From Zobellia barbeyronii (lineage in GTDB: Bacteria; Bacteroidota; Bacteroidia; Flavobacteriales; Flavobacteriaceae), in the NCBI RefSeq assembly GCF_018603515.1, contig NZ_JACATN010000008.1:1-64000 (forward strand): a DNA stretch of 64,000 nucleotides. The letters are read 5' to 3'. The position numbers were made by a program, and so were the translations under genes. The notes below the pieces were generated by a model that was given only the letters and a program-made list of their open reading frames with translations, did no database searches and had not been told where the DNA came from. Shown in pieces: positions 1-64,000 of the stretch. Every line of letters starts with the position of its first letter. Position 1 is the stretch's first letter.

Positions 1-52
1 AAATTTCAAAGGTAAAAAGAATAAATAATCAACCAATATAAAAATCAAAATT

Positions 53-190
53 ATGAAATTAATCAATTTAACAGTTAGCGAATTAACAATCGAGGAGAAA
101 ATGGAAATAGATGGGGGGAAATACAACATGGTTATGGGCATAATATTCTTTCCTGTTTATCAAATCGGTTATCTTTTGGGTAGTTGTTAG
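53..190 (+). CDS. Double-glycine leader peptide A, copy 1 (45 aa)
   Basis: This is a short secreted-peptide precursor. Residues 1-22 form a typical double-glycine leader: L11, E15 and I19 sit at -12, -8 and -4 from the G21-G22 cleavage site. Cleavage would leave a 23-residue hydrophobic core starting K-Y-N-M and ending G-S-C, with a GxxxG motif at G39-G43. The natural processor is the C39-ABC exporter encoded at 3305-5461. The only Ser and Cys in the core are adjacent (S44, C45), so a lanthionine ring is not possible. An unmodified bacteriocin-like peptide paired with B fits better. No family is recognised; the function is inferred from architecture and context. Confidence 0.75.
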   Translation: MKLINLTVSELTIEEKMEIDGGKYNMVMGIIFFPVYQIGYLLGSC

Positions 191-234
191 TCAAAAAATT
201 AAAATAATTATAGATAAACTTTAAAACAAACATT

Positions 235-375
235 ATGGAAACCTATAACGAAAACAAACTAAGAACAATAGATCAGCAAGATGCACGAAATATCAACGGT
301 GGCGATTTCGGAATCAGCATTTTAATTGTTGTGTGCGGATTTGCACTTATGGCAGGATATCGCGACGCCAGATAA
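235..375 (+). CDS. Double-glycine leader peptide B, copy 1 (46 aa)
   Basis: This is the second precursor of the pair, 44 bp downstream of peptide A. Its leader ends N-G-G at residue 23, with I20 at -4 and I12 at -12. The 23-residue core begins D-F-G-I-S, is strongly hydrophobic, and ends in the polar hexapeptide G-Y-R-D-A-R. Core A and core B have the same length. The core holds S28 and C34, which could in principle form one lanthionine ring if the LanB encoded at 6084-9116 acts on it. It also has an AxxxG motif (A37-G41). Export by the C39 ABC transporter is inferred. Confidence 0.75.
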   Translation: METYNENKLRTIDQQDARNINGGDFGISILIVVCGFALMAGYRDAR

Positions 376-457
376 AAGGCTATTGTCAAATTTAAAGAGA
401 GATAATAAATTTCAAAGGTAAAAGAATAAATAATCAACCAATATAAAAATCAAAATT

Positions 458-595
458 ATGAAATTAATCAATTTAACAGTTAGCGAATTAACAATCGAGG
501 AGAAAATGGAAATAGATGGGGGGAAATACAATCATGTTATGGGCATAATATTCTTTCCTGTTTATCAAATCGGTTATCTTTTGGGTAGTTGTTAG
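458..595 (+). CDS. Double-glycine leader peptide A, copy 2 (45 aa)
   Basis: This is a duplicate of the gene at 53-190. The protein is identical except at residue 26, which is His instead of Met and lies four residues after the G-G cleavage site. The leader, the GxxxG motif and the terminal G-S-C are unchanged. The 5' untranslated stretch is also copied, so it is probably expressed in the same way as copy 1. Confidence 0.75.
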   Translation: MKLINLTVSELTIEEKMEIDGGKYNHVMGIIFFPVYQIGYLLGSC

Positions 596-639
596 TCAAA
601 AAATTAAAATAATTATAGATAAACTTTAAAACAAATATT

Positions 640-783
640 ATGGAAACCTATAACGAAAACAAACTAAGAACAATAGACCAGCAAGATGCACGAAATATCA
701 ACGGTGGCGATTTCGGAATCAGCATTTTAATTGCTTTGTGCGGATTTGCTCTCATGGCAGGATATACCGATGCTCGAAGTTAA
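640..783 (+). CDS. Double-glycine leader peptide B, copy 2 (47 aa)
   Basis: This is a duplicate of the gene at 235-375. The 23-residue leader is identical in protein sequence. The core differs at V32A, V33L and R43T, and has one extra C-terminal Ser, so it ends G-Y-T-D-A-R-S. All amino-acid changes fall in the core and none in the leader. This suggests that leader recognition by the exporter is constrained while the released peptide varies. Confidence 0.75.
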   Translation: METYNENKLRTIDQQDARNINGGDFGISILIALCGFALMAGYTDARS

Positions 784-798
784 TTGAAATTTTATATT

Positions 799-891
799 AT
801 GAGTAAAAAAAATAAAAGAAACTTCGTTATGATGATTATGGCCGTAATTATTTTCTTAGGTCTATATCTAGGATACGTTGATGCTAGATGA
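799..891 (+). CDS. Leaderless mini-peptide sharing the G-Y-x-D-A-R end (30 aa)
   Basis: This ORF starts 15 bp after peptide B copy 2. It lacks a double-glycine leader. It begins with a basic segment (M-S-K-K-N-K-R-N), continues as one hydrophobic helix, and ends G-Y-V-D-A-R, the same closing motif as the two B peptides. It may be a truncated third B gene, an immunity-type membrane peptide or a leaderless product. The shared terminus makes chance unlikely, but no family is recognised. Confidence 0.55.
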   Translation: MSKKNKRNFVMMIMAVIIFLGLYLGYVDAR

Positions 892-973
892 AGTATTTGA
901 TTACAATTGCTCTAAGTTTAATAACTTTTAGAAGATGAGCATTGTATATGATATACACTTTGAAGTAATTAAA

Positions 974-1010
974 AACAGGGAATGGCGATAGTTATCTATT
1001 CCCAGTTTTA
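974..1010 (+). terminator. Probable terminator of the peptide gene cluster
   Basis: An inverted repeat, aacagggaat / attcccagtt with one internal mismatch, has a 14-nt loop and is followed by TTTT. It lies about 80 bp after the last mini-ORF and would end the peptide transcript before the insertion-sequence debris. Confidence 0.45.
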
Positions 1011-1019
1011 CTGTGGTAG

Positions 1020-1129
1020 TGTCCAATAAACTGTGTAAATATAAAATAGGCGGGTTTTAAAACCCGCCTATTTTATATTTACACAGTTTTCTTATGGAAG
1101 ATTTAAAGAAACAATTTTTGAACAGTTGA
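1020..1129 (+). mobile_element. Possible left-end remnant of an IS256-like element
   Basis: The stretch beginning TGTCCAATAAACTGTG looks like an insertion-sequence terminal repeat. After the palindrome, an ATG at 1094 opens an 11-codon ORF (M-E-D-L-K-K-Q-F-L-N-S, stop at 1127). It resembles the usual start of an IS256-family transposase but stops at once. Family assignment is from memory of similar termini and is tentative. No right end is seen. Confidence 0.3.
1028..1089. repeat. 62-bp perfect palindrome
   Basis: Bases 1028-1058 are the exact reverse complement of 1059-1089, with no spacer. The GC-rich centre (aggcgggtttt / aaaacccgcct) is a terminator-like hairpin. The AT-rich outer arms (ctgtgtaaatat / atatttacacag) look like insertion-sequence ends. 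It may insulate the exporter genes from the upstream peptide genes. Confidence 0.85.
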
Positions 1130-1142
1130 CCTCCTCCCATAT

Positions 1143-1436
1143 TTAGGTACTGGTCATAACTAGAAAATCCGGGCTATTTTCATTCTTTTCGATATACTCG
1201 TTGGGGGACATGTTCCCCAACGAGCTGTGCGGTCTAAATCCATTATAATCTTCCCTCCAAATATCGAACTTTTTCTGTGCATCTTCCAAAGAAAAGAACC
1301 AATTGGCATTCAAGCATTCGTCCCTGAACGAACCATTGAAGCTTTCGATAAATGGGTTATCGGTAGGTTTTCCAGGTCTTGAGAAGTCAAGTCCTACATT
1401 GTTTATAGTTTCATAATAAATTCTATTAATTGAATC
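1143..1436 (-). pseudogene. IS3-family transposase (OrfB), C-terminal remnant
   Basis: On the minus strand an open frame of about 98 codons reads through the classic C-terminal end of an IS3-type DDE transposase. It contains [20 protein letters not shown], where E is the third catalytic residue. This is followed by F-R-D-E-C-L-N, W-R-E-D-Y-N, R-P-H-S-S-L-G and S-P-N-E-Y, with a stop at 1143. There is no start, no OrfA and no N-terminal catalytic core, so the gene is dead. The upstream edge near 1436 is approximate. It lies between the peptide genes and the exporter cassette and may have separated them. Confidence 0.85.
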
Positions 1437-1605
1437 ATTAGTAGCTTTATTTTTTTTGTGAATGCGAAAGTACTTCAGATCACCCCATTTTTATAAATAC
1501 GGGGTGATTTCATTTGTTCGATACTGAATGAATGTCTTTAATTTACCATAATAAAAAATGAATGAAAGGAAGTACCCACTAATTAATCACTAAAAAACTA
1601 TTCTT

Positions 1606-2178
1606 ATGATTTTAATTAAAAAGAGCATTAATTTAAATAATCAACAAATCGAGTTGAATGCATATTTGGAAAAAGACTTTTCTGTAACTGTTGTTAATCA
1701 GAAACGGAAAATACTTTTTTTGAAAGAAATAGCAAAGTCTTACGTAGTAGATGAGCAAGAAAGAAAACTGATTGCTATTCCTGATGCAATGGCAAAATTA
1801 AAGCCCTTAAAAGATGAACTGGGTGAGGTCTGGCTTGATAAAATATGTAAAGATTCTTCATTATTTAGAGAACAATCATATTATATAGCCAATAATTGTA
1901 TTAATTCTTCTTTGGAATTAACAGGCGAAGTAGCAATTTGTGTTGATGATCGATTAAGGAGCACAGTAAATTATACGCAAAATTTGTCCGAGAGTAATGA
2001 ACGACTTTTTGAATTAGAGTTGGCTGAAAATGAAACACTTTCCTATTGTAAAACTATTCTTAGAATTAATGGTCAAAAAGTGATTTCTGAAATGGAGGTT
2101 ACTTCAATGGAAGATGCAATTATGCCCCAGCAATTCAGAGATTTCTTAAATTATACAGTTAGCGCCAAAGCGGCCTAA
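1606..2178 (+). CDS. Unknown 190-aa protein, first gene of the exporter cassette
   Basis: The protein is soluble, with no signal peptide, membrane segment or motif that I recognise. It is rich in Glu, Leu and Lys and contains four cysteines (C81, C98, C112, C147). It lies 28 bp upstream of the HlyD-type adaptor and on the same strand as the adaptor, exporter, acidic peptide and Cys-rich protein. A role in peptide maturation, chaperoning or immunity is therefore plausible, but this rests on context only. The start is a clear ATG. There is no obvious promoter in the 169 bp separating it from the insertion-sequence remnant. Confidence 0.7.
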   Translation: MILIKKSINLNNQQIELNAYLEKDFSVTVVNQKRKILFLKEIAKSYVVDEQERKLIAIPDAMAKLKPLKDELGEVWLDKICKDSSLFREQSYYIANNCINSSLELTGEVAICVDDRLRSTVNYTQNLSESNERLFELELAENETLSYCKTILRINGQKVISEMEVTSMEDAIMPQQFRDFLNYTVSAKAA

Positions 2179-2206
2179 GACCAAGCTTAATTAAAACAAA
2201 TAAACT

Positions 2207-3283
2207 ATGCGTATTACATATGTAAGTACCCTGGCATTTTTAGTGCTGGTTTTTATCGCTAGCTTTTTTATCAAAGTTAACGTGACCACCCAGAGCCGTT
2301 CTGTAGTACGAAGTTCCGGTGAAAATACCCAATTGGTTTCAGTAGTTAGTGGTAGAATTACTTTTATAGATCTTGAGAATAATCAAGTGGTAAAAAGAGG
2401 TGATACCTTACTATTGGTAGAAAGCGATAACCTTAATCTTCAAAATCGTTTAAAAGAAGAGCTACTCGAAAATTATTTGTCTCAGCTATCCGATTTACAA
2501 AAATTGGCTACGGGTCAGGTAACAAAATTTAGCCAATTAGAAACTGGGATTTACCAAAAACAGTTTATTAGCTTTCAAGAACAATTACGAGAACTACGAT
2601 TAAAGGTGGGCCAAGCTGAAACGGTATATCTACGGTATAAAGAACTTTTTGAAACTGGGGTGATTGCGGCAGTTGAGTTCGATAATTATAATAGTAGTTG
2701 GGTTAATGCCAAAGCTTCACTAAACAGTTTTAGAAATCAACAAATTAGCTCTTGGCAAGCAGAGAACCGAAGTCTGGAAGACCTAATAACCAATACGACT
2801 TCTGAAAAACAGCAAATCCTTGAAGAAAAAGAAAAGTATGCCATCATTGCACCTATAAATGGTACGGTGATGAATTATAGCGGTTTACGAGAACAGAGTT
2901 TCTTGTCGGCAGGGCAACAAATAACAGAAATATCTCCTGATGATAATCTTGTAATAGAATCTTATGTCTTGCCAAAAGATATTGGTTTTATAAAAGAAGA
3001 CCAAGATGTGAAGCTACAGATGGATGCCTACAACTATAACCAATGGGGTTTAGCTACAGGAAAGGTCATTCAGATTGACCGGAACATTACCATTAGCGAT
3101 CAAATGTCCTATTTCAGGGTTTTAAGTAGTATAAATCAAAGCTATCTTGAGCTAAAGAACGGTTATAAAGGAGAAATCAAAAAAGGAATGACCCTTACCG
3201 CAAGGTTTAAGCTTACTGAAAGAACCATATTTCAATTATTGTACGATGGCGTAGACGATTGGATGAACCCGAAACGAAATTAA
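2207..3283 (+). CDS. HlyD-family secretion adaptor (periplasmic membrane fusion protein)
   Basis: This is the adaptor subunit of a type I peptide-export system. It links the inner-membrane ABC exporter encoded next to it to an outer-membrane TolC-like channel. It has one N-terminal membrane segment (about residues 5-23), then a split lipoyl-like domain (about 35-75 and 215-245) around a long coiled coil (about 80-210), and a C-terminal beta-barrel region. The length of 358 aa is normal for bacteriocin-type HlyD proteins in Bacteroidota. It lies 21 bp upstream of the C39 ABC gene, which fixes its partner. No dedicated outer-membrane channel gene is nearby; the TolC encoded at 37555 belongs to an RND operon. 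Confidence 0.9.
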   Translation: MRITYVSTLAFLVLVFIASFFIKVNVTTQSRSVVRSSGENTQLVSVVSGRITFIDLENNQVVKRGDTLLLVESDNLNLQNRLKEELLENYLSQLSDLQKLATGQVTKFSQLETGIYQKQFISFQEQLRELRLKVGQAETVYLRYKELFETGVIAAVEFDNYNSSWVNAKASLNSFRNQQISSWQAENRSLEDLITNTTSEKQQILEEKEKYAIIAPINGTVMNYSGLREQSFLSAGQQITEISPDDNLVIESYVLPKDIGFIKEDQDVKLQMDAYNYNQWGLATGKVIQIDRNITISDQMSYFRVLSSINQSYLELKNGYKGEIKKGMTLTARFKLTERTIFQLLYDGVDDWMNPKRN

Positions 3284-3304
3284 TAACCCTCTAAGATCAA
3301 AAGA

Positions 3305-5461
3305 ATGAGCATAAAAGTAAAACAGCACGATATTAGAGATTGTGGGGCGGCTTGTCTGGCATCTATATCTTCATACTATAATTTAAAAATACCTATTGCC
3401 CGCATACGGCAAATGGCACATACCGATAAGAGAGGAACAAATGTCTTGGGTCTTATTAAAGGGGCAGAAACCTTAGGTTTTGATGCAAAGGGGGTAAGAG
3501 GAGCCTTAGATGCTCTGCCTAATATACCATTACCAGCAATAGCCCATATTATCGTAAACGAAAATCTACATCATTTTGTAGTTATTTATAAAGTGACCGA
3601 TAAATATGTAGAGGTAATGGATCCTGGCCGAGGTAAAATGGAGAAATATACCCTTGATGACTGGGAAAAAACATGGACAGGTGTTTTGGTACTTATGCAA
3701 CCGAACAATAATTTTGAGGCTAGAGATGAGAAAGTGAGTATGTTGTCCCGTTTTTGGACATTGGTTAATCCTCATAAATCTATTCTTTTTGAGGCGTTGT
3801 TCGGAGCTGTTATTTATACTTTATTAGGGTTATCTACGTCTATTTACATTGAAAAAATTACGGATTATGTGTTGGTGGATGGTAATACCAATCTATTAAA
3901 CCTTATGAGTATTATAATGATACTTTTATTGGTTTTCCAAATATTCATAGGGAGTGTACAGAAGATTTTTGTTCTTCGTACGGGTCAGAAAATAGATTCT
4001 CAGCTTATTCTGGGCTATTACAAGCATCTACTGAAGTTGCCGCAACGCTTTTTTGATACGATGAAGGTTGGTGAAATAACCTCAAGAATTGGCGATGCCG
4101 TTAAGATTAGGGCTTTTGTAAACGATGCTTCCATTACCCTATTTGTAAACATTTTTATTGTAATATTTTCTTTCGCATTAATGTATTCCTATTACTGGAA
4201 ATTGGCGTTGATTATCACCATGATTATTCCACTTTATTTGGGAATATACTTTTTGATGGATCACCTCAACAAGAAGATTGAGCGTAAATTAATGGAAAAT
4301 GCAGCCGATTTAGAGTCCCAGTTGGTAGAATCGCTTAATGCCGTAAAAACCATCAAGCAATTTGGAGTAGAAGATTTTGCAAACTTTAAGACGGAGACTA
4401 GGTTTACCAAGTTGTTGAAGTCTATATATTCATCTGGATTGAATTCTATTTTTAGTGGAAATTCTACTGAGTTTTTATCAAGGTTATTTACTATAGTCTT
4501 ATTATGGTCTGGGTCTTATTTTGTTATAGAACAAGAAATTACGCCAGGAGAACTTCTCTCCTTTTATGCCTTGATAGGTTATTTTACGGGGCCTTTCACT
4601 TCTATTGTAGATATGAACAAGACCATACAGAATGCTATGATTGCTTCTGATCGTCTCTTTGAAATCATGGACCTAGAAAGGGAAGCGGTGGAGAATAAAA
4701 TGGATATTACCGCAGAAGATATTGGGGATATAGCATTACGTAATATTGATTTTAGTTACGGTACACGTGTAGATGTATTTGAAGACTTTAGTATGACGTT
4801 TAAAAAAGGAAAGGTATCAGCAATTGTAGGTGAGAGTGGTTCAGGTAAAACAACCTTAATTTCTTTGCTTCAAAATCTATACCCTATTAAAGGAGGAAAG
4901 ATTACCATGGGTGACTATGATATTGCTCAAATCACCCCTAAAAGTTTACGTGACTTAGTTGCAGTGGTTCCCCAAAAAGTTGACCTTTTCTCTGGTAACG
5001 TAATCGATAATATTGCACTAGGTGACTATGAGCCGGACATCAAAAAAGTAATTAGTATAAGCCAGAAATTGGGCATAACAGAATTCATTCAAACCTTACC
5101 TAATGGTTTTGAAACGCATTTAGGTGAAAACGGGGCAATGTTATCAGGTGGCCAGAGACAACGTATTGCAATTGCCAGAGCACTTTATAAGGAGCCCGAG
5201 GTTTTGGTATTAGATGAAGCAACAGCTTCTTTGGATACTATTTCAGAACAAATGGTACAAGGAACTCTGAGAGCACTAAAAAACCAAGGAAAAACATTAA
5301 TCATTATTGCGCATAGGTTAAGCACAGTAGCTTTTGCCGATGAGATTTTTGTACTTGAGAAAGGAAAATTAATAGAGCAAGGCTCACATAATGAGTTGCT
5401 TAAAAATAAAGATGGGAAATATGCCGATCTATGGAACAAGCAAACTTTAGTAATTGAATAA
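3305..5461 (+). CDS. Peptidase-domain ABC exporter (C39 peptidase + ABC transporter)
   Basis: This bifunctional exporter cleaves double-glycine leaders and exports the released peptide with ATP. Residues 1-130 are a C39 cysteine peptidase: Q7, catalytic C13 in D-C-G-A-A-C, H90 in H-H-F-V-V-I and D106 in D-P-G-R-G. Residues about 160-440 hold the transmembrane domain. Residues about 480-715 hold the ATPase, with Walker A (G-E-S-G-S-G-K-T-T, about 509), the L-S-G-G-Q signature (about 613), Walker B ending L-D-E-A-T-A-S-L-D (about 635) and the switch His (I-I-A-H-R). The length of 718 aa is typical. Substrates are most likely the peptides at 53-783. Confidence 0.95.
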   Translation: MSIKVKQHDIRDCGAACLASISSYYNLKIPIARIRQMAHTDKRGTNVLGLIKGAETLGFDAKGVRGALDALPNIPLPAIAHIIVNENLHHFVVIYKVTDKYVEVMDPGRGKMEKYTLDDWEKTWTGVLVLMQPNNNFEARDEKVSMLSRFWTLVNPHKSILFEALFGAVIYTLLGLSTSIYIEKITDYVLVDGNTNLLNLMSIIMILLLVFQIFIGSVQKIFVLRTGQKIDSQLILGYYKHLLKLPQRFFDTMKVGEITSRIGDAVKIRAFVNDASITLFVNIFIVIFSFALMYSYYWKLALIITMIIPLYLGIYFLMDHLNKKIERKLMENAADLESQLVESLNAVKTIKQFGVEDFANFKTETRFTKLLKSIYSSGLNSIFSGNSTEFLSRLFTIVLLWSGSYFVIEQEITPGELLSFYALIGYFTGPFTSIVDMNKTIQNAMIASDRLFEIMDLEREAVENKMDITAEDIGDIALRNIDFSYGTRVDVFEDFSMTFKKGKVSAIVGESGSGKTTLISLLQNLYPIKGGKITMGDYDIAQITPKSLRDLVAVVPQKVDLFSGNVIDNIALGDYEPDIKKVISISQKLGITEFIQTLPNGFETHLGENGAMLSGGQRQRIAIARALYKEPEVLVLDEATASLDTISEQMVQGTLRALKNQGKTLIIIAHRLSTVAFADEIFVLEKGKLIEQGSHNELLKNKDGKYADLWNKQTLVIE

Positions 5462-5498
5462 TATAAAATGAGTTAAATAACCTTAAAAACCCAGAATC

Positions 5499-5618
5499 AT
5501 GAAAAATGAAACCGAATTTGACAACGCGTACTTATTGCCAGGAGAGGAAGGCAACCCAATATGGGACGATCTTCATGAATTTTTTCAAGACCACGATGAT
5601 GAATTCTTAGAGCTGTAG
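5499..5618 (+). CDS. Very acidic 39-aa peptide
   Basis: This small ORF lies between the exporter and the Cys-rich protein. Thirteen of its 39 residues are Asp or Glu and one is Lys. It has no Cys, a single Thr and no double-glycine site. Its start shares the context agaatcATGAAAAA with the next gene, which argues that both are translated. The aromatic-acidic tail (L-H-E-F-F-Q-D-H-D-D-E-F-L-E-L) could bind a partner protein. Possible roles are a small accessory protein or a precursor of an unknown modified peptide. Neither is proven. Confidence 0.55.
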   Translation: MKNETEFDNAYLLPGEEGNPIWDDLHEFFQDHDDEFLEL

Positions 5619-5657
5619 TTTAAAACCTTCTAATTGTTAATTCTAAAAAATAGAATC

Positions 5658-6038
5658 ATGAAAAAATTTGATTGTCCTAGTTCTCCTCCAATGCCAAATA
5701 GTAAATTGTTAGGGGTGTTCAACGAAGAAACCAACCGAATGGAAATTTTACCGGAACCTGTTCCAATAGACGAAGATATACGTAAGGAATTAGAGAGGTT
5801 TGGAGATAAAAAAATGAAGACCGTTAGGTTAACCAATACCTGTGCTACTAAAGCATGCGGTCAATGGAATGGTCATAAGTGCACATTAATTGGTGGTATC
5901 CTTGAAAAAATAGAGGAAAAGAAAAGAGAAAAAGGGCTGCAGGATTGCAGTATTAGGCCTACTTGCAGATGGTATGCACAAGAGAAGGAAGAAGCTTGTA
6001 AGGTATGTACTTTGGTGCAATACGATCAGGCTAGTTAA
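5658..6038 (+). CDS. Cys-rich 126-aa protein of the peptide locus
   Basis: The start at 5658 is chosen over an upstream in-frame TTG because it shares its start context with the gene at 5499. The protein has nine Cys: C6, plus eight in the C-terminal half arranged Cx4C, Cx7C, then Cx5C, Cx10C, Cx2C. The surrounding motifs are C-G-Q-W-N-G and C-R-W-Y-A-Q. This spacing suggests a metal or Fe-S site. It resembles small Cys-rich proteins found near peptide-modification genes and often loosely labelled nitrogen-fixation proteins, but that is only a recollection. It ends the exporter cassette, converging on the LanB gene. Confidence 0.75.
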   Translation: MKKFDCPSSPPMPNSKLLGVFNEETNRMEILPEPVPIDEDIRKELERFGDKKMKTVRLTNTCATKACGQWNGHKCTLIGGILEKIEEKKREKGLQDCSIRPTCRWYAQEKEEACKVCTLVQYDQAS

Positions 6039-6044
6039 TTGGGC

Positions 6045-6074
6045 TAACGCATAGATGAAAACAACTATGCGTTA
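6045..6074. terminator. Bidirectional hairpin between exporter cassette and LanB
   Basis: A perfect 10-bp stem, taacgcatag / ctatgcgtta, with a 10-nt loop lies 7 bp after one gene and 10 bp before the stop of the convergent one. It lacks a strong T-run, so it is a weak or bidirectional terminator. Confidence 0.5.
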
Positions 6075-6083
6075 ACTTAAAAC

Positions 6084-9000
6084 TTATCTATAACTCTTCC
6101 TTTTATAGTATTGGTAAAGAAAGTCATAGACAATTGCTTCTTGTTCACGTTGCTTGGTTATAAACAAACGATTACATAACATGTGAATGTGGCTTCCCAC
6201 AATTTGATGATTTATCCCTTTATTCGTTTTAATATATTCAATAATGCGCGGAAGCACTTTTTCATTTTGTGCCGACCGTTCTTTGACCAACTCAACTAAT
6301 GGGTAGAACCGGTGGTTTTTGTTAGAAAGCTCTAGTATTTCGCAAATATCTTTTTCATTTTCTTTATAAACGGCGTTGACTTTTTTGTTTACAAATTTGT
6401 CTTTCTTGAATTCACTACCAAAGCCATCTTTTAGGCTTTTCATAATAGCTAATTTTTGAGCGTCATTAAGTTGAAAATCATCAAGATAATTGTCTATTGA
6501 TAAAAGAGAGAAAACCCAACGTATTTTTTCTCCTTCATCACCTTCTATCATATTCAAAAAGGCTAAAGTACAATCGCTGTCATTCTGAAATACAGTTTCC
6601 GTCTCTGACATTATTTCAAGACCGTAGCGCTCGAATTCTGGATGATAAGATTCTGTTTGAACTTTCCACACTGTCTTTGAATCTGTGAAAACCTTTATTT
6701 GTTTCTGTACTAGACTAAAAACTTTATGAATTTCTTTGTTTTTTGGAATTTTGAACCGAAGTCTTAAATGGTGGCCTTCTGTATCATTATAGCGTATAAA
6801 GAACCATTTTTCGCAAACCTTATCTTTTTTTAATTTTTCTACTAACGGAATTATAGCATCTTTTAAAACCTGCTCTGCCACAGATGGACCACAGTAGAAT
6901 TTAAAGTAAAGCCAATCAGATTTTGGAGGAAATTCTTTTGCCGGGGTAAAGTCTGTAGCAGCAACGGGAGAGCTTGATATTTCATCTTTACTGCCAAATG
7001 CAATGAATTCATTTGCATAGCCTTTTGTAGCAGATGTATCGGCCATTAAATATTCTTGTAGAATTACCCTCCTTTTATTTTTAATTAAAGAGAGAAATAC
7101 AGAACAACTTAGTTTTATTTTAAAATTAATAACAACCTCGTTGTCTCCTTCAACAAAAACAACTAGGTTGGGTAGTTTTTTATTTCTGACAAAATTTCTC
7201 ACATCATCTTCTGAAGGTCGTTTGTTGGATAGTAGAGCATCTATATCTTCCTTGCTTATATTCCACTGTGCTTTTGATAGAATACAGTTTTTATACTCTA
7301 ACCTTGGCAAAAAAGGAAATGACGCCGCCATTTCTCCCCAATCGAAAGCAAAACCGGAGCTGTACTGATTTTGTATATCGCAAAGGAAATTATATATGGG
7401 TAACGCCATAAAAGAATAATTATGGGCATTTCCTAATCTTGGAATCACCTCTTTCTTATGCTTTTTAGAGTATAGTATAACCTTGTCATGTTTTATTGTT
7501 ATATACAAATCAGTTAAATAGATTTGGTTTTCTTCAGGTAATGAAGATTTTGCCAGATATGGAATTTCATACTCACGTTGAAACTTTCGATGAAGAATAT
7601 TTCCTGTTCTGGCCTCAGGTAAGTGAATGATTTCTGCAATTAATTTATTGGGATGATTTCTTTGTTCAAGTTCACAAATTTCTTTTGAGATACTTAAAAT
7701 GTCATCATGTAAATAACCAAAACGGCCAATTAGATTGTTAGCAGACGGACCTGAAACTGATTTTAGCTCAATTTTTTCTTGTTCAGCTTCTCTAAAAAGA
7801 CTAAAAAGAACTGAAAAACTATCAGGATATATCTGACTATCCTCTTCAAAAGAATTAAGTTCTTTTGGTTTTATTTCAATTGAGGTGGAGTTAGTTTGGT
7901 AAGAGTCGAAAATTTTTTTTAGTAAAAAATCTTCGCGTTCACCATAGTTTATGACTTTGTTCTTTGCAGTATTTTTTGTTAAATGAATTGTGTTTAATAG
8001 GGGAGTTTTTGCTCCTGAAATATTCATGTAATTTATACCTGCATCTGGGTCTAATGTGCCAGAAAGAGGCATCATTTCGTGGCCGTAACGGCGTATATAT
8101 TCGGATTTAAAGTTTTTTAATTTTGCATTTTCATGATGGCTACTTAGCTTATTTAGAGCATGTATGCCATTTTGAAGTGTTTTTAATGTATTGTTATTTA
8201 AAGTGTTGCCTGATAAAGGTTTGTAAGTATCAATTTGAAATAATCTGTTCAGCTCAAGAGTATCTACACTTACTAGTGTTTTTATTTTTTGGAATAACTC
8301 TAAGTAATTGGGGATAGTTGTTGATGACTTCTGAAGATTTTTTAACCCTTGCTTTAAAAATGTAAGATTACTTCTAACAGATTTACCTTTTGGAAAATTA
8401 AAACGAGGTTCTCCAAAAATTTCAATTAAAGAATCTAGATAGTCGTTACCGGTAAGAGTTACATCTAGCTCACTAACCAAAAATTGCGCATCTATGATAC
8501 TTAAAACAAAATCTTCGGCTTCTTCAAATGAGATAGAGTCATCGGTTAATTGTTTGCACAATTCATTAACTGTTATTCCATTTTTGGCAGCTATTAATAT
8601 TTTATCTAAATACTCGTTAAATGCTACTTCTGCTAATCTGTGAAACCTTTTATTGTTGGCATAATAGAATTCAACATATCTAAAATTATCTAATATTTGG
8701 TACAAGGAGTTGTTAGGGTAGTAGCGTAACTTATTCCTTATGTCTGCTTCAGAATTGATTTGGTCATTTATCAATCCCAAAAAAAGCATATCATATCTAA
8801 TATTTTTCTCAAGAGTAGTTTTGTTTAATTCCAAATTGGTATTATCAGAAATGTCAACAAGGCCAACTGAGGCAAATAATCCAAAAGGGGTACATCTATT
8901 GCTGAATCTTGAGTAATATTTGTAAAGAGTTATCAATTGTTTCTCTGTAAGCTCGTCATTAAGTAAGCTTTGGAAATTTGGGGAAGCAATAAAAAGTGCT

Positions 9001-9116
9001 TCCTGTATTTTTGGGTCTACTAATTTCTTCCGAATTTTAACTTCAGTGATTTGATTTTCAGTAGATTCTAGTGGTGTTCTGAGTAAAACTTTTTTAAGAA
9101 AAGAAATATTTTGCAT
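6084..9116 (-). CDS. Full-length LanB-type lantibiotic dehydratase
   Basis: Class I LanB enzymes use glutamyl-tRNA to glutamylate Ser/Thr of a precursor peptide and then eliminate glutamate to give dehydro-amino acids. The N-terminal glutamylation domain carries the hallmark R-C-T-P-F-G-L-F (residues 74-81). The C-terminal elimination domain (from about residue 735) has W-L-Y-F-K-F-Y, then R-Y-N-D-T-E-G-H-H-L-R-L-R-F (about 770-785), and ends with H-I-H-M-L-C-N-R-L (976-984), matching the catalytic His region of NisB. At 1010 aa it is complete rather than split. No LanC cyclase, LanP or LanT of lantibiotic type is in the window. It is transcribed toward the C39 exporter cassette. Its substrate is not evident: B peptides (S28/C34) are candidates and A peptides are poor ones. 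Confidence 0.93.
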   Translation of the reverse strand: MQNISFLKKVLLRTPLESTENQITEVKIRKKLVDPKIQEALFIASPNFQSLLNDELTEKQLITLYKYYSRFSNRCTPFGLFASVGLVDISDNTNLELNKTTLEKNIRYDMLFLGLINDQINSEADIRNKLRYYPNNSLYQILDNFRYVEFYYANNKRFHRLAEVAFNEYLDKILIAAKNGITVNELCKQLTDDSISFEEAEDFVLSIIDAQFLVSELDVTLTGNDYLDSLIEIFGEPRFNFPKGKSVRSNLTFLKQGLKNLQKSSTTIPNYLELFQKIKTLVSVDTLELNRLFQIDTYKPLSGNTLNNNTLKTLQNGIHALNKLSSHHENAKLKNFKSEYIRRYGHEMMPLSGTLDPDAGINYMNISGAKTPLLNTIHLTKNTAKNKVINYGEREDFLLKKIFDSYQTNSTSIEIKPKELNSFEEDSQIYPDSFSVLFSLFREAEQEKIELKSVSGPSANNLIGRFGYLHDDILSISKEICELEQRNHPNKLIAEIIHLPEARTGNILHRKFQREYEIPYLAKSSLPEENQIYLTDLYITIKHDKVILYSKKHKKEVIPRLGNAHNYSFMALPIYNFLCDIQNQYSSGFAFDWGEMAASFPFLPRLEYKNCILSKAQWNISKEDIDALLSNKRPSEDDVRNFVRNKKLPNLVVFVEGDNEVVINFKIKLSCSVFLSLIKNKRRVILQEYLMADTSATKGYANEFIAFGSKDEISSSPVAATDFTPAKEFPPKSDWLYFKFYCGPSVAEQVLKDAIIPLVEKLKKDKVCEKWFFIRYNDTEGHHLRLRFKIPKNKEIHKVFSLVQKQIKVFTDSKTVWKVQTESYHPEFERYGLEIMSETETVFQNDSDCTLAFLNMIEGDEGEKIRWVFSLLSIDNYLDDFQLNDAQKLAIMKSLKDGFGSEFKKDKFVNKKVNAVYKENEKDICEILELSNKNHRFYPLVELVKERSAQNEKVLPRIIEYIKTNKGINHQIVGSHIHMLCNRLFITKQREQEAIVYDFLYQYYKRKSYR

Positions 9117-9276
9117 ATGTGTGTTCGATATGAGGGCTGTTAAAGTAATTTATATGTGTTTAAAACGCAACAGAATTTTTAACACTTCTGTATTATTAGA
9201 AAGAGTTTGAAAGGGTAAAAGTGAAATTGGAATACAACATGAAGTCGATGAAGTATTAAGAAGTTTCAAATTTAAC

Positions 9277-9284
9277 TACCTTTG
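9277..9284 (+). promoter_or_regulatory. -7 promoter element for yicC-gmk-nadD
   Basis: TACCTTTG matches the Bacteroidota -7 consensus TAnnTTTG and lies 20 bp before the yicC start. The -33 element is weak. Confidence 0.5.
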
Positions 9285-9303
9285 CCAAAATTCATAGCAA
9301 TTT

Positions 9304-10161
9304 ATGATTCAGTCCATGACCGGTTTCGGCAAGTACGTTATACAGCTTCCGACAAAAAAGATTACCGTAGAGCTCAAATCCCTAAACAGTAAAAGTCTAG
9401 ATTTAAACGCACGTATGCCTTCCGCATATCGTGAAAAAGAATTGGAACTTCGTAAGACTATCGCTAGTTCTTTAATGCGTGGTAAGGTTGATTTTGGTTT
9501 ATATTTAGAATTGACCAGCGGTGAAACTTCTACAGAGGTAAACGAGTCAGCGGTGAAGAACTACATGAAGCAATTAAAGAATATTGCTGATGGCGATGAT
9601 ATTAAGTTGCTAGATATGGCTCTTAGAATGCCGGATTCTTTAAAAACGGCACGAGAAGACATTGATGAGACCGAGTATGAGTCTATAAAGCTTGCACTTA
9701 CAGAGGCTTTGAAAGAGATTAATACGTTTCGTTCAGAAGAAGGTGAAGTACTTGAAAGAGACTTTATTGACCGCATTCAGAATTTACAGAGCTTGTTGGA
9801 GCAAGTGAAAACAATGGATCCCGACCGTCAGTCAGACGTTCGCGAACGATTGAACAAAGCCGTTAGCGACCTTAAGGCAGATGTTGATGCCAATCGTTTT
9901 GAACAAGAACTTATCTACTACCTAGAGAAGTATGATATTACTGAAGAAAAAGTTCGTTTGGCTAACCACCTCGGTTATTTTACTAGTACGTTAGAATCCG
10001 ATGATTCCAATGGTAAAAAACTTGCTTTTATTGCCCAGGAAATTGGCCGTGAGATCAATACAATAGGATCTAAAGCCAATTATGCGCCAATGCAGCAATT
10101 GGTTGTACAGATGAAAGACGAACTTGAAAAAATAAAAGAGCAAATGCTTAATGTGCTCTAA
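9304..10161 (+). CDS. yicC: YicC/YloC-family endoribonuclease
   Basis: This is a cytosolic endoribonuclease of the YicC family, linked in other bacteria to RNA turnover and stress survival. The N-terminus (M-I-Q-S-M-T-G-F-G) and the C-terminal segment (E-I-G-R-E-I-N-T-I-G-S-K-A) are family hallmarks. The length of 285 aa is normal. It lies 26 bp before gmk and the two probably form an operon with nadD, an arrangement common in Bacteroidota. Confidence 0.92.
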   Translation: MIQSMTGFGKYVIQLPTKKITVELKSLNSKSLDLNARMPSAYREKELELRKTIASSLMRGKVDFGLYLELTSGETSTEVNESAVKNYMKQLKNIADGDDIKLLDMALRMPDSLKTAREDIDETEYESIKLALTEALKEINTFRSEEGEVLERDFIDRIQNLQSLLEQVKTMDPDRQSDVRERLNKAVSDLKADVDANRFEQELIYYLEKYDITEEKVRLANHLGYFTSTLESDDSNGKKLAFIAQEIGREINTIGSKANYAPMQQLVVQMKDELEKIKEQMLNVL

Positions 10162-10187
10162 CGTATTCAACCAAACTAAACGAACTC

Positions 10188-10772
10188 ATGAAAGGCGGCA
10201 AACTAATTATATTTTCGGCACCCTCTGGAAGTGGTAAGACAACTATAGTACGTCATCTCCTAAAGCAAGAGGAGCTAAACCTTGCATTCTCTGTGTCTGC
10301 TACTTCAAGACCTAGAAGAGCTAAAGAAAAACAGGGAGAGCATTATTATTTCATGTCTATTTCCGCGTTCAAAAATCACATTAAACAAGATGATTTTCTA
10401 GAATGGGAAGAGGTATACCGCGATAATTTTTACGGTACTTTAAAAACTGAAATAGAACGACTTTGGTCTGAAGGTAAAAACGTGATTTTTGATATTGATG
10501 TAGCGGGTGGTCTGCGTATTAAACGAAAGTTCCCGGATAAGACCTTGGCTGTTTTTGTAAAGCCTCCAAGTGTTGATGAGTTGAAAATACGACTTAAGAA
10601 ACGTAGTACCGAAAGCGAAGATAAAATCAATATGCGTATTGCAAAAGCATCCGTAGAGTTAGCAACAGCGCCTCAATTTGATAAGGTGATAAAAAACTAT
10701 GATCTTGATACTGCTTTGGATGAAGCCCATACTTTAGTAGCGGAATTCGTTGGTGCTAAAAGGAAAGAATAG
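10188..10772 (+). CDS. gmk: Guanylate kinase
   Basis: This enzyme phosphorylates GMP to GDP with ATP in purine nucleotide salvage and synthesis. The P-loop S-A-P-S-G-S-G-K-T-T lies at about residues 9-18. The GMP-binding segment S-A-T-S-R-P-R-R-A-K-E and the Y-Y-F motif follow at about 37-55. The length of 194 aa is typical. It is the second gene of the yicC-gmk-nadD cluster. Confidence 0.97.
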   Translation: MKGGKLIIFSAPSGSGKTTIVRHLLKQEELNLAFSVSATSRPRRAKEKQGEHYYFMSISAFKNHIKQDDFLEWEEVYRDNFYGTLKTEIERLWSEGKNVIFDIDVAGGLRIKRKFPDKTLAVFVKPPSVDELKIRLKKRSTESEDKINMRIAKASVELATAPQFDKVIKNYDLDTALDEAHTLVAEFVGAKRKE

Positions 10773-10803
10773 TCCGCAGGGATAATCACATTTGTTTTAA
10801 CGC

Positions 10804-11388
10804 ATGAAAAAGGTAGGTCTCTATTTTGGTACGTTCAACCCTATACATATAGGGCATTTGGTCATCGCGAACCATATGGTAGAATTCTCCAATCTAGATG
10901 AGGTTTGGTTTGTAGTCACGCCTCAAAGTCCATTTAAAACTAAAAAGACCTTACTGGCCGACAATCATAGATATCAGATGGTGTATGAGGCTACTAAATA
11001 CTATCCTAAACTTAAACCCAGCAAAATAGAATTTGGCTTACCGCAGCCAAACTATACGGTAAATACATTAATTCACTTGCGTGAAAAATATGGTAACGCA
11101 CATGATTTTGCGCTAATCATGGGTGAGGATAATCTTAAGGGTTTCCATAAGTGGAAGAACTACGAGGTCATTTTAAGCGATTACAATCTTTATGTATACC
11201 CAAGAATTTCAGTAGGTGAAATTGAGCACCAGTTTAAGGGGCATGCTAAGATTCATAAGGTAGATGCTCCCATAATGGAAATCTCTTCCACCTTCATCCG
11301 TAAAAATCACAAGGAAGGTAAAAATATTAGACCGTTGCTTCCTGATTCGGTTTGGCAGTATATGGATGAAATGAATTTTTATAGATAG
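10804..11388 (+). CDS. nadD: Nicotinate-nucleotide adenylyltransferase
   Basis: This enzyme adenylates nicotinic acid mononucleotide to deamido-NAD in NAD synthesis. The nucleotidyltransferase motif G-T-F-N-P-I-H-I-G-H-L at residues 9-19 and the C-terminal I-S-S-T-F-I-R motif are both present. The length is 194 aa. It lies 31 bp after gmk and ends 1 bp from the stop of the convergent amidohydrolase gene. Confidence 0.96.
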   Translation: MKKVGLYFGTFNPIHIGHLVIANHMVEFSNLDEVWFVVTPQSPFKTKKTLLADNHRYQMVYEATKYYPKLKPSKIEFGLPQPNYTVNTLIHLREKYGNAHDFALIMGEDNLKGFHKWKNYEVILSDYNLYVYPRISVGEIEHQFKGHAKIHKVDAPIMEISSTFIRKNHKEGKNIRPLLPDSVWQYMDEMNFYR

Positions 11389-11389
11389 A

Positions 11390-12460
11390 CTATCGTTCTA
11401 ATAATCTTCTGCCATTCTCGTGGTATATCTTTTTCAAAGTCTCATCGCCTAAATCCAGTCCATTAAGAGGCCAATGGTATGAGAAATAATTCCAAGCATA
11501 GAAATGTTCGTCTGCACTTTCAAGGATTCTGAAAGTAGTTTGGTACATATCGGCTTCCATACCCATATCGGTTCCATATACCAACCGGTCTTTATATTTG
11601 TTAAAGAAAGCCTTGGTGCGTCTAGGGACCGGTGCAACCTCTGCGTAACGAGCAGATATATCAGCATATAAATTAGGGTGTTCATCCAGTAGTTTGCCTA
11701 AAATAGCTAGGTCGTGACTGGTATTCGCTAAGTGGCATGCTATAAAGGTGGTCTCCTTATTATTTCTGACTGCGTTTGATAAGGTGGTAAGCAATTCTTC
11801 ATGGGTAAGAACACCTTCTTTTGATGTGTCTAATTTCCAAGTATAGGCATTCATAAGTCCATCGTTCTTTTCATCCATGGGCAAGTACATCCAATAAGGG
11901 TCAGCAAGGTGGACGCTTATAGGCATGCCTAATTCGCCACACTTTTCTAAAAGTGGTTGTAAACGAGGGTCGTCCAAATGAAGACCAGGCGCTATAGATG
12001 GTTTTGAGTAGAAAAGTCCTAAACCTTTATCTCCTAATTCACCTACACCTCTTGCGCCTTTGGCAAAACATCTTTCAAGTTCTTTTACTGCTTTTTTTGA
12101 CCAACCTTTTTCATTGTATTCTGTGTAATCAAAACCACACCAAACCTCAATTTGGTCACCGTATTTGGAATACATATCATAAATACTATCAAATTGTTGG
12201 CCTGTTGAGTACGTGAGGATTATCGATTTCTCAATATTGTTCTCTTTCATAGTGGCAACCCATTCTTCCAATTCTTGTTCGGACTTGGCATCTGGGTGTG
12301 AGTGAAAGTCTATTACTGGATATTTAGCTCTTTTAACCAGGGTTTTTGGGGTGTTGTAAATGCTTTGAGGTCTATAATCTTTTAGAAGTAGGTTCTCTTG
12401 CGCAAATAAACAAGTGGTAAGCAATAGGAGGAGTAGAAGAGGTGGTAATTGTTTTCTCAT
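11390..12460 (-). CDS. Secreted amidohydrolase-family metal-dependent hydrolase
   Basis: This is a TIM-barrel hydrolase of the amidohydrolase-2 type. The start at 12460 is preferred over 12514 because it places a Sec signal peptide (M-R-K-Q-L-P plus a Leu-rich core ending F-A-Q) at the very N-terminus. Metal-site motifs seen are I-D-F-H-S-H-P-D near the start, a mid-protein S-V-H-L-A and I-A-C-H-L-A, and late Y-G-T-D-M-G-M. Its substrate is unknown. The neighbours on either side give no functional hint. Family assignment is firm. Confidence 0.85.
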   Translation of the reverse strand: MRKQLPPLLLLLLLTTCLFAQENLLLKDYRPQSIYNTPKTLVKRAKYPVIDFHSHPDAKSEQELEEWVATMKENNIEKSIILTYSTGQQFDSIYDMYSKYGDQIEVWCGFDYTEYNEKGWSKKAVKELERCFAKGARGVGELGDKGLGLFYSKPSIAPGLHLDDPRLQPLLEKCGELGMPISVHLADPYWMYLPMDEKNDGLMNAYTWKLDTSKEGVLTHEELLTTLSNAVRNNKETTFIACHLANTSHDLAILGKLLDEHPNLYADISARYAEVAPVPRRTKAFFNKYKDRLVYGTDMGMEADMYQTTFRILESADEHFYAWNYFSYHWPLNGLDLGDETLKKIYHENGRRLLER

Positions 12461-12652
12461 GTCCGGAAGTTTTAAAAGATATATTTGTGCATATTTCACG
12501 TGCAGAAAGGGCATAAAAAGCTACGGTCTTTCAGAAGCGAAATTAACCAATTAGTTTAATTGGGGGAAGATTCAATGTTTAAGTAGGAGTTATTTGAGGC
12601 GCTAGATTTGGAGGCAAGCACTGTAGGGTATAAAAAATAAGGAACGAAAAGG

Positions 12653-13066
12653 CTATTTATCTAACTGTTGTATGTTTTGTGTGGCCCATTCAAAAGCTTC
12701 ATCTAGCTCATGAAATACACCGATTGGTTTTTTTATAAACATTTTTTCTAGTGTTGCTATCATACGCCTATATTTATTTTCAGAAACAATGGCCATGCCC
12801 ATAAGGTTAGGGAACATATCTACTATTTCCTTATAACCCATTGGGTCCATTGAGTAAGAATTTTTTCTATTTGAAATATATATAAAAGGTATGGTTGCCC
12901 CATATACGCGCTTGATAGACGTAATAGGTCCAATAGAATCCTCTTTGCTTACATCAGCACCGTCGGCAAATTCACCAACTAAGAAGTTAGGATAAAACCA
13001 AAATTTAGCAAATCCAAAATCTTCCTCTGTCAGTAATTTAGACGTTGTGGGTAACGGTGTTTCCAT
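12653..13066 (-). CDS. SpoIIAA/STAS-like small protein
   Basis: This is a 137-aa soluble protein. The pattern F-W-F-Y-P-N-F-L-V-G-E-F followed by a modest alpha/beta sequence and a helix ending A-T-Q-N-I-Q-Q-L resembles the SpoIIAA-like or STAS-type proteins widespread in Flavobacteriaceae. No signal peptide or membrane segment is visible. It stands alone between the amidohydrolase and the CAP lipoprotein. Its function is unknown. Confidence 0.65.
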   Translation of the reverse strand: METPLPTTSKLLTEEDFGFAKFWFYPNFLVGEFADGADVSKEDSIGPITSIKRVYGATIPFIYISNRKNSYSMDPMGYKEIVDMFPNLMGMAIVSENKYRRMIATLEKMFIKKPIGVFHELDEAFEWATQNIQQLDK

Positions 13067-13177
13067 AGCATATCTTAGTGGTTAAGATACAATTTAAACT
13101 TATGAAAACCAGCAGATTGTTATAAAAGCAACAAAAAGAATTATTTATATATAGACTGATGAATAGCTATCCTTATC

Positions 13178-14131
13178 CTATTTGGTTGGGTCAAAAAGAG
13201 TTACGTTGTATTGAAATTGCTGAGGTTCTGAATTAACAAGAACATTATCTATGGAGATAGTATATGAGGTATCCTCGGTTAAGCTATTTGAATTTATTTC
13301 AGGTTGCCACACAATAGTGTTGTCTCCGTAGATAGCTGTAAGTTCCTCTATTTGTAAAGAAACGGAATTTCCATTCTCAGTTTTCATTGAAATTTTAGTT
13401 TCGGAGAAATCTGCGTTAGCGATGGAGAAAGACCATCTTGGGTAGGCTAGTCTTGCAGGTAGATATCCTGCTGGCGGCCATGCAACAAATTCCGGTGCAT
13501 CTGCCGGTGCACTCCCAGGATTTCCTAGTACCCAAAGGGCATTATACTGACTGGTATTGCCTATACCAATTTCTTGAAGTCTAGGCCATAATAACCACCT
13601 TCTATGACCTACGGGATAGTTTTCACTACCCTGGTCACGCATATACGAATCTATAGAGGCCGAATTTTTTGTTGATGTTAATAATGAATTAGCTGCGGCT
13701 TCTTTTCCTTCATTTGTAAAGCATTTCCATGTGTCGGGAGGAAAATGGTTCAAGGTTCCATTTGCATGCATCATAAGTGCTGCCTGCTGTGATTTGGCGC
13801 TTTTTGTAGCTTCTTCTTCAATAGTATTGTTTAAGCCTACCGCTTTACGGAAATACTGCAATCGCATCAAAATTTTATTTCTAATGAGTTCGGGAACAGT
13901 ACCAGGTTCACAGGTCTGTTCATTACCGGACCAAGCTACATCAGAGTTTGTGTTACTAGATGCTAAATAATAATCTTCATATAGCTGTTTGGCTGCATCT
14001 CTTGCACCAAGATCTAGATTGGTAGTTAGCTCTTCCTCTTCTTCCTGAAGGGATGAGCTACTCTCTTTACTGCATGATAAGAATAAGGCAAAACAGCACA
14101 CTGCGGGTGCTACGTAGTTTATAAAGCGCAT
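13178..14131 (-). CDS. CAP-domain lipoprotein
   Basis: The N-terminus ends in a lipobox (L-F-L-S-C at residues 16-20) followed by Lys, Glu and Ser, so it is exported and lipidated. The body is a CAP/SCP-like domain: L-I-R-N-K-I-L-M-R-L-Q-Y-F-R-K-A-V-G, then A-K-S-Q-Q-A-A-L-M-M-H-A, L-N-H-F-P-P and V-G-H-R-R-W-L-L-W-P. CAP proteins bind lipids or act as proteases in various systems; the role here is unknown. The length is 317 aa. Confidence 0.85.
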   Translation of the reverse strand: MRFINYVAPAVCCFALFLSCSKESSSSLQEEEEELTTNLDLGARDAAKQLYEDYYLASSNTNSDVAWSGNEQTCEPGTVPELIRNKILMRLQYFRKAVGLNNTIEEEATKSAKSQQAALMMHANGTLNHFPPDTWKCFTNEGKEAAANSLLTSTKNSASIDSYMRDQGSENYPVGHRRWLLWPRLQEIGIGNTSQYNALWVLGNPGSAPADAPEFVAWPPAGYLPARLAYPRWSFSIANADFSETKISMKTENGNSVSLQIEELTAIYGDNTIVWQPEINSNSLTEDTSYTISIDNVLVNSEPQQFQYNVTLFDPTK

Positions 14132-14310
14132 TAGATAAAGATTTGGGTATCTTTTACTAACGCCTAAATCTTTAGAAAGGTATTTTTTTTCGATGAAGTG
14201 CCAGTAGCACTAAAGCGACATGTTATTATGAAATACAGTAAATGCCAAATCTATATGTTGGAATTTGTGAGCTAGTCGTAAATATCACGAAGAAAAAAAA
14301 TGTCATGCAT

Positions 14311-14356
14311 AAAAAAAGTACCTCATCATAGTTGACTTTACTATGATGAGGTACTT
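14311..14356 (-). terminator. Strong terminator of the phosphate-uptake operon
   Basis: A perfect 17-bp stem (14316-14332 with 14340-14356) and a 7-nt loop are followed on the minus strand by a run of seven T. It lies 26 bp beyond the stop of the PiT gene. Confidence 0.85.
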
Positions 14357-14381
14357 ATAATTATTACTTAAAAGAAATTGA

Positions 14382-16685
14382 TTATTCTGCGTCAGGCGAA
14401 TCTATTGTCGCTGGAGCAACAGAATCATCATGCTCATTATAATACTGCTCTAATAAGTTCATTATTGCTGTTGTCAAATCTTTGGTTTCTAACAATAATG
14501 AGAAGTACAAGGTGGTATTTTTAGGGCTTGATTCTTCAGTACGGGTTCTAGCTACTTGCGTCTGTATTTTTTCTTGAACCATATCAAATAACTCCTGTTT
14601 TTTACTTAAAACAAGACCAATTTGCTCAAATGATCTTTCGTCAAAAGCTGTTTGCGTAAGATTCAAAACTTCATCTAGTTTTTGGTCTATTTGCTTAAGC
14701 TCTTTTATTTGATTGTACTTTAATTTCTTATGATTGTTGTTTACGTGCTTATGGCTAACCTTGCCAATATATTCTAAAGACTGCGCAATGTCTGTCAAAT
14801 GTCCTAGAATTGTAATGTAGAAATTACTTGCACCTACACTGTTTTCATCAAGATTCTTTATGAAATAGAAAATATTATCTCGTAAATCATCAATTTCGTC
14901 AGAAAGCTTCGCGCCTTGTTTTTTGTTCTTTTTCAATAGACTTGAATCTTGAACTGCAAGACCATTAATTGAATTGGTATATATCTTGTTAGTTCTTTTA
15001 AGAACATTGGCAATGTTACTTGCACTTTCTTCAATAACACCTTGAATTGAACTGCTTTCGGCTTTATTTAAAGTGTCTTCGGCTTTGGTCTCTTTAGCTT
15101 TCTTTTTGTGCGAGATATAGTTTCTTGACAAAAGTAAAACTGCAACAAATAATAGAATTGCAATTGCAGCACCTTGACCAAAACTAATTATCGCTAAAAT
15201 AGTACCTGCCGCTATAAAGGCAATAATTGCAGTACCAAACCAGCCACCAATAACATTTAGTACACCAGCTACTCTGTATACAGCACTTTCTGCTCCCCAC
15301 GCTCTATCTGCCAATGAAGTACCCATTGCCACCATAAAAGTTACATATGTTGTAGATAAGGGAAGTTTGTATGAAGTAGCAATCGATATTAAAATACCGG
15401 CAACCATTAAGTTTACTGCAGCTCGAACCATATCAAAAGCAGGAAGCTCATGTACTTTGTTTTTTGTTAAAGCGATGGTCGGTTTTTCAAATTGCTTCTC
15501 AATACTGCTTTGCATTGATTTAGGAATCAAAGCCATAGTTACTTCTGAAATAGCAATTGCAGACCTTACCAAACCACGAGATAGAAAGTTAGGTTGAAAA
15601 CGCTCTTTAGTAGCTTCTTGACTTGATAGATCTAGTGATGTTTTTACTACTGCTTTTGCCTTGCTAGAAAACCATAAGGTCACAATCATAACAATACCGG
15701 CAAAAAATAAAAGTAGTGTAGGCGTAGGTACTTTTGCGGCCAAAATGCCCATACTGAATTCTGTTGCAGGAATACCTGATGCTACCCAAGCTTCATAAGA
15801 TTGCCATGCGGCAATCGGAACCCCAACGAAATTCACTAAATCGTTACCTGCAAAGGCTAGAGCCAAGGCAAACGTTCCCATACCAATAATTAACTTATAA
15901 ATGTTAACTTTTGCAAAAGTCATTAAGATATAAGAAAGAAAGGACCAAATCACAAAATTTGCTGCTGCAATACCAACCCACTGGGTTTCAAGAAAGTCTT
16001 TAATAGTACCATTGCCAATAAGCTCAAAATCTTCACCAGCGAATGCCGTTCCTTTAATACCTTTCATCAAAATGAAATAAGTGATAGCAGAAAGTGCTAC
16101 ACCTCCAAAAAGGGCTCCTACCCAATTCGCTTTTCTTTCAAAATGATATGATAATAACAATCGGGAGACCCATTGGACTAATGCTCCTATGGAAAATGCC
16201 ACGACGACCGACAGGAGAATACCGAATATTATTTCAGTAGCTTTTGATGTATTGATATAATTAACAACATCGCTAAAATTTCCATTATCAGCACCAATTT
16301 TTATTAAGGCCATTGCTACTGCAGCACCCAAAAGTTCGAAAACTATGGAAACTGTGGTTGAGGTGGGCATACCTAGGGTATTAAAGAAATCAAGTAGAAG
16401 TATATCGGTAATCATTACCGCCATAAAAATGAACATGATTTCATTAAAGTAAAATTCACTTGGGTTAAAAATACCCTTTCGAGCAACCTCCATCATACCA
16501 CTAGAAAAAATGGCACCAAAACCAATACCTAAACTTGCCACAATCATAATGGTTCGAAAAGAAATTGCTTTTGAACCTATGGCTGAGTTCAGGAAGTTTA
16601 CTGCATCATTACTGACCCCAACAACCAAATCCGCAATTGCTAAAACAGCAAGAGCGATTATCATTATAAAGTAAATGTTATCCAT
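14382..16685 (-). CDS. Inorganic phosphate transporter, PiT family, with C-terminal cytosolic domain
   Basis: This is an inner-membrane low-affinity phosphate permease. It has multiple membrane segments and two PiT signature repeats: G-V-S-N-D-A-V-N-F-L-N near residue 23 and A-F-A-G-N-D-L-V-N-F-V-G near 280. After about residue 540 the protein continues as a charged, helical, PhoU-like tail, giving 767 aa against 400-500 for plain PiT proteins. This longer form is usual in Bacteroidota. It lies 75 bp downstream of the phosphate porin, forming one uptake operon. Confidence 0.93.
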   Translation of the reverse strand: MDNIYFIMIIALAVLAIADLVVGVSNDAVNFLNSAIGSKAISFRTIMIVASLGIGFGAIFSSGMMEVARKGIFNPSEFYFNEIMFIFMAVMITDILLLDFFNTLGMPTSTTVSIVFELLGAAVAMALIKIGADNGNFSDVVNYINTSKATEIIFGILLSVVVAFSIGALVQWVSRLLLSYHFERKANWVGALFGGVALSAITYFILMKGIKGTAFAGEDFELIGNGTIKDFLETQWVGIAAANFVIWSFLSYILMTFAKVNIYKLIIGMGTFALALAFAGNDLVNFVGVPIAAWQSYEAWVASGIPATEFSMGILAAKVPTPTLLLFFAGIVMIVTLWFSSKAKAVVKTSLDLSSQEATKERFQPNFLSRGLVRSAIAISEVTMALIPKSMQSSIEKQFEKPTIALTKNKVHELPAFDMVRAAVNLMVAGILISIATSYKLPLSTTYVTFMVAMGTSLADRAWGAESAVYRVAGVLNVIGGWFGTAIIAFIAAGTILAIISFGQGAAIAILLFVAVLLLSRNYISHKKKAKETKAEDTLNKAESSSIQGVIEESASNIANVLKRTNKIYTNSINGLAVQDSSLLKKNKKQGAKLSDEIDDLRDNIFYFIKNLDENSVGASNFYITILGHLTDIAQSLEYIGKVSHKHVNNNHKKLKYNQIKELKQIDQKLDEVLNLTQTAFDERSFEQIGLVLSKKQELFDMVQEKIQTQVARTRTEESSPKNTTLYFSLLLETKDLTTAIMNLLEQYYNEHDDSVAPATIDSPDAE

Positions 16686-16760
16686 AATTTATGATATAAA
16701 TAAGTTTGCAAATATCTATTGTAATTAGAGCTATAATGTTATCTAAAGGTTATGTTTTAC

Positions 16761-17957
16761 TTAGAAATGAATGTCCACTTGTAGACGGCCCATTAATCGG
16801 TTTGTTCCTCCATCTAGGTTAAGGTAACTCAAATCTGATTGAACCTTTAACTTATGACCGGCTAAATATTTTGAAACGCCCAAGGTATATTGAGTCTCAA
16901 GGCTCTTTCCTGTTATATCTTTATCTAAATCAATGGTGGTGAACCGTCCTGAAACCTCCCAGTTGGTAGAAAACAAATACCCTGTTTGAAGGTTTAATCC
17001 ATTCCCTACCTGTACTTCGTCACCAGTTAATGATCCATCAGAGTTTTTGGCAAGTGGATCTCCTGCGGTTCTGTTGGCGTATTCGGCCATAAAGGAGAAT
17101 CCATTATATTTAAACATGGCATCAACATAAATAGTTTTAATGTCTGTTTCGTGAAAGCCAATGTCATTAACCATATATGAGCCTTGGTTACTTCTATTCT
17201 TAACCGCGTTGTTATTAAAGTCAAATGTAGCTGCTAACATTAATTTTGGTATTTCTACTCTTTTTAGGTCAGCTCCGCTGTACGCAGAAAAATCTCCAAA
17301 TGGGAAAAGTTCCAAGCGAGCAGTGTGTTGTAGACCACCAAGATTTCCTGTTGTAATGTTTCTGCCTTCTCCTTGAGAAATGGCTAGTTTTTCTTTAATT
17401 AAAAATTTGTCTGTTAAGTTGAATTTATGTCTTAGTTGAACACCTTGGTCCCTATCTATAGTGAATCTGCTATTTAGGAGAGAACGATCTACTTGTTGCA
17501 GATTTCCAGAAGAAATTACTCGTTCAATATTTCCGGGTAATTTGGTTTGTCCCATCCAAAACTCAAAGTTTTTATAGAAATTCCACATTATAACGCCATC
17601 CAGAATATATCTGGGGGCGTTACTTGTGAATTCAGAAGCTCCTGAAAGATCACGGTTTGAAAGACCAAATTCAAATTTGTATTTCAATTTTGGAGAAAAC
17701 GCAAAACCGTTAAATTTTAAACGGGCACGTCTAATAGAAAAATTTTGCCGAGGGTCTACAAGTCCTCCGTCTTCGCCTTCACCCCATGATGCAATTGTTA
17801 GAAATTGCATACGAGTGCCAATTTTCATGCTCCAAGTACTATCTTTCCCTACTAGGTTAAAAAGTCCTTTCCCAAAGGCTGGTGCGTTTGTTTCTTGAGC
17901 ATAGGAGATACACGAAAAACTCAAAAGTAGCCCGAGGGCTAAACATTTTAATTTCAT
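16761..17957 (-). CDS. Phosphate-selective porin, OprO/OprP type
   Basis: This is an outer-membrane beta-barrel for phosphate or polyphosphate. A signal peptide (cleavage after I-S-Y-A) leads into F-N-L-V-G-K-D-S-T-W-S-M-K-I-G-T-R and a run of amphipathic strands. It includes R-R-A-R-L-K-F-N-G and ends in a Phe (D-I-H-F), as expected for barrel insertion. The length is 398 aa. It is the first gene of the operon with the PiT transporter, and a Pho-box-like repeat lies 42 bp upstream of the start. Confidence 0.9.
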   Translation of the reverse strand: MKLKCLALGLLLSFSCISYAQETNAPAFGKGLFNLVGKDSTWSMKIGTRMQFLTIASWGEGEDGGLVDPRQNFSIRRARLKFNGFAFSPKLKYKFEFGLSNRDLSGASEFTSNAPRYILDGVIMWNFYKNFEFWMGQTKLPGNIERVISSGNLQQVDRSLLNSRFTIDRDQGVQLRHKFNLTDKFLIKEKLAISQGEGRNITTGNLGGLQHTARLELFPFGDFSAYSGADLKRVEIPKLMLAATFDFNNNAVKNRSNQGSYMVNDIGFHETDIKTIYVDAMFKYNGFSFMAEYANRTAGDPLAKNSDGSLTGDEVQVGNGLNLQTGYLFSTNWEVSGRFTTIDLDKDITGKSLETQYTLGVSKYLAGHKLKVQSDLSYLNLDGGTNRLMGRLQVDIHF

Positions 17958-17998
17958 TTAGGTATTAGTTTTTGTCGGTAGTAAATAACCAACACCAA

Positions 17999-18020
17999 TG
18001 TTAAGTTAATGTTTTGTTAA
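17999..18020 (-). promoter_or_regulatory. Pho-box-like direct repeat upstream of the phosphate operon
   Basis: On the minus strand TTAACA at 18020-18015 is followed by TTAACT at 18009-18004 with an 11-bp period, and a further TTAACA overlaps the end. Direct TT(A/T)ACA-type repeats with 11-bp spacing are the pattern bound by PhoP in Bacillus. Use here by a PhoB-like regulator is inference. Confidence 0.4.
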
Positions 18021-18111
18021 CGTTATTTCTAAAAGAAGAAATTGCTATTTATCAATAAGATGAGTCGCGTGTAAAAATCTGATTTACAGATATTCACTTG
18101 GATTAGTTAGC

Positions 18112-18119
18112 CAAAAATA
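18112..18119 (-). promoter_or_regulatory. -7 promoter element, possibly for the phosphate operon
   Basis: On the minus strand TATTTTTG matches TAnnTTTG. It lies about 155 bp upstream of the porin start, giving a long 5' leader that would include the Pho-box-like repeat. It is tentative for that reason. Confidence 0.25.
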
Positions 18120-18150
18120 ATGCTCCTAAAAACTTTAATTAAAACATAAA

Positions 18151-18178
18151 AAAAGCTACCTTGAAGAAGGTAGCTTTT
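18151..18178 (-). terminator. Orphan hairpin terminator in minus orientation
   Basis: A perfect 12-bp stem, aaaagctacctt / aaggtagctttt, has a 4-nt loop and a T-run on the minus strand. No minus-strand gene ends just before it. It may end a small RNA encoded at about 18180-18400 or block read-through toward the phosphate operon. The rest of the 17958-18455 gap holds only the promoters and Pho-box-like element listed. Confidence 0.6.
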
Positions 18179-18406
18179 GGGATTTCAAAAAAACTAGTCG
18201 ACAAAAACTAATAAGTATAATGAAATCAAATTTGTCTTTTAGACAACCGCTAAGGTCGATCACGGATGTCATCTTATGGTAATGTAAATATTAATTTATC
18301 TTTAATTTTTTGAATAATGGTTATTTGTAACATGTTGATAATTAGAGTTTAATATTTTCAATGTAAATTTAATGTTAAGTACAGATGTTTTTAACGTAAA
18401 TTAATG

Positions 18407-18414
18407 TATCTTTG
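18407..18414 (+). promoter_or_regulatory. -7 promoter element for the YwqK-like gene
   Basis: TATCTTTG is an exact TAnnTTTG match 42 bp before the start at 18456. Confidence 0.5.
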
Positions 18415-18455
18415 ATAACAGTAAATAGGTACAGAGTTATTTTAAAATCAACAAC

Positions 18456-18815
18456 ATGAAGAATTCAATCATACTTTTCGCCCTTGCATTAACAATGACA
18501 GTAGGGTATGCTCAAAAAGAAAAGGAAGTAAAATTAAATAAAGAAACAAATTTAGTAGAAGCTACTTATTTTCATGATAATGGAGAGGTAAGTCAAACAG
18601 GAACTTTTGATTTAGCAGGGAAATTACATGGCGAGTGGATTAGCTTTGATGAAGTCGGGGAAAAAGTATCAAAAGGAAATTACAATAAAGGTGTTAGAAC
18701 TGGAAAATGGTTTTTCTACAATGATGGTACTGTAAAGGAAGTAGAGTTTGATAACAATGTTATTGCAAATGTTATTGAGAAGCAGAAGAAATCAGCAGTC
18801 GTTTCTAAGAACTAA
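18456..18815 (+). CDS. Secreted YwqK/MORN-like repeat protein
   Basis: The 119-aa protein has a signal peptide (cleavage around G-Y-A-Q). It then contains repeats of the type Y-F-H-D-N-G-E-V-S-Q-T-G-T-F and F-Y-N-D-G-T-V-K-E-V, the MORN-like pattern of the YwqK family. The family is sometimes labelled antitoxin, but nothing here supports a toxin-antitoxin role. The gene has its own promoter and a strong terminator and appears monocistronic. Confidence 0.75.
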   Translation: MKNSIILFALALTMTVGYAQKEKEVKLNKETNLVEATYFHDNGEVSQTGTFDLAGKLHGEWISFDEVGEKVSKGNYNKGVRTGKWFFYNDGTVKEVEFDNNVIANVIEKQKKSAVVSKN

Positions 18816-18831
18816 CAATTTTATTGAATAG

Positions 18832-18868
18832 AAAAAGGGAGTTTTCACATTGTGGAAACTCCCTTTTT
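18832..18868. terminator. Bidirectional terminator
   Basis: A 17-bp stem (18832-18848 with 18852-18868, one T-G wobble) with A-run and T-run flanks lies between two convergent genes, so it can serve both strands. Confidence 0.85.
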
Positions 18869-18892
18869 GTTTTATGAATATTTAGGAAACGA

Positions 18893-19285
18893 TTATCGTT
18901 CAATGCTGGTAATTGCACTTTCAGAATTTTGTAATGTGTTTTCATCTGCAAAAGACATATCTGACAGGCTTAGTGTCTTAGCCTTTAACCCCTGCGTAAT
19001 TTCTAAAGTATTAGAAGCTACAATCTCTACAGGAACCTCAAAGGATTCATAACCTAAAAAAGTAACCTTAAGTATGTAGTCTCCTGGTTCAACATTTGAG
19101 ATTTCAAAATTTCCACGAAAGTTGGTCTGTGTCTTAAATTTTGTATCCTTGATCTGCACCTCTGCAAAAAGCAAAGGCTCATTGTTCATCTCCATGTCAA
19201 AAATAGTACCTCTAATAGCTCCTTGTTCTTGAGCAAAAAGATTTAATGTACATATAAAAGCAAGAAAGAATAATGTCTTTTTCAT
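18893..19285 (-). CDS. Secreted stand-alone carboxypeptidase-regulatory-like domain protein
   Basis: A signal peptide (M-K-K-T-L-F-F ... L-F-A-Q) precedes one CarboxypepD_reg-like beta-sandwich: A-I-R-G-T-I-F-D, then F-A-E-V-Q-I-K-D-T, G-N-F-E-I-S-N-V-E-P-G-D-Y and V-T-F-L-G-Y-E. This is the N-terminal domain usually found on TonB receptors, but here it is not followed by a plug or barrel. The 130-aa length and clean stop suggest a real small protein rather than a fragment. Its function is unknown. Confidence 0.75.
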   Translation of the reverse strand: MKKTLFFLAFICTLNLFAQEQGAIRGTIFDMEMNNEPLLFAEVQIKDTKFKTQTNFRGNFEISNVEPGDYILKVTFLGYESFEVPVEIVASNTLEITQGLKAKTLSLSDMSFADENTLQNSESAITSIER

Positions 19286-19444
19286 TGTTTATTATTTAAT
19301 GCAAAGAAAAAGCTAGTGTGTTAAATTATAGTTATCTGAAGTTTAAGTGTGGATTTTCTTAAGGTTAAATAACGGTGCGTTCTTTTAGTTTGAAAAGTAG
19401 ATTGAAATTGAAAAAATGTACCTTGCAGGTCTTAAAAAACTCTT

Positions 19445-20788
19445 ATGAACTGGGAAAATTTATTGTCTCTTAAGCGCCAAGGCGATACGCACAAAAGACT
19501 ACGAAAGGAACAAGATGAAACAAGGCTAGGTTTTGAAGTAGATTATGATCGTATCATTTTTTCTAGTGCTTTTAGAAGTTTACAAGATAAGACCCAGGTT
19601 ATACCGCTGTCAAAAACAGATTTTGTTCATACTCGTTTAACACATAGTTTGGAAGTTTCCGTAGTAGGAAGGAGTCTTGGGCGTATTGCAGGAAAGAAAA
19701 TTCTTGAGAAACACCCTTTTTTAAGTGAAATATACGGTTACAAATTTAATGATTTTGGTGCTATTGTTGCCGCAGCTGCTTTAGCACATGACATAGGTAA
19801 CCCGCCTTTTGGTCATAGTGGAGAAAAGGCTATTGGCGAATACTTCATTACCGGTAATGGTAAGAAATACCAGTCCGTTTTGACTGGAAAGGAATTTCAG
19901 GATATTGTAGATTTTGAAGGGAACGCTAATGGGTTTCGATTGTTATCTCAATCGCGAGAAGGAGTTACGGGTGGCTTGCGCTTAAGCTACGCTACACTGG
20001 GTGCCTTTATGAAATATCCAAAAGAGTCCTTACCTAAAAAAGCAACAAAGCATATAGCTGATAAGAAATTTGGTTTTTTTCAACCAGATAAAGAAGCTTT
20101 TAAAAATGTGGCAGCAGATTTGGGTCTTTTGCAAACCAGAGATGGAGAAGACATTTCTTTTGCAAGACATCCTCTAACATTTCTAGTAGAGGCTGCAGAT
20201 GATATTTGTTATACTATAATAGATTTTGAAGATGGTATTAACCTTGGTCTTATCTCTGAAGATTACGCTCTGGAATACCTTATAAAATTAGTTAAGGACA
20301 GCATAAATACCAAAAAGTATAATTCCTTAAAATATAAGGAAGATAGGCTTAGTTATTTACGAGCTCTTGCCATTAATACTTTGATAAGCGATGCAATTTC
20401 TGTCTTTATTGAAAATGAAGATAAAATACTGAATGGTACTTTTCAAACCAGTTTGCTGGACCAAAGTGCATTTAAAGCTCAGATTGAAGATATCATTTCT
20501 TTAAGTGTTGAAAAGATATACCGCTCTCAAGAAGTTATCGAAAAAGAGATTGCGGGCTATAAAATAATTTCGGATATATTAGACGTATATACGAATGCCC
20601 TTATCCGTAAAAAAGAAAATAGAGCCTCTAATTATGATGCTTTAATGCTAAAAACACTTCCTGAGTTCTATAGAGATACGGATGATTCTGTATATCATAT
20701 TTTATTGAATACCTGTTGCTATGTTGCAAGCCTTTCAGATAGTGCTGCAGTGCATATTCATAATAAAATCATGGGTAAGCAGCTTTAA
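19445..20788 (+). CDS. dgt: Deoxyguanosinetriphosphate triphosphohydrolase (dGTPase)
   Basis: This enzyme hydrolyses dGTP to deoxyguanosine and triphosphate and so adjusts dNTP pools. It is an HD-domain protein: R-L-T-H-S-L-E-V (about residues 62-69), A-H-D-I-G-N-P-P-F-G-H-S-G-E (about 118-131) and a later F-L-V-E-A-A-D-D-I. The length of 447 aa is normal for the long Bacteroidota form. Its stop overlaps the convergent DUF3078 gene by 4 bp. Confidence 0.94.
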   Translation: MNWENLLSLKRQGDTHKRLRKEQDETRLGFEVDYDRIIFSSAFRSLQDKTQVIPLSKTDFVHTRLTHSLEVSVVGRSLGRIAGKKILEKHPFLSEIYGYKFNDFGAIVAAAALAHDIGNPPFGHSGEKAIGEYFITGNGKKYQSVLTGKEFQDIVDFEGNANGFRLLSQSREGVTGGLRLSYATLGAFMKYPKESLPKKATKHIADKKFGFFQPDKEAFKNVAADLGLLQTRDGEDISFARHPLTFLVEAADDICYTIIDFEDGINLGLISEDYALEYLIKLVKDSINTKKYNSLKYKEDRLSYLRALAINTLISDAISVFIENEDKILNGTFQTSLLDQSAFKAQIEDIISLSVEKIYRSQEVIEKEIAGYKIISDILDVYTNALIRKKENRASNYDALMLKTLPEFYRDTDDSVYHILLNTCCYVASLSDSAAVHIHNKIMGKQL

Positions 20789-21921
20789 AATACATAGGAT
20801 ACGCCAACACCTAGTAGCTGTTTAAATTGTATACGTGGCCTACCAGCATCTAGCACAATGCCATTAGCATCTGTTTGTTCGTCAAATAGAATGTCATCAT
20901 CATAAATAATATGAGTGCCAATGGTTGTTACCACGTATTTGTTGACTTTTAAATCAAAATTAAGTTCCCAGTCAACATCAATGTTTCCAAACTTTTGAAG
21001 GTAATCTGTGTAAAGGCTTAAACGATGCTTTAGGAGCATATTTTTGTAAACCTCTTTCTCATACTGATTCGTTACTAAAAACCCAAATTCTAGAAAAATT
21101 TGTTCACCTTTTTCGAGCACATTTCCATCTGCATCCAAAACGGCTTTTTTAACACCAAAAGAACCTTTATTGGCTAACTCTTCATCTAGAACAAAGGTTG
21201 CTTTTTGAGTAATGGGTGAAATATATAGATTGAATTTTTGGTCTTTGGTAATATAAGATGTTCCAGCTCCCAAAAATGAATACCCTGGAGCCATAAAACG
21301 TGAAATGGGCGATGACCTATCAGGATATTTATAACCATTGGAAAACTGAGTATTGAAGTTGGCTTTCGCCGAATAATACCAGTTGCTAATAGTGTCTCGT
21401 TGAAGGCCAAAAGTGGAACTAAAACGGATAGCATCATCTGTTTTTCTTAATTTCTGCTCGTCCTGTACGTTAAGGCCGTAACGCATCTCCATATAGTTAT
21501 CCCATTGTATGTATCGGAATTTATAATTTCTTTCAAATCGAGCGTTCCCAAGAGCTGATATGGAGTTGTTACCACCCGCGTTCCAGTTTACGAAAGCTAC
21601 TTCACTAAAGTTTGCGCCAAGTTTATTTACCGTTGTCCAAAAGGAAGGAATCTTGAATCGGTTAGGTTTCTCGTCTAAAGCATTGGTACGATTAAATGAA
21701 ATAACAGGATTCATTAAATCTACACTACGGGGAACAAATTTTATTTTCTCCTGTGTTTTTCTAATTACTACAGTTTCTACTATGGTAGTATCTACCACCA
21801 TGGTATCAATTTCCATTTCTCTTCCAGGTGGTAATGAATCTTGGTTTTGGCCAAAAACAGAAGATAGGCAGAAGCTAAAAAATAGAATAAATAGACATGA
21901 TGTTATTGGGGAGTTATTCAT
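20785..21921 (-). CDS. DUF3078 outer-membrane-type protein
   Basis: A signal peptide (ending S-V-F-G-Q) is followed by a beta-rich protein of the DUF3078 family, which is frequent in Bacteroidota. Alternating aromatic strands, F-V-N-W-N-A-G-G-N-N-S-I-S-A-L-G-N-A and a final Val-Phe suggest a small outer-membrane barrel. The start overlaps the dxs stop by 8 bp, so it is probably co-transcribed with dxs. The function is unknown. Confidence 0.85.
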   Translation of the reverse strand: MNNSPITSCLFILFFSFCLSSVFGQNQDSLPPGREMEIDTMVVDTTIVETVVIRKTQEKIKFVPRSVDLMNPVISFNRTNALDEKPNRFKIPSFWTTVNKLGANFSEVAFVNWNAGGNNSISALGNARFERNYKFRYIQWDNYMEMRYGLNVQDEQKLRKTDDAIRFSSTFGLQRDTISNWYYSAKANFNTQFSNGYKYPDRSSPISRFMAPGYSFLGAGTSYITKDQKFNLYISPITQKATFVLDEELANKGSFGVKKAVLDADGNVLEKGEQIFLEFGFLVTNQYEKEVYKNMLLKHRLSLYTDYLQKFGNIDVDWELNFDLKVNKYVVTTIGTHIIYDDDILFDEQTDANGIVLDAGRPRIQFKQLLGVGVSYVF

Positions 21922-23689
21922 TTAATAGCATTTTTATATGTTCTTTTATACTTAAGTGGTCAATTTTGGCTTGTTCGTGTAATTGTTCTACGGTACCATG
22001 TTCTAAAAAAATATCGTCAATACCTAAAACATGTATTTTTTGAGTACGCCCTAGTTCATTGGCTAATTCTAGGATTGTAGACCCAAAACCACCCATTTTG
22101 CTACCATCTTCAACAGTAATTATGTGTTTATAGCATTTAAATATATCTATAAGTAGATTTTTATCCAACGGTTTTACAAACTGCATATCATAATGGCCAA
22201 TTTTCTCTTTTTCTGTAATTTCTTCTATAACATTTGAAACGGTATTCCCAATATGGCCAATAGTCAATATAGCAATTTCAGAACCTTTTTTCAATTCTCT
22301 GCCTTTTCCAATTTCGATTTTTTCAAAAGGAGTCTGCCATTTTTCTTGAACGCCCCTACCTCGCGGATATCTTATGGCTATGGGATGATTTAAGCCCAAC
22401 TGCGCAGTATACATCATGTTACGAAGTCCCGTTTCATTCATAGGTGCAAAAATATATAGGTTGGGTACGCACCTCAAAAAGGCAATATCATAAACACCAT
22501 GATGGGTTGCCCCATCTTGACCAACAATACCAGCTCTATCTAAACAAAAAATGACGGGTAAGTTCTGGATAGCCACATCATGTATAACCTGGTCATAGGC
22601 ACGCTGCAGAAAAGTGGAGTAAATAGTACAAAATGGTACCAGACCTTCGGTTGCCATACCTGCAGCTAAAGTTACGGCATGCTGCTCCGCAATGCCAACA
22701 TCAAAAGCCCTATCGGGTATTTGCTCCATCATGTACTTTAAAGAGCTTCCAGTGGGCATAGCCGGGGTTATGCCAACAATATTTTTGTTTTTTTCAGCCA
22801 GTTCTACCAACGTATGCCCAAATACATCTTGGTACTTTTGAGGTTCGTTAGCTACAACCGGTTTCTTTTGAAGTTCACCCGTGAGTTTATCAAATTTACC
22901 TGGCGCGTGGTATGTCACTTGGTTTTCTTCGGCTTTTTTCAAGCCTTTCCCCTTGGTAGTAATAACATGCAGTAATTTTGGTCCGGCTACCAGCTTTAAA
23001 TGGTCTAGTTCATTTACAAGTGCATTAAGATCATGCCCCTCTATAGGACCGGTATAATGAAAGTTAAGGCACTCAAATATGTTCTCATCTTTTGCGATAC
23101 CTTTTTTTACATTGGTCAAGTATTTTTTCAAAGCTCCTACACTTGGGTCTATGCCAATGGCATTGTCGTTTAGGATGACTAACACATTAGAATTGGTAGA
23201 ACCAAGGTGATTAAGGGCTTCAAAAGCCATACCGCTGGCTATAGAGGCATCACCAATTACGGCAATGTGTTGCCGGTTGTTTTTACCGTTTAATTGAGCG
23301 GCCATAGCCATACCTAAAATTGCAGAAATAGAAGTAGAACTATGTCCCGTTCCAAAAGCATCGTAACTGCTCTCACTTCGTTTTGGAAATCCACTAATAC
23401 CTCCTAATTGGCGATTAGTATCAAAAATTTCTTTTCTCCCCGTTAATATTTTATGCCCGTAGGCTTGATGGCCAACATCCCATATAAGTTTATCATCGGG
23501 CGTATTAAATACATAATGTAAGGCAATGGTGAGTTCAACAACTCCAAGGCTAGCGCCTAAATGCCCCTCTTTGGTCGCAACAATATCAATTATAAATTCC
23601 CTTAATTCTTTCGCAAGTTGCGGAAGTTGGTCCACTGACAGCTTGCGTAAATCTTCTGGGTAAGTGATATAATTTAAAAGTGATTCCAA
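21914..23689 (-). CDS. dxs: 1-deoxy-D-xylulose-5-phosphate synthase
   Basis: This is the first enzyme of the MEP isoprenoid pathway; it joins pyruvate and glyceraldehyde-3-phosphate using thiamine diphosphate. The thiamine motif G-D-A-S-I-A-S-G-M lies near residue 146, and D-R-A-G-I-V-G-Q-D-G-A-T-H-H-G lies in the pyrimidine-binding domain. The length of 591 aa is normal. The start codon is TTG: no upstream in-frame ATG is available, and the encoded M-E-S-L-L-N-Y-I-T-Y-P-E-D-L matches family N-termini. It supplies precursors to the carotenoid genes at 39774-41953. Confidence 0.95.
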   Translation of the reverse strand: MESLLNYITYPEDLRKLSVDQLPQLAKELREFIIDIVATKEGHLGASLGVVELTIALHYVFNTPDDKLIWDVGHQAYGHKILTGRKEIFDTNRQLGGISGFPKRSESSYDAFGTGHSSTSISAILGMAMAAQLNGKNNRQHIAVIGDASIASGMAFEALNHLGSTNSNVLVILNDNAIGIDPSVGALKKYLTNVKKGIAKDENIFECLNFHYTGPIEGHDLNALVNELDHLKLVAGPKLLHVITTKGKGLKKAEENQVTYHAPGKFDKLTGELQKKPVVANEPQKYQDVFGHTLVELAEKNKNIVGITPAMPTGSSLKYMMEQIPDRAFDVGIAEQHAVTLAAGMATEGLVPFCTIYSTFLQRAYDQVIHDVAIQNLPVIFCLDRAGIVGQDGATHHGVYDIAFLRCVPNLYIFAPMNETGLRNMMYTAQLGLNHPIAIRYPRGRGVQEKWQTPFEKIEIGKGRELKKGSEIAILTIGHIGNTVSNVIEEITEKEKIGHYDMQFVKPLDKNLLIDIFKCYKHIITVEDGSKMGGFGSTILELANELGRTQKIHVLGIDDIFLEHGTVEQLHEQAKIDHLSIKEHIKMLLNE

Positions 23690-23706
23690 ATTAGAGGTGT
23701 AAGTTG

Positions 23707-23714
23707 CAAAAATA
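23707..23714 (-). promoter_or_regulatory. -7 promoter element for dxs
   Basis: On the minus strand TATTTTTG matches TAnnTTTG, 17 bp upstream of the TTG start. The resulting leader would be very short. Confidence 0.5.
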
Positions 23715-23844
23715 CGTGTTTAGCAGTGCTGAGACAATTTTTTTTAGCTCAGCCTTGGGTTTGAGGGAAGCTAATTATAGTGGGTTTTTAAGTTGCTGAT
23801 TCTTAATGATCACAAGTTATGCGGATCTTTCGAAAAGTATGGCA

Positions 23845-23852
23845 TAAATTTG
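23845..23852 (+). promoter_or_regulatory. -7 promoter element for the nucleoside deaminase
   Basis: TAAATTTG matches TAnnTTTG, 15 bp before the ATG at 23868. Confidence 0.45.
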
Positions 23853-23867
23853 TGTTAAACCCTTGTT

Positions 23868-24317
23868 ATGATACAACCTTTTGATGATACCTATTACATG
23901 AAAAAAGCACTTCAAGAAGCAGAAGCTGCTTATGAAAAGCAAGAGGTGCCAATTGGAGCTATTATAGTTATACAAGACCGGATTATTGCTCGTGCCCACA
24001 ACCTTACGGAACAATTGAATGATGTTACGGCCCATGCAGAGATGCAAGCTATTACAGCTGCGGCCAATTTTTTGGGAGGTAAATATTTACAGAACTGTAC
24101 TCTTTATGTAACTCTAGAACCTTGCCAGATGTGTGCTGGCGCACTGTATTGGAGTCAGATATCAAAAATAGTCTATGCTGCAAAAGACCCGCAAAGAGGT
24201 TGCGGAGTTATGGGAACAAAATTACACCCGAAGACGGAAATAGTAGGTGGTCTTCTAGAAACCGAAGCAAGTGATTTGCTAAAGCGATTTTTTGCTGAAA
24301 GAAGAAACCGGAACTAA
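23868..24317 (+). CDS. tadA: tRNA-adenosine deaminase / nucleoside deaminase (TadA-like)
   Basis: This is a zinc-dependent deaminase that would convert the wobble adenosine of tRNA-Arg to inosine. Zinc and catalytic residues are visible: H56-A-E58 and P-C86-Q-M-C89. The motif A-R-A-H-N (residues 41-45) is typical of TadA. The length of 149 aa fits. Some close relatives act on free bases, so the substrate is not fully certain. Confidence 0.85.
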   Translation: MIQPFDDTYYMKKALQEAEAAYEKQEVPIGAIIVIQDRIIARAHNLTEQLNDVTAHAEMQAITAAANFLGGKYLQNCTLYVTLEPCQMCAGALYWSQISKIVYAAKDPQRGCGVMGTKLHPKTEIVGGLLETEASDLLKRFFAERRNRN

Positions 24318-24380
24318 CACTACACTAGTTTAGCGTATAAAGTTCTAACGGTTAATACTTGAACTACTGTGTATGAAATT

Positions 24381-24632
24381 TTACTGACTATCCTTTTTTT
24401 TAGGTTCTTCTCCTCTCATTTTCCTAACGTTTTCATCAGTTAACATATAGTCTTTCATTTTCTTTCCTTTACTATAGGTGAAAAGAAATAAGGGCATTGC
24501 AACAAGGAAAAGCCCTAATGTGCCAGAACCTATAAATTTGTGACTTAGAGGTAGATTTTCTTCCTGAATATTAAAGCCGTAGATAATTGAAGCAAAACAG
24601 ACTAGGGTTATTATGGATACGAGATATTTCAT
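24381..24632 (-). CDS. Small membrane protein, function unknown (83 aa)
   Basis: Two hydrophobic segments (about residues 3-20 and 33-52) are separated by a short loop and followed by a charged tail (K-M-R-G-E-E-P-K-K-K). It lies 32 bp downstream of the ClC gene on the same strand and may be its operon partner. No family is recognised. Confidence 0.6.
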   Translation of the reverse strand: MKYLVSIITLVCFASIIYGFNIQEENLPLSHKFIGSGTLGLFLVAMPLFLFTYSKGKKMKDYMLTDENVRKMRGEEPKKKDSQ

Positions 24633-24664
24633 AGTTCTTGTAAAATTACAAAACCTTTTACACC

Positions 24665-26458
24665 TTATTTTGTAAAATTAATAAGCTTTCTTCTGTATGC
24701 GGTTAATAGTTTTGATTTAGATATAAAGCCAACATACTTTCCGTTTTTAATAACGGGTAGGTTCCATGCACCACTGTCTTGAAATTTCTGCATAATCTCA
24801 GTCATTTTATCTTTATCAAGCTCAATAATTTCCGGAGGCGTATGCATGATATCGTTTGCAAATACTTCGTTATATAATTTTCGATCAAACATTATTGATC
24901 TAATATCATCTAGTAGGATAATGCCTAATAATGTTTTGTCCTCAGCGTCTATTACTGGGAATATATTTCTTTTGGAAACGACTACCGCCTTGTTAACAAT
25001 GTCACCTAAGGACATTGTTGGATACACAATTGCAAACTTATCTTCAATCACTTTATTGATATCCATAAGTGTTAAAACTGCGTGGTCTTTGTCGTGGGTA
25101 ATTAAATCCCCTCTTCTGCCTAACTCCATGTTATATACAGAATGCGGATTAGCATATTTGGTAATTGAGTACGAAATAGCCGCAGTAATCATTAACGGTA
25201 TAAATAGGTCATACCCGCCAGTTACTTCTGCAATTAAGAAAATGGCAGTTAAAGGAGCGTGAAGTACACCTGCCATTAAACCGGCCATGCCTACTAGAGT
25301 AAAATTACTTTCAGATACTTTAAACTGAAAAAATCCTACGTTGTTTATTATTTTGGCAACGCAATTTCCCATGATACTACCCATAAAAAGGGCAGGAGCA
25401 AAAATTCCGCCAACACCACCCGCTCCGAAAGTAAGTGCGCTTGCAATTATTTTAAATAACACCAATCCAATCAACAATATAATGACCATCCAAACATTGG
25501 TCAGGTCAAGTTCAAAGATGTTATTTTCCAATACTTTTTCAGGGTTACCTTGAACCAGACTGTTGATTACATCAAAACCTTCACCATAAAGTGGAGGGAT
25601 AAAGTAGACTAAAATGCCCAGGCCTACCCCTCCGATGAGTAGGCGTTTAATGGGGGATTTAATGGGGTGAAAGAATTTATGTACTCTATCGTATACTTCT
25701 GTAAAATAAATAGAGGTTAACCCTGCTACAACACCTAGAATGGCAAAAAAGGGAATATCTCCTAGCTTGAATGAATCTTCAATTTTGAAAGGAAGTAGAA
25801 CATCGTCACCAAAGAAGAAATAAGAAGTTATTATAGCAGAAATAGATGCCAATAATAGGGGTAGCATTGATGCAATGGTTAGATCTAAGCTAAATACTTC
25901 AATAGCGAAAATTATTGCGGCAATAGGTGCTTTAAATATGGATGATAATGCCCCAGCAGCTGCACACCCAATTAGGAGGTTGCGGTTAGACTGGTTCATG
26001 TGGAATACTCTGGCAATATTAGAACTTATTGCAGCTCCCGTAGCTACCGTTGGTCCCTCTAGACCTACTGACCCTCCAAAACCAACAGTAAGTGGCGCAG
26101 CAAGCAATGACCCAAACATTTGGTACTTACGGATGATACCTTTATGTTGTGATATGGCAAAAAGCGTAGATGGAATACCATGATTAACTTTATGTCTTAC
26201 CACATACTTAATGACTAAATAAACTAGTATTAAGCCTATAATCGGGAAAACAAAATAAAAGGCCTGATGGTAATATTGGACAAGTTTTCCCTCTAACAAA
26301 TGTTGGAAAAAGTGAGTTAAGTTTTTAAGTATAACTGCTCCAACACCTGAGGTAAAACCAACCAAAATACTTAGAAAGTAAATAAATTGGCGTTCAGAAA
26401 TATGCTTGACCCGCCAAACTAAAATTTTAGTGAACCAGGTCTTTTTATGTATCCCCAT
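24665..26458 (-). CDS. ClC-family chloride channel/antiporter with C-terminal CBS domains
   Basis: This is an inner-membrane chloride transporter. The selectivity-filter region G-F-G-G-S-V-G-L-E-G-P retains the gating Glu, and G-A-G-G-V-G-G-I-F-A-P-A-L-F-M-G-S is the second filter motif. About residues 460-597 form a CBS pair (D-I-M-H-T-P-P-E-I, V-G-F-I-S-K-S) that may sense nucleotides. The length is 597 aa. It lies 36 bp downstream of aspS, so the two may be co-transcribed. Confidence 0.92.
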   Translation of the reverse strand: MGIHKKTWFTKILVWRVKHISERQFIYFLSILVGFTSGVGAVILKNLTHFFQHLLEGKLVQYYHQAFYFVFPIIGLILVYLVIKYVVRHKVNHGIPSTLFAISQHKGIIRKYQMFGSLLAAPLTVGFGGSVGLEGPTVATGAAISSNIARVFHMNQSNRNLLIGCAAAGALSSIFKAPIAAIIFAIEVFSLDLTIASMLPLLLASISAIITSYFFFGDDVLLPFKIEDSFKLGDIPFFAILGVVAGLTSIYFTEVYDRVHKFFHPIKSPIKRLLIGGVGLGILVYFIPPLYGEGFDVINSLVQGNPEKVLENNIFELDLTNVWMVIILLIGLVLFKIIASALTFGAGGVGGIFAPALFMGSIMGNCVAKIINNVGFFQFKVSESNFTLVGMAGLMAGVLHAPLTAIFLIAEVTGGYDLFIPLMITAAISYSITKYANPHSVYNMELGRRGDLITHDKDHAVLTLMDINKVIEDKFAIVYPTMSLGDIVNKAVVVSKRNIFPVIDAEDKTLLGIILLDDIRSIMFDRKLYNEVFANDIMHTPPEIIELDKDKMTEIMQKFQDSGAWNLPVIKNGKYVGFISKSKLLTAYRRKLINFTK

Positions 26459-26494
26459 TATTCAAAGAACCTCGAAATAACTCAAGGTTATAGT

Positions 26495-28249
26495 TTACTC
26501 TTTTAAATCCAACTTTAGGCTTAGTTCACGAAGTTGCTCTTGGTCAATAGCTGCAGGAGCATCAATCATAACATCACGTCCGCTGTTGTTCTTTGGAAAA
26601 GCGATGAAATCTCTGATAGTTTCTTGACCTCCAAGAATAGATACCAATCGGTCTAGACCAAATGCAATACCTCCATGTGGTGGAGCTCCGTACTGAAAAG
26701 CATCCATTAGAAAACCAAATTGTGCTTCTGCTTCTTCCGGAGTGAAACCTAAGTGTTTGAACATTGTGCTCTGTACACCTCTATCGTGAATACGAATAGA
26801 ACCGCCACCTATTTCATTACCGTTTAAGACTAAATCATATGCATTAGCACGTACTGCGCTAGGGTCGGTTTCTAGTAATTCTAACTGACCAGGTTTTGGT
26901 GACGTAAATGGGTGGTGCATGGCGTGATAGTTTCCTGTCTCTTCATCAAGTTCCAATAACGGAAAATCTATAACCCATAGCGGAGCAAATTCGGCAGGAT
27001 TTCTCAAACCTAACCTTTCAGCAAGTTCCATTCTAAGGGCGCTTAGTTGAGCCCTGGTTTTGTTGGCATCCCCAGAAAGAACGCAAATAAGGTCTCCTGG
27101 TTTTGCTTGTGTAGCTTCGGCCCATTTGGCCAAATCTTCTTGGTCGTAAAATTTATCTACGGTAGATTTAAAGCTTCCGTCTTCATTATATTTTGCGTAA
27201 ACCATTCCCATGGCACCAACTTGCGGGCGTTTCACCCAATTCACCAAGGCATCTAGTTCTTTACGTGTATAGCTCGCAGCACCAGGTACAGCAATACCAA
27301 CTACCAGTTCTGCAGAGTTGAATACACCAAATTCTTTATGTTGAGCTACGTCGTTCAATTCGCCAAACTCCATCCCAAAGCGAATATCTGGCTTGTCGTT
27401 ACCATAAATGCGCATAGCATCATCATAAGTAATTCTTGGAAAGGCAGATATTTCTACTCCTTTAATTTCTTTTAGTAAATGCTTAGTGAGACCTTCAAAG
27501 GAATCAAGAATATCTTCTTGCTCAACAAAAGCCATTTCACAGTCAATTTGCGTAAACTCCGGTTGTCTATCTGCTCTAAGGTCTTCATCGCGAAAGCACT
27601 TCACAATCTGAAAATACTTATCCATACCACCTACCATAAGCAATTGCTTAAAAGTTTGAGGGGATTGTGGCAAAGCGTAGAACTGTCCTTCGTTCATACG
27701 GCTAGGTACAACGAAATCACGAGCTCCTTCTGGAGTTGATTTTATTAAATATGGTGTTTCTACCTCTATAAAATCTTGGTCACTAAGGTACTTTCGTACC
27801 TCCATAGAAACCTTGCTTCTAAAAATAAGATTGTTTTTGACAGGATTTCTGCGGATATCTAAATAACGATATTTCATCCGTAGGTCTTCACCACCATCGG
27901 TTTCGTTTTCTATGGTGAAAGGAGGTGTTTTTGATTCGTTAAGAATAATAACCTCGTCTACTAAGACCTCTATATTTCCTGTAGGAAGCTTAGGGTTTTT
28001 AGAAGATCTTTCGATTACCTCACCCGTTACTTGCACTACGAATTCACGGCCCAAAGACCTTGCTTGTTCTAATAATTTTGAAGATGTACGATCTTCATCA
28101 AAAACCAACTGCGTGATACCATAACGATCACGAAGGTCTACCCAGACCACAAAACCTTTATCCCGGGTTTTTTGTACCCATCCGGATAGGGTTACCTTAG
28201 TTTCAATATGCGATTCTCGTAATTCTCCGCAAGTGTGGCTTCTGTACAT
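26495..28249 (-). CDS. aspS: Aspartyl-tRNA synthetase
   Basis: This class II synthetase charges tRNA-Asp. It has an N-terminal OB fold ([10 protein letters not shown]), motif 2 ([14 protein letters not shown]), a bacterial GAD insertion and motif 3 (G-L-D-R-L-V). The length of 584 aa is normal for the bacterial type. A promoter element lies just upstream. Confidence 0.97.
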
Positions 28250-28269
28250 TATTAAATAGGTTTAAAGAA

Positions 28270-28277
28270 CAAATGTA
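28270..28277 (-). promoter_or_regulatory. -7 promoter element for aspS
   Basis: On the minus strand TACATTTG matches TAnnTTTG, 20 bp upstream of the ATG. Confidence 0.5.
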
Positions 28278-28437
28278 AGAAGATATGATGGTATCGTCTA
28301 AAAAATTCTACCAATCGTTTTTGTTGAGTATTCCGCAGGAAGTTCATCCTGTAAATGCTAAAATTTAACAGATATTTTAGATTTATCGTAATCTTCATTA
28401 ACTTGGCTATTAAAATAACTAATTCAAAACTTTGAAA

Positions 28438-31407
28438 ATGAAACAAACTTTACTTAGAAAGTTGTATTTCCTAGCGTTTTTGACACTACCAATTACGGTA
28501 TTTGCTCAAGGAACGATTACGGGGAATATTACGGATGCTACTGATTTGCCACTTCCGGGGGCGAGTATTGTAGTCAAAGGAACAACAAACGGAACAACAT
28601 CTGATTTTGATGGTAACTATGAAATCTCTGTAAATGAGTTTCCGGCTACACTTGTCTTTTCTTCATTGGGCTATGCCTCAAAAGAAAAAAAAGTAACAAG
28701 TACCTCTCCGCTAAATATGGTGCTAGAAGAATCAGCAATGGGATTAGATGAAGTTGTTGTCTCTGGTTTGGCAACAACTGTAAAAAGAAAAAACTTGGCT
28801 AATGCGGTAGCAACGGTTTCTGCAGCTGAGCTTGCAGGAGTTACGCCACCCAAAACATTGGATGGTGCTTTAGCAGGTAAGTTTACGGGTGCGGTGGTTA
28901 GCTCCAATTCTGGTGCGCCGGGCGGTGGTATGTCTATAAAGTTTAGAGGTATTACTTCCATCAACGGAAACTCACAACCACTGTATATTGTAGATGGTGT
29001 TTATGTGGATAACAGCAGTATTGCATCTGGTGGATTGAACGATGTTTCTGGCGCTGCTGCTGGTGGTAGTTCTTCTAGTCAAGATAACGCTACGAATAGA
29101 ATTGCGGATTTAAATCCTGATGATATTGCGAATATAGAAATCCTTAAAGGGGCTTCTGCTTCTGCAATATACGGTTCTAGAGGTGCTGCCGGTGTGGTTA
29201 TTATTACCACTAAAAAAGGAAAAGCTGGTAAGACTAAAGTGAGTTTTTCTCAAGGCTTCGGATTTAATAAGGTAATAAGACTACAAGGTCAACGTAATTG
29301 GACGGAAGCATTGGCGGAAGAACAATACGGAGAAGGCGCGCTTTATGCCGCTGCTGCCGCTGCTGGTACACTTAGAGATTATGAAAAGGAAATCTATGGT
29401 GAAGAAGGTCTTATTTCTAATACCAATGTTAGTGTTTCAGGTGGTGGAGATAAAACAACTTTTTACGCAGGTATTTCAAATAATGATGAGGATGGTATCG
29501 TAAAAAATACTGGCTATAAAAAGAGCTCGTTTAGATTGAATATGGAACATAAGTTTAATGAAAATATTAAACTAGGAATTAATACCAATTATATTAGTTC
29601 TTCTGCAGATAGAGGTTTCTTTAACAATGATAATACAGGTACAACTATAGGTGTGGCCTTAACAAGTACACGCCCTTGGGATTTTCTTGAGCCTGATGCA
29701 AACGGGAACTATCCTGATCATCCTAATAACTCTTCAAATCCATTACAAACAAGAGATTTGTTTACAAACAACGAGAGTGTAAATAGATTTATTTTAGGAG
29801 GAAATTTGGATGTAAATATTTATAGAAAAGACAATTCCAACTTAAAGTTTATAGCACGTGTAGGTGTTGATACTTACAATATGGAATCTAAGGTTATTTT
29901 TCCTAAAGAGCTTCAGTTTCAACGTCTTGATCAGGGTGGTGTAAATGGTGTGTCTGGTATTACTAATACCAATAATAAGAATGCCAACTATTCAGGGTTT
30001 TTGGTACATAATTATTTTACGGATAATAATTTGTCTTTTAACACGCAAGCGGGTGTTACTAACGAGCAGTTTTCAAGAAATACAGTAACTGTTGTTGCAA
30101 CAGACCTAATCGCTTCTGAAACTAATCTTGATCAAAGTGCTAACCAAAAAGTAAACCATAGTAGGTTAGAACAGGAAGATTTTGGATTTTTTGTTCAGGA
30201 AACTATTAATTACCAAGACAAATTTATTGGTGCCATAGGTGTACGTGGAGATAAATCCACTAATAATTCTGATATAAATGAATTGTTTTTCTACCCTAAA
30301 GCATCGTTAGCGATTAACTTAAATAATTTTGGTTTCTGGAGTGAAGATGCTTTGGTAAATCGTTTTAAGTTAAGAGCAGCTTATGGTGAGGCTGGTACTT
30401 TTGCTAGATTCGGATCACTTTATACGGTATATGAGAGTACTTTAATAGATGGTAACGTTGGTATTATTGTGCCACCTACACAGGGTAACCCAAATATTTT
30501 GCCGGAAAGACAAAAGGAACTTGAACTAGGTATTGACTTAGGGATGTTCAAAAACCGTTTAGGTTTGGAATTAACGTATTATAAAAAGAATGTTGATGAT
30601 CTTTTGTTATTGGCCAACACAGAACCGTCTAGTGGATTTTCTACTAAATGGGAAAATGCGGGCGAGTTAGAGAATAACGGTTTTGAAGTAGCGTTAAACG
30701 CTGCAATTATTGATAAAGAAGATTTTACTTGGGATGCAACATTGAACTGGTGGACTAATGAATCCGAAATGATTCGTATGGACGTTCCTGCATATGACAC
30801 CGGAGGTTTTGGTACTGGTTTAGGTACATTTAGAATTGAAGAAGGAAAGAGTGTAACTCAAATAGTAGGTACGAATTTAGATGGAGATGTTGTACAGCTT
30901 GGAGATGGTGCTCCTGATTTTCAAACTTCCCTTAATAACAGGTTCAAGTATAAAAACTTTTCTCTAGCGTTTTTATGGCACTGGAAAAAAGGAGGAGACA
31001 ATATTAACCTTTCTAAGCTTTTATCGGATTTTGGTGGTACCAGTGCAGATTATGATGAAATTTCAATTGATCCAGATGGTGTTATTACAAACGGTGTGTA
31101 TCGTGTAAACAACGGTATTTTTGCTGGTAATGCTACACCATTTGTTGAAGATGCTTCTTACTTAAGGTTAAGAGAGCTTGGTTTCTATTATACAGTGCCA
31201 GAAAAGAATATTCAAGATTGGTTTAATGGAGTTGTATCTAGTGTTAAAGTAGGACTTTCAGGAAATAACCTAATCAACGTTTTTGATTATAACAGTTATG
31301 ACCCAGAAGTATCTAATTTTGGTGGTAATGGTCTTTCATCCGGTGTAGAGGTAACGCCTTTCCCTTCATCAAAAAGGTACATGATGCATATATCTGTGCA
31401 GTTTTAA
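28438..31407 (+). CDS. SusC/RagA-family TonB-linked outer-membrane protein
   Basis: This is the outer-membrane transporter of a SusCD nutrient-uptake pair. The order is signal peptide (ending V-F-A-Q), CarboxypepD_reg domain (residues about 23-100), plug (L-Y-I-V-D-G-V-Y-V and I-L-K-G-A-S-A-S-A-I-Y-G-S-R-G-A) and a long barrel ending V-Q-F. The ATG at 28438 is preferred over a TTG six bases upstream. At 989 aa it is of normal size. The SusD gene follows 17 bp later, but no hydrolase, sulfatase or regulator is adjacent, so the substrate is unknown. Confidence 0.93.
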   Translation: MKQTLLRKLYFLAFLTLPITVFAQGTITGNITDATDLPLPGASIVVKGTTNGTTSDFDGNYEISVNEFPATLVFSSLGYASKEKKVTSTSPLNMVLEESAMGLDEVVVSGLATTVKRKNLANAVATVSAAELAGVTPPKTLDGALAGKFTGAVVSSNSGAPGGGMSIKFRGITSINGNSQPLYIVDGVYVDNSSIASGGLNDVSGAAAGGSSSSQDNATNRIADLNPDDIANIEILKGASASAIYGSRGAAGVVIITTKKGKAGKTKVSFSQGFGFNKVIRLQGQRNWTEALAEEQYGEGALYAAAAAAGTLRDYEKEIYGEEGLISNTNVSVSGGGDKTTFYAGISNNDEDGIVKNTGYKKSSFRLNMEHKFNENIKLGINTNYISSSADRGFFNNDNTGTTIGVALTSTRPWDFLEPDANGNYPDHPNNSSNPLQTRDLFTNNESVNRFILGGNLDVNIYRKDNSNLKFIARVGVDTYNMESKVIFPKELQFQRLDQGGVNGVSGITNTNNKNANYSGFLVHNYFTDNNLSFNTQAGVTNEQFSRNTVTVVATDLIASETNLDQSANQKVNHSRLEQEDFGFFVQETINYQDKFIGAIGVRGDKSTNNSDINELFFYPKASLAINLNNFGFWSEDALVNRFKLRAAYGEAGTFARFGSLYTVYESTLIDGNVGIIVPPTQGNPNILPERQKELELGIDLGMFKNRLGLELTYYKKNVDDLLLLANTEPSSGFSTKWENAGELENNGFEVALNAAIIDKEDFTWDATLNWWTNESEMIRMDVPAYDTGGFGTGLGTFRIEEGKSVTQIVGTNLDGDVVQLGDGAPDFQTSLNNRFKYKNFSLAFLWHWKKGGDNINLSKLLSDFGGTSADYDEISIDPDGVITNGVYRVNNGIFAGNATPFVEDASYLRLRELGFYYTVPEKNIQDWFNGVVSSVKVGLSGNNLINVFDYNSYDPEVSNFGGNGLSSGVEVTPFPSSKRYMMHISVQF

Positions 31408-31424
31408 TTTAAAAAAATAGCAAA

Positions 31425-32768
31425 ATGAAAATTATAAAACAACTAAAAATAGTTACCATAATAGCGGCTATTTTTCTAGTAACAGGATGTGAGCTAGATG
31501 GTGGTGAAAGTTTGAATGGTGCAAGTACTATCTCTATATCTGATGATTTATCTAGGGGAGAATTGCCACAAGCATTAACAGGTGTACTTTCGGACATGCG
31601 TGTAGGACTTTCTACAAATACGGACGTGCTTGGTATTGTGGGTAGGGAGTATTATTACTTTACATCTTCAGATCCTAGATATGAAGGAGATGTTGTAGTA
31701 GGAAACTTAAATAATAATACATTCTATGTTACAACACCTTGGGGAGCGAGATATGCGGCAATAAAGGATGCAAACTTAATATTGGAGGGTTTAGATAATA
31801 CCACTTCGGATCTTTCTGCTGAGGAAATATCCGCTACAAGAGGAGCAATTAATACATTAAAAGCACACGAGTTACTTATGTTGAGTAACAATCAAGGTGA
31901 TAATGGTATTCGTATAGATGTTTCTGACTCTGAAAACCTTGGCGAATTTGTTGATAGAGCTGGAGCTCTTTCTGCTGTTTCAGATTTACTGGCATCAGCT
32001 GCTACGGATTTGAATGCCGGAGGAGATGGATTTGCTTTTGCTGTACCAGCAGGTTTTAATAATTTAAGAAAGACCGATGCTGCTACTGGAGATATTTTAG
32101 CCGTGACACCAGCAGATATGTTAGAGTTCAATAGAGCTTTATTGGCTAGAGTAGAGGCTTACAGAGGAAATTATCCTGCGGTTTTGGCTGCTCTTGAAGA
32201 TTCGTTTTTTGAACTTAATGGCGATTTGCGAAAAGGAATTTATCATACTTTTTCTTTAAGCGGTGCTGATCTTCCTAATCCGCTTTTTATAGCGTTGAAT
32301 CAAGAAGCAAATGTTAGGGTAGCTCACGCAAGTTTTCTAACAGACGCAGAAGCTGGTGACGGTAGATTAAGTAAAGCTGTTCAAAGAGATGAAGATCGTG
32401 AAGCTTCCGGACTTGTTGGAACCCATGATGTGGCTATTTACTCAAGTCTTACGGATAATGTGCCTATAATCAGAAATGAAGAGCTCATTCTTTTGTATGC
32501 CGAAGCTAATATGGCTTCGAATCCTGCGGAGGCTGTTGTTGCTCTTGATATTTTAAGGACAGCTGCTGGGTTACCTGCGTATTCTGGAGCTACTACAGCT
32601 ACGGCTTTAGAAGATGAATTGCTATACAACAGAAGGTATTCATTATTTGCTGAAGGTCATAGGTGGATTGATATGAGAAGGTTTGGTAGATTAGCTGAAT
32701 TGCCAAACGATAGGGCTACGGACAATGTTCCTGCTGTTATTCCTGTACCGGCTAACGAGAATCAATAA
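31425..32768 (+). CDS. SusD/RagB-family nutrient-binding lipoprotein
   Basis: This is the surface lipoprotein lid of the SusC transporter. The lipobox L-V-T-G-C precedes the mature protein, which is built of TPR-like helices (L-K-A-H-E-L-L-M-L, I-I-R-N-E-E-L-I-L-L-Y-A-E-A-N). It ends with the usual R-R-Y-S-L-F-A-E-G-H-R-W-I-D-M-R-R-F-G signature. At 447 aa it is a little short for the family. A strong terminator follows, so the operon is only susC-susD. Confidence 0.92.
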   Translation: MKIIKQLKIVTIIAAIFLVTGCELDGGESLNGASTISISDDLSRGELPQALTGVLSDMRVGLSTNTDVLGIVGREYYYFTSSDPRYEGDVVVGNLNNNTFYVTTPWGARYAAIKDANLILEGLDNTTSDLSAEEISATRGAINTLKAHELLMLSNNQGDNGIRIDVSDSENLGEFVDRAGALSAVSDLLASAATDLNAGGDGFAFAVPAGFNNLRKTDAATGDILAVTPADMLEFNRALLARVEAYRGNYPAVLAALEDSFFELNGDLRKGIYHTFSLSGADLPNPLFIALNQEANVRVAHASFLTDAEAGDGRLSKAVQRDEDREASGLVGTHDVAIYSSLTDNVPIIRNEELILLYAEANMASNPAEAVVALDILRTAAGLPAYSGATTATALEDELLYNRRYSLFAEGHRWIDMRRFGRLAELPNDRATDNVPAVIPVPANENQ

Positions 32769-32795
32769 TTTAAAAATTCTTATTTCTACAAAAGT

Positions 32796-32823
32796 AAAAA
32801 CCCGCCAATTGGCGGGTTTTTTT
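32796..32823. terminator. Bidirectional terminator between SusD and the RND operon
   Basis: A perfect inverted repeat (aaaaacccgccaa / ttggcgggttttt) with A-run and T-run lies between two convergent operons and can serve both. Confidence 0.9.
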
Positions 32824-32842
32824 ATGAAGTAAAGCTTAGCGT

Positions 32843-35800
32843 TTAAACTGATGCTTCCAAGCTTTTTTCTGTAGTTCCAGGCCTTTCCTTTTTTCTTCCC
32901 CAGACTGCAATCTTTATTCTGTAGGTAATATTGAATAATACGGGAACGATAATTAACGTTAAAAAGGTTGCTACGATTAATCCAAAAATAACCGTCCATG
33001 CTAATGGACCCCAGAAAACAACATTGTCACCTCCCATATAGATCTTAGGGTCAAAATCAGAGAACAATGAGAAGAAATCAATATTTAGACCTATTGCCAA
33101 CGGAATAAGCCCTAAAACCGTAGTTATTGCCGTAAGGATTACTGGTCGTAACCTAGCTTTACCGCCTGTGGTAATAATTTCAGTTACTTCGTCCAAAGAA
33201 ATAAGGTCTTTGTCATTAAGGCCCAATTCTACTTTCTTTCGGTCAATAAGTATTTGGGTGTAATCCAATAGTACCACCCCATTATTGACTACGATACCTG
33301 CAAGTGAGATAATACCCATCATGGTCATCATAATTACAAAAGACCATCCGGTAATCATCAATCCGCCAAAAACACCAATGAAACTCAAAAAGATAGCGAT
33401 CATAATAATAAGTGGCTTGGAGATACCTCCAAATTGAAAAATCAATATCAACATGATCAATCCAAGTCCAGAGAAAAAGGCGCCTACCAAAAATTGCATT
33501 TGTGTATTCTGTTCTTCGATTTGACCTGTAAAGTCAATTTCTACATTCTCAGGAAGACCTTTAAAGTTGTCCATTTCTTTCTGAATCTCAGCTACAATAG
33601 CTCCTGCATCACTAAAACCAGGTTTTAGTTGAGAATATATAGTAACTACTCTTTCCTTGTCTTTATGTTTAATGGCGCTAAAGCCTGAGGAATTTTTCTG
33701 TTTGGCTACTGCCGCAACTGGAATTTCCTTGATCTGACCATTTGCTGGGTCTCTAAATATGATATTTTGATTAAACAGGGCATTTTTATCATACCTGATA
33801 TCTTCATTAAAACGCACGTTAATGTCGTAATCATCACCATCAACTTTATATACCCCTGCTTTTTCACCAAAGAGAGAGCGTCTTAATTGCAGACCGACTT
33901 GACCTACAGATACACCAAGTTCACCTGCTTTTTCACGATCAACAACCACCTCCATGGAGGGTTTGCTTTTGTTTACATCGATTTTCAATTCTTCAATACC
34001 AGCAATATTTTTGGTGTTAATGAAGTTTCGAACATCTTCAGCGGCACTAATCAGTTCAGTATAATCTTTACCTTGTAGTTCTATGTTGATGGGGTAACCT
34101 GCTGGTGGTCCATTAGACTCTTTTTCTACCGAGATAGCTACACCAGGATAAATTCCGGTAAGCGCCTCTTGTATTTCCCCACGGAGTATTTCCGTATCAC
34201 GACCTTCTCTATACTTATATTCACGCATAGATACGGTTACCTTTCCACGGTGTGGCATTTCTGCAGCAGAACCACCATCCGTTTGAGGGTTTCCAGCGCC
34301 TTCGCCTACTTGAGATACAGCAGACTCTACTAAATAGTTGAAATCACCATTTGTATATTTATCTTGATTGGCAACTGCAAATACCCTAGCTTCAATTTCT
34401 TTGGTTAGCTTATTGGTTTTTTCAATTCCAGTACCCTGCGGATATTCTATATAGGTATATATCTCGTTAGGTTTGTTGTCTGGAAAGAATTCTACTTTGG
34501 TACGTCCACTTCCTAACGAAGCGCCAAAAGCCACGAAAACAGCAATCAAAAGAAGGAATGTAATACCAAAGTACCAATACACATTCTTACCTCTAAGGGA
34601 ATGTGCAATACGTCTTTCGTACCAGTTCTCAAAACTTACCATAGCTCCATTCTGAAAGCTGATGGCCCATTTTTTAAGGGCGTATTTGTATATCCAGAAC
34701 ATTACTGCGGTTACAATCATTACTGACCCTAAACCACTCATTGCTCCTCCAAAAATTAATATAAAAATCCCGAATCCGCATAATATGGCACTAATTCGGA
34801 TTAAAGACTTTACGGTGAGTTCTTTTTCGCCAATTTCCATAAACTGAGAAACCAACATAGAGTTCATGAATATTGCCACGAAAAGTGATGAACCAAGTAC
34901 TACGGATAAGGTGATTGGGAAATAAATCATGAATTGCCCAAAAATACCTGGCCATAAACCTAGTGGTACAAATGCCGCCACTGTGGTTAAGGTTGATATG
35001 ATAATAGGGAATGCAATTTCACCAATACCCTTTTTAGCCGCCTCGGTACGGGACATGCCTTCGCTCATTAAGCGATACACGTTCTCAACTACAACGATAC
35101 CGTTATCCACCATCATACCAAGGCCCATAATCATACCGAACAGTATCATCGTGTTCAAGGTGTATCCCAAATTATTCAATATCATAAAGGACATGAACAT
35201 AGACATGGGAATAGCAAAGCCTACAAAGAGTGCATTTCTGAACCCTAAAAAGAACATAAGCACCGTAACAACCAAGATAATACCAAAGATGATATTGTTC
35301 ACAAGGTCATCTACCTGGTTAAGCGTTCTTCCGGAAGAATCATTGGCAATGGTGATGTTCAAATCTGCAGGAAAATAATTTTCTTGCTCTTTTTTTACAA
35401 TCTCTCGGACCTTAGTGGTCGCCTCAATCATATTTTTTCCTGAACGTTTTTTGATATCTAGCATAACTACACTAGTACCAAATTCACGAGCGTAAGTAGT
35501 TTTTTCCTCTTCGGAGAAACTTACCTCTGCAATGTCTTTTAGGTAAACGGCTCCGTTTTCTGATTTTACTACAAAATCGTTTAATTCTTTGGGATCTTTA
35601 ACCTCACCGAGAATACGAATGGTTCGCCGTTGCCCACCGGATAAAATATTACCTGCAGACATGGTAGAATTACCGTTGCCAATAGCGCTTATGATATCTT
35701 GAAAACTGACTTTAGAGGCCATCATTTTATAGACATCTACCGCAATTTCTACTTCTTTTTCCTGTGCGCCACGTATATTTACTTCCTTAACTTCCGGAAG

Positions 35801-36349
35801 GTCTTCAATCTCATCTTGAAGATATTCAGCAAATTCTTTCAGTTTTTCCACGGGATAATCTCCGGTGAAATTCACGTTCATAATCGGGAATGATTCCGAA
35901 AGATTCAGGTCAAAGACATTGGGTTCTACTTTTGCGTTATTGAAGGTGGGCCAATCTTCACTGGCCTTTTCGCTATCTACCTCGTCTTTTACCTTCTGTT
36001 TGGCTTGCTCAACAGACAGCTCTTCATCAAACTCAACTGTAATAATAGAATAATCTTCTTGTGAGGTAGAAGTTACTTCTACTACGTTACTCACGTTTTT
36101 TAAACGGTCTTCAAGTGGGTCGGTAAGCAATCTTTCTACGTCTTCCGCTGTGTTTCCTGGGTAAATAGAGCTAATGTAAATCTTAGTCTCTACAATTTCA
36201 GGGAAATCTTCCCTAGGCATAGCGAAATAAGACTTTAATCCCAACCATAAAAAAATGGCGATCATTACATAAATGACCGAGGGATTGTCAATTGCCCAAG
36301 AAGATAGGCTAAACTCTTTGCTAGCATTTTTTTGCTGTTTACTGCTCAT
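32843..36349 (-). CDS. RND-family efflux permease (AcrB/MexF-like)
   Basis: This is the inner-membrane proton-driven pump of a tripartite efflux system. The N-terminal helix is followed by porter domains and two blocks of membrane helices. Typical segments are Y-P-G-N-T-A-E-D-V-E, M-V-D-N-G-I-V-V-V-E-N-V (helix 4 region) and G-I-V-V-N-N-G-V-V-L-L-D-Y (helix 10 region). At 1168 aa it is longer than AcrB (about 1050). The start overlaps the adaptor stop by 11 bp. The substrate is not predictable. Confidence 0.93.
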   Translation of the reverse strand: MSSKQQKNASKEFSLSSWAIDNPSVIYVMIAIFLWLGLKSYFAMPREDFPEIVETKIYISSIYPGNTAEDVERLLTDPLEDRLKNVSNVVEVTSTSQEDYSIITVEFDEELSVEQAKQKVKDEVDSEKASEDWPTFNNAKVEPNVFDLNLSESFPIMNVNFTGDYPVEKLKEFAEYLQDEIEDLPEVKEVNIRGAQEKEVEIAVDVYKMMASKVSFQDIISAIGNGNSTMSAGNILSGGQRRTIRILGEVKDPKELNDFVVKSENGAVYLKDIAEVSFSEEEKTTYAREFGTSVVMLDIKKRSGKNMIEATTKVREIVKKEQENYFPADLNITIANDSSGRTLNQVDDLVNNIIFGIILVVTVLMFFLGFRNALFVGFAIPMSMFMSFMILNNLGYTLNTMILFGMIMGLGMMVDNGIVVVENVYRLMSEGMSRTEAAKKGIGEIAFPIIISTLTTVAAFVPLGLWPGIFGQFMIYFPITLSVVLGSSLFVAIFMNSMLVSQFMEIGEKELTVKSLIRISAILCGFGIFILIFGGAMSGLGSVMIVTAVMFWIYKYALKKWAISFQNGAMVSFENWYERRIAHSLRGKNVYWYFGITFLLLIAVFVAFGASLGSGRTKVEFFPDNKPNEIYTYIEYPQGTGIEKTNKLTKEIEARVFAVANQDKYTNGDFNYLVESAVSQVGEGAGNPQTDGGSAAEMPHRGKVTVSMREYKYREGRDTEILRGEIQEALTGIYPGVAISVEKESNGPPAGYPINIELQGKDYTELISAAEDVRNFINTKNIAGIEELKIDVNKSKPSMEVVVDREKAGELGVSVGQVGLQLRRSLFGEKAGVYKVDGDDYDINVRFNEDIRYDKNALFNQNIIFRDPANGQIKEIPVAAVAKQKNSSGFSAIKHKDKERVVTIYSQLKPGFSDAGAIVAEIQKEMDNFKGLPENVEIDFTGQIEEQNTQMQFLVGAFFSGLGLIMLILIFQFGGISKPLIIMIAIFLSFIGVFGGLMITGWSFVIMMTMMGIISLAGIVVNNGVVLLDYTQILIDRKKVELGLNDKDLISLDEVTEIITTGGKARLRPVILTAITTVLGLIPLAIGLNIDFFSLFSDFDPKIYMGGDNVVFWGPLAWTVIFGLIVATFLTLIIVPVLFNITYRIKIAVWGRKKERPGTTEKSLEASV

Positions 36350-37523
36350 CGGTCTGGTCGTTTAGAATTTTAACCTTCTGGCCATCTTTAACGCTCCTTG
36401 CGCCTTCTTCAATAATATGGTCGCCATCCTTTATGCCTGACAATACTTCAATTTGGCTACCTTGGGTTTTACCGGTTTTAATAATGCTCTTTTTAAGTAT
36501 AGCCTCATTCTCTCCGTCCGTTAATTCGGCAATGTATACGTATTGATCTCCTTCTGCATTTTCTGAGATAATGCCTTGGGGAATAACAATTGCATTTTCG
36601 CTTGTATAATCGTTAATGTTCACCTTTGCGGTAAGGTTAGGCTTAATATTTCCTTTCTTATTAGGAACTGGAATTTCTACCGTAAAGGCTCTGTTGCTAG
36701 GGTTGATAAAGTTACCAGTCTGTCTTACTTTAGTAATGACGGTATCTCCGAGTACGGGAAAATATACTTTAGCCTCTTTACCTACTTTAATACCACCTAA
36801 ATAAGTTTCAGGAACATCTACTTCTATATACATGTCCGAAAGGTTCACGATACGAAATACTTCGGAACCTGGTCCCGGTGAAACTACGGTACCTTGGTCC
36901 TTAATCACATTATCAATAATACCTGAGAAAGGTGCTCTAATAGTTGATTTCCCTAATTGACTCTGAGCTTGTTTTATAGCAGATTCAGCAGCTTCGTAAT
37001 TAGTCTTAGCTGATAAATACTCTATTTCGGAACCTATTTTTTGCTCCCAAAGGCGTTTTCTTCGTTCAAAAGTAGTTTTGCTAAGTTCTGCCTGTGTTTT
37101 AAGTTGAGATAGTTGACTGCTGCGTCCACCATCATCTATAGATGCTAATAGCTGACCAGCATTTACTCTTTGACCTTCTTTTACATAAACACGTTGTAAA
37201 GTACCGGACATTTCTGGGTAAACAAGAACGTTCTGTTTGGTCATAACGTTCCCTTGCAGTTCTAAGAAGTGATCAAACTTGGCAACCTTGGCAGTTACCG
37301 TAGTAACTAAAGGTAACTTTTCATCACTGTTCTTAGTTGCAATAACAGAATCAAGCTGGTTAAGCTCTGCTTCTATAGCTTTTTGTTTTTCTGAAAGCTC
37401 GCTCTTTTTTGCTCGGATACTTTCTAAATCACCCTGTGCAATAATATCGCTAACAGAGGCTTCCTTTCCGCCGCAAGCGGAAAAAAGTAAGGCGGCAGTT
37501 GCTAAGTATAGTATTTTTTTCAT
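36339..37523 (-). CDS. RND periplasmic adaptor (membrane fusion lipoprotein)
   Basis: The lipobox L-L-F-S-A-C leads into a coiled-coil N-terminal extension (about residues 30-65). It is followed by the lipoyl half-motif E-M-S-G-T-L-Q-R-V-Y-V-K-E-G-Q-R-V, a helical hairpin, and I-R-A-P-F-S-G-I-I-D-N-V, then beta-barrel domains. The length is 394 aa. It bridges the permease and TolC encoded on either side. Confidence 0.92.
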   Translation of the reverse strand: MKKILYLATAALLFSACGGKEASVSDIIAQGDLESIRAKKSELSEKQKAIEAELNQLDSVIATKNSDEKLPLVTTVTAKVAKFDHFLELQGNVMTKQNVLVYPEMSGTLQRVYVKEGQRVNAGQLLASIDDGGRSSQLSQLKTQAELSKTTFERRKRLWEQKIGSEIEYLSAKTNYEAAESAIKQAQSQLGKSTIRAPFSGIIDNVIKDQGTVVSPGPGSEVFRIVNLSDMYIEVDVPETYLGGIKVGKEAKVYFPVLGDTVITKVRQTGNFINPSNRAFTVEIPVPNKKGNIKPNLTAKVNINDYTSENAIVIPQGIISENAEGDQYVYIAELTDGENEAILKKSIIKTGKTQGSQIEVLSGIKDGDHIIEEGARSVKDGQKVKILNDQTDEQ

Positions 37524-37554
37524 CGTAAAAAGTTTGTTGTGTTATTTATCTTAA

Positions 37555-38916
37555 TTACTTAAGATTAGAATTGGGTTCGTTTATAATGACCTCTAACTCA
37601 GTTTTTCTGTTAATGACTTCTACCATAGATTGTAGGTAGCCTTGTTGAGCGTCGTAAAGTTGTGTTTGTGCCTGTCGTAAATCAAAACTGCTGGCAATAC
37701 CTTCTTTATATTTAATCTGATTTTTGTTTTCTATACGTTCTGCTAAACCTAAGTTTTGCTTGGCTGTTTCATATTCTTCAATAGAAAGAATATAATCGCT
37801 TTTGGATTTTTCAAGTTGAAGACGTATTTGCTCTTCTGCTTCAGATAGCTGAGTTTTTGATTTTTCCATAGCAATTTTGGCTCTTGCTGTACTGGCTGAA
37901 CGTTTACCAGAACTGAATAACGGTATATCAAGACTAACACCTAATATAGACGAGTCAAACCATTCTTGGTCACCTTTAAAGAAGCTAAAGTCATTAGAGT
38001 AAGCAGAGGAACCGTAGTTAATGAAAGTGCTCAGAGTTGGTAGCGCCTTACTTCTTGCTAATTTCCATTCGTAGTAGCGTTGCTCGGTTAGATTCATGGC
38101 TAATTTATAGTCCACGTTGTTAGCCAAATTAAAATCTGTTTCCATTAGGGTGAAGTCGATTTGAGTTGTGACAAGGTTGTCTAAATCTTCCTCTAGTTTG
38201 GTAGGCGCATCAATGGCAATACCCATAACAAGGTTTAACATTTGACGCGTTATATTTTCTAGTCGAATTGTATTTTTCAACTGACTTTCAACAGAAGATA
38301 AAGTAATTTGTAACTGCTCAACACTTTCTTCATCACCAAGTCCATTTTCATATAGCTTGTTGGTTTCAAAAAGATTTTTATCCAGAACAGCCTTATTCTT
38401 TTCTAGAATCGCAACACTTTCTTCTGCTAACAATACATTGCCATAGGCTTCAACAACAGATTTTCTAACCTCTTGGTCTGTTTTCTCTTCATTATTGGCA
38501 CTATAACTTAAAAATGTCTTGGTAGCCTGCACACCTACAATATAAGAACCATCAAAAATCTTTTGGGTTAACGTGGCAGTTGCAGTTGCAGATTGGGCTT
38601 GGCTAAAAATTACATCTGCATATGTACCTGGCTCACCTCCAAAGAATTCTGCAGGTATTACTGTAACAGGCTGTTTAAGTTGGTTTTGATAGCTAACAGA
38701 ACCGCTAATTTGAGGAAGCCCATCTGCAATGGTTTCCCATTTTTGCTTGCGTGCATCTAAAAGGTCACGATTAGCGTTAATGGCGCTATAGTTGTTTTCT
38801 AAGGCAAATGCAATAGCCTCTTCTAAGGTGAAACTATAGGTTTTTTCCGGTGGATCTTGAGAAATTCCGAGCACGGTTGTTAACAGCGCTAGCAAAGTCA
38901 AATATACATTCCTCAT
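37555..38916 (-). CDS. TolC-family outer-membrane efflux protein
   Basis: A signal peptide precedes two tandem TolC-type helical repeats; long helices such as A-I-A-F-A-L-E-N-N-Y-S-A-I-N-A-N-R and L-R-Q-A-Q-T-Q-L-Y-D-A-Q-Q-G-Y are visible. The length is 453 aa. It is the first structural gene after the TetR regulator, directly abutting it. It could in principle also serve the peptide exporter at the left end, since that locus has no channel of its own. Confidence 0.92.
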   Translation of the reverse strand: MRNVYLTLLALLTTVLGISQDPPEKTYSFTLEEAIAFALENNYSAINANRDLLDARKQKWETIADGLPQISGSVSYQNQLKQPVTVIPAEFFGGEPGTYADVIFSQAQSATATATLTQKIFDGSYIVGVQATKTFLSYSANNEEKTDQEVRKSVVEAYGNVLLAEESVAILEKNKAVLDKNLFETNKLYENGLGDEESVEQLQITLSSVESQLKNTIRLENITRQMLNLVMGIAIDAPTKLEEDLDNLVTTQIDFTLMETDFNLANNVDYKLAMNLTEQRYYEWKLARSKALPTLSTFINYGSSAYSNDFSFFKGDQEWFDSSILGVSLDIPLFSSGKRSASTARAKIAMEKSKTQLSEAEEQIRLQLEKSKSDYILSIEEYETAKQNLGLAERIENKNQIKYKEGIASSFDLRQAQTQLYDAQQGYLQSMVEVINRKTELEVIINEPNSNLK

Positions 38917-39522
38917 TTATTCATGGTTTGAGTTGATAATTTCATTTAATACTTTTCTTCCTTTTGGAGTAACAATACCCCGTATATGATATTCTAAATA
39001 ATCATCCATTAGAGATAGGGTGGGGAACTTTTCTTCAGGAAAAAGACGAAAGTCTTTAATACTTGTTACACCTAAAAAATAAATCCTAGATATAAATTCT
39101 ATGTTTAGATTTTCCCTATAAATTCCCTGTTCAATACCTCTTTTTATATTGCTTATTACACATTTTTGCATTAGCTCAAATTGGGATTTTTTTAGCTTTT
39201 CGTGGATTTTAGGGTAAAATTTTTGCAATTGATATTGTGGCGATGCCTTCTCATCCTTTAGATGAATCATCACAAACCTCTTTATGTCGTAAAGTTCTTC
39301 AATAGGATCTTTATGGAGTGTGCAAATTTGACTGATACCTTCAGATATTTCATAAGAAAGATTGGTTGTACATTTTTGGACCAGAGCAGTTTTATTAGCA
39401 TAGTGGGTATAAATAGTCTTTTTTGAAATCCCCATTTCATTGGCAAGATCATCCATAGTAACACTCTTGAATCCTAAATTCAAGAACATATTAGTCGCTT
39501 TATGTAAAATTTCCTCTTTCAT
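38917..39522 (-). CDS. TetR/AcrR-family transcriptional regulator of the efflux operon
   Basis: This is a DNA-binding repressor whose N-terminal helix-turn-helix (V-T-M-D-D-L-A-N-E-M-G-I-S-K-K-T-I-Y-T-H) is clear. The start is placed at 39522 because family members begin a few residues before the first helix (M-K-E-E-I-L-H-K-A). The extra 24 upstream codons fall in the promoter region. Its stop abuts the TolC start, so it is probably autoregulated as the first gene of tetR-tolC-adaptor-RND. Confidence 0.9.
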   Translation of the reverse strand: MKEEILHKATNMFLNLGFKSVTMDDLANEMGISKKTIYTHYANKTALVQKCTTNLSYEISEGISQICTLHKDPIEELYDIKRFVMIHLKDEKASPQYQLQKFYPKIHEKLKKSQFELMQKCVISNIKRGIEQGIYRENLNIEFISRIYFLGVTSIKDFRLFPEEKFPTLSLMDDYLEYHIRGIVTPKGRKVLNEIINSNHE

Positions 39523-39530
39523 AGAAGCTG

Positions 39531-39538
39531 CAAAGATA
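39531..39538 (-). promoter_or_regulatory. -7 promoter element of the efflux operon
   Basis: On the minus strand TATCTTTG matches TAnnTTTG, only 8 bp from the ATG at 39522, so the transcript would be leaderless or nearly so. Confidence 0.45.
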
Positions 39539-39543
39539 AGTTC

Positions 39544-39571
39544 GGAAACTTTAAAAACATAAATAGTTTCC
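39544..39571. promoter_or_regulatory. Candidate TetR operator
   Basis: An inverted repeat GGAAACT-N14-AGTTTCC lies just upstream of the -7 element and covers the -33 region, a typical place for a TetR repressor site. Confidence 0.4.
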
Positions 39572-39750
39572 AAAGTTTTGTAATAATTTAACATATCATT
39601 AAGATTGTTACAAATTAGTTTTGAAGTGTTTATTGACTTTTTGAGCTGCTTTTAATCGGATAGACAGTAATTCTGCTCCATATCAACCTGTTTTTGGACC
39701 TTAATTTTTTACAAAGTCTATTAAAGGCCTGTTCTTTATTTAAATGGTCT

Positions 39751-39758
39751 TATTTTTG
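39751..39758 (+). promoter_or_regulatory. -7 promoter element for the polyprenyl synthase
   Basis: TATTTTTG matches TAnnTTTG, 15 bp before the ATG at 39774. Confidence 0.45.
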
Positions 39759-39773
39759 AAAAAATTTTCTTGA

Positions 39774-40748
39774 ATGCAGTCTATAGAATTTTACCGTTCA
39801 GAGTTTATTTCATTTTTAGAACAACAGGCAACTAAGAAGGAGCCTAAGAATCTTTACGACCCTATAACCTATATTATGGGGCTAGGCGGTAAACGACTAA
39901 GACCAGTTCTTACACTACTATCTGCCGAAATATTTGAAACCGATTATAAGATAGCTTTGGATGCTGCTTTGGCGGTAGAGACCTTTCACAATTTCTCATT
40001 GGTTCATGATGATATTATGGATGATGCTCCTTTACGTAGGGGGAAAACAACAGTTCACGAAAAGTGGGATATTAATACAGGGATTCTTTCGGGAGATGCT
40101 ATGCTTATTACCGCATATCAGTTATTTGAAAACTATGATGGGGAAACGTTCAAAAACTTGGCAAAGCTTTTTAGTAAGACCGCTTTGGAAGTTTGTGAAG
40201 GTCAGCAGTACGACATTGATTTTGAGGAAAGAGATGATGTTACTTTGCCGGAGTACCTTAAAATGATAGAATATAAAACGGCCGTACTTGTAGCCGCTGC
40301 TTTACAGATGGGAGCGATTATCGCCAAAGCATCAGAAAAAGAACAAAGAGATATCTATAATTTTGGGTTGAATTTAGGTTTAGCCTTTCAGTTGCAAGAT
40401 GATTATTTAGATGCCTTTGGTGATCCAGAAACTTTTGGAAAGCAAGTTGGTGGGGATATTATTGAGAATAAAAAGACATATTTGTACCTGAATGCCTTAA
40501 AATTGAGCTCATCGGAGCAGAAAAAGGAATTATTGGATATGTATTCTATTCAGCCGAAAGACCCATCCGCAAAAATAGAAACGATAAAAGAAATTTTTAT
40601 CAAAAGCGGTTCAGCGGAATATACCCAAAGAGCTATTGAAGATTATACTGAACGGGCATTTAAGCTTTTGGAAGCTTTAAATATCTCATCTGATAAAAAG
40701 CAAATTCTACAAGAGTTTGGAGAAGGGCTTATGCGCAGAAGGGTTTAG
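39774..40748 (+). CDS. Polyprenyl synthetase (geranylgeranyl/octaprenyl diphosphate synthase type)
   Basis: This trans-prenyltransferase extends isoprenoid diphosphates. The first Asp-rich motif D-D-I-M-D-D lies at about residues 79-84 and is followed by R-R-G-K-T-T. The second, D-D-Y-L-D-A-F-G-D, lies at about 209. The length is 324 aa. Its stop overlaps that of the convergent lycopene cyclase gene, so a role in carotenoid (GGPP) supply is likely. A quinone side-chain role is the alternative. Confidence 0.92.
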   Translation: MQSIEFYRSEFISFLEQQATKKEPKNLYDPITYIMGLGGKRLRPVLTLLSAEIFETDYKIALDAALAVETFHNFSLVHDDIMDDAPLRRGKTTVHEKWDINTGILSGDAMLITAYQLFENYDGETFKNLAKLFSKTALEVCEGQQYDIDFEERDDVTLPEYLKMIEYKTAVLVAAALQMGAIIAKASEKEQRDIYNFGLNLGLAFQLQDDYLDAFGDPETFGKQVGGDIIENKKTYLYLNALKLSSSEQKKELLDMYSIQPKDPSAKIETIKEIFIKSGSAEYTQRAIEDYTERAFKLLEALNISSDKKQILQEFGEGLMRRRV

Positions 40749-41953
40749 GTAAGTTTCTTTATTCTATTGAACAGTGCCTTTACAAAAGGTTTCGTTGGGC
40801 AGGCAGATATAAACTTGAAGTCTTCTAAGAGGGTAGTTTCCTCGTCTAGAAATTTAAATATTAACTGTGGAGGGCATTCTTTAAATAGCGATTCAAATAT
40901 TTTGTGTCCTTGGTCATTGTGCTTAGCTAGTACGTCTAGAAATAACAAATCGTAGAACCCGTATCTGTTTCTAAAATTCAATTTGTTTAATGGTCTTCCT
41001 GTTTTCAGAAATTCAATTAATACTGGAACTTTCTTTGCAGTACTCATAAAGGTATAGCCGGTACTGGGTTTTGCCCATCCGCCAGCAGTTCCTATATAGC
41101 GTATGTTCTTTGTGTGGTGTTCTCTAAAATTGTAGGCGGTCATGGGTATGCTGCCCTGTTCGGTTTCGGTGATTTCGTAAGTTCCACATTTCAAATCATG
41201 TTCTAAATAGCGGACCAAAGCTTCTTCATATTCTTCTTTTGATAAACGGTTCTCAGAGAATAGTGTGTATTCTACTAAAGCTTCGGTTTTAGAAAATGGT
41301 AGGATATACATAAAACGGAGATTCCCTTTCTGTGGAATGGAAAAATCCATGTAAGTGGCCTGATCAGGTTTAAAAATAGGTTTTTCGGTCTTTATGGTCC
41401 ATCCTACAAAATGCTGTTGTAACACAGGATATTTTTTTTGATGGGTTGCCATTTTGTAATTAAAGCTACTGGTAAAGACTTTTGAAGCGCAATAACTAGA
41501 ACAGTCTGTGGTGATAGTTACCATAGAACCTTCATCTTTTACACTTGTGACTTGCTCTTGCCGGAAAGTAATATTTGGTTTGTCTTTTAGTTTATGAAAA
41601 TAGGCCTTGTAGAAATCAGCTCCACGGACCATTTTGTACTGGTAGGGAGCAATGGCATAGTCTTGTGAGAATTCTGTACTTCCAAAGTAAATATGATTCC
41701 ATGTTTTAGAAACGATGGATTTAAACTCTCCTTCGCCTTTTTCCCAAAAACACCAAGTTCTATCGTTAGCTATTTTAGCATCCTTATCTAATAACAGAAT
41801 AGACTTATTTAAGAAAAAGTTATCTTTGACCATGGCACTGGCAAGCATTAAGCCAGCTGCGCCGGCGCCAATAATGATATAGTCAAAATTTGTTTCCTTT
41901 TCCAAGATGTATTTTAGAGTCGTTACTTTTCCAAAAATAGCGATTCTATTCAA
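40745..41953 (-). CDS. crtY: Lycopene cyclase (CrtY-type flavoprotein)
   Basis: This enzyme converts lycopene to beta-carotene; flavobacterial orange pigments such as zeaxanthin derive from it. A Rossmann dinucleotide motif (D-Y-I-I-I-G-A-G-A-A-G-L-M-L) and the later G-T-A-G-G-W-A-K-P-S-T-G-Y-T-F segment are family hallmarks. The start is uncertain: no ATG is available before the Rossmann motif. TTG codons at 41953 and 41905 are both possible, and the later one gives the more usual N-terminus. Other crt genes are not in the window. Confidence 0.88.
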   Translation of the reverse strand: MNRIAIFGKVTTLKYILEKETNFDYIIIGAGAAGLMLASAMVKDNFFLNKSILLLDKDAKIANDRTWCFWEKGEGEFKSIVSKTWNHIYFGSTEFSQDYAIAPYQYKMVRGADFYKAYFHKLKDKPNITFRQEQVTSVKDEGSMVTITTDCSSYCASKVFTSSFNYKMATHQKKYPVLQQHFVGWTIKTEKPIFKPDQATYMDFSIPQKGNLRFMYILPFSKTEALVEYTLFSENRLSKEEYEEALVRYLEHDLKCGTYEITETEQGSIPMTAYNFREHHTKNIRYIGTAGGWAKPSTGYTFMSTAKKVPVLIEFLKTGRPLNKLNFRNRYGFYDLLFLDVLAKHNDQGHKIFESLFKECPPQLIFKFLDEETTLLEDFKFISACPTKPFVKALFNRIKKLT

Positions 41954-41966
41954 GCGTATTCAATTT

Positions 41967-44237
41967 TTAATTAATGCGATAGCGTAAACCAAAGAAACCA
42001 CGAATACCTTGGTTAGGTCCATATACGTAAGATGGGTCAAAAGTTAACGCATTTGGATTGTTGGGTGTGGCTACTACACTGCCATTAGAATCAAAGGTTA
42101 CATTTTTGTCAAACGGGTCGTTCGCACGGGCAATGATAAAAGGGTTTCCGCGGTTGGGGGTCCAATCCAATAGATTTTTTACACCTGCATAAAATTCAAA
42201 ATTTTCAAGTCCTTTCCAAGTGAATTGAATGTTTTGAATACTCCAAACAGGTGAAAAGTCTCTTCTAGGATCTGTGGGACCAAGGGTTGGCAATCGCATT
42301 GGTCCATAGATATTCCCCGTATAATCTACAGATAAATTTAGTTTTTTAAATTCGTATGAAGCGTTCCAAGTCCCTGTATAACTTTCAGTCAATATTTGGC
42401 GTTTGGTAACTCCATTTTCGGTTTGACTTACATCTTGATAAGTAGCGCCAATTAAAAATTTGAATCCGCCAGGAAATGAAAAGTCAACATTGGCACTAGC
42501 TCCTTTTGAAACCGATTTACCATTCAGGTTATCATAGATAATTTTGTTCGGGTCCGTATCGTAATCCGGTAAGATGGCGTTACTAAATTTTGTGTAAAAC
42601 AGGGAAGCATCTAGACTAACAAAAGTGCCATTGTCCGCATATATTTTTTTGAGGTAATTTAAATTAGCGTTGAAAGATTTCTCTGGATTAAGCTCTTCTG
42701 TAACTACAACTTCTCGGGCGCCCGTTAGAGCGGCGTGTTCTTCCGTAAATAGATTAACGACCCTAAAACCTGTACCAGCATTAAGGCGTAGAATATCGTT
42801 ATCCGTTACCTTGTATCTGTAGGCCATTCTTGGGGTGTAAATATTACCATGTCTTTTGTCATAATCGTAGCGCATGCCTAAAAGCAAAGAGTGCTTGTTG
42901 GCCAAAGCAATCTCATCTTGTATGAATAAACTAGGTATAACTACTTCGTCTGCATTAGTTGTGGCGGTGGTATTATCGTCATAATAGTTGTACCGTAACG
43001 CTGTTCCAACAAGAAGGTCATGATGCTCAAGAGTTTTGTCCCAAGTAAACTGCCCAAAACCAATACGCTGATCAGCAATGTAAGGGATGTCTCCATATAC
43101 AGAATTTTGGCTGTGATCATTATATGAGAAGGAAAACAGTACTTTTTCTTCAATAGGTAATTCATATTTGCCTAAAACCTCCCATCTGCGGGTGTATATA
43201 CTTTCTCCATAAACTTCATCGCCACCTCTAAATTCTGGCGTCCATTGCATTTCACCGCCCCAGCGATCTTCGTAGAAAAAACGTCCTGCCAATGAGAGTA
43301 TGCGATTGTCCTCGCGCTGAAAATTCCATTTTTGAAATACAGAAATTCTATTTTGTAATGTTAAGTCTGTAAAGTTGTCTCCGTTATTGTCAATAGGTTT
43401 GTCGTAATTAAAGTAGTTGACCCCCAAAAGCATATCAGTCTTTTTTCCAAAGTTGATTTTTGTGCCAACGTCAATATTGTATTCTCCCCAACCCGTTACA
43501 AATGCATCAGCAAAGAAATCTGGGGCATCTAAAGTACTTTTGGTAATAATATTGATTAAACCACCCACTGCTTCACTACCGTAAAGAGAGGAGGCAGGGC
43601 CTTTTATAATTTCAATTTGTTCTATTAGGGAGTTTGGTATTCCAGAAAGACCGTATACTGTACCTAGACCACTAACAATGGGCATTCCGTCAATAAGTAC
43701 TAATGTATAAGGGCCTTCAAGTCCGTTAATATGAATGTCACCGGTATTACAGACATTACAGTTAATTTGCGGTCGTACACCATTTACATTTTGTAATGCT
43801 TCAAAAATACTTGCGGTTGGATTCTTTTTAAGAAAAGTAGGACTGTAAACTTCTACGGGTACCGGGCTTTCAGATCGGCTCACTGCTTTTAGTGTTCCTG
43901 TAACAACCATTTCTTCCAATTGCTCAGAAGCGGGAATTATCTTTATGTCAATTGTTCTGTTTTCATTAGTTCTCAAAGTGATTTTTGTAGAGAAATCTTG
44001 ATATCCTATTACAGAAACTTGCAATTTATAGGTTCCATTGGGTATGTCCTTTAAATTATACGTGCCATCTTCTGAGGTTGAAGTCCCCATTTTAGTGCCT
44101 TTTAAGTAAATGTTTGCGAATGGAACCGTTCCTTGATCATCGGTAATGGTTCCGTTAATACTGCTGTTTTGAGCATTTACTAATCCTGTAAGAAGAGTAC
44201 ATAATAAATATAGACTCGACTTTAAATATATTTTCAT
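41967..44237 (-). CDS. TonB-dependent receptor, likely metal or metallophore uptake
   Basis: The order is signal peptide (ending V-N-A-Q), CarboxypepD_reg domain (about 25-100), plug and barrel. The plug contains a Cys pair (N-C-N-V-C-N-T-G-D-I), L-V-L-I-D-G-M-P-I-V and I-E-I-I-K-G-P-A-S-S-L-Y-G-S. The length is 756 aa. It is divergent from the DtxR regulator and shares its operator region, which argues for a metal such as manganese, iron or zinc as cargo. That is inference. It lies 13 bp upstream of the lycopene cyclase frame on the same strand. Confidence 0.9.
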   Translation of the reverse strand: MKIYLKSSLYLLCTLLTGLVNAQNSSINGTITDDQGTVPFANIYLKGTKMGTSTSEDGTYNLKDIPNGTYKLQVSVIGYQDFSTKITLRTNENRTIDIKIIPASEQLEEMVVTGTLKAVSRSESPVPVEVYSPTFLKKNPTASIFEALQNVNGVRPQINCNVCNTGDIHINGLEGPYTLVLIDGMPIVSGLGTVYGLSGIPNSLIEQIEIIKGPASSLYGSEAVGGLINIITKSTLDAPDFFADAFVTGWGEYNIDVGTKINFGKKTDMLLGVNYFNYDKPIDNNGDNFTDLTLQNRISVFQKWNFQREDNRILSLAGRFFYEDRWGGEMQWTPEFRGGDEVYGESIYTRRWEVLGKYELPIEEKVLFSFSYNDHSQNSVYGDIPYIADQRIGFGQFTWDKTLEHHDLLVGTALRYNYYDDNTTATTNADEVVIPSLFIQDEIALANKHSLLLGMRYDYDKRHGNIYTPRMAYRYKVTDNDILRLNAGTGFRVVNLFTEEHAALTGAREVVVTEELNPEKSFNANLNYLKKIYADNGTFVSLDASLFYTKFSNAILPDYDTDPNKIIYDNLNGKSVSKGASANVDFSFPGGFKFLIGATYQDVSQTENGVTKRQILTESYTGTWNASYEFKKLNLSVDYTGNIYGPMRLPTLGPTDPRRDFSPVWSIQNIQFTWKGLENFEFYAGVKNLLDWTPNRGNPFIIARANDPFDKNVTFDSNGSVVATPNNPNALTFDPSYVYGPNQGIRGFFGLRYRIN

Positions 44238-44248
44238 CAGTATAAATT

Positions 44249-44272
44249 AATATTTAGACAAATCTAAATATT
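44249..44272. promoter_or_regulatory. Candidate DtxR-type operator
   Basis: Perfect palindrome aatatttaga-caaa-tctaaatatt. It overlaps the -33 box of the dtxR-ZIP promoter and contains the -7 box (TAGATTTG, 44266-44259) of the divergent TonB receptor promoter, so one bound repressor could close both. Confidence 0.65.
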
Positions 44273-44300
44273 TGTTTTTAGATATAAAAATGTATTTTTG
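44271..44300 (+). promoter_or_regulatory. Promoter of the DtxR-ZIP operon
   Basis: TTTG at 44271-44274, an 18-bp spacer, and TATTTTTG at 44293-44300 match the Bacteroidota TTTG / TAnnTTTG promoter. The ATG follows 15 bp later. Confidence 0.65.
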
Positions 44301-44315
44301 TATGATTGAAATTTT

Positions 44316-44972
44316 ATGACACTATCAGAAGAAGATTATATAAAAGCCATTTATCATTTAGGAAAGGGTGAGAACAATATTGTTTCAACCAATGAGGTTG
44401 CGGAGCAAATGAAGACGAAACCTTCTTCCGTTACTGATATGATGAAGAAACTTTCGGAAAAAGGCGTTGCTAATTACAGGAAATATAAGGGGGTCTGTCT
44501 CACGGAACATGGTCTAAAAGTGGCCTTAACCCTTGTTAGGAAGCATAGATTGTGGGAGGTTTTTTTAGTTGAAAAGTTGAACTTTGCTTGGGATGAGGTA
44601 CATGAAGTTGCCGAGCAATTGGAGCACATTAAGAGTGAAAAATTAACGGATAGCTTAGATAAACTTCTTGGTTTTCCGCAAGTGGATCCTCATGGAGATC
44701 CTATTCCGTCCAAAAACGGGGAATTTAAAAAGGCCGTAAAAAAGCTTTTGAACGAAGTACCAGTAGGTACAAGTGGCACCTGTGTTGGTGTCAAAGATTC
44801 ATCCGCTCCATTTCTTAAATTTCTGGATAAAAATAGAATTGCTTTAGGGGACACGATTTTAGTATTGGAAAAGGAAGAGTTTGATGGGTCGTTGCATATT
44901 CAGGTGAAGGGGAAGGATATTCGTATCTCTGATCAAATTGCAGCAAATTTATATCTTAAAATAACGGAATAA
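44316..44972 (+). CDS. DtxR/MntR-family metal-dependent transcriptional repressor
   Basis: This is a metal-activated repressor. The N-terminal winged helix (E-D-Y-I-K-A-I-Y-H-L; T-K-P-S-S-V-T-D-M-M-K-K-L) is followed by a dimerisation and metal-binding segment (R-K-H-R-L-W-E-V-F-L; E-V-A-E-Q-L-E-H-I) and a C-terminal FeoA/SH3-like domain. The length of 218 aa fits the three-domain form. It is translated 1 bp before the ZIP transporter and probably controls both that gene and the divergent TonB receptor. Confidence 0.92.
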   Translation: MTLSEEDYIKAIYHLGKGENNIVSTNEVAEQMKTKPSSVTDMMKKLSEKGVANYRKYKGVCLTEHGLKVALTLVRKHRLWEVFLVEKLNFAWDEVHEVAEQLEHIKSEKLTDSLDKLLGFPQVDPHGDPIPSKNGEFKKAVKKLLNEVPVGTSGTCVGVKDSSAPFLKFLDKNRIALGDTILVLEKEEFDGSLHIQVKGKDIRISDQIAANLYLKITE

Positions 44973-44973
44973 C

Positions 44974-45795
44974 ATGCAAGAGGTAATTGATTATTTTGAA
45001 TCTATAGACCCAGTTTTAGCAGCATTTTACGCTACGCTATTTACTTGGGGTTTAACTGCTGCAGGCGCAGCTTTGGTTTTTTTATTTAAAGGTATGAACC
45101 GGGCACTTTTGGATGGTATGCTGGGTTTTACGGGTGGAGTTATGGTAGCGGCGAGTTTTTGGAGTCTTTTGGCACCAGGTATAGAAATGAGTCCTGGTGA
45201 TGGATTCGTAAAAGTGATACCCGCCGCTGTTGGATTTCTTCTAGGATCACTTTTTATATTTGGTTTGGATAAAATACTACCGCATTTGCACATTAATTTT
45301 AAGGAAAGTGAAAAAGAGGGAATCAAAACCCCTTGGCACCGTACTACATTATTAACCTTAGCAATAACACTTCATAATATTCCTGAAGGTCTGGCCGTAG
45401 GTGTACTTTTTGGTGGTGTTGCTGCAGGTTTTGAAGGCGCAAGTATTGGTGGTGCCGTAGCTTTGGCTTTGGGTATTGGTTTACAGAATTTTCCAGAAGG
45501 TTTTGCTGTTGCTATGCCATTAAGAAGACAAGGGCTTAGTAGAACAAAAAGTTTTATGTACGGGCAAGCTTCTGCTTTGGTTGAGCCTATAGCTGCTGTT
45601 TTAGGTGCGTGGGCGGTAATGACTTTTCAACCAATACTACCTTATGCTTTATCTTTTGCTGCTGGAGCCATGATTTTTGTTGTGGTGGAGGAAGTAATAC
45701 CAGAAACGCAACAAGACAAATACACAGATATTGCTACTATGGGCTTTATAGGTGGCTTCATTGTAATGATGACCTTAGATGTGGGTCTAGGATAG
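44974..45795 (+). CDS. ZIP-family metal transporter
   Basis: This inner-membrane divalent-metal transporter (zinc, manganese or iron) has about eight membrane segments. The metal-site motifs are H-N-I-P-E-G-L-A-V-G and, in the next helix, N-F-P-E-G-F-A-V-A. A His-containing loop (L-P-H-L-H-I) precedes them. The length is 273 aa. Pairing with DtxR and the TonB receptor gives a complete outer-to-inner membrane route for one metal. Confidence 0.9.
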   Translation: MQEVIDYFESIDPVLAAFYATLFTWGLTAAGAALVFLFKGMNRALLDGMLGFTGGVMVAASFWSLLAPGIEMSPGDGFVKVIPAAVGFLLGSLFIFGLDKILPHLHINFKESEKEGIKTPWHRTTLLTLAITLHNIPEGLAVGVLFGGVAAGFEGASIGGAVALALGIGLQNFPEGFAVAMPLRRQGLSRTKSFMYGQASALVEPIAAVLGAWAVMTFQPILPYALSFAAGAMIFVVVEEVIPETQQDKYTDIATMGFIGGFIVMMTLDVGLG

Positions 45796-45982
45796 GTTTG
45801 ACCTGACTCTGGTTGCAAAAATTGGTTTTCAGCTTATCTATGGTTTTGGTTAATTATGTTAAATGTAGGAATAAGTTTACGTTTATTTTTTAACTTTATC
45901 AGACACAAGATAACTGGAAGAATTCCGTTTTATATAAAGACTAGCTTTTTCCGATACAGCTCGTCAGTGAAAACTTATATTT

Positions 45983-47209
45983 ATGATAGCCCCCAAGAAC
46001 CACGAACATGAAGCAGAACGACTCGCACTCTTAGAATCGTATGCTATTTTGGATACTGAGTTAGAGGAGGATTATGATAATTTGGTCTTACTTGCTTCTG
46101 AGATTTGTGGTACACCTATTTCTGTAATAACACTTTTAGATAAAGACCGGCAATGGTTTAAAGCGCACCATGGCTTAGATGTTGCTGAGACGGAAAGACA
46201 ATATTCTTTTTGTGGATATACAATTAATGAACCTGATAATTTACTTATCATTGAAGATGCTAGGGTTGATGAAAGGTTTAATGGTAACCCCGTGGTAGAA
46301 GATGCTAATGTTGTCTTTTATGCTGGTGTAACCCTTAATGGAGCTAACGGTTTACCTTTAGGAACGCTCTGTGTTCTTGATCATGAGCCCAAACAACTTA
46401 GCGAAAGTCAACTTAGTGCTTTAAGAATACTTTCTGATCAAGTAATGAACTTATTAGATCTTAGAAAGAAAAAAATGGAGCTGGAAAAGGCAAATGAAGA
46501 TCTTAAACTTGCCAATCGCGAACTAGATAATTTTGCTGCTGTTGCTGCCCATGATTTAAAATCGCCTTTAAACAATATTATTACATTGTCTAATTGTTTG
46601 GAAGATTTTTATGCACCCAAAATGGATGATGAAGGAAAGCAAATTATTGAATTTATTAAGAGCTCTTCAGAAACTTTGAAAAAGCTTATCACTGGCTTAC
46701 TTAATTATAGTAAATCTGGTCAGTTTAACATAGACGATAAAACTACCATACTTCTGACTGATTTACAGAAAACCATTAATGAACTTTTTGGTGGCCAGAA
46801 AGAGTGCACTATAAAAGTAAAAAGTAATTTAGAGTCTATTTATGCAAACAAGATTGCAGTTGAACAAATCTTAATTAACCTAATTGCCAACGCCGTTAAA
46901 TACAATGATAAACCCAGCATTGAGATAGAACTAGAGATAAGAGAGCAGGATGCTTTTTATGAGTTTTTAGTAAAAGATAACGGACCAGGAATCCATGAAG
47001 ATGATCAAGAAAAAATCTTCAAGATATTTGAGGTAATTTCTGAACAAGATCGTTACGGAGAAAAAGGAACAGGTATTGGTCTGGCCACAGTAAAAAAGGT
47101 AGTTGAAGGTCTAGGCGGAAATATTAGTGTTCTCTCCCAACTTGGTGAAGGCGCAACATTTACCTTCACCATTAAGAGCCCAATAGTTCTAACACCTACT
47201 ATGGTGTAA
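45983..47209 (+). CDS. Cytosolic GAF-domain sensor histidine kinase
   Basis: No membrane segment is present. Residues about 20-155 form a GAF domain; it has the F-C-G-Y-T-I segment common in bacterial GAF kinases. A short coiled linker leads to HisKA with the phospho-accepting H190 (A-A-H-D-L-K-S-P-L-N-N). The ATPase domain has the N box (N-L-I-A-N-A-V-K-Y-N), G1 (D-N-G-P-G-I) and G2 (G-T-G-I-G-L). The length is 408 aa. No response regulator gene is adjacent, so it is an orphan kinase with unknown signal. Confidence 0.9.
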   Translation: MIAPKNHEHEAERLALLESYAILDTELEEDYDNLVLLASEICGTPISVITLLDKDRQWFKAHHGLDVAETERQYSFCGYTINEPDNLLIIEDARVDERFNGNPVVEDANVVFYAGVTLNGANGLPLGTLCVLDHEPKQLSESQLSALRILSDQVMNLLDLRKKKMELEKANEDLKLANRELDNFAAVAAHDLKSPLNNIITLSNCLEDFYAPKMDDEGKQIIEFIKSSSETLKKLITGLLNYSKSGQFNIDDKTTILLTDLQKTINELFGGQKECTIKVKSNLESIYANKIAVEQILINLIANAVKYNDKPSIEIELEIREQDAFYEFLVKDNGPGIHEDDQEKIFKIFEVISEQDRYGEKGTGIGLATVKKVVEGLGGNISVLSQLGEGATFTFTIKSPIVLTPTMV

Positions 47210-47245
47210 TTCCCACTTTTGCTAATCCAGTTTGTTATCCTAGAC

Positions 47246-49879
47246 TTATCTATTGATTTCTTCAATAAGATTTGCAACCAAAGCTGTCCACCCAGTTTGG
47301 TGCGAAGCACCTACACCACGACCGTTATTTCCATCAAAATATTCGTAGAACAGAATTAAGTCTTTAAAATGCTCATCGGTATATTTCTCTTTATCTAACT
47401 CATTTACAGGACGGTTACCATTTTCATCTTTTTTGAAAATACCAATCAGTCTTTTACTAATTTCAAATCCTATTTCTTTTAGGTTCAGCGGATTATCACT
47501 TCCAGTTGGATAATCGAATTTTAAATCATCACCAAAATAGTTGTGATACTCTTTTAAAGAACTTATAAAAAGATAGTTCATTGGCATCCAAATTGGTCCA
47601 CGCCAGTTGGAGTTTCCACCAAATAAATCTGTGGATGATTCCGCAGGCTCATAGTTTATACCATATATAGAACCGTTTATCTCTATTTGATATTTGGTTT
47701 CATGTGCTTTAGATAATGAACGGATACCGTAGTCGGCTAAAAATTCGGATTCATCTAATATGCTATGTATTAATATGTCCAATCGTTTCTTAGGAACCAA
47801 AGACAACAACACGTCTTTATTGGGATCATACTCTTCTACAACTTGATATTTCTGGGTTTCCACTCTGTACGTACGGTACCAATCCATACTAGCCTTAAAG
47901 CGCGGTAATTTTGCTAAACATTCTTTTCTAATATTCAATACTGCCGCCATAGATAATAAGCCAGATATTGACCGTACTTTAATTGGTATTTTTTTACCGT
48001 CTGGTAGGATTAAGGTGTCATAGAAAAATCCTTCTTTCTCATCCCAAGAACTCATAGATTCTTCGGTAATTTTATTCAAGGCCTCCGCTATGAATACAAA
48101 GTGCCCAAAATATTTAAGGGCCATATCTTCAAATGTATTGTCGTGCAATGAAATTTCAAGGGCAATTTCAAGCATATTCAAACAGTAAAGTGCCATCCAA
48201 GAAGTACCATCTACTTGTTCTAGAACACCTCCACCGGGTATGCCATTACTACGGTCAAATACTCCAATATTATCCAAGCCCAGAAATCCGCCTTCAAAAA
48301 CGTTGTTGTTAAGGCTATCTTCTCTGTTCACCCACCAAGTGAAATTCAAGGCTAGTTTGTTAAACATGCGTTTTAAAAAGCTTAGATCTCCTTTGCCTGT
48401 TTTACGCTGTTCCATCTGGTAAATCTGGATGGCAGCCCATGCCTGAACTGGTGGATTTACATCACTGAAATTCCATTCATAGGCAGGAATTTGACCATTT
48501 GCGGCCATGTACCATTCTTTAGTGAAGAGCAGGAGTTGTTTTTTTGCAAACTCGTGGTCTAGCATAGAGAAGGTGACGCAATGAAAAGCAGAGTCCCAAG
48601 CTGCAAACCAAGGATATTCCCATGCATCGGGCATTGAGAGTATATCATGGTTTCTAAAGGTCTGCCATGTGCTGTTACGGCCATGTTTTCGTTCATGTGG
48701 CGGGTTAGTGCCAGGGTCTCCTTTAATCCATTGTTCTACTTCGTAATTGTAGTATTGTTTGGTCCAGAGTAGGCCTGCAAAAGCTTGTTTCTGTATTTCT
48801 CTTTCTTCTTCTGACGAGTTTTCAGTTATGGATTCTAAGAAAGAGCGTGATTCTTTAATTCTTTCTTCAAAAACAGCCTCAAAAGTATCATCAATAGGGG
48901 AGTCAATATCTTGGTTAGATAGTCTTAACTTGATAACCTTAGTTTCACCAGGAGCCAAGTTCAATTCGTACATAGGCGCACACTTGGTGCCTTCCTTATT
49001 TTTTTCGGCTAAAGAAAAATCATTTTCTATAACGGCATCATGAAATAAATCTTTTTTAAACGGATGCTCATTTTTCCCGTCAAAAACCCGTTCCGCATTG
49101 GTTTCGTTTTCAGTAAATAATACTCTAGAAGGCTCGTCAAAATACAGATTGTATTTGCCAACATAACTGTGGTCTACCGTAACATGTGGTGCCTTTTTAC
49201 TGCCTTTTTTCTTAATTATGGGCTTCTCCTCCATTCCGGTGAAACTCCAAAAATTTCGAATCCATATGGTAGGTAAGACAACCGCCATTGCTTCTTTTGG
49301 GCCGCGGTTACTGACAGAGATTTTTACTAAAATATCCTCTCCTTCGGCTTTTGCGTATTCCGTATGAACATCAAAATACTCGTTGTTGTCAAATATGCCA
49401 GTATCTAGCAGTTCAAACTCCGTATCGTGTTTGCCTCTGTTGCGGTTTTCCTCTACCAATTGGTTATAAGGAAACTCATTTTGAGGATATTTATAAAGGT
49501 GCTTCATATAGGAATGCGAGGGCGTATTCTCTAAATAATAATAGAGTTCTTTAACGTCTTCACCATGATTTCCTTGCGGGCCGGTTAATCCAAATAAACG
49601 TTCCTTTAAAATAGGATCTTTGCCGTTCCAAAGTGCCACAGAAAAACAGATATTGCAATAGCGATCGGAAATACCTGCAATACCATCTTCTCCCCAGCGG
49701 TAGGTTCTACTTCTAGCATGGTCGTGCGGTAGGTAGTTCCATGCATCTCCGTTAGGACTGTAATCTTCCCGTACTGTTCCCCATTGTCGTTCGCTTAGGT
49801 ATGGTCCCCACTTAAGCCAATCTTTTTCTTTACTATAATGGTCTTTTAGTCTTTTGTCTTCTTTGGTATTCTTGGTCAT
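47246..49879 (-). CDS. MGH1/GH63-like glycoside hydrolase
   Basis: This is a large cytosolic alpha-glycosidase-type protein (877 aa, no signal peptide). An N-terminal beta-sandwich precedes an (alpha/alpha)6 barrel. The barrel carries Y-P-W-F-A-A-W-D-S-A-F-H, V-D-G-T-S-W-M-A-L-Y-C and N-W-R-G-P-I-W-M-P-M-N-Y-L typical of the MGH1/GH63 superfamily. Substrates in this group include mannosylglycerate and alpha-glucosides; the one here is not predictable. It converges on the histidine kinase and has no sugar-transport neighbours. Confidence 0.88.
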   Translation of the reverse strand: MTKNTKEDKRLKDHYSKEKDWLKWGPYLSERQWGTVREDYSPNGDAWNYLPHDHARSRTYRWGEDGIAGISDRYCNICFSVALWNGKDPILKERLFGLTGPQGNHGEDVKELYYYLENTPSHSYMKHLYKYPQNEFPYNQLVEENRNRGKHDTEFELLDTGIFDNNEYFDVHTEYAKAEGEDILVKISVSNRGPKEAMAVVLPTIWIRNFWSFTGMEEKPIIKKKGSKKAPHVTVDHSYVGKYNLYFDEPSRVLFTENETNAERVFDGKNEHPFKKDLFHDAVIENDFSLAEKNKEGTKCAPMYELNLAPGETKVIKLRLSNQDIDSPIDDTFEAVFEERIKESRSFLESITENSSEEEREIQKQAFAGLLWTKQYYNYEVEQWIKGDPGTNPPHERKHGRNSTWQTFRNHDILSMPDAWEYPWFAAWDSAFHCVTFSMLDHEFAKKQLLLFTKEWYMAANGQIPAYEWNFSDVNPPVQAWAAIQIYQMEQRKTGKGDLSFLKRMFNKLALNFTWWVNREDSLNNNVFEGGFLGLDNIGVFDRSNGIPGGGVLEQVDGTSWMALYCLNMLEIALEISLHDNTFEDMALKYFGHFVFIAEALNKITEESMSSWDEKEGFFYDTLILPDGKKIPIKVRSISGLLSMAAVLNIRKECLAKLPRFKASMDWYRTYRVETQKYQVVEEYDPNKDVLLSLVPKKRLDILIHSILDESEFLADYGIRSLSKAHETKYQIEINGSIYGINYEPAESSTDLFGGNSNWRGPIWMPMNYLFISSLKEYHNYFGDDLKFDYPTGSDNPLNLKEIGFEISKRLIGIFKKDENGNRPVNELDKEKYTDEHFKDLILFYEYFDGNNGRGVGASHQTGWTALVANLIEEINR

Positions 49880-49944
49880 AAAATTGAAATATGAATGGGG
49901 GTTAATAGCTCAAAGATTTTTTTATAGGGACTGTCCTTAAACTG

Positions 49945-49961
49945 ATACCTAAATTAGGTAT
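49945..49961. promoter_or_regulatory. Operator-like palindrome between GH and 50109 gene
   Basis: ATACCTAA-A-TTAGGTAT is a perfect 8-bp inverted repeat around one base. It lies 66 bp upstream of the glycosidase start and 148 bp upstream of the plus-strand gene. No cognate regulator gene is nearby. Confidence 0.35.
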
Positions 49962-50108
49962 ATAATGAGGTCTTAGCAAGTTATAAATGATGTAGTCGAT
50001 AAAATTTTAACTGCTATCGGAAATTTTCGCCACTTTTGTGCGTTCATAGAGTAATTGGTACTGGTGTAGAACGCTTGCCAATCTTCAAAATGAAAAATTA
50101 CTATTGAT

Positions 50109-50540
50109 ATGCAGAAAAAGGGTCATGTATTGTGGAATGTTTTGGGCGTAATAACGGTAATTATTTGTCTATTTGCTTTTGTCCTTCATTTTAAGAACTG
50201 GACAAAAACAGATGCTACTGGATTTAGAGTCCTATCTGGTTTTTATCTACAGGAGGTTCCCTTTTCAGCTTTGGATAGTGTGAAATTAGTTCCTAAAATT
50301 CCCGGTATGGTACGTCTTAATGGTTTTTCTGCAATGGAAAAGGAAAAAGGAATTTTCAGGGAGTTTAAAGATTCACTTACCGAAAACAAAGTATATGTCT
50401 ACATTGATAATTTAGAGAATCAAAAAATAAAAATTGTTCATCACGATTCACTAAAGCTCTTCATCAATCTTAAAGATTCTACAGAGACTCAAAAGTTGTT
50501 CGACTTACTATCGAGTAAATTAGTTGTAGAACCAAACTAA
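50109..50540 (+). CDS. Single-pass membrane protein, function unknown (143 aa)
   Basis: One N-terminal hydrophobic segment (about residues 9-27, V-L-W-N-V-L-G-V-I-T-V-I-I-C-L-F) anchors a soluble domain of about 110 residues that ends without a second helix. No family is recognised. It may be co-transcribed with the SnoaL-like gene 132 bp downstream. Confidence 0.65.
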   Translation: MQKKGHVLWNVLGVITVIICLFAFVLHFKNWTKTDATGFRVLSGFYLQEVPFSALDSVKLVPKIPGMVRLNGFSAMEKEKGIFREFKDSLTENKVYVYIDNLENQKIKIVHHDSLKLFINLKDSTETQKLFDLLSSKLVVEPN

Positions 50541-50672
50541 GAGAATAGGTCTTTTATTCTACAGCCATTTTCTTAATTCTACTATATTAATTTCATTTTA
50601 AATAGTTCACAGTTCTTTGTTAATCAGAGTAATGTGTTGTATTTTGTTGTGGTAATCATAAAACAAACAATC

Positions 50673-51041
50673 ATGGAAACAGATGAAATTGCCTCTAAAT
50701 TAGTGGCGTGGTGTAATGCGGGAGATTTTGAAAAGCCGTATCAGCAATTGTATAGTGATAAAATTGTAAGCATAGAAAATGATGGTAAGGCAGAAGGTGC
50801 TTATGTTGAAGGTTTTGAAGGCATCAAGAAAAAAGGAGAATGGTGGCAAGAGAATTTTGAGGTTCATAGCAGTAAGGCTTCAGACCCGGTGGTAGCAGAT
50901 AATTGGTTTTCTGTAAAGTTCACCATGGACACGACTCATAAACCATCTGGGCAGCGCTCAAAAACCTCTGAGATAGCTGTATATGAGGTGCAGGACGGCA
51001 AAATTGTAAAAGAACAGTTTTTCTACAATGAAAAGGGATAA
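50673..51041 (+). CDS. SnoaL/NTF2-like fold protein
   Basis: The start at 50673 is preferred because the 13 codons before it are hydrophobic and out of keeping with the family. The 122-aa protein has the NTF2-like pattern: L-V-A-W-C-N-A-G-D-F-E at the N-terminus, G-I-K-K-K-G-E-W-W in the middle and V-Y-E-V-Q-D-G-K-I-V-K-E-Q-F-F-Y at the end. Members bind small ligands or isomerise them; nothing shows which here. Confidence 0.8.
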   Translation: METDEIASKLVAWCNAGDFEKPYQQLYSDKIVSIENDGKAEGAYVEGFEGIKKKGEWWQENFEVHSSKASDPVVADNWFSVKFTMDTTHKPSGQRSKTSEIAVYEVQDGKIVKEQFFYNEKG

Positions 51042-51064
51042 TATTTAATAGAATTTTATATCAG

Positions 51065-51093
51065 AAGAGCCAATCGATAGTCGATTGGCTCTT
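51065..51093 (+). terminator. Terminator after the SnoaL-like gene
   Basis: A perfect 13-bp stem (aagagccaatcga / tcgattggctctt) has a 3-nt loop and a T-rich tail, 23 bp after the stop. Confidence 0.8.
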
Positions 51094-51137
51094 TGTTTTG
51101 GAATCAGCAACGCCTATCTTCGCTTTAAAATTTATTC

Positions 51138-51524
51138 ATGGTTCTTTTGGCTCAAATAGTAGGTGCGTTATATGGTTTGTTGGCAGTAATATTCGGTGCT
51201 TTTGGAGCTCACGCTTTAAAGAAGTTACTTTCCGAAGAGCAGCTTAAAAGTTTTGAAACTGGTGTTAAATACCAGATGTACCATGCTATTATATTGCTGC
51301 TTATAGGTTTTAATTTTAATATGGATGTTGCCTTTCAGCAGTATATGGTTTATTGTTTTGTAATTGGTACGTTCTTGTTCTCTTTCAGTATCTATGCATT
51401 GGTTATTAGTTCTGCAAAAGGAAAGAAATTACGATTTTTAGGACCTATAACACCACTTGGTGGATTGCTCTTGGTATGCGGTTGGGGACTATTGCTGTAT
51501 AGCTTTATCCGGAACCTTGTTTAG
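51138..51524 (+). CDS. DUF423 family membrane protein
   Basis: This small inner-membrane protein of 128 aa has four hydrophobic segments. The signature A-V-I-F-G-A-F-G-A-H-A-L-K and later G-P-I-T-P-L-G-G-L-L-L-V-C-G-W belong to the DUF423 (YgdD-like) family. Its function is unknown. Its stop overlaps the convergent gene by 4 bp. Confidence 0.92.
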   Translation: MVLLAQIVGALYGLLAVIFGAFGAHALKKLLSEEQLKSFETGVKYQMYHAIILLLIGFNFNMDVAFQQYMVYCFVIGTFLFSFSIYALVISSAKGKKLRFLGPITPLGGLLLVCGWGLLLYSFIRNLV

Positions 51525-53065
51525 TTTTCTGATTGTGTTACGGAAGTAAACTCTTTAATGGCTTGGTTGGGTTCTATAATGTCATGTCCCTTCCAAAAAT
51601 TTGGGTCGTAATCTGGCATATAAGTAGGAAGAATACCGGTTTTTTCCTCAAACGCTTTAAATTGTCCTGAGTTAATGGGGTCTTCATCAAAAACAATAAG
51701 CTCATATTGGTTAATGTTACCAAAAGCAGCATCTACTTTTAAGGCCAGTTCATTTTGCTTACGTCTTCCTTTAACGTGTTTGTTTTTTTCTATAATAGTC
51801 AATGGTCTTTTGAATCCTCCACGAATGCCTTTTATAACATTGTAATACCGTAGATGGTATTTTTGATCGGCACCTTTGTCAAATAGAATGCTTCCCTTTG
51901 CTAAATATTCATTCACGGAAACGCCTAGGAGTTTAAAATCACGAAGGGACTCTGTATTCTCAAAGTCCATGCGTATTAATGCAAAATCATCTGAGTTTAT
52001 ATAGAGCATTCCCCCATATTCAGGAGAGCCATCGGGTATAAACCGTATAACATATACCGCTTGGTCACCTAAATAGGTGTGGTTTTCAAGAGTCAGTTCA
52101 TAGCGGCCCGGCTTAAATATGACGTTATAGTCAGTATCATCAAAAATGGGTAGGTTTTCAAAAAGGTTACCCAGTGTTTTTCGTTTGTATTCAAGGAAAA
52201 ATTCGCGTCTTTCTTCTTTCTTTTTCTTCTCTTGCTCAAGATGTGCATTTAAAGCTGCGGCATCTGTAGAATCTATCTCTTCTTTAAAGATGTCACTCAT
52301 ATCCTCGGCATCTACCTTGGTGCCGAACAGCCCAGACTTTACTTTAAAGTAAGAATCTGTTTTAATATTTTCTTTCGCAATTTTATTGAACTTTTCTTCT
52401 AAGATTTCAATATCGAGCTCTTTGCTTTTATCATAGAGTTCAGAGGCTTTTATGAGGTCTAATTTTTGCTCATCCGCATCGTCCGCTCCATAGAGGTCGC
52501 CCAGCATTTCAGTATAATAAATATTGTTTTTGGGAATAGTTTGAATTACACTATCCAAGAAATTTTTATTAAAAGCATCAATCGTAGATTTCTTTATTTC
52601 GTAATTGGTCTTGATAATGTTACTCTGGTAGGTTTCCCTTAAGAAAAGTCGTTTTTTAGAAAATTCGGTGATGTAATTTTTTTCCAGGTTTTCTTCAACA
52701 AGCTCAACAATTTCTTCTGGAGTGTAGTTTTTGTTGGAAACAATAACCTCTTGAAGCTCTATGGCTTTTGGTCTAAGGGTGATAAGGCTATCGGTAAACT
52801 CTAAAATAGGTCTTCCAATAGATTCGTACCCAATACAGGAAATGAAAAGAGAATCAGTAGCCTCTACTGCGTCAGATAATAGAAATTTAAATTTACCTTC
52901 TTCATTGGTAATCATACCCCTGTTATTCAGCTGCACGGTAGCGTAAGGCACGGGTTTTTTTGAAACGGAATCTACAATGATAGAACTTAAGCTCTGGGCA
53001 TGTTGTGTTGTGGTGAAAAATAGGAAGAATGCGAATAGATAAGCGAAGGATTTTGGCATATTCAT
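51521..53065 (-). CDS. Secreted carboxypeptidase-regulatory-like domain protein (514 aa)
   Basis: A signal peptide (ending Q-H-A-Q) and a CarboxypepD_reg-like domain (about 25-105, including P-Y-A-T-V-Q-L-N-N-R-G) precede a long alpha/beta region with highly charged helices (E-Q-E-K-K-K-K-E-E-R-R). The C-terminal half looks beta-rich, as in outer-membrane-associated proteins of Bacteroidota. Two Met codons at positions 1 and 3 are possible starts. The exact role is unknown. Confidence 0.8.
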   Translation of the reverse strand: MNMPKSFAYLFAFFLFFTTTQHAQSLSSIIVDSVSKKPVPYATVQLNNRGMITNEEGKFKFLLSDAVEATDSLFISCIGYESIGRPILEFTDSLITLRPKAIELQEVIVSNKNYTPEEIVELVEENLEKNYITEFSKKRLFLRETYQSNIIKTNYEIKKSTIDAFNKNFLDSVIQTIPKNNIYYTEMLGDLYGADDADEQKLDLIKASELYDKSKELDIEILEEKFNKIAKENIKTDSYFKVKSGLFGTKVDAEDMSDIFKEEIDSTDAAALNAHLEQEKKKKEERREFFLEYKRKTLGNLFENLPIFDDTDYNVIFKPGRYELTLENHTYLGDQAVYVIRFIPDGSPEYGGMLYINSDDFALIRMDFENTESLRDFKLLGVSVNEYLAKGSILFDKGADQKYHLRYYNVIKGIRGGFKRPLTIIEKNKHVKGRRKQNELALKVDAAFGNINQYELIVFDEDPINSGQFKAFEEKTGILPTYMPDYDPNFWKGHDIIEPNQAIKEFTSVTQSEN

Positions 53066-53245
53066 GGCTAATGGCTATTCAAAAAAAGCGATAGCATTTG
53101 AGGTAAGCACGGTTTTTTTGATTTATTTAATACCGATTTATCCTTTTATTAACGAATTAACCTACAAAATTAGCAGGACAGGTGTGCTGAACTTTAATAT
53201 GTTGCTAAATTGAAGATGAACGGTTTATGCAGATGGACTATAAAA

Positions 53246-53395
53246 TTAGTGACAACCACAACCATCTTTTCCGCAAGCTTTGACGTTCCCTTTCTTGTGG
53301 GCAAACAATGCTTTTGGCAAAAAGAATTTCTTCACTAAATAGCCTACAGAGATTGCTAAAACTATATAAACCAATATGGGTTGAAGTATGCTCAT
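53246..53395 (-). CDS. FeoB-associated Cys-rich membrane protein
   Basis: This 49-aa protein was read directly from the minus strand and has one membrane segment (I-L-V-Y-I-V-L-A-I-S-V-G-Y-L). Its short tail ends A-C-G-K-D-G-C-G-C-H. This is the usual architecture of the small Cys-rich partner that follows feoB in many Bacteroidota. It starts 1 bp after the FeoB stop and probably assists ferrous-iron transport. Confidence 0.85.
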   Translation of the reverse strand: MSILQPILVYIVLAISVGYLVKKFFLPKALFAHKKGNVKACGKDGCGCH

Positions 53396-53396
53396 T

Positions 53397-55634
53397 TTAT
53401 TTTAATGTTTGATATGCTACCAAAGCAACAATATACGCAAAAGCGCTCATAAAAACTAGTTGTGCGGCAGGCCATTTCCAAGTATTCGTTTCTCGTTTTA
53501 CCACTGCCAAAGTACTCATACATTGCATAGCAAACGCATAAAATAGTAATAGGGAAACTCCGGATGCCAAATTAAACAGTGGCTTTTTTGTCTTGGGGTT
53601 TATTTCTGCTGCCATCCTGTTCTGGATAGTTTGCTCCTCATCGCTGCCCACACTATAAATTGTGGCCAAGGTGCCAACAAATACTTCACGTGCTGCAAAT
53701 GATGTAAGAACCGCAATACCAATTTTCCAATCGTAACCCAGTGGGTGAACAATAGGCTCTATGGCCTTCCCCATATAGCCCATATAAGAGTTTTCTAACT
53801 TGTAACTAGAAATTTCTTGGTGTAAAGCTTTCTGTTCAAGAAATGTTTGTTTTTGAGCTAAAGAATCAGACAGGGCAGCCGTATCCATTTGGTACGCATT
53901 TGTACTGATACTATCTTTTATAGCCAATTCATAAGCAGATAATGCGCTTACAATACTTGTTTGGTTAAAGTCTGAAAATCCTTCGGTTTGAATGCGGTTA
54001 GCAACAATTTCATCAGCATTTTTAAAATCATCGGCATAACCATTAGAACCTAAAAACCATAGTACTACTGAAATGGCCAAGATGATTTTTCCTGCACCCA
54101 AAACAAAACTTTTGGTCTTTTCCCAGACCGTATATGCTACATTTTTAGGTAAAGGTAATTTGTAGTTTGGCATTTCGACCACAAAGAATGACCTGCCTTT
54201 AATTTTCAATATTTTGTTCAGTATTAAGGCCGAAAAAATTGCGGCTCCAAAACCAAGTAAATACAGTAACATTAAAGTAAGAGCCTTGTAACCTAGACCT
54301 AGAAAACTACCTTCTGGTATAACCAGAGCAATGATAATGATGTAAATAGGCAACCGTGCCGAACAGGTTGTAAAGGGAGTAACGAGTATAGTTATCAGTC
54401 TTTCTTTCCAGTTTTCAATAGTTCGGGTAGCCATTACAGCAGGTATGGCACAGGCCGTACCCGATATTAAAGGCACAACACTTTTACCACTTAGACCAAA
54501 GGGACGCATAAGGCGGTCCATTAAGAATACCACGCGGCTCATATAACCTGTTTCTTCTAAAAGAGAAATAAACAAGAACAAGAAAGCAATCTGCGGAATA
54601 AACATGGCAATACCACCAATACCTGTTAGAACACCTTCTGCAATAAGATTAGTAAACACGCCTGGCGGAAGGGTATCCTTTACCCATGAACTGGCTGAAG
54701 CAAAAAATGTTTCTATTAAATCTTGCGGGTAACCGCTCCACTCATAAATACCTTGAAATATGGTGAGGAGAATGACCATGAAAATTACATACCCAAAGAT
54801 TTTATGTGTAAGAACTTTATCTAACGAAGCTCTAAAACCTTTGGCAATGGCTAAATCTACTTTGTAAGTACCTTTAAGAATGCCATTAATAAATTGATAT
54901 CTAAGAATGGTTTCTTTCTGTTGTAGTCTCTTTAACTCTGATTTAGATTTGGTGGCAAATGAGGAAGCATCTTTGAACAGTTTTTTCTCAATGGGCATAA
55001 AATTGACGTCTTGCGTAATTACAAGCCACAATTTATATAGGTCTTCATTTGGAAAAGCCTCTTTTAATTTTTGGAAATATCCAGGATCAATTACCGTGAT
55101 GTCTACGTTTTGAACTGTAGATAGATTTTTGTAATCGGAAATGAGCTCTTTTAGACGGTCTATTCCAACACCTTTCCGGGTACTGACCAACGCAATCTTG
55201 GTATTGAGCTTTTCTTCTAAAAGAGGAATATCTACCGTAATCCCTTTACGAGACATACGGTCTGCCATATTAATAACAAGAATGGCGGGTATTTTAAGAT
55301 CTTTTATCTGTGTGAATAAAAGAAGATTTCGTTTTAGGTTTTCTACATCTGAAACAACAATAGCTAAATCTGGGTGATTTTTATCATTCTTATTTAACAG
55401 AAGTTCTACAGCAACACTCTCATCTAAAGAAGTGGTGTTTAGGCTATACGTACCTGGTAAATCTAATATGTGTGCTTTTATTCCTCGGGGGAGTTTGCAA
55501 ATACCCTCTTTTTTTTCGACAGTAATACCCGGGTAATTACCCACCTTTTGATTTAGGCCGGTCAGTTGATTAAAAACGGAGGTTTTACCGGTATTGGGGT
55601 TTCCTATAAGTGCAACGTTAATTTGTTTACTCAT
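53397..55634 (-). CDS. feoB: Ferrous iron transporter B
   Basis: This is a GTPase-coupled inner-membrane Fe(II) transporter. The G domain has G1 G-N-P-N-T-G-K-T-S (residues 11-19), G3 D-L-P-G-T-Y-S and G4 N-M-A-D. Two Gate motifs follow in the membrane part. At 745 aa it is normal; an inserted coiled segment around residues 535-625 is also common in this phylum. Its start overlaps the feoA stop by 4 bp (ATGA). Confidence 0.96.
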   Translation of the reverse strand: MSKQINVALIGNPNTGKTSVFNQLTGLNQKVGNYPGITVEKKEGICKLPRGIKAHILDLPGTYSLNTTSLDESVAVELLLNKNDKNHPDLAIVVSDVENLKRNLLLFTQIKDLKIPAILVINMADRMSRKGITVDIPLLEEKLNTKIALVSTRKGVGIDRLKELISDYKNLSTVQNVDITVIDPGYFQKLKEAFPNEDLYKLWLVITQDVNFMPIEKKLFKDASSFATKSKSELKRLQQKETILRYQFINGILKGTYKVDLAIAKGFRASLDKVLTHKIFGYVIFMVILLTIFQGIYEWSGYPQDLIETFFASASSWVKDTLPPGVFTNLIAEGVLTGIGGIAMFIPQIAFLFLFISLLEETGYMSRVVFLMDRLMRPFGLSGKSVVPLISGTACAIPAVMATRTIENWKERLITILVTPFTTCSARLPIYIIIIALVIPEGSFLGLGYKALTLMLLYLLGFGAAIFSALILNKILKIKGRSFFVVEMPNYKLPLPKNVAYTVWEKTKSFVLGAGKIILAISVVLWFLGSNGYADDFKNADEIVANRIQTEGFSDFNQTSIVSALSAYELAIKDSISTNAYQMDTAALSDSLAQKQTFLEQKALHQEISSYKLENSYMGYMGKAIEPIVHPLGYDWKIGIAVLTSFAAREVFVGTLATIYSVGSDEEQTIQNRMAAEINPKTKKPLFNLASGVSLLLFYAFAMQCMSTLAVVKRETNTWKWPAAQLVFMSAFAYIVALVAYQTLK

Positions 55635-55876
55635 AGAACAGGGGTGTCTTCTATAATTTCCAGCTCAATAAGCTGTGCGGTCTCACGTCTTATAGCAATA
55701 TGCGAACCGTTTACATTTATATAAATAGGGTCTTTGAAAGGAGCAACCTGAACCAATTCTATCTCATTACCGGGCAAACAGCCTAATTCTAGCAATTTTA
55801 TAGGCAGGGAGTCATCAGAGAACTCTTTGATAATTCCCTTTTGTCCTTTTTTTAGTTGTGCGACTGTAATTCCCAA
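55631..55876 (-). CDS. feoA: Ferrous iron transport protein A
   Basis: This small SH3-like cytosolic protein (81 aa) is required with FeoB. Family motifs are L-K-K-G-Q-K-G-I-I, L-L-E-L-G-C-L-P-G-N and I-A-I-R-R-E-T-A-Q-L-I. The start codon is TTG (M-G-I-T-V), as no upstream ATG exists before an in-frame stop. Confidence 0.93.
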   Translation of the reverse strand: MGITVAQLKKGQKGIIKEFSDDSLPIKLLELGCLPGNEIELVQVAPFKDPIYINVNGSHIAIRRETAQLIELEIIEDTPVL

Positions 55877-55905
55877 TGTTTATTTAGATTGATTACAAGT
55901 AAGGG

Positions 55906-55913
55906 CAAAAGTA
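55906..55913 (-). promoter_or_regulatory. -7 promoter element for feoAB
   Basis: On the minus strand TACTTTTG matches TAnnTTTG, 29 bp upstream of the feoA start. Confidence 0.5.
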
Positions 55914-55922
55914 GCATAAATT

Positions 55923-55965
55923 ATCCTAAAAGAGACGGGTTGAATCCCAAAAAATCCTAAAAGAG
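55923..55965. repeat. Direct repeat pair upstream of feoAB
   Basis: ATCCTAAAAGAG occurs at 55923-55934 and again at 55954-55965, 31 bp apart (about three helical turns) and just upstream of the -7 element. It is a possible binding site for an iron-responsive regulator. Confidence 0.5.
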
Positions 55966-56069
55966 GTGAAGTTTTTAGGTTGCTTAAAATTGACTTGAAG
56001 AATTAAGAGAGGTGTAGATTTAATTTAGAAAGATATATTTGGTAATTAGAATGCAAACTTGCTAGTTTA

Positions 56070-56744
56070 TTACTCTTTATCTGAGGTCATTAGAATTTTT
56101 AAATCCCCCATTAATTTCTCTACTTCTTCTTCATTGGTGCCATCATAAAACCCACGGATGCGATTTTTCTTATCCACTAGAATGAAATTTTCGGTATGAA
56201 TCATATCATAAGGGCCACCATCGCCATCATCTTTCACTGCTAGGTATGATTTTCGTGCCAGTTCATATATCTGCTTTTTGTCTCCTGTTACCAAGTTCCA
56301 TTTAGCATCATCCACACCTTTTTCAACTGCATATTTCTTCAATTGCGCCACAGAATCAATTTCTGGAGTTACTGAATGTGATAAAAGCATCACATCATCA
56401 AAATCTTTAATGCGTTTCTGAATACTGACCATATTCTTGGTCATAATTGGGCAAATGGTAGGGCAGGTAGTAAAAAAGAAATCCGCTATATAAATTTTAT
56501 CGGCATAATTGGCCTGAGTTATTGTCTCCCCATTTTGATTGGTCAAAGAAAAATCTGCAATGGTATGGTATTTTCTTTTGTATTGAACTGTACTGTCCAC
56601 AAGTTCAGGGTTGACCATGGTAGGTTGGTAAACCGTTAGTATTTCAGGCGGTTGCAGCGCATTGTAGAACAGATACATGATTACGGCAGAGAGCCCTAAT
56701 AGTACAAGACCAAAAAATTTATATTTTGAGAAAAAAGAGCGCAT
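56070..56744 (-). CDS. SCO1/SenC-family copper-binding thioredoxin-like protein
   Basis: This membrane-anchored periplasmic protein helps copper insertion into cytochrome oxidase. One N-terminal helix (about residues 11-27) is followed by a thioredoxin fold with the copper-binding motif C94-P-T-I-C98. A conserved His lies in M-I-H-T-E-N (about residue 185). The length is 224 aa. Confidence 0.93.
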   Translation of the reverse strand: MRSFFSKYKFFGLVLLGLSAVIMYLFYNALQPPEILTVYQPTMVNPELVDSTVQYKRKYHTIADFSLTNQNGETITQANYADKIYIADFFFTTCPTICPIMTKNMVSIQKRIKDFDDVMLLSHSVTPEIDSVAQLKKYAVEKGVDDAKWNLVTGDKKQIYELARKSYLAVKDDGDGGPYDMIHTENFILVDKKNRIRGFYDGTNEEEVEKLMGDLKILMTSDKE

Positions 56745-56871
56745 AATCTTTTTGGTAAAGATACGTTAGTCAGTACAAGCATTCAACCAATACTACCTTA
56801 TAGTGCTGCTAAATGTTTCTTAAAATCAAATGGCTGTTATCAGTTCTTTTTTTTAAGCGACTGTAAAAGTG

Positions 56872-56879
56872 TACTTTTG
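56872..56879 (+). promoter_or_regulatory. -7 promoter element for rseP
   Basis: TACTTTTG matches TAnnTTTG, 43 bp before the start. Confidence 0.45.
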
Positions 56880-56922
56880 TCGGCTGAATTCAAGATGAGT
56901 TCATTAATTATAGAAAACATAG

Positions 56923-58281
56923 ATGAGTCCGTTTATTATTAAGACTATACAATTTCTTTTAAGCCTTTCATTGTTGATCGTACTTCACGAAATGGGGCAT
57001 TTTATTCCTGCTAAATTATTTAAAACTCGTGTAGAGAAGTTCTACTTGTTCTTTGATGTTAAGTTCTCTCTTTTTAAAAAGAAGATAGGTGAAACCGTTT
57101 ATGGTATTGGCTGGCTTCCGTTAGGTGGTTATGTAAAAATATCCGGTATGATTGACGAGAGCATGGATACCGAGGCAATGAGCGAAGAGCCTAAGGAATG
57201 GGAGTTTAGAAGCAAGCCGGCTTGGCAACGACTTATTATTATGTTGGGCGGGGTAACCGTAAACTTTATTCTTGCGTTGGTTATTTATATTGGTATGGCT
57301 TATGCTTATGGCGATACATTCATACCTGCAGATGGTTTAAAAGACGGTGTGTATGTTACTGAAGAGACCATTGGTGATGAAATTGGTATTCAAACCGGAG
57401 ATAAAATCCTAGCGGTTGACGGTGAGAAAATCAAAGATTTCAATACTATCTTCATGGATATTATTAACGGAAACAACATTACAATAGACCGTAATGGGGA
57501 AATTATAGAAAAGGAGATTCCTGTTGATTTTATAAATACACTGCTTGACGATAAAGACCGTATCCGGTTTTTGAGTTTTCGTTTCCCATTTTTAATCGGG
57601 GAAGTTTCACCAGAATCATTAAATATTGATGCTGGCCTTGAGCCTAAGGATGAAATAGTGGAGATAGCTGGGAAGAAAGTCACCTATTTTGATGAGGTTA
57701 AACCTATTTTGGAGCAGTACAAAGGACAGAAAATTAACCTTACCGTTATACGTGATAATAGTGTTCGTAAAATTATACCAGTAGTAATCAATGATTCTTC
57801 GCAAATTGGAGTACGACCGGTTATGCCTTCTATGGAGGAAATGGAGAAAAGAGGTCTTTTAAGTATTCAGACGGAGAAATACAGCTTTGCTGAATCTATT
57901 CCTGCAGGAATAAATAAAGGCGTAAATACATTTACTGGGTATTTGAAACAATTAAAAAAGATTTTTAATCCAGATACAGGTGCTTACAAGGGTGTTGGTG
58001 GTTTTGCGGCCATTGGTGGACTTTTTCCTGAGGTTTGGAACTGGCAGGTGTTCTGGGGAACTACGGCGTTCTTGTCCATTATGTTGGGTGTTTTGAACTT
58101 ATTGCCTATACCGGCATTAGATGGTGGTCATGTAATGTTTTTGTTATATGAAATGGTTTCAGGTCGTAAGCCAAGTGATAAGTTTTTAGAATATGCACAG
58201 GTTGTTGGCTTCTTTTTATTGCTTGCTTTAATACTGTTTGCTAACGGAAATGACCTCTATAGATATTTAATGGAAAAATAG
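56923..58281 (+). CDS. rseP: Site-2 zinc metalloprotease RseP
   Basis: This intramembrane protease cuts anti-sigma factors and leftover signal peptides. The zinc motif H22-E-M-G-H26 lies in the first helix. The second active-site motif N-L-L-P-I-P-A-L-D-G-G-H lies near residue 395. Two PDZ-like regions fill the middle (for example G-I-Q-T-G-D-K-I-L-A-V-D-G). At 452 aa it is a normal length. Confidence 0.95.
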   Translation: MSPFIIKTIQFLLSLSLLIVLHEMGHFIPAKLFKTRVEKFYLFFDVKFSLFKKKIGETVYGIGWLPLGGYVKISGMIDESMDTEAMSEEPKEWEFRSKPAWQRLIIMLGGVTVNFILALVIYIGMAYAYGDTFIPADGLKDGVYVTEETIGDEIGIQTGDKILAVDGEKIKDFNTIFMDIINGNNITIDRNGEIIEKEIPVDFINTLLDDKDRIRFLSFRFPFLIGEVSPESLNIDAGLEPKDEIVEIAGKKVTYFDEVKPILEQYKGQKINLTVIRDNSVRKIIPVVINDSSQIGVRPVMPSMEEMEKRGLLSIQTEKYSFAESIPAGINKGVNTFTGYLKQLKKIFNPDTGAYKGVGGFAAIGGLFPEVWNWQVFWGTTAFLSIMLGVLNLLPIPALDGGHVMFLLYEMVSGRKPSDKFLEYAQVVGFFLLLALILFANGNDLYRYLMEK

Positions 58282-58294
58282 ATTGCGAATTTTA

Positions 58295-58325
58295 TTTGGG
58301 ACATTAAAAAAAACTATTATATTTG
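58295..58325 (+). promoter_or_regulatory. Promoter of tRNA-Asn
   Basis: TTTG at 58295-58298, a 19-bp spacer, and TATATTTG at 58318-58325 fit the Bacteroidota consensus exactly. The tRNA starts 32 bp downstream. A small hairpin (ccgcttag / ctaagcgg, 58329-58349) lies in the leader. Confidence 0.8.
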
Positions 58326-58357
58326 CACCCGCTTAGGTAAACTAAGCGGATATATTT

Positions 58358-58431
58358 TCCTCCTTAGCTCAGCTGGTTAGAGCATCTGACTGTTAATCAG
58401 AGGGTCCTAGGTTCGAGTCCTAGAGGGGGAG
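58358..58431 (+). tRNA. tRNA-Asn (GTT)
   Basis: This is a 74-nt cloverleaf. The 7-bp acceptor stem pairs tcctcct with aggggga (one wobble), there is a D-arm, and the anticodon stem is ctgac / aatcag with GTT at 58392-58394. The T-arm has GTTCGAGTC. The discriminator is G and CCA is not encoded. It marks the border between core genes and the accessory segment on the right. Confidence 0.95.
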
Positions 58432-58441
58432 CTTAATTACC

Positions 58442-58470
58442 AAAGGGTTACAGAAATGTGACCCTTTTTT
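58442..58470 (+). terminator. Terminator after tRNA-Asn
   Basis: An 11-bp stem (aaagggttaca / tgtgacccttt, one wobble) with a GAAA loop and a T-run lies 10 bp after the tRNA. Confidence 0.85.
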
Positions 58471-58896
58471 GGTTTCTTATTGTAACGCGTTTGTAACACA
58501 AAAAGGAAATAAGGACAGCTTATCTCTGTCTACTATTTTGTATTCCTAGGCTTAGGGCTGACTATCTACTATATTATGCTTTTGCCTTATATCTTTACCT
58601 TTGCAGCTTGTTTTGAATCACCATCGGAGACTTAGTCATCAGAATATTGCCTTCTTTATTTTTATTTACAAGTGGCTATGTGAATTTGTCTGTATGCATA
58701 GGTGTGACAAACAGTTATATTATCATTATACAAGGCTTTACTATATCGGTGAATTAACAGGTCTTCTTTTTCTATATTAAGCTTCAATTTTATGTTATTC
58801 TATTGAAGAGACTGTAATATGTCGCCACTATAAAATTTGTAACTTTAAAAGGAAGTAGTGTTCGTCTGTTACCAGTTAATCTTAATCATCCGAATC
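58471..58896. other. Gene-free stretch after tRNA-Asn
   Basis: There is no convincing gene in these 426 bp. Frequent stops and changing base composition suggest relic or island-edge DNA. I see no copy of the tRNA 3' end within it. Confidence 0.5.
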
Positions 58897-59319
58897 ATGT
58901 ACTACAAAGAACCAGAACTAAATAAAAAAGGTCAACCTCTATGCGAAATATGTAAAGTAGGCTATGACCGCTTATTAAGGCACGTATCCCATCGTCACGG
59001 TATGAATGCGGCCGAGTATAAGAATAAGTTTGGCTACAACCCCCGTAAGGGTATTACAAGTAAAAAACTAGCCTTAAAAGCTAGGGAGAATGCTTTAAAG
59101 AACTTTAACTCCGTAATTATGCCCAACCTAATCATTGGGGGTATAAAAACTAGATTTAAGGATGGTAATATCGCAACTAACAAAGAATTGGTAAGCATAA
59201 ATGGGCGTGAGACCATGAATGCCTATTGGGAGGGTAGGAGAGAACTCCAAGAAGAGGTAATTGCTACATTGATAAAGAAGTTATCTTCTGGAATTAGGAA
59301 TATTCACCCAAGCAGTTAA
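58897..59319 (+). CDS. Ros/MucR-like zinc-finger regulator
   Basis: The start at 58897 is chosen because it shares the usual contexts and the upstream codons do not resemble the family. The zinc finger is C-E-I-C-x11-H-x3-H (R-H-V-S-H-R-H), followed by G-M-N-A-A-E-Y-K-N-K-F-G-Y, the MucR/Ros signature. The length is 140 aa. In Bacteroidota such proteins are frequently tied to mobile DNA, which fits the tRNA-adjacent position. Confidence 0.7.
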   Translation: MYYKEPELNKKGQPLCEICKVGYDRLLRHVSHRHGMNAAEYKNKFGYNPRKGITSKKLALKARENALKNFNSVIMPNLIIGGIKTRFKDGNIATNKELVSINGRETMNAYWEGRRELQEEVIATLIKKLSSGIRNIHPSS

Positions 59320-59630
59320 TTTATTAACCGGCGCCGGATTGGTTGGAGTGTTGAAAAAAATGGTCTTTATATTTGTTGGTCATTCCCTATATACGTATGA
59401 ACGCCCGCACCCTAAAAGGGAAATCGATTTACTTGACCCCACGGGGCATCTTTTAACCTGCATAAGAATTTTTTTTTCAACTTTTTTTACAGCCTAACCT
59501 TATAGAGTCTACCTTAAATATTGCATGTTAAATGTTATACCCTCGAATATTTTCCACTGTATTTAAATTTTCAATAATATTATTAAACTGTACTAGGACA
59601 TTTCAATGAAACCAATGTTGTAAACAGATA
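59320..59630. other. Gene-free stretch
   Basis: No gene is visible. Short palindromes occur (ccggcgccgg at 59328-59337, and cccc-ac-gggg near 59437-59446), followed by a T-run at about 59469. They could be the 3' end of the MucR-like transcript. Confidence 0.35.
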
Positions 59631-59834
59631 TTATGCCAAATCGTTTTCATTAACAAAAACCTTTTCCTCTTTCATGTCCTTTACAATTTGTATTAAATAA
59701 TCAAAACCTCCATGTTCAAAATCTGTGTCGATATAATTATTTGGAAAATCACATTTTCTGTGCATTACGATGCCAGAATATTGTTTTCCAGTTAATGTTG
59801 TGTAAATTATTGCCTGTCCTTTTTGAAATTTCAT
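59631..59834 (-). CDS. Small hypothetical protein (67 aa)
   Basis: This short soluble protein begins M-K-F-Q-K-G-Q-A-I-I-Y. It lies 5 bp downstream of the AlbA_2 protein on the same strand, so it is probably translated with it. The first half resembles small SH3-like folds (G-K-Q-Y-S-G-I-V-M-H), but no family is recognised. Confidence 0.6.
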   Translation of the reverse strand: MKFQKGQAIIYTTLTGKQYSGIVMHRKCDFPNNYIDTDFEHGGFDYLIQIVKDMKEEKVFVNENDLA

Positions 59835-59839
59835 CCTAT

Positions 59840-60709
59840 TTATTTTAATAAATCTGCAAATCGAACCTTGCCTGCTATTGGTTGAGAATTATCACAGAAT
59901 ATTTCCCATTCTAATATGTTATCATGATCGAAAGCAAAATCAGTTAATTTTATTTTGATTAATTCAAATCTTTGTCTTGGTAAAATTGGCACGTACCGTG
60001 AAGGTCCGTATTTATCACTTCCCGAAAATTGTGTGGCAAGTAAATCTCTAATTGTATTGTCAGTATTTATTTGAAAAGTTTTGTGGTCATGGGAATCATA
60101 ATATTCAAAATCACAAATACTTTTTGATATTATAAATTTAACATTTACATACTTTGCATAAACAGCACCTGAATTAATTGCATAAATTACAATTTCCTTA
60201 AGTTGATTTTCAAACTTAAAGTCTAAAGAAATAATTGGATTTTTATTCCGGTTTAGTATATCTCTAACTTCATAATCATACATTGCAGTAGACTGGAAAT
60301 TAAACCTTTTGTAGTACCTTTTATCGTCTGCTTGATGGGCTGTGTTACTTTTGTTTATTTGCACAACATAAACGACATTTTCAGTATCTATATCAATAGG
60401 GTGAATTTTAAAGTCATTTAACCTTGGTCTAATTTTACTTTGAATTATTTGCTCTAACCATTCGTTAGAATATTGATTTCTGTCAACTGGGGATATTTCT
60501 TTTGGAAGATGATTATTATTATCTTCTGCAATTCCATAAATGATTATTCCTCCATCAGAATTTGCTAACGAACTAACATCTTTAGATATTTCTGTTGTCT
60601 TGTTATTTTGCTTGCCTAAAGCTCCTGAAGCTTTATATTCCAGATTAAGATTTTCTTCAACTTTATTCTCAATTAGAGAGTTTAGATATTCTAGATTGTA
60701 TTCTTTCAA
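59840..60709 (-). CDS. AlbA_2 (Schlafen-like) domain protein
   Basis: Residues about 15-130 match the AlbA_2 DNA-binding domain: E-N-L-N-L-E-Y-K-A-S, S-S-L-A-N-S-D-G-G-I-I-I-Y-G-I and later V-Q-I-N-K-S-N-T-A-H-Q-A-D-D-K-R-Y-Y-K-R. The C-terminal 150 residues form a beta-rich region of unknown type. The start is TTG, as no in-frame ATG occurs upstream before a stop. Such proteins appear in defence and island contexts and can be regulators. The function here is unknown. Confidence 0.8.
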   Translation of the reverse strand: MKEYNLEYLNSLIENKVEENLNLEYKASGALGKQNNKTTEISKDVSSLANSDGGIIIYGIAEDNNNHLPKEISPVDRNQYSNEWLEQIIQSKIRPRLNDFKIHPIDIDTENVVYVVQINKSNTAHQADDKRYYKRFNFQSTAMYDYEVRDILNRNKNPIISLDFKFENQLKEIVIYAINSGAVYAKYVNVKFIISKSICDFEYYDSHDHKTFQINTDNTIRDLLATQFSGSDKYGPSRYVPILPRQRFELIKIKLTDFAFDHDNILEWEIFCDNSQPIAGKVRFADLLK

Positions 60710-60855
60710 TTTATTGTTTTTTGGAATTTCTAAAGCAGATACTTATATCAGTCTGTTTTTATTTTTTGGTAAGGATTAGTGCTTGTACAACGGTTGCCAT
60801 TGTTGCCAACTATTTTTATCTTTCCGCAAAAACCATTCATATAAGCCCGAAGCCC

Positions 60856-61503
60856 TTATTGTTTATAGATTTTGTTATCAACTTTTTTTTCGTGAATTTC
60901 ACCAGTACTAGCTACAATTATTTCAGCATTTTCATTTATCACAAGTAATTCATAATAAATTTGTTCAGAATCCGAATCCTTCAACCTAGTTATATTCTTA
61001 ATTCTGTCGTGAAGGCAGCTTAGGATAAATGCGCAAATAATAAGAAAATCTCCTCTTGCCCCTTCAGGAATAGTAACACCTTTAATTCCTTGAGTTTCTC
61101 TTAAGTTATTACAATCGAATCTTGTAATTGACTTGTCAAGTTCTAAAATTCTTGACTTAACACCTCCATTCTCAAAGTTGCATCCATATACATCATGAGC
61201 AAACGCATTTCGAATTTTTCTCAATAAATGTATATCACGACAAAATTGGGTTGATATCAATCCTAATCTTTGTGCTAATGTTATTTTGGCACTAAAAGTA
61301 CCGATAGGGGCATTAGCGCCATCAAATATTTCATCCGAGGAACCTGCACTTGGGAGCAAGAAGGAATTTAATAATGATTTTAATGCTTCATCAATTAATG
61401 AAACTGCAAGTATTACGGCAGCACGGTCGCTTTCTTTCTCAAATTCATTAAATAGGAAATCTAGCTGCCACGCATGATTTAACTCTTTCTTTGGTTTTGC
61501 CAT
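60856..61503 (-). CDS. MltR-family protein
   Basis: This 215-aa protein carries the MltR-type (mannitol operon repressor) pattern: D-R-A-A-V-I-L-A-V-S-L-I-D-E-A-L, F-D-G-A-N-A-P-I-G-T-F-S-A-K-I, R-L-G-L-I and L-L-R-K-I-R-N-A-F-A-H-D. The last motif is also shared with HEPN-like proteins. There are no mannitol genes nearby, so a true MltR role is doubtful. It lies upstream of the AlbA_2 gene on the same strand, with a 146-bp gap. Confidence 0.75.
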   Translation of the reverse strand: MAKPKKELNHAWQLDFLFNEFEKESDRAAVILAVSLIDEALKSLLNSFLLPSAGSSDEIFDGANAPIGTFSAKITLAQRLGLISTQFCRDIHLLRKIRNAFAHDVYGCNFENGGVKSRILELDKSITRFDCNNLRETQGIKGVTIPEGARGDFLIICAFILSCLHDRIKNITRLKDSDSEQIYYELLVINENAEIIVASTGEIHEKKVDNKIYKQ

Positions 61504-61744
61504 AATTATATTATTGTTGATAACAAATGTATATGTGCATATATTAAATTAGAATACAAATTACGATATATATTAGAGATGAAATGAAGGTAGGCTTTGA
61601 GAAAAATGCATATAATTGATTATTTTGTATATCAAATACCAATCTTTGCAAATTGATATACAAAATGAATAACCAGATTAAAAAATCAAAGTTGGGAAAA
61701 ACCTAGCTCTAAAGAAAAGTTGTAAGTGGGGCTGTGGTTTTGAT

Positions 61745-61942
61745 TTAATACTTGCCTACATATTTATCCTTAATCTGACCAGACTTAAAGATTTTCATTC
61801 CCAACATCTTATCTAAACTGTTTAGTTCTACTTCTACAAAGAACATATGTAGCGCGTAAAGCGAAAATTTCACGTTTAGGTATTTACTGTTAGCAAGGTG
61901 CGTACCGTTCGCCCATAGCTCGTTTATGACAACGATGGACAT
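61745..61942 (-). CDS. Small hypothetical protein (65 aa)
   Basis: The start at 61942 (ATG) is preferred over the TTG five codons upstream. The sequence F-F-V-E-V-E-L-N-S-L-D-K-M-L-G-M-K-I-F-K-S-G followed by a charged end resembles small orphan proteins common in flavobacterial accessory DNA. It has no known domain. Confidence 0.5.
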   Translation of the reverse strand: MSIVVINELWANGTHLANSKYLNVKFSLYALHMFFVEVELNSLDKMLGMKIFKSGQIKDKYVGKY

Positions 61943-62045
61943 TTTTTGGCTATTCAATACAACGATAGGGAAATGGTTAGTGCGAATAATAATTGCAGTT
62001 GTCGCGGTGGGTGCATTATTGAAGTATTTGGGTTATATAGAGTGA
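61935..62045 (+). CDS. Possible small membrane peptide (36 aa)
   Basis: ATG at 61935 opens a 36-codon frame, M-D-I-F-W-L-F-N followed by one hydrophobic helix (W-L-V-R-I-I-I-A-V-V-A-V-G-A-L-L) and a short end. It overlaps the minus-strand gene start by 8 bp. It may be a chance frame or a toxin-like peptide. No partner is evident. Confidence 0.3.
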   Translation: MDIFWLFNTTIGKWLVRIIIAVVAVGALLKYLGYIE

Positions 62046-62147
62046 ATAGACGAGAAAATCAATTTTACATAGTTTGATCCTAGCGATTGTATCTAACTTG
62101 TACTATTCTTTATTTTACTAATTTGCAATGTTATAAATCTTTATCAA

Positions 62148-62636
62148 ATGCTGAAGTTGATTTTTACTTTGATCTTTTTTCTATACTCAATCAGTATGGT
62201 GTCTCAATGGAAAATTGATTCTGGCGATAATAAATTTGATGGTCAATATAAGTCGTGCTATGTAATTGGTAAGGGAGGGAGCTTTCCTTTTAACAAACCA
62301 ACTTTGGTAATAAGTCGTTTTGGCGAAGGATCACCCAATATCTATCTTACTGATATTGGGTACACAGGTTGCAGCAGAAATACTGTAAGAGTTGCGTTCA
62401 ATGATGACGAGTCTATTTTAATTTGCGATACTCCTACTCCAGATTTAAACAAAGATTCTTTATTTATTAATTCTTTTAGTTACACAAGTATTTTTGACTT
62501 TATAGAAATGTTGATGAATAAGAAAACTGTCTATATTAGGGTTGTTAATAGTTGTGGTAAGACGGATTATGAATTCTCACTTAGTGGATCATCAAAGGCC
62601 ATTAATTTTGCCTTAGGTGATTATCTTTCTGAGTAA
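62148..62636 (+). CDS. Secreted hypothetical protein (162 aa)
   Basis: A signal peptide (ending M-V-S-Q-W) precedes a beta-rich domain. Four cysteines (residues about 38, 74, 91 and 136) may pair after export. No family is recognised. It is isolated between gene-free stretches. Confidence 0.6.
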   Translation: MLKLIFTLIFFLYSISMVSQWKIDSGDNKFDGQYKSCYVIGKGGSFPFNKPTLVISRFGEGSPNIYLTDIGYTGCSRNTVRVAFNDDESILICDTPTPDLNKDSLFINSFSYTSIFDFIEMLMNKKTVYIRVVNSCGKTDYEFSLSGSSKAINFALGDYLSE

Positions 62637-62965
62637 GAAAAGGATTTTTAGCATAGTTAATAGTTCTGCTTTTCAAAGTATCTACAAACTGGGCATTCGT
62701 GAAAGTAATATTATACTTTTCATGGTCAGACTACAACAACCGTTCTTTACGATAGCACTATATGAAAATGAAAAATTTAGAAGTGTTTGAAATATAGCAG
62801 TTAGATTAACTGAGGATTTAAACCGCAATATTACGGTATTACGCCACATTCTTCACGGCAATTATTGCTCATGAAAAAATAAATAATTTCTTACGTAATA
62901 TATCGTAATAAAAACATATGTTTGTAAGGTTAAATAACTTTTTAATCAAAAAAAACTGTCAAATT
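62637..62965. other. Gene-free stretch with clustered TTACG motifs
   Basis: No gene is visible. TTACG occurs at 62831 and 62839 (8-bp period) and at 62891, with CGTAA at 62904, making an inverted pair with a gap of 8. A TATGTTTG promoter element lies at 62917-62924, upstream of the lipoprotein gene. Confidence 0.4.
62917..62924 (+). promoter_or_regulatory. -7 promoter element for the terminal lipoprotein
   Basis: TATGTTTG matches TAnnTTTG, 41 bp before the ATG at 62966. Confidence 0.45.
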
Positions 62966-64000
62966 ATGTCAAAAAAAACATTTTATTTATCCTTTGTATC
63001 TATGGTAGTACTATTCTCCTGTTCCAAGGAAGAAACATCGATTTCCAAGGAAGAAGCATCGATTACTAACGATAATGTTGCCGTTCTGGATACAAGTATT
63101 GAAAGTAGAACTATGGGTCTGGCCGTCAATGAGTTTACTGATACTAAACAAATCACAGCCTATGCCGAGTTAGCTAAAGAAGTTCTTTTAATGGCAAAAA
63201 CTTCAGATTTTAGAAGTTATGTTTATGAAAATGCACATCAGCTTAGCGAAGCAGGTGATGACTATTTGGTCTATGTAGATGATATGACTAAAAAATTATC
63301 TACCTCTTCCAAGTTCGGTAAATCAACATCTAATATTAAAACCCTGTCGGCTAAAATTAAATCGCTTGACGAAAGTGAAATCCCCATGATATTTTACCCA
63401 AGAGCTGAAACCTTGGAAGATTTAGCCCTATCCAATAAGGGTTTTGACGTTGCTAAGAATATGAACGAACCGATTGTTGTGCTAAAAGGGGCCCACAATG
63501 CCGACTACTCGGCCCCAGGTTATAAGCTTAATGATGAAGGAGAGCTGGAATATGCGTTTGATGTTAACGAAGAATATGCATGGGAAAATGATGTTTATGT
63601 TATTGGTGCTGCTGAATACCTCCCCGAACTTGATAATATTGGCGAAGATCTAATAGATACTAAAGCAGTGCCGCCGTTCACTACTGGAAAGAATGGTGCC
63701 TCACTTACGGCAAAATCTAAATTTAGAAGGGTAAGCGGAGAGGCAGAGCATGGAGCATGGATTCAAGTTACCGACTTGAACGGAATTGAGTCATGGTTCT
63801 CGGGTAAGCTTGAATTTAGGCAAGTTGTAGCTGGTACACAAGGATCTGCTGGCACAATAGTAGCGGAGACCAGTTTTGGAAGAGTTAAGCGGAGTAAATT
63901 CAAGGATGATAAGTGGGTAAAATTTAAAGCGTCATTCCTATTTAATTGGAACTTAAATAACCTAGGCGATTATAATGTGGAAAAATGGATAGAAGAAGAT
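62966..64000 (+). CDS. Lipoprotein, cut by the window end
   Basis: The open frame runs 345 codons from ATG to the last base, with no stop. The lipobox L-F-S-C (C18) is followed by a seven-residue tandem repeat (S-K-E-E-T-S-I / S-K-E-E-A-S-I). The region after it has A-Y-A-E-L-A-K-E-V-L-L-M-A-K, then V-L-K-G-A-H-N-A-D-Y-S-A-P-G-Y. No enzyme family is recognised from what is visible. It is a surface or periplasmic protein of the accessory segment. Confidence 0.75.
   Translation, partial: MSKKTFYLSFVSMVVLFSCSKEETSISKEEASITNDNVAVLDTSIESRTMGLAVNEFTDTKQITAYAELAKEVLLMAKTSDFRSYVYENAHQLSEAGDDYLVYVDDMTKKLSTSSKFGKSTSNIKTLSAKIKSLDESEIPMIFYPRAETLEDLALSNKGFDVAKNMNEPIVVLKGAHNADYSAPGYKLNDEGELEYAFDVNEEYAWENDVYVIGAAEYLPELDNIGEDLIDTKAVPPFTTGKNGASLTAKSKFRRVSGEAEHGAWIQVTDLNGIESWFSGKLEFRQVVAGTQGSAGTIVAETSFGRVKRSKFKDDKWVKFKASFLFNWNLNNLGDYNVEKWIEED
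63023..63064 (+). repeat. 21-bp tandem repeat inside the lipoprotein gene
   Basis: Two copies of tccaaggaagaa(a/g)catcgatt differ at one base and encode the post-lipobox linker. This is a recent in-frame duplication. Confidence 0.85.

Follow-up and report, generated by a model that had tools for sequence, protein, structure and literature searches.

The A/B double-glycine peptide cassette of Zobellia barbeyronii as the apparently variable end of an export locus with many peptides

The 64,000-nucleotide stretch of Zobellia barbeyronii DNA analysed here (the window) opens with a cassette of two short double-glycine (GG) precursors, A and B. The existence of this cassette, described in an earlier note, is confirmed, though the description was incomplete. 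Judged from its sequence, A/B makes up the variable end of an export locus with many peptides, as opposed to a conserved A+B pair; we read it so because the sister species G004 has other peptides in the A/B place. The locus also illustrates how one exporter can serve a changing peptide set, with a distal end that differs between sister species. A bacteriocin function is plausible, and our leading reading, held tentatively and at slightly less than even confidence, is that A and B belong to a many-peptide class-II-like bacteriocin locus in which a small neighbouring protein, ORF C, would give self-immunity by mimicry.

As the earlier note had it, two differing precursors with GG leaders (22 and 23 aa) and short cores lie next to each other, in the window as units at 53-375 and 458-783:

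53..190, + strand: precursor A copy 1 (A1), 45 aa; leader of 22 aa ending in GG; 23-residue core KYNMVMGIIFFPVYQIGYLLGSC
235..375, + strand: precursor B copy 1 (B1), 46 aa; leader of 23 aa ending in GG; 23-residue core DFGISILIVVCGFALMAGYRDAR
458..595, + strand: precursor A copy 2 (A2), 45 aa; leader of 22 aa with GG; core of 23 residues
640..783, + strand: precursor B copy 2 (B2), 47 aa; leader of 23 aa; core of 24 residues

The longer core of B2 is due to one additional Ser; core A and core B contain one Cys each. While the tandem duplication of the pair as a unit stands, the copy number of two does not: the search for copies upstream of base 1 revealed a third A/B unit at the end of contig C11, at the point where the assembly broke within the repeat. 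The unit count is therefore at least three, and further units may have collapsed in the assembly gap. The A-then-B order is kept in all three units found, with both ORFs intact in each. Coding evidence from comparisons between copies is mixed: we counted 7 synonymous to 1 non-synonymous change for B0 versus B2 and 3 to 1 for A0 versus A2, and the comparisons involving copy 1 appear near neutral (synonymous to non-synonymous: A1-A2 1.2 to 2.8, A0-A1 2.2 to 3.8, B0-B1 1 to 3, B1-B2 6 to 4). The leaders used to build our leader profile score 22.7-35.9 on it, against a maximum of 3.7 among 225 small ORFs in positions 12001-64000 of the window, a separation that is no independent test because the scored leaders built the profile.

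Downstream of the cassette lie the export genes and several other features:

1035..1082, no strand: long inverted repeat with a count of 20 pairs, resembling a terminator on either strand
1143..1313, - strand: transposase-like relic, ORF only
1606..2178, + strand: u190, a 190-aa ORF with no Pfam or NCBIfam match
2207..3283, + strand: HlyD-type periplasmic adaptor, by family match
3305..5461, + strand: C39 peptidase-ABC exporter (TIGR01193, 538.7 bits versus a cutoff of 523.85; Peptidase_C39, PF03412, 128.9 bits)
5499..5618, + strand: acidic 39-aa ORF, which G004 also has, differing by one change
5658..6038, + strand: u126, a Cys-rich 126-aa ORF of no family, 98% identical in G004
6084..9116, - strand: LanB-type dehydratase, full-length with both domains, 95% identical in G004, 0.6 kb past the exporter

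With a C39 domain and a score above the curated cutoff, the exporter belongs to TIGR01193. HlyD and C39-ABC genes are present, as claimed, but not in direct contact with the cassette: the inverted repeat, the relic (to us it looks like the C-terminus of a transposase of the IS3 type) and u190 intervene. The least conserved non-peptide protein relative to G004 is u190 (54% identity); its structure prediction was dropped at a mean pLDDT of 32.8. As locus anchors, u190 and u126 were discarded: among the matches listed they were found in their own genome only, yet G004 carries both.

Upstream, contig C11 encodes 11 more, dissimilar double-glycine precursors, bringing the array to 13 different precursors, A and B included, with the A/B units as its distal end. 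The array is flanked by a TPR-AraC regulator on one side and the HlyD/C39-ABC exporter on the other; the assembly splits it over two contigs, which we joined by reference to the unbroken locus of G004. The regulator and an HTH protein are located on C11 upstream of the third A/B unit, and a TolC-like gene adjoins the regulator. Three palindromes in the C11 part of the locus are absent from the rest of the genome.

No relative other than G004 was found to have the locus. There it is complete on a single contig, the exporter is 98% identical, and about 250 bases separate the last peptide from u190. In place of A and B, neither of which was found at the locus, the distal end in G004 has different peptides in tandem copies (2 and 4); elsewhere in G004, A gave leader-only matches, while B was looked for at the locus only. 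The seven peptides common to both species are under purifying selection (pooled cores: dN 0.055, dS 0.413; leaders: dN 0.054, dS 0.352).

Do A and B nevertheless form a true class IIb pair, combining equally into a membrane pore, with copies that preserve the ratio? We consider this doubtful. Class IIb traits are present: two dissimilar side-by-side precursors, double-glycine leaders and a C39-ABC exporter. The pair is intact in every unit, one Cys per core would make an A-B disulfide possible, and both peptides are absent at the G004 locus; since they are missing together, joint gain or loss is conceivable. On the other hand, in G004 single peptides are also tandemly copied. The motifs to which the earlier note pointed, GYLLG in A and ALMAG in B, are present but on their own not significant: GxxxG occurs in 22% of shuffled A cores, and [GA]xxxG or Gxxx[GA] in 76% of shuffled B cores. 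We gave up the motif as a sign of pairing, since in A and B it does not rise above chance. In relatives the spacing is strongly enriched: G-x3-G was seen 46 times versus 20.6 expected in 50 dereplicated cores of related loci, as compared to no excess of GxxxG (3 seen versus 2.56 expected) in the 19 cores of the G000/G004 arrays. On TIGR03949, the class IIb model (curated cutoff 21.5 bits), A scored 16 and 14.3 bits and B had no match. A search of 84,980 species yielded no relatives of A or B at its sensitivity, and thus no independent relative in which pairing could show. A weak A-like match in G001 lies inside other large ORFs, in a region presumably type VI secretion-like, without a peptide array, and was taken as chance.

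As for the earlier proposal of a two-peptide bacteriocin, the GG precursors with a C39 exporter, the tandem copying and the bacteriocin-like setting survive; the dedicated pair does not, A and B being two of 13 array precursors and absent at the G004 locus. Lack of conservation as a pair had been named beforehand as counting against it, and the A/B unit is missing from the locus of the one relative found to have it. PMC8538875 describes class IIb systems (lactococcin G, plantaricins) with the same adjacent short GG precursors, C39-ABC exporter and GxxxG-like motifs; the present case, where the likeness is one of sequence alone, differs in its 23-aa cores, 13 different precursors in one array, chance-level motifs and sub-cutoff model scores. 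As for such systems being little described in Bacteroidota, none of the titles listed from the open PMC literature reports a two-peptide bacteriocin there; double-glycine peptides with C39 exporters are published for the phylum (PMC10352776, PMC6671954, PMC7268733).

Returning to the many-peptide reading, the only candidate adjacent immunity gene in the A/B locus, one that the earlier note overlooked, is the following:

799..891, + strand: ORF C, 30 aa, leaderless, with a start rich in Lys/Arg and a single membrane helix; directly after B2

The immunity proteins known from class IIb systems are membrane proteins of larger size. ORF C aligns with core B ungapped over all 23 core residues (8-9 identical; scores 35-39, shuffle p 0.0005-0.0015) and only weakly with G004's peptide (score 19, p 0.07-0.09). 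Conversely, its G004 equivalent, C4, matches its own neighbouring peptide (score 36, p 0.0005-0.001) and core B weakly (scores 18-23, p 0.03-0.15). Part of the likeness is general, since ORF C also resembles A (p 0.03) and C4 (p 0.01-0.02). For core A, the locus showed no such mimic. We infer that ORF C is a candidate for self-immunity by a membrane-anchored mimic. The C39 exporter would cut at the GG, and the short hydrophobic cores would leave via TolC and act on the membranes of close relatives. ORF C, as a putative leaderless version of B, would sit with its helix in the inner membrane of the producer, the Lys/Arg-rich start remaining cytoplasmic and the B-like C-terminus reaching into the periplasm. 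There it may occupy B's target or form dead-end complexes with B; the net effect would be self-immunity by mimicry.

The arrangement of a peptide and a leaderless look-alike also occurs in loci L053, L057, L061, L062 and L071, other genera included. When own-locus cores were compared with other-genus cores, 9/20 candidates reached p<=0.05 and 7/20 p<=0.01, and a permutation test run in ten variants gave z of 4.2-10.5, the observed sum being reached in 0/1000 permutations each time; the candidate rules were drawn up after the first matches had been seen, and only 8/32 locus-strands hold a candidate at p<=0.05. Twelve of 27 candidates are high-scoring (13/28 before removal of L065 2839, itself a GG peptide missed by the profile), five of the 12 being best matched in their own locus. 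Orphan look-alikes match cores from other genera (L071 to L061, score 58; L135 to L062, score 47; 1% null 40). Among the later-fetched L134-L138, none of the four peptide-bearing loci has a same-locus pair above the null (L137 is peptide-free); high matches there are to cores of other loci. The best-matching core of the L073 look-alike likewise lies in a different locus, and the match of L071 13327 to a core 1.4 kb away is probably chance. L051 11918, L057 4728 and L053 11514 were rejected as mimics, being GG peptides instead; in L053 11514 a leader-like stretch is read from a non-ATG start. Several mimics and cores carry a common GYxxGK-like theme. In L055, L057, L062 and L081, proteins that exceed the Pfam cutoff for CPBP/Rce1, which we take to be an immunity family, are encoded beside such peptides.

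That the look-alikes, ORF C among them, are functionless, leaderless decayed duplicates strikes us as unlikely. The C-B alignment does begin at the first core residue, ORF C has no ortholog for a selection test, and short ORFs arise easily. However, nucleotide identity between partner and look-alike is only 46-62%, so these are no fresh copies; six of seven aligned look-alikes have a positively charged start (required by one candidate filter and not by the other; the start of L071 14046 has net negative charge); C4 overlaps the stop of its partner gene; and the arrangement recurs in several genera, with orphan copies.

It is possible, if some way from probable, that the look-alikes reflect recurrent self-protection in Bacteroidota, whereby a toxin gene is followed by one for an inner-membrane protein of 28-46 aa that lacks a leader. 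In the periplasm, the C-terminus of this protein would copy that of the toxin and track its changes, and orphan copies would protect against toxins of other species. If the look-alikes are immunity proteins, the C-terminus of the neighbouring protein would reveal each toxin's partner. Such a simple rule would match toxins to immunity genes from sequence in a phylum whose peptide weapons are poorly mapped, and immunity by mimicry in bacteria would gain a direct two-gene test.

In the open PMC literature, no paper combined 'bacteriocin immunity protein' with 'molecular mimicry', and nothing alike appeared in titles or abstract starts among the matches listed. Pneumococcal blp, like the A/B locus, has one exporter for a variable GG-peptide set; it differs in being Gram-positive, under two-component control and equipped with immunity proteins that are not known to resemble the toxins. 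In eukaryotic wtf systems, a single gene yields both poison and antidote, the antidote resembling the poison. We cite these poison-antidote genes of fission yeast (PMC6283613, PMC5478261) as analogy only. Bacteroidetocins are likewise Bacteroidota GG-leader peptides with an ABC exporter containing a double-glycine peptidase domain, but PMC6671954 gives them 42 mature residues, four Cys, a class IIa relationship and no evident immunity protein; the A/B cores (23 aa, one Cys each) fall outside the bacteroidetocin range of 35-50 mature residues with at least two Cys. Caulobacter Cdz shares two small glycine-zipper proteins and a type I exporter in a Gram-negative; its proteins are 84 and 86 aa long, and for CdzI, the protein that confers immunity, three membrane helices are predicted (PMC5380434).

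Alternatively, the peptides could be signals sensed by the TPR-TM-AraC regulator, any weapons being encoded elsewhere, which we hold to be distinctly improbable. The regulator adjoins the array in both species at 70% identity versus 98% for the exporter, and in genus g195 three TPR-AraC genes lie among arrays of 24 (L112) and 12 (L113) precursors. Against this, 17/20 neighbourhoods of TPR-AraC relatives, chosen from the best matches (68/395 genomes have one), lack such peptides, and the mimic pattern and CPBP genes suit immunity better. TPR-AraC was also dropped as a general array marker: the three neighbourhoods with peptides are all from one genus.

Modification of A and B by LanB into lanthipeptide-like products is very unlikely: the neighbouring conserved dehydratase gene and the Ser and Cys of core B would suit it, but no LANC_like gene was found in this genome, A1, A2, B1 and B2 have no match to the class I leader model NF038153, and A/B lack the LxLxKx5L leader that PMC7268733 reports for some class I precursors of Bacteroidetes. 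The systems described there share C39 processing of GG precursors with LanB nearby, and differ in their leaders and in LanC. A divergent precursor, L003 5544-5714, comes near the class I leader model (19.4 bits versus a cutoff of 22).

The tandem precursor pairs A1/B1 and A2/B2 of Zobellia barbeyronii were found as the earlier note had given them, an observation that is here both confirmed and extended by a third unit and a larger precursor array. The first base of the window is also the first of C36, a contig of the 4.98 Mb assembly (G000; 37 contigs), and the third unit, A0/B0, lies within the final 350 bases of contig C11, which stops inside the repeat; all three units align closely. In the sister species G004, a member of the same genus assembled in two contigs, the entire region is uninterrupted, which supports the C11 end adjoining the C36 start (the contigs were kept separate here). 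The A/B units number at least three, and the assembly is compatible with more.

Upstream of A0, contig C11 carries 11 ORFs with an ATG start, a double-glycine-type leader (ending in AG in place of GG in one of the 11) and differing cores, as well as one further leader-type ORF without an ATG; with A and B counted in, the array comprises 13 different precursors. Its neighbours include a regulator of the TPR-AraC type with HTH_18 and TPR domains and, on the opposite strand, a TolC-like gene that matches ‘TolC family’ genes of two other loci (L051, 26%; L052, 30%). Also nearby is a divergent precursor whose score with the class I lanthipeptide leader model, 19.4 bits, falls short of the cutoff of 22. 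Three copies of the palindrome GTCTCA-N5-TGAGAC separate the gene of a 110-aa HTH protein from that of the third peptide (8995, 9102 and 9202 in L003, the G000 stretch with the array). Genome-wide there are exactly three copies in G000 and three in G004, every one at the array locus, and none in the genomes G001, G003 and G005; these palindromes are perhaps the operators of the array. Two further genes lie beyond the exporter in the window:

5658-6038: 126-aa Cys-rich ORF without any family; the G004 copy is 98% identical
6084-9116: LanB-type dehydratase; no LanC is detectable in the G000 genome

Seven peptides are common to G000 and G004, and an eighth is present in G004 in shortened form. 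For the seven, pooled dN is well below dS in the cores (0.055 vs 0.413) as in the leaders (0.054 vs 0.352), which shows purifying selection on cores and leaders alike. The flanking housekeeping genes have dS values of 0.29 and 0.41, close to much of the locus, which therefore appears vertically inherited; low-dS patches are seen at the HTH protein (0.045), two peptides (0.06 and 0.09) and LanB (0.15). Protein identity between the two species is 98% for the exporter and HlyD, 70% for the regulator and 54% for the 190-aa ORF (1606-2178), which, diverging to this degree beside the exporter, is perhaps a peptide-specific partner. The A/B position is occupied in G004 by a hydrophobic peptide (two copies) and an EWWC peptide (four copies). 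Of 9 genomes of the genus, G000 alone was found to have A (the remaining weak matches are leader-only or chance); of 397 family genomes, G000 alone has B among the matches listed (G004 not being one of these), and the species collection yielded no relatives of either.

A close exporter is present in 31 of the 397 family genomes, G000 counted. We compared the neighbourhoods of the 30 others (some ended by contig ends) and of two plasmids, and 28 of these 32 loci yielded 71 double-glycine cores, with 11 HTH-type or overlong entries excluded. G-x3-G spacing is enriched in these cores (82 observed vs 38.0 expected), the sole rise among the other G spacings from 1 to 7 being a weak one for G-x6-G (z 2.1), and the enrichment persists in 50 dereplicated cores (46 vs 20.6; z 6.6; 0/1000 shuffles as high). 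The 19 array cores of G000 and G004 show no G-x3-G excess (3 vs 2.56). Four of the seven neighbouring ORFs tested are of CPBP/Rce1 type above the Pfam cutoff (L055, L057, L062, L081); the one at L063 falls below it, and of the two at L058 one is a DUF3267 protein and the other has no family. CPBP proteins are known immunity factors for class II bacteriocins. Together, the G-x3-G enrichment and the CPBP/Rce1 neighbours make a bacteriocin setting likely for the related loci. The two-peptide bacteriocin reading originally offered for A and B is partly supported; the A/B motifs are not decisive, and the specific A+B pair is unproven.

Double-glycine peptides with C39 exporters are on record in Bacteroidales (PMC10352776), bacteroidetocins have been described without an evident immunity protein (PMC6671954), and also on record are Bacteroidetes class I lanthipeptides with GG leaders (PMC7268733) and the two-peptide Cdz system of Caulobacter (PMC5380434). 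According to a review of bacteriocin immunity, class IIb peptides bear GxxxG or GxxxG-like motifs (PMC8538875); ‘mimic’ and ‘resembl’ have zero occurrences in its main text.

ORF C (799-891), which begins 15 bases past B2, has no leader and starts with MSKKNKR. Residues 8-30 of this ORF pair with the whole 23-residue core B in an ungapped alignment with 8 or 9 identities, the C-terminal ends being GYVDAR and GYTDAR, respectively. The G004 equivalent overlaps its neighbour's stop and is like that neighbour; it matches B weakly, and ORF C matches the G004 peptide weakly.

Across 400 ORF/core combinations scanned near double-glycine genes, same-locus scores reach 65 and mismatched cores at most 31. 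Three of the highest-scoring rows (L051, L057 4728 and L053 11514) do not count as look-alikes, being themselves GG peptides. With a filter set after the pattern had been noticed, leaderless membrane ORF candidates match their own locus in 9/20 cases at p<=0.05 (8/32 locus-strands) and 7/20 at p<=0.01. Ten filter variants, which applied or dropped the membrane and charge rules and scored either the whole ORF or its last 20 residues, gave z of 4.2 to 10.5, with 0/1000 permutations as high as the observed sum in each. Among five later-fetched loci one has no peptides, and 0/4 of the others has a same-locus pair above the null. Within the look-alike it is the C-terminal end that aligns, and within the core mostly the C-terminal half; at just 46-62% nucleotide identity the partners are not recent copies. 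A common GYxxGK-like theme accounts for part of the similarity, which the other-genus control should absorb. Some look-alikes resemble a core of another genus (L071 the L061 core, score 58; L135 the L062 core, 47; L134 core A of the window, 45), the 1% null being 40; orphans of this kind are to be expected of immunity genes. Several neighbouring leaderless single-helix ORFs at L071 (12804-14177), some without a partner peptide, also resemble orphan immunity genes. From these sequence comparisons we propose a class-II-like bacteriocin locus that encodes many peptides, varies at its distal end and includes ORF C as a putative mimic immunity protein.

An HTH protein of ~90-125 aa recurs beside the exporters, with 25 homologues in 24 of 37 loci:

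L003 8590-8922: HTH protein of G000
L051, L053, L054, L056-L059, L061-L066, L068-L070, L073, L074, L078, L079, L081, L082, L134, L136: loci with HTH homologues

A loose automated count places G[GAS] near the C-terminus in 21/25, and manual reading finds GG proper in 18, where the surroundings resemble a leader and a tail of ~12-35 residues comes after. It is as if the DNA-binding domain took the place of a leader, or as if the tail served as a reporter for the C39 peptidase. In genus g195, two 14 kb loci hold 24 (L112) and 12 (L113) precursors whose cores are rich in Ser, Thr and Cys and whose leaders are of the LxFxK type. Two L112 precursors were scanned, and one lies above and the other below the class I lanthipeptide leader cutoff. 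Three TPR-AraC genes are interspersed in each of these two arrays.
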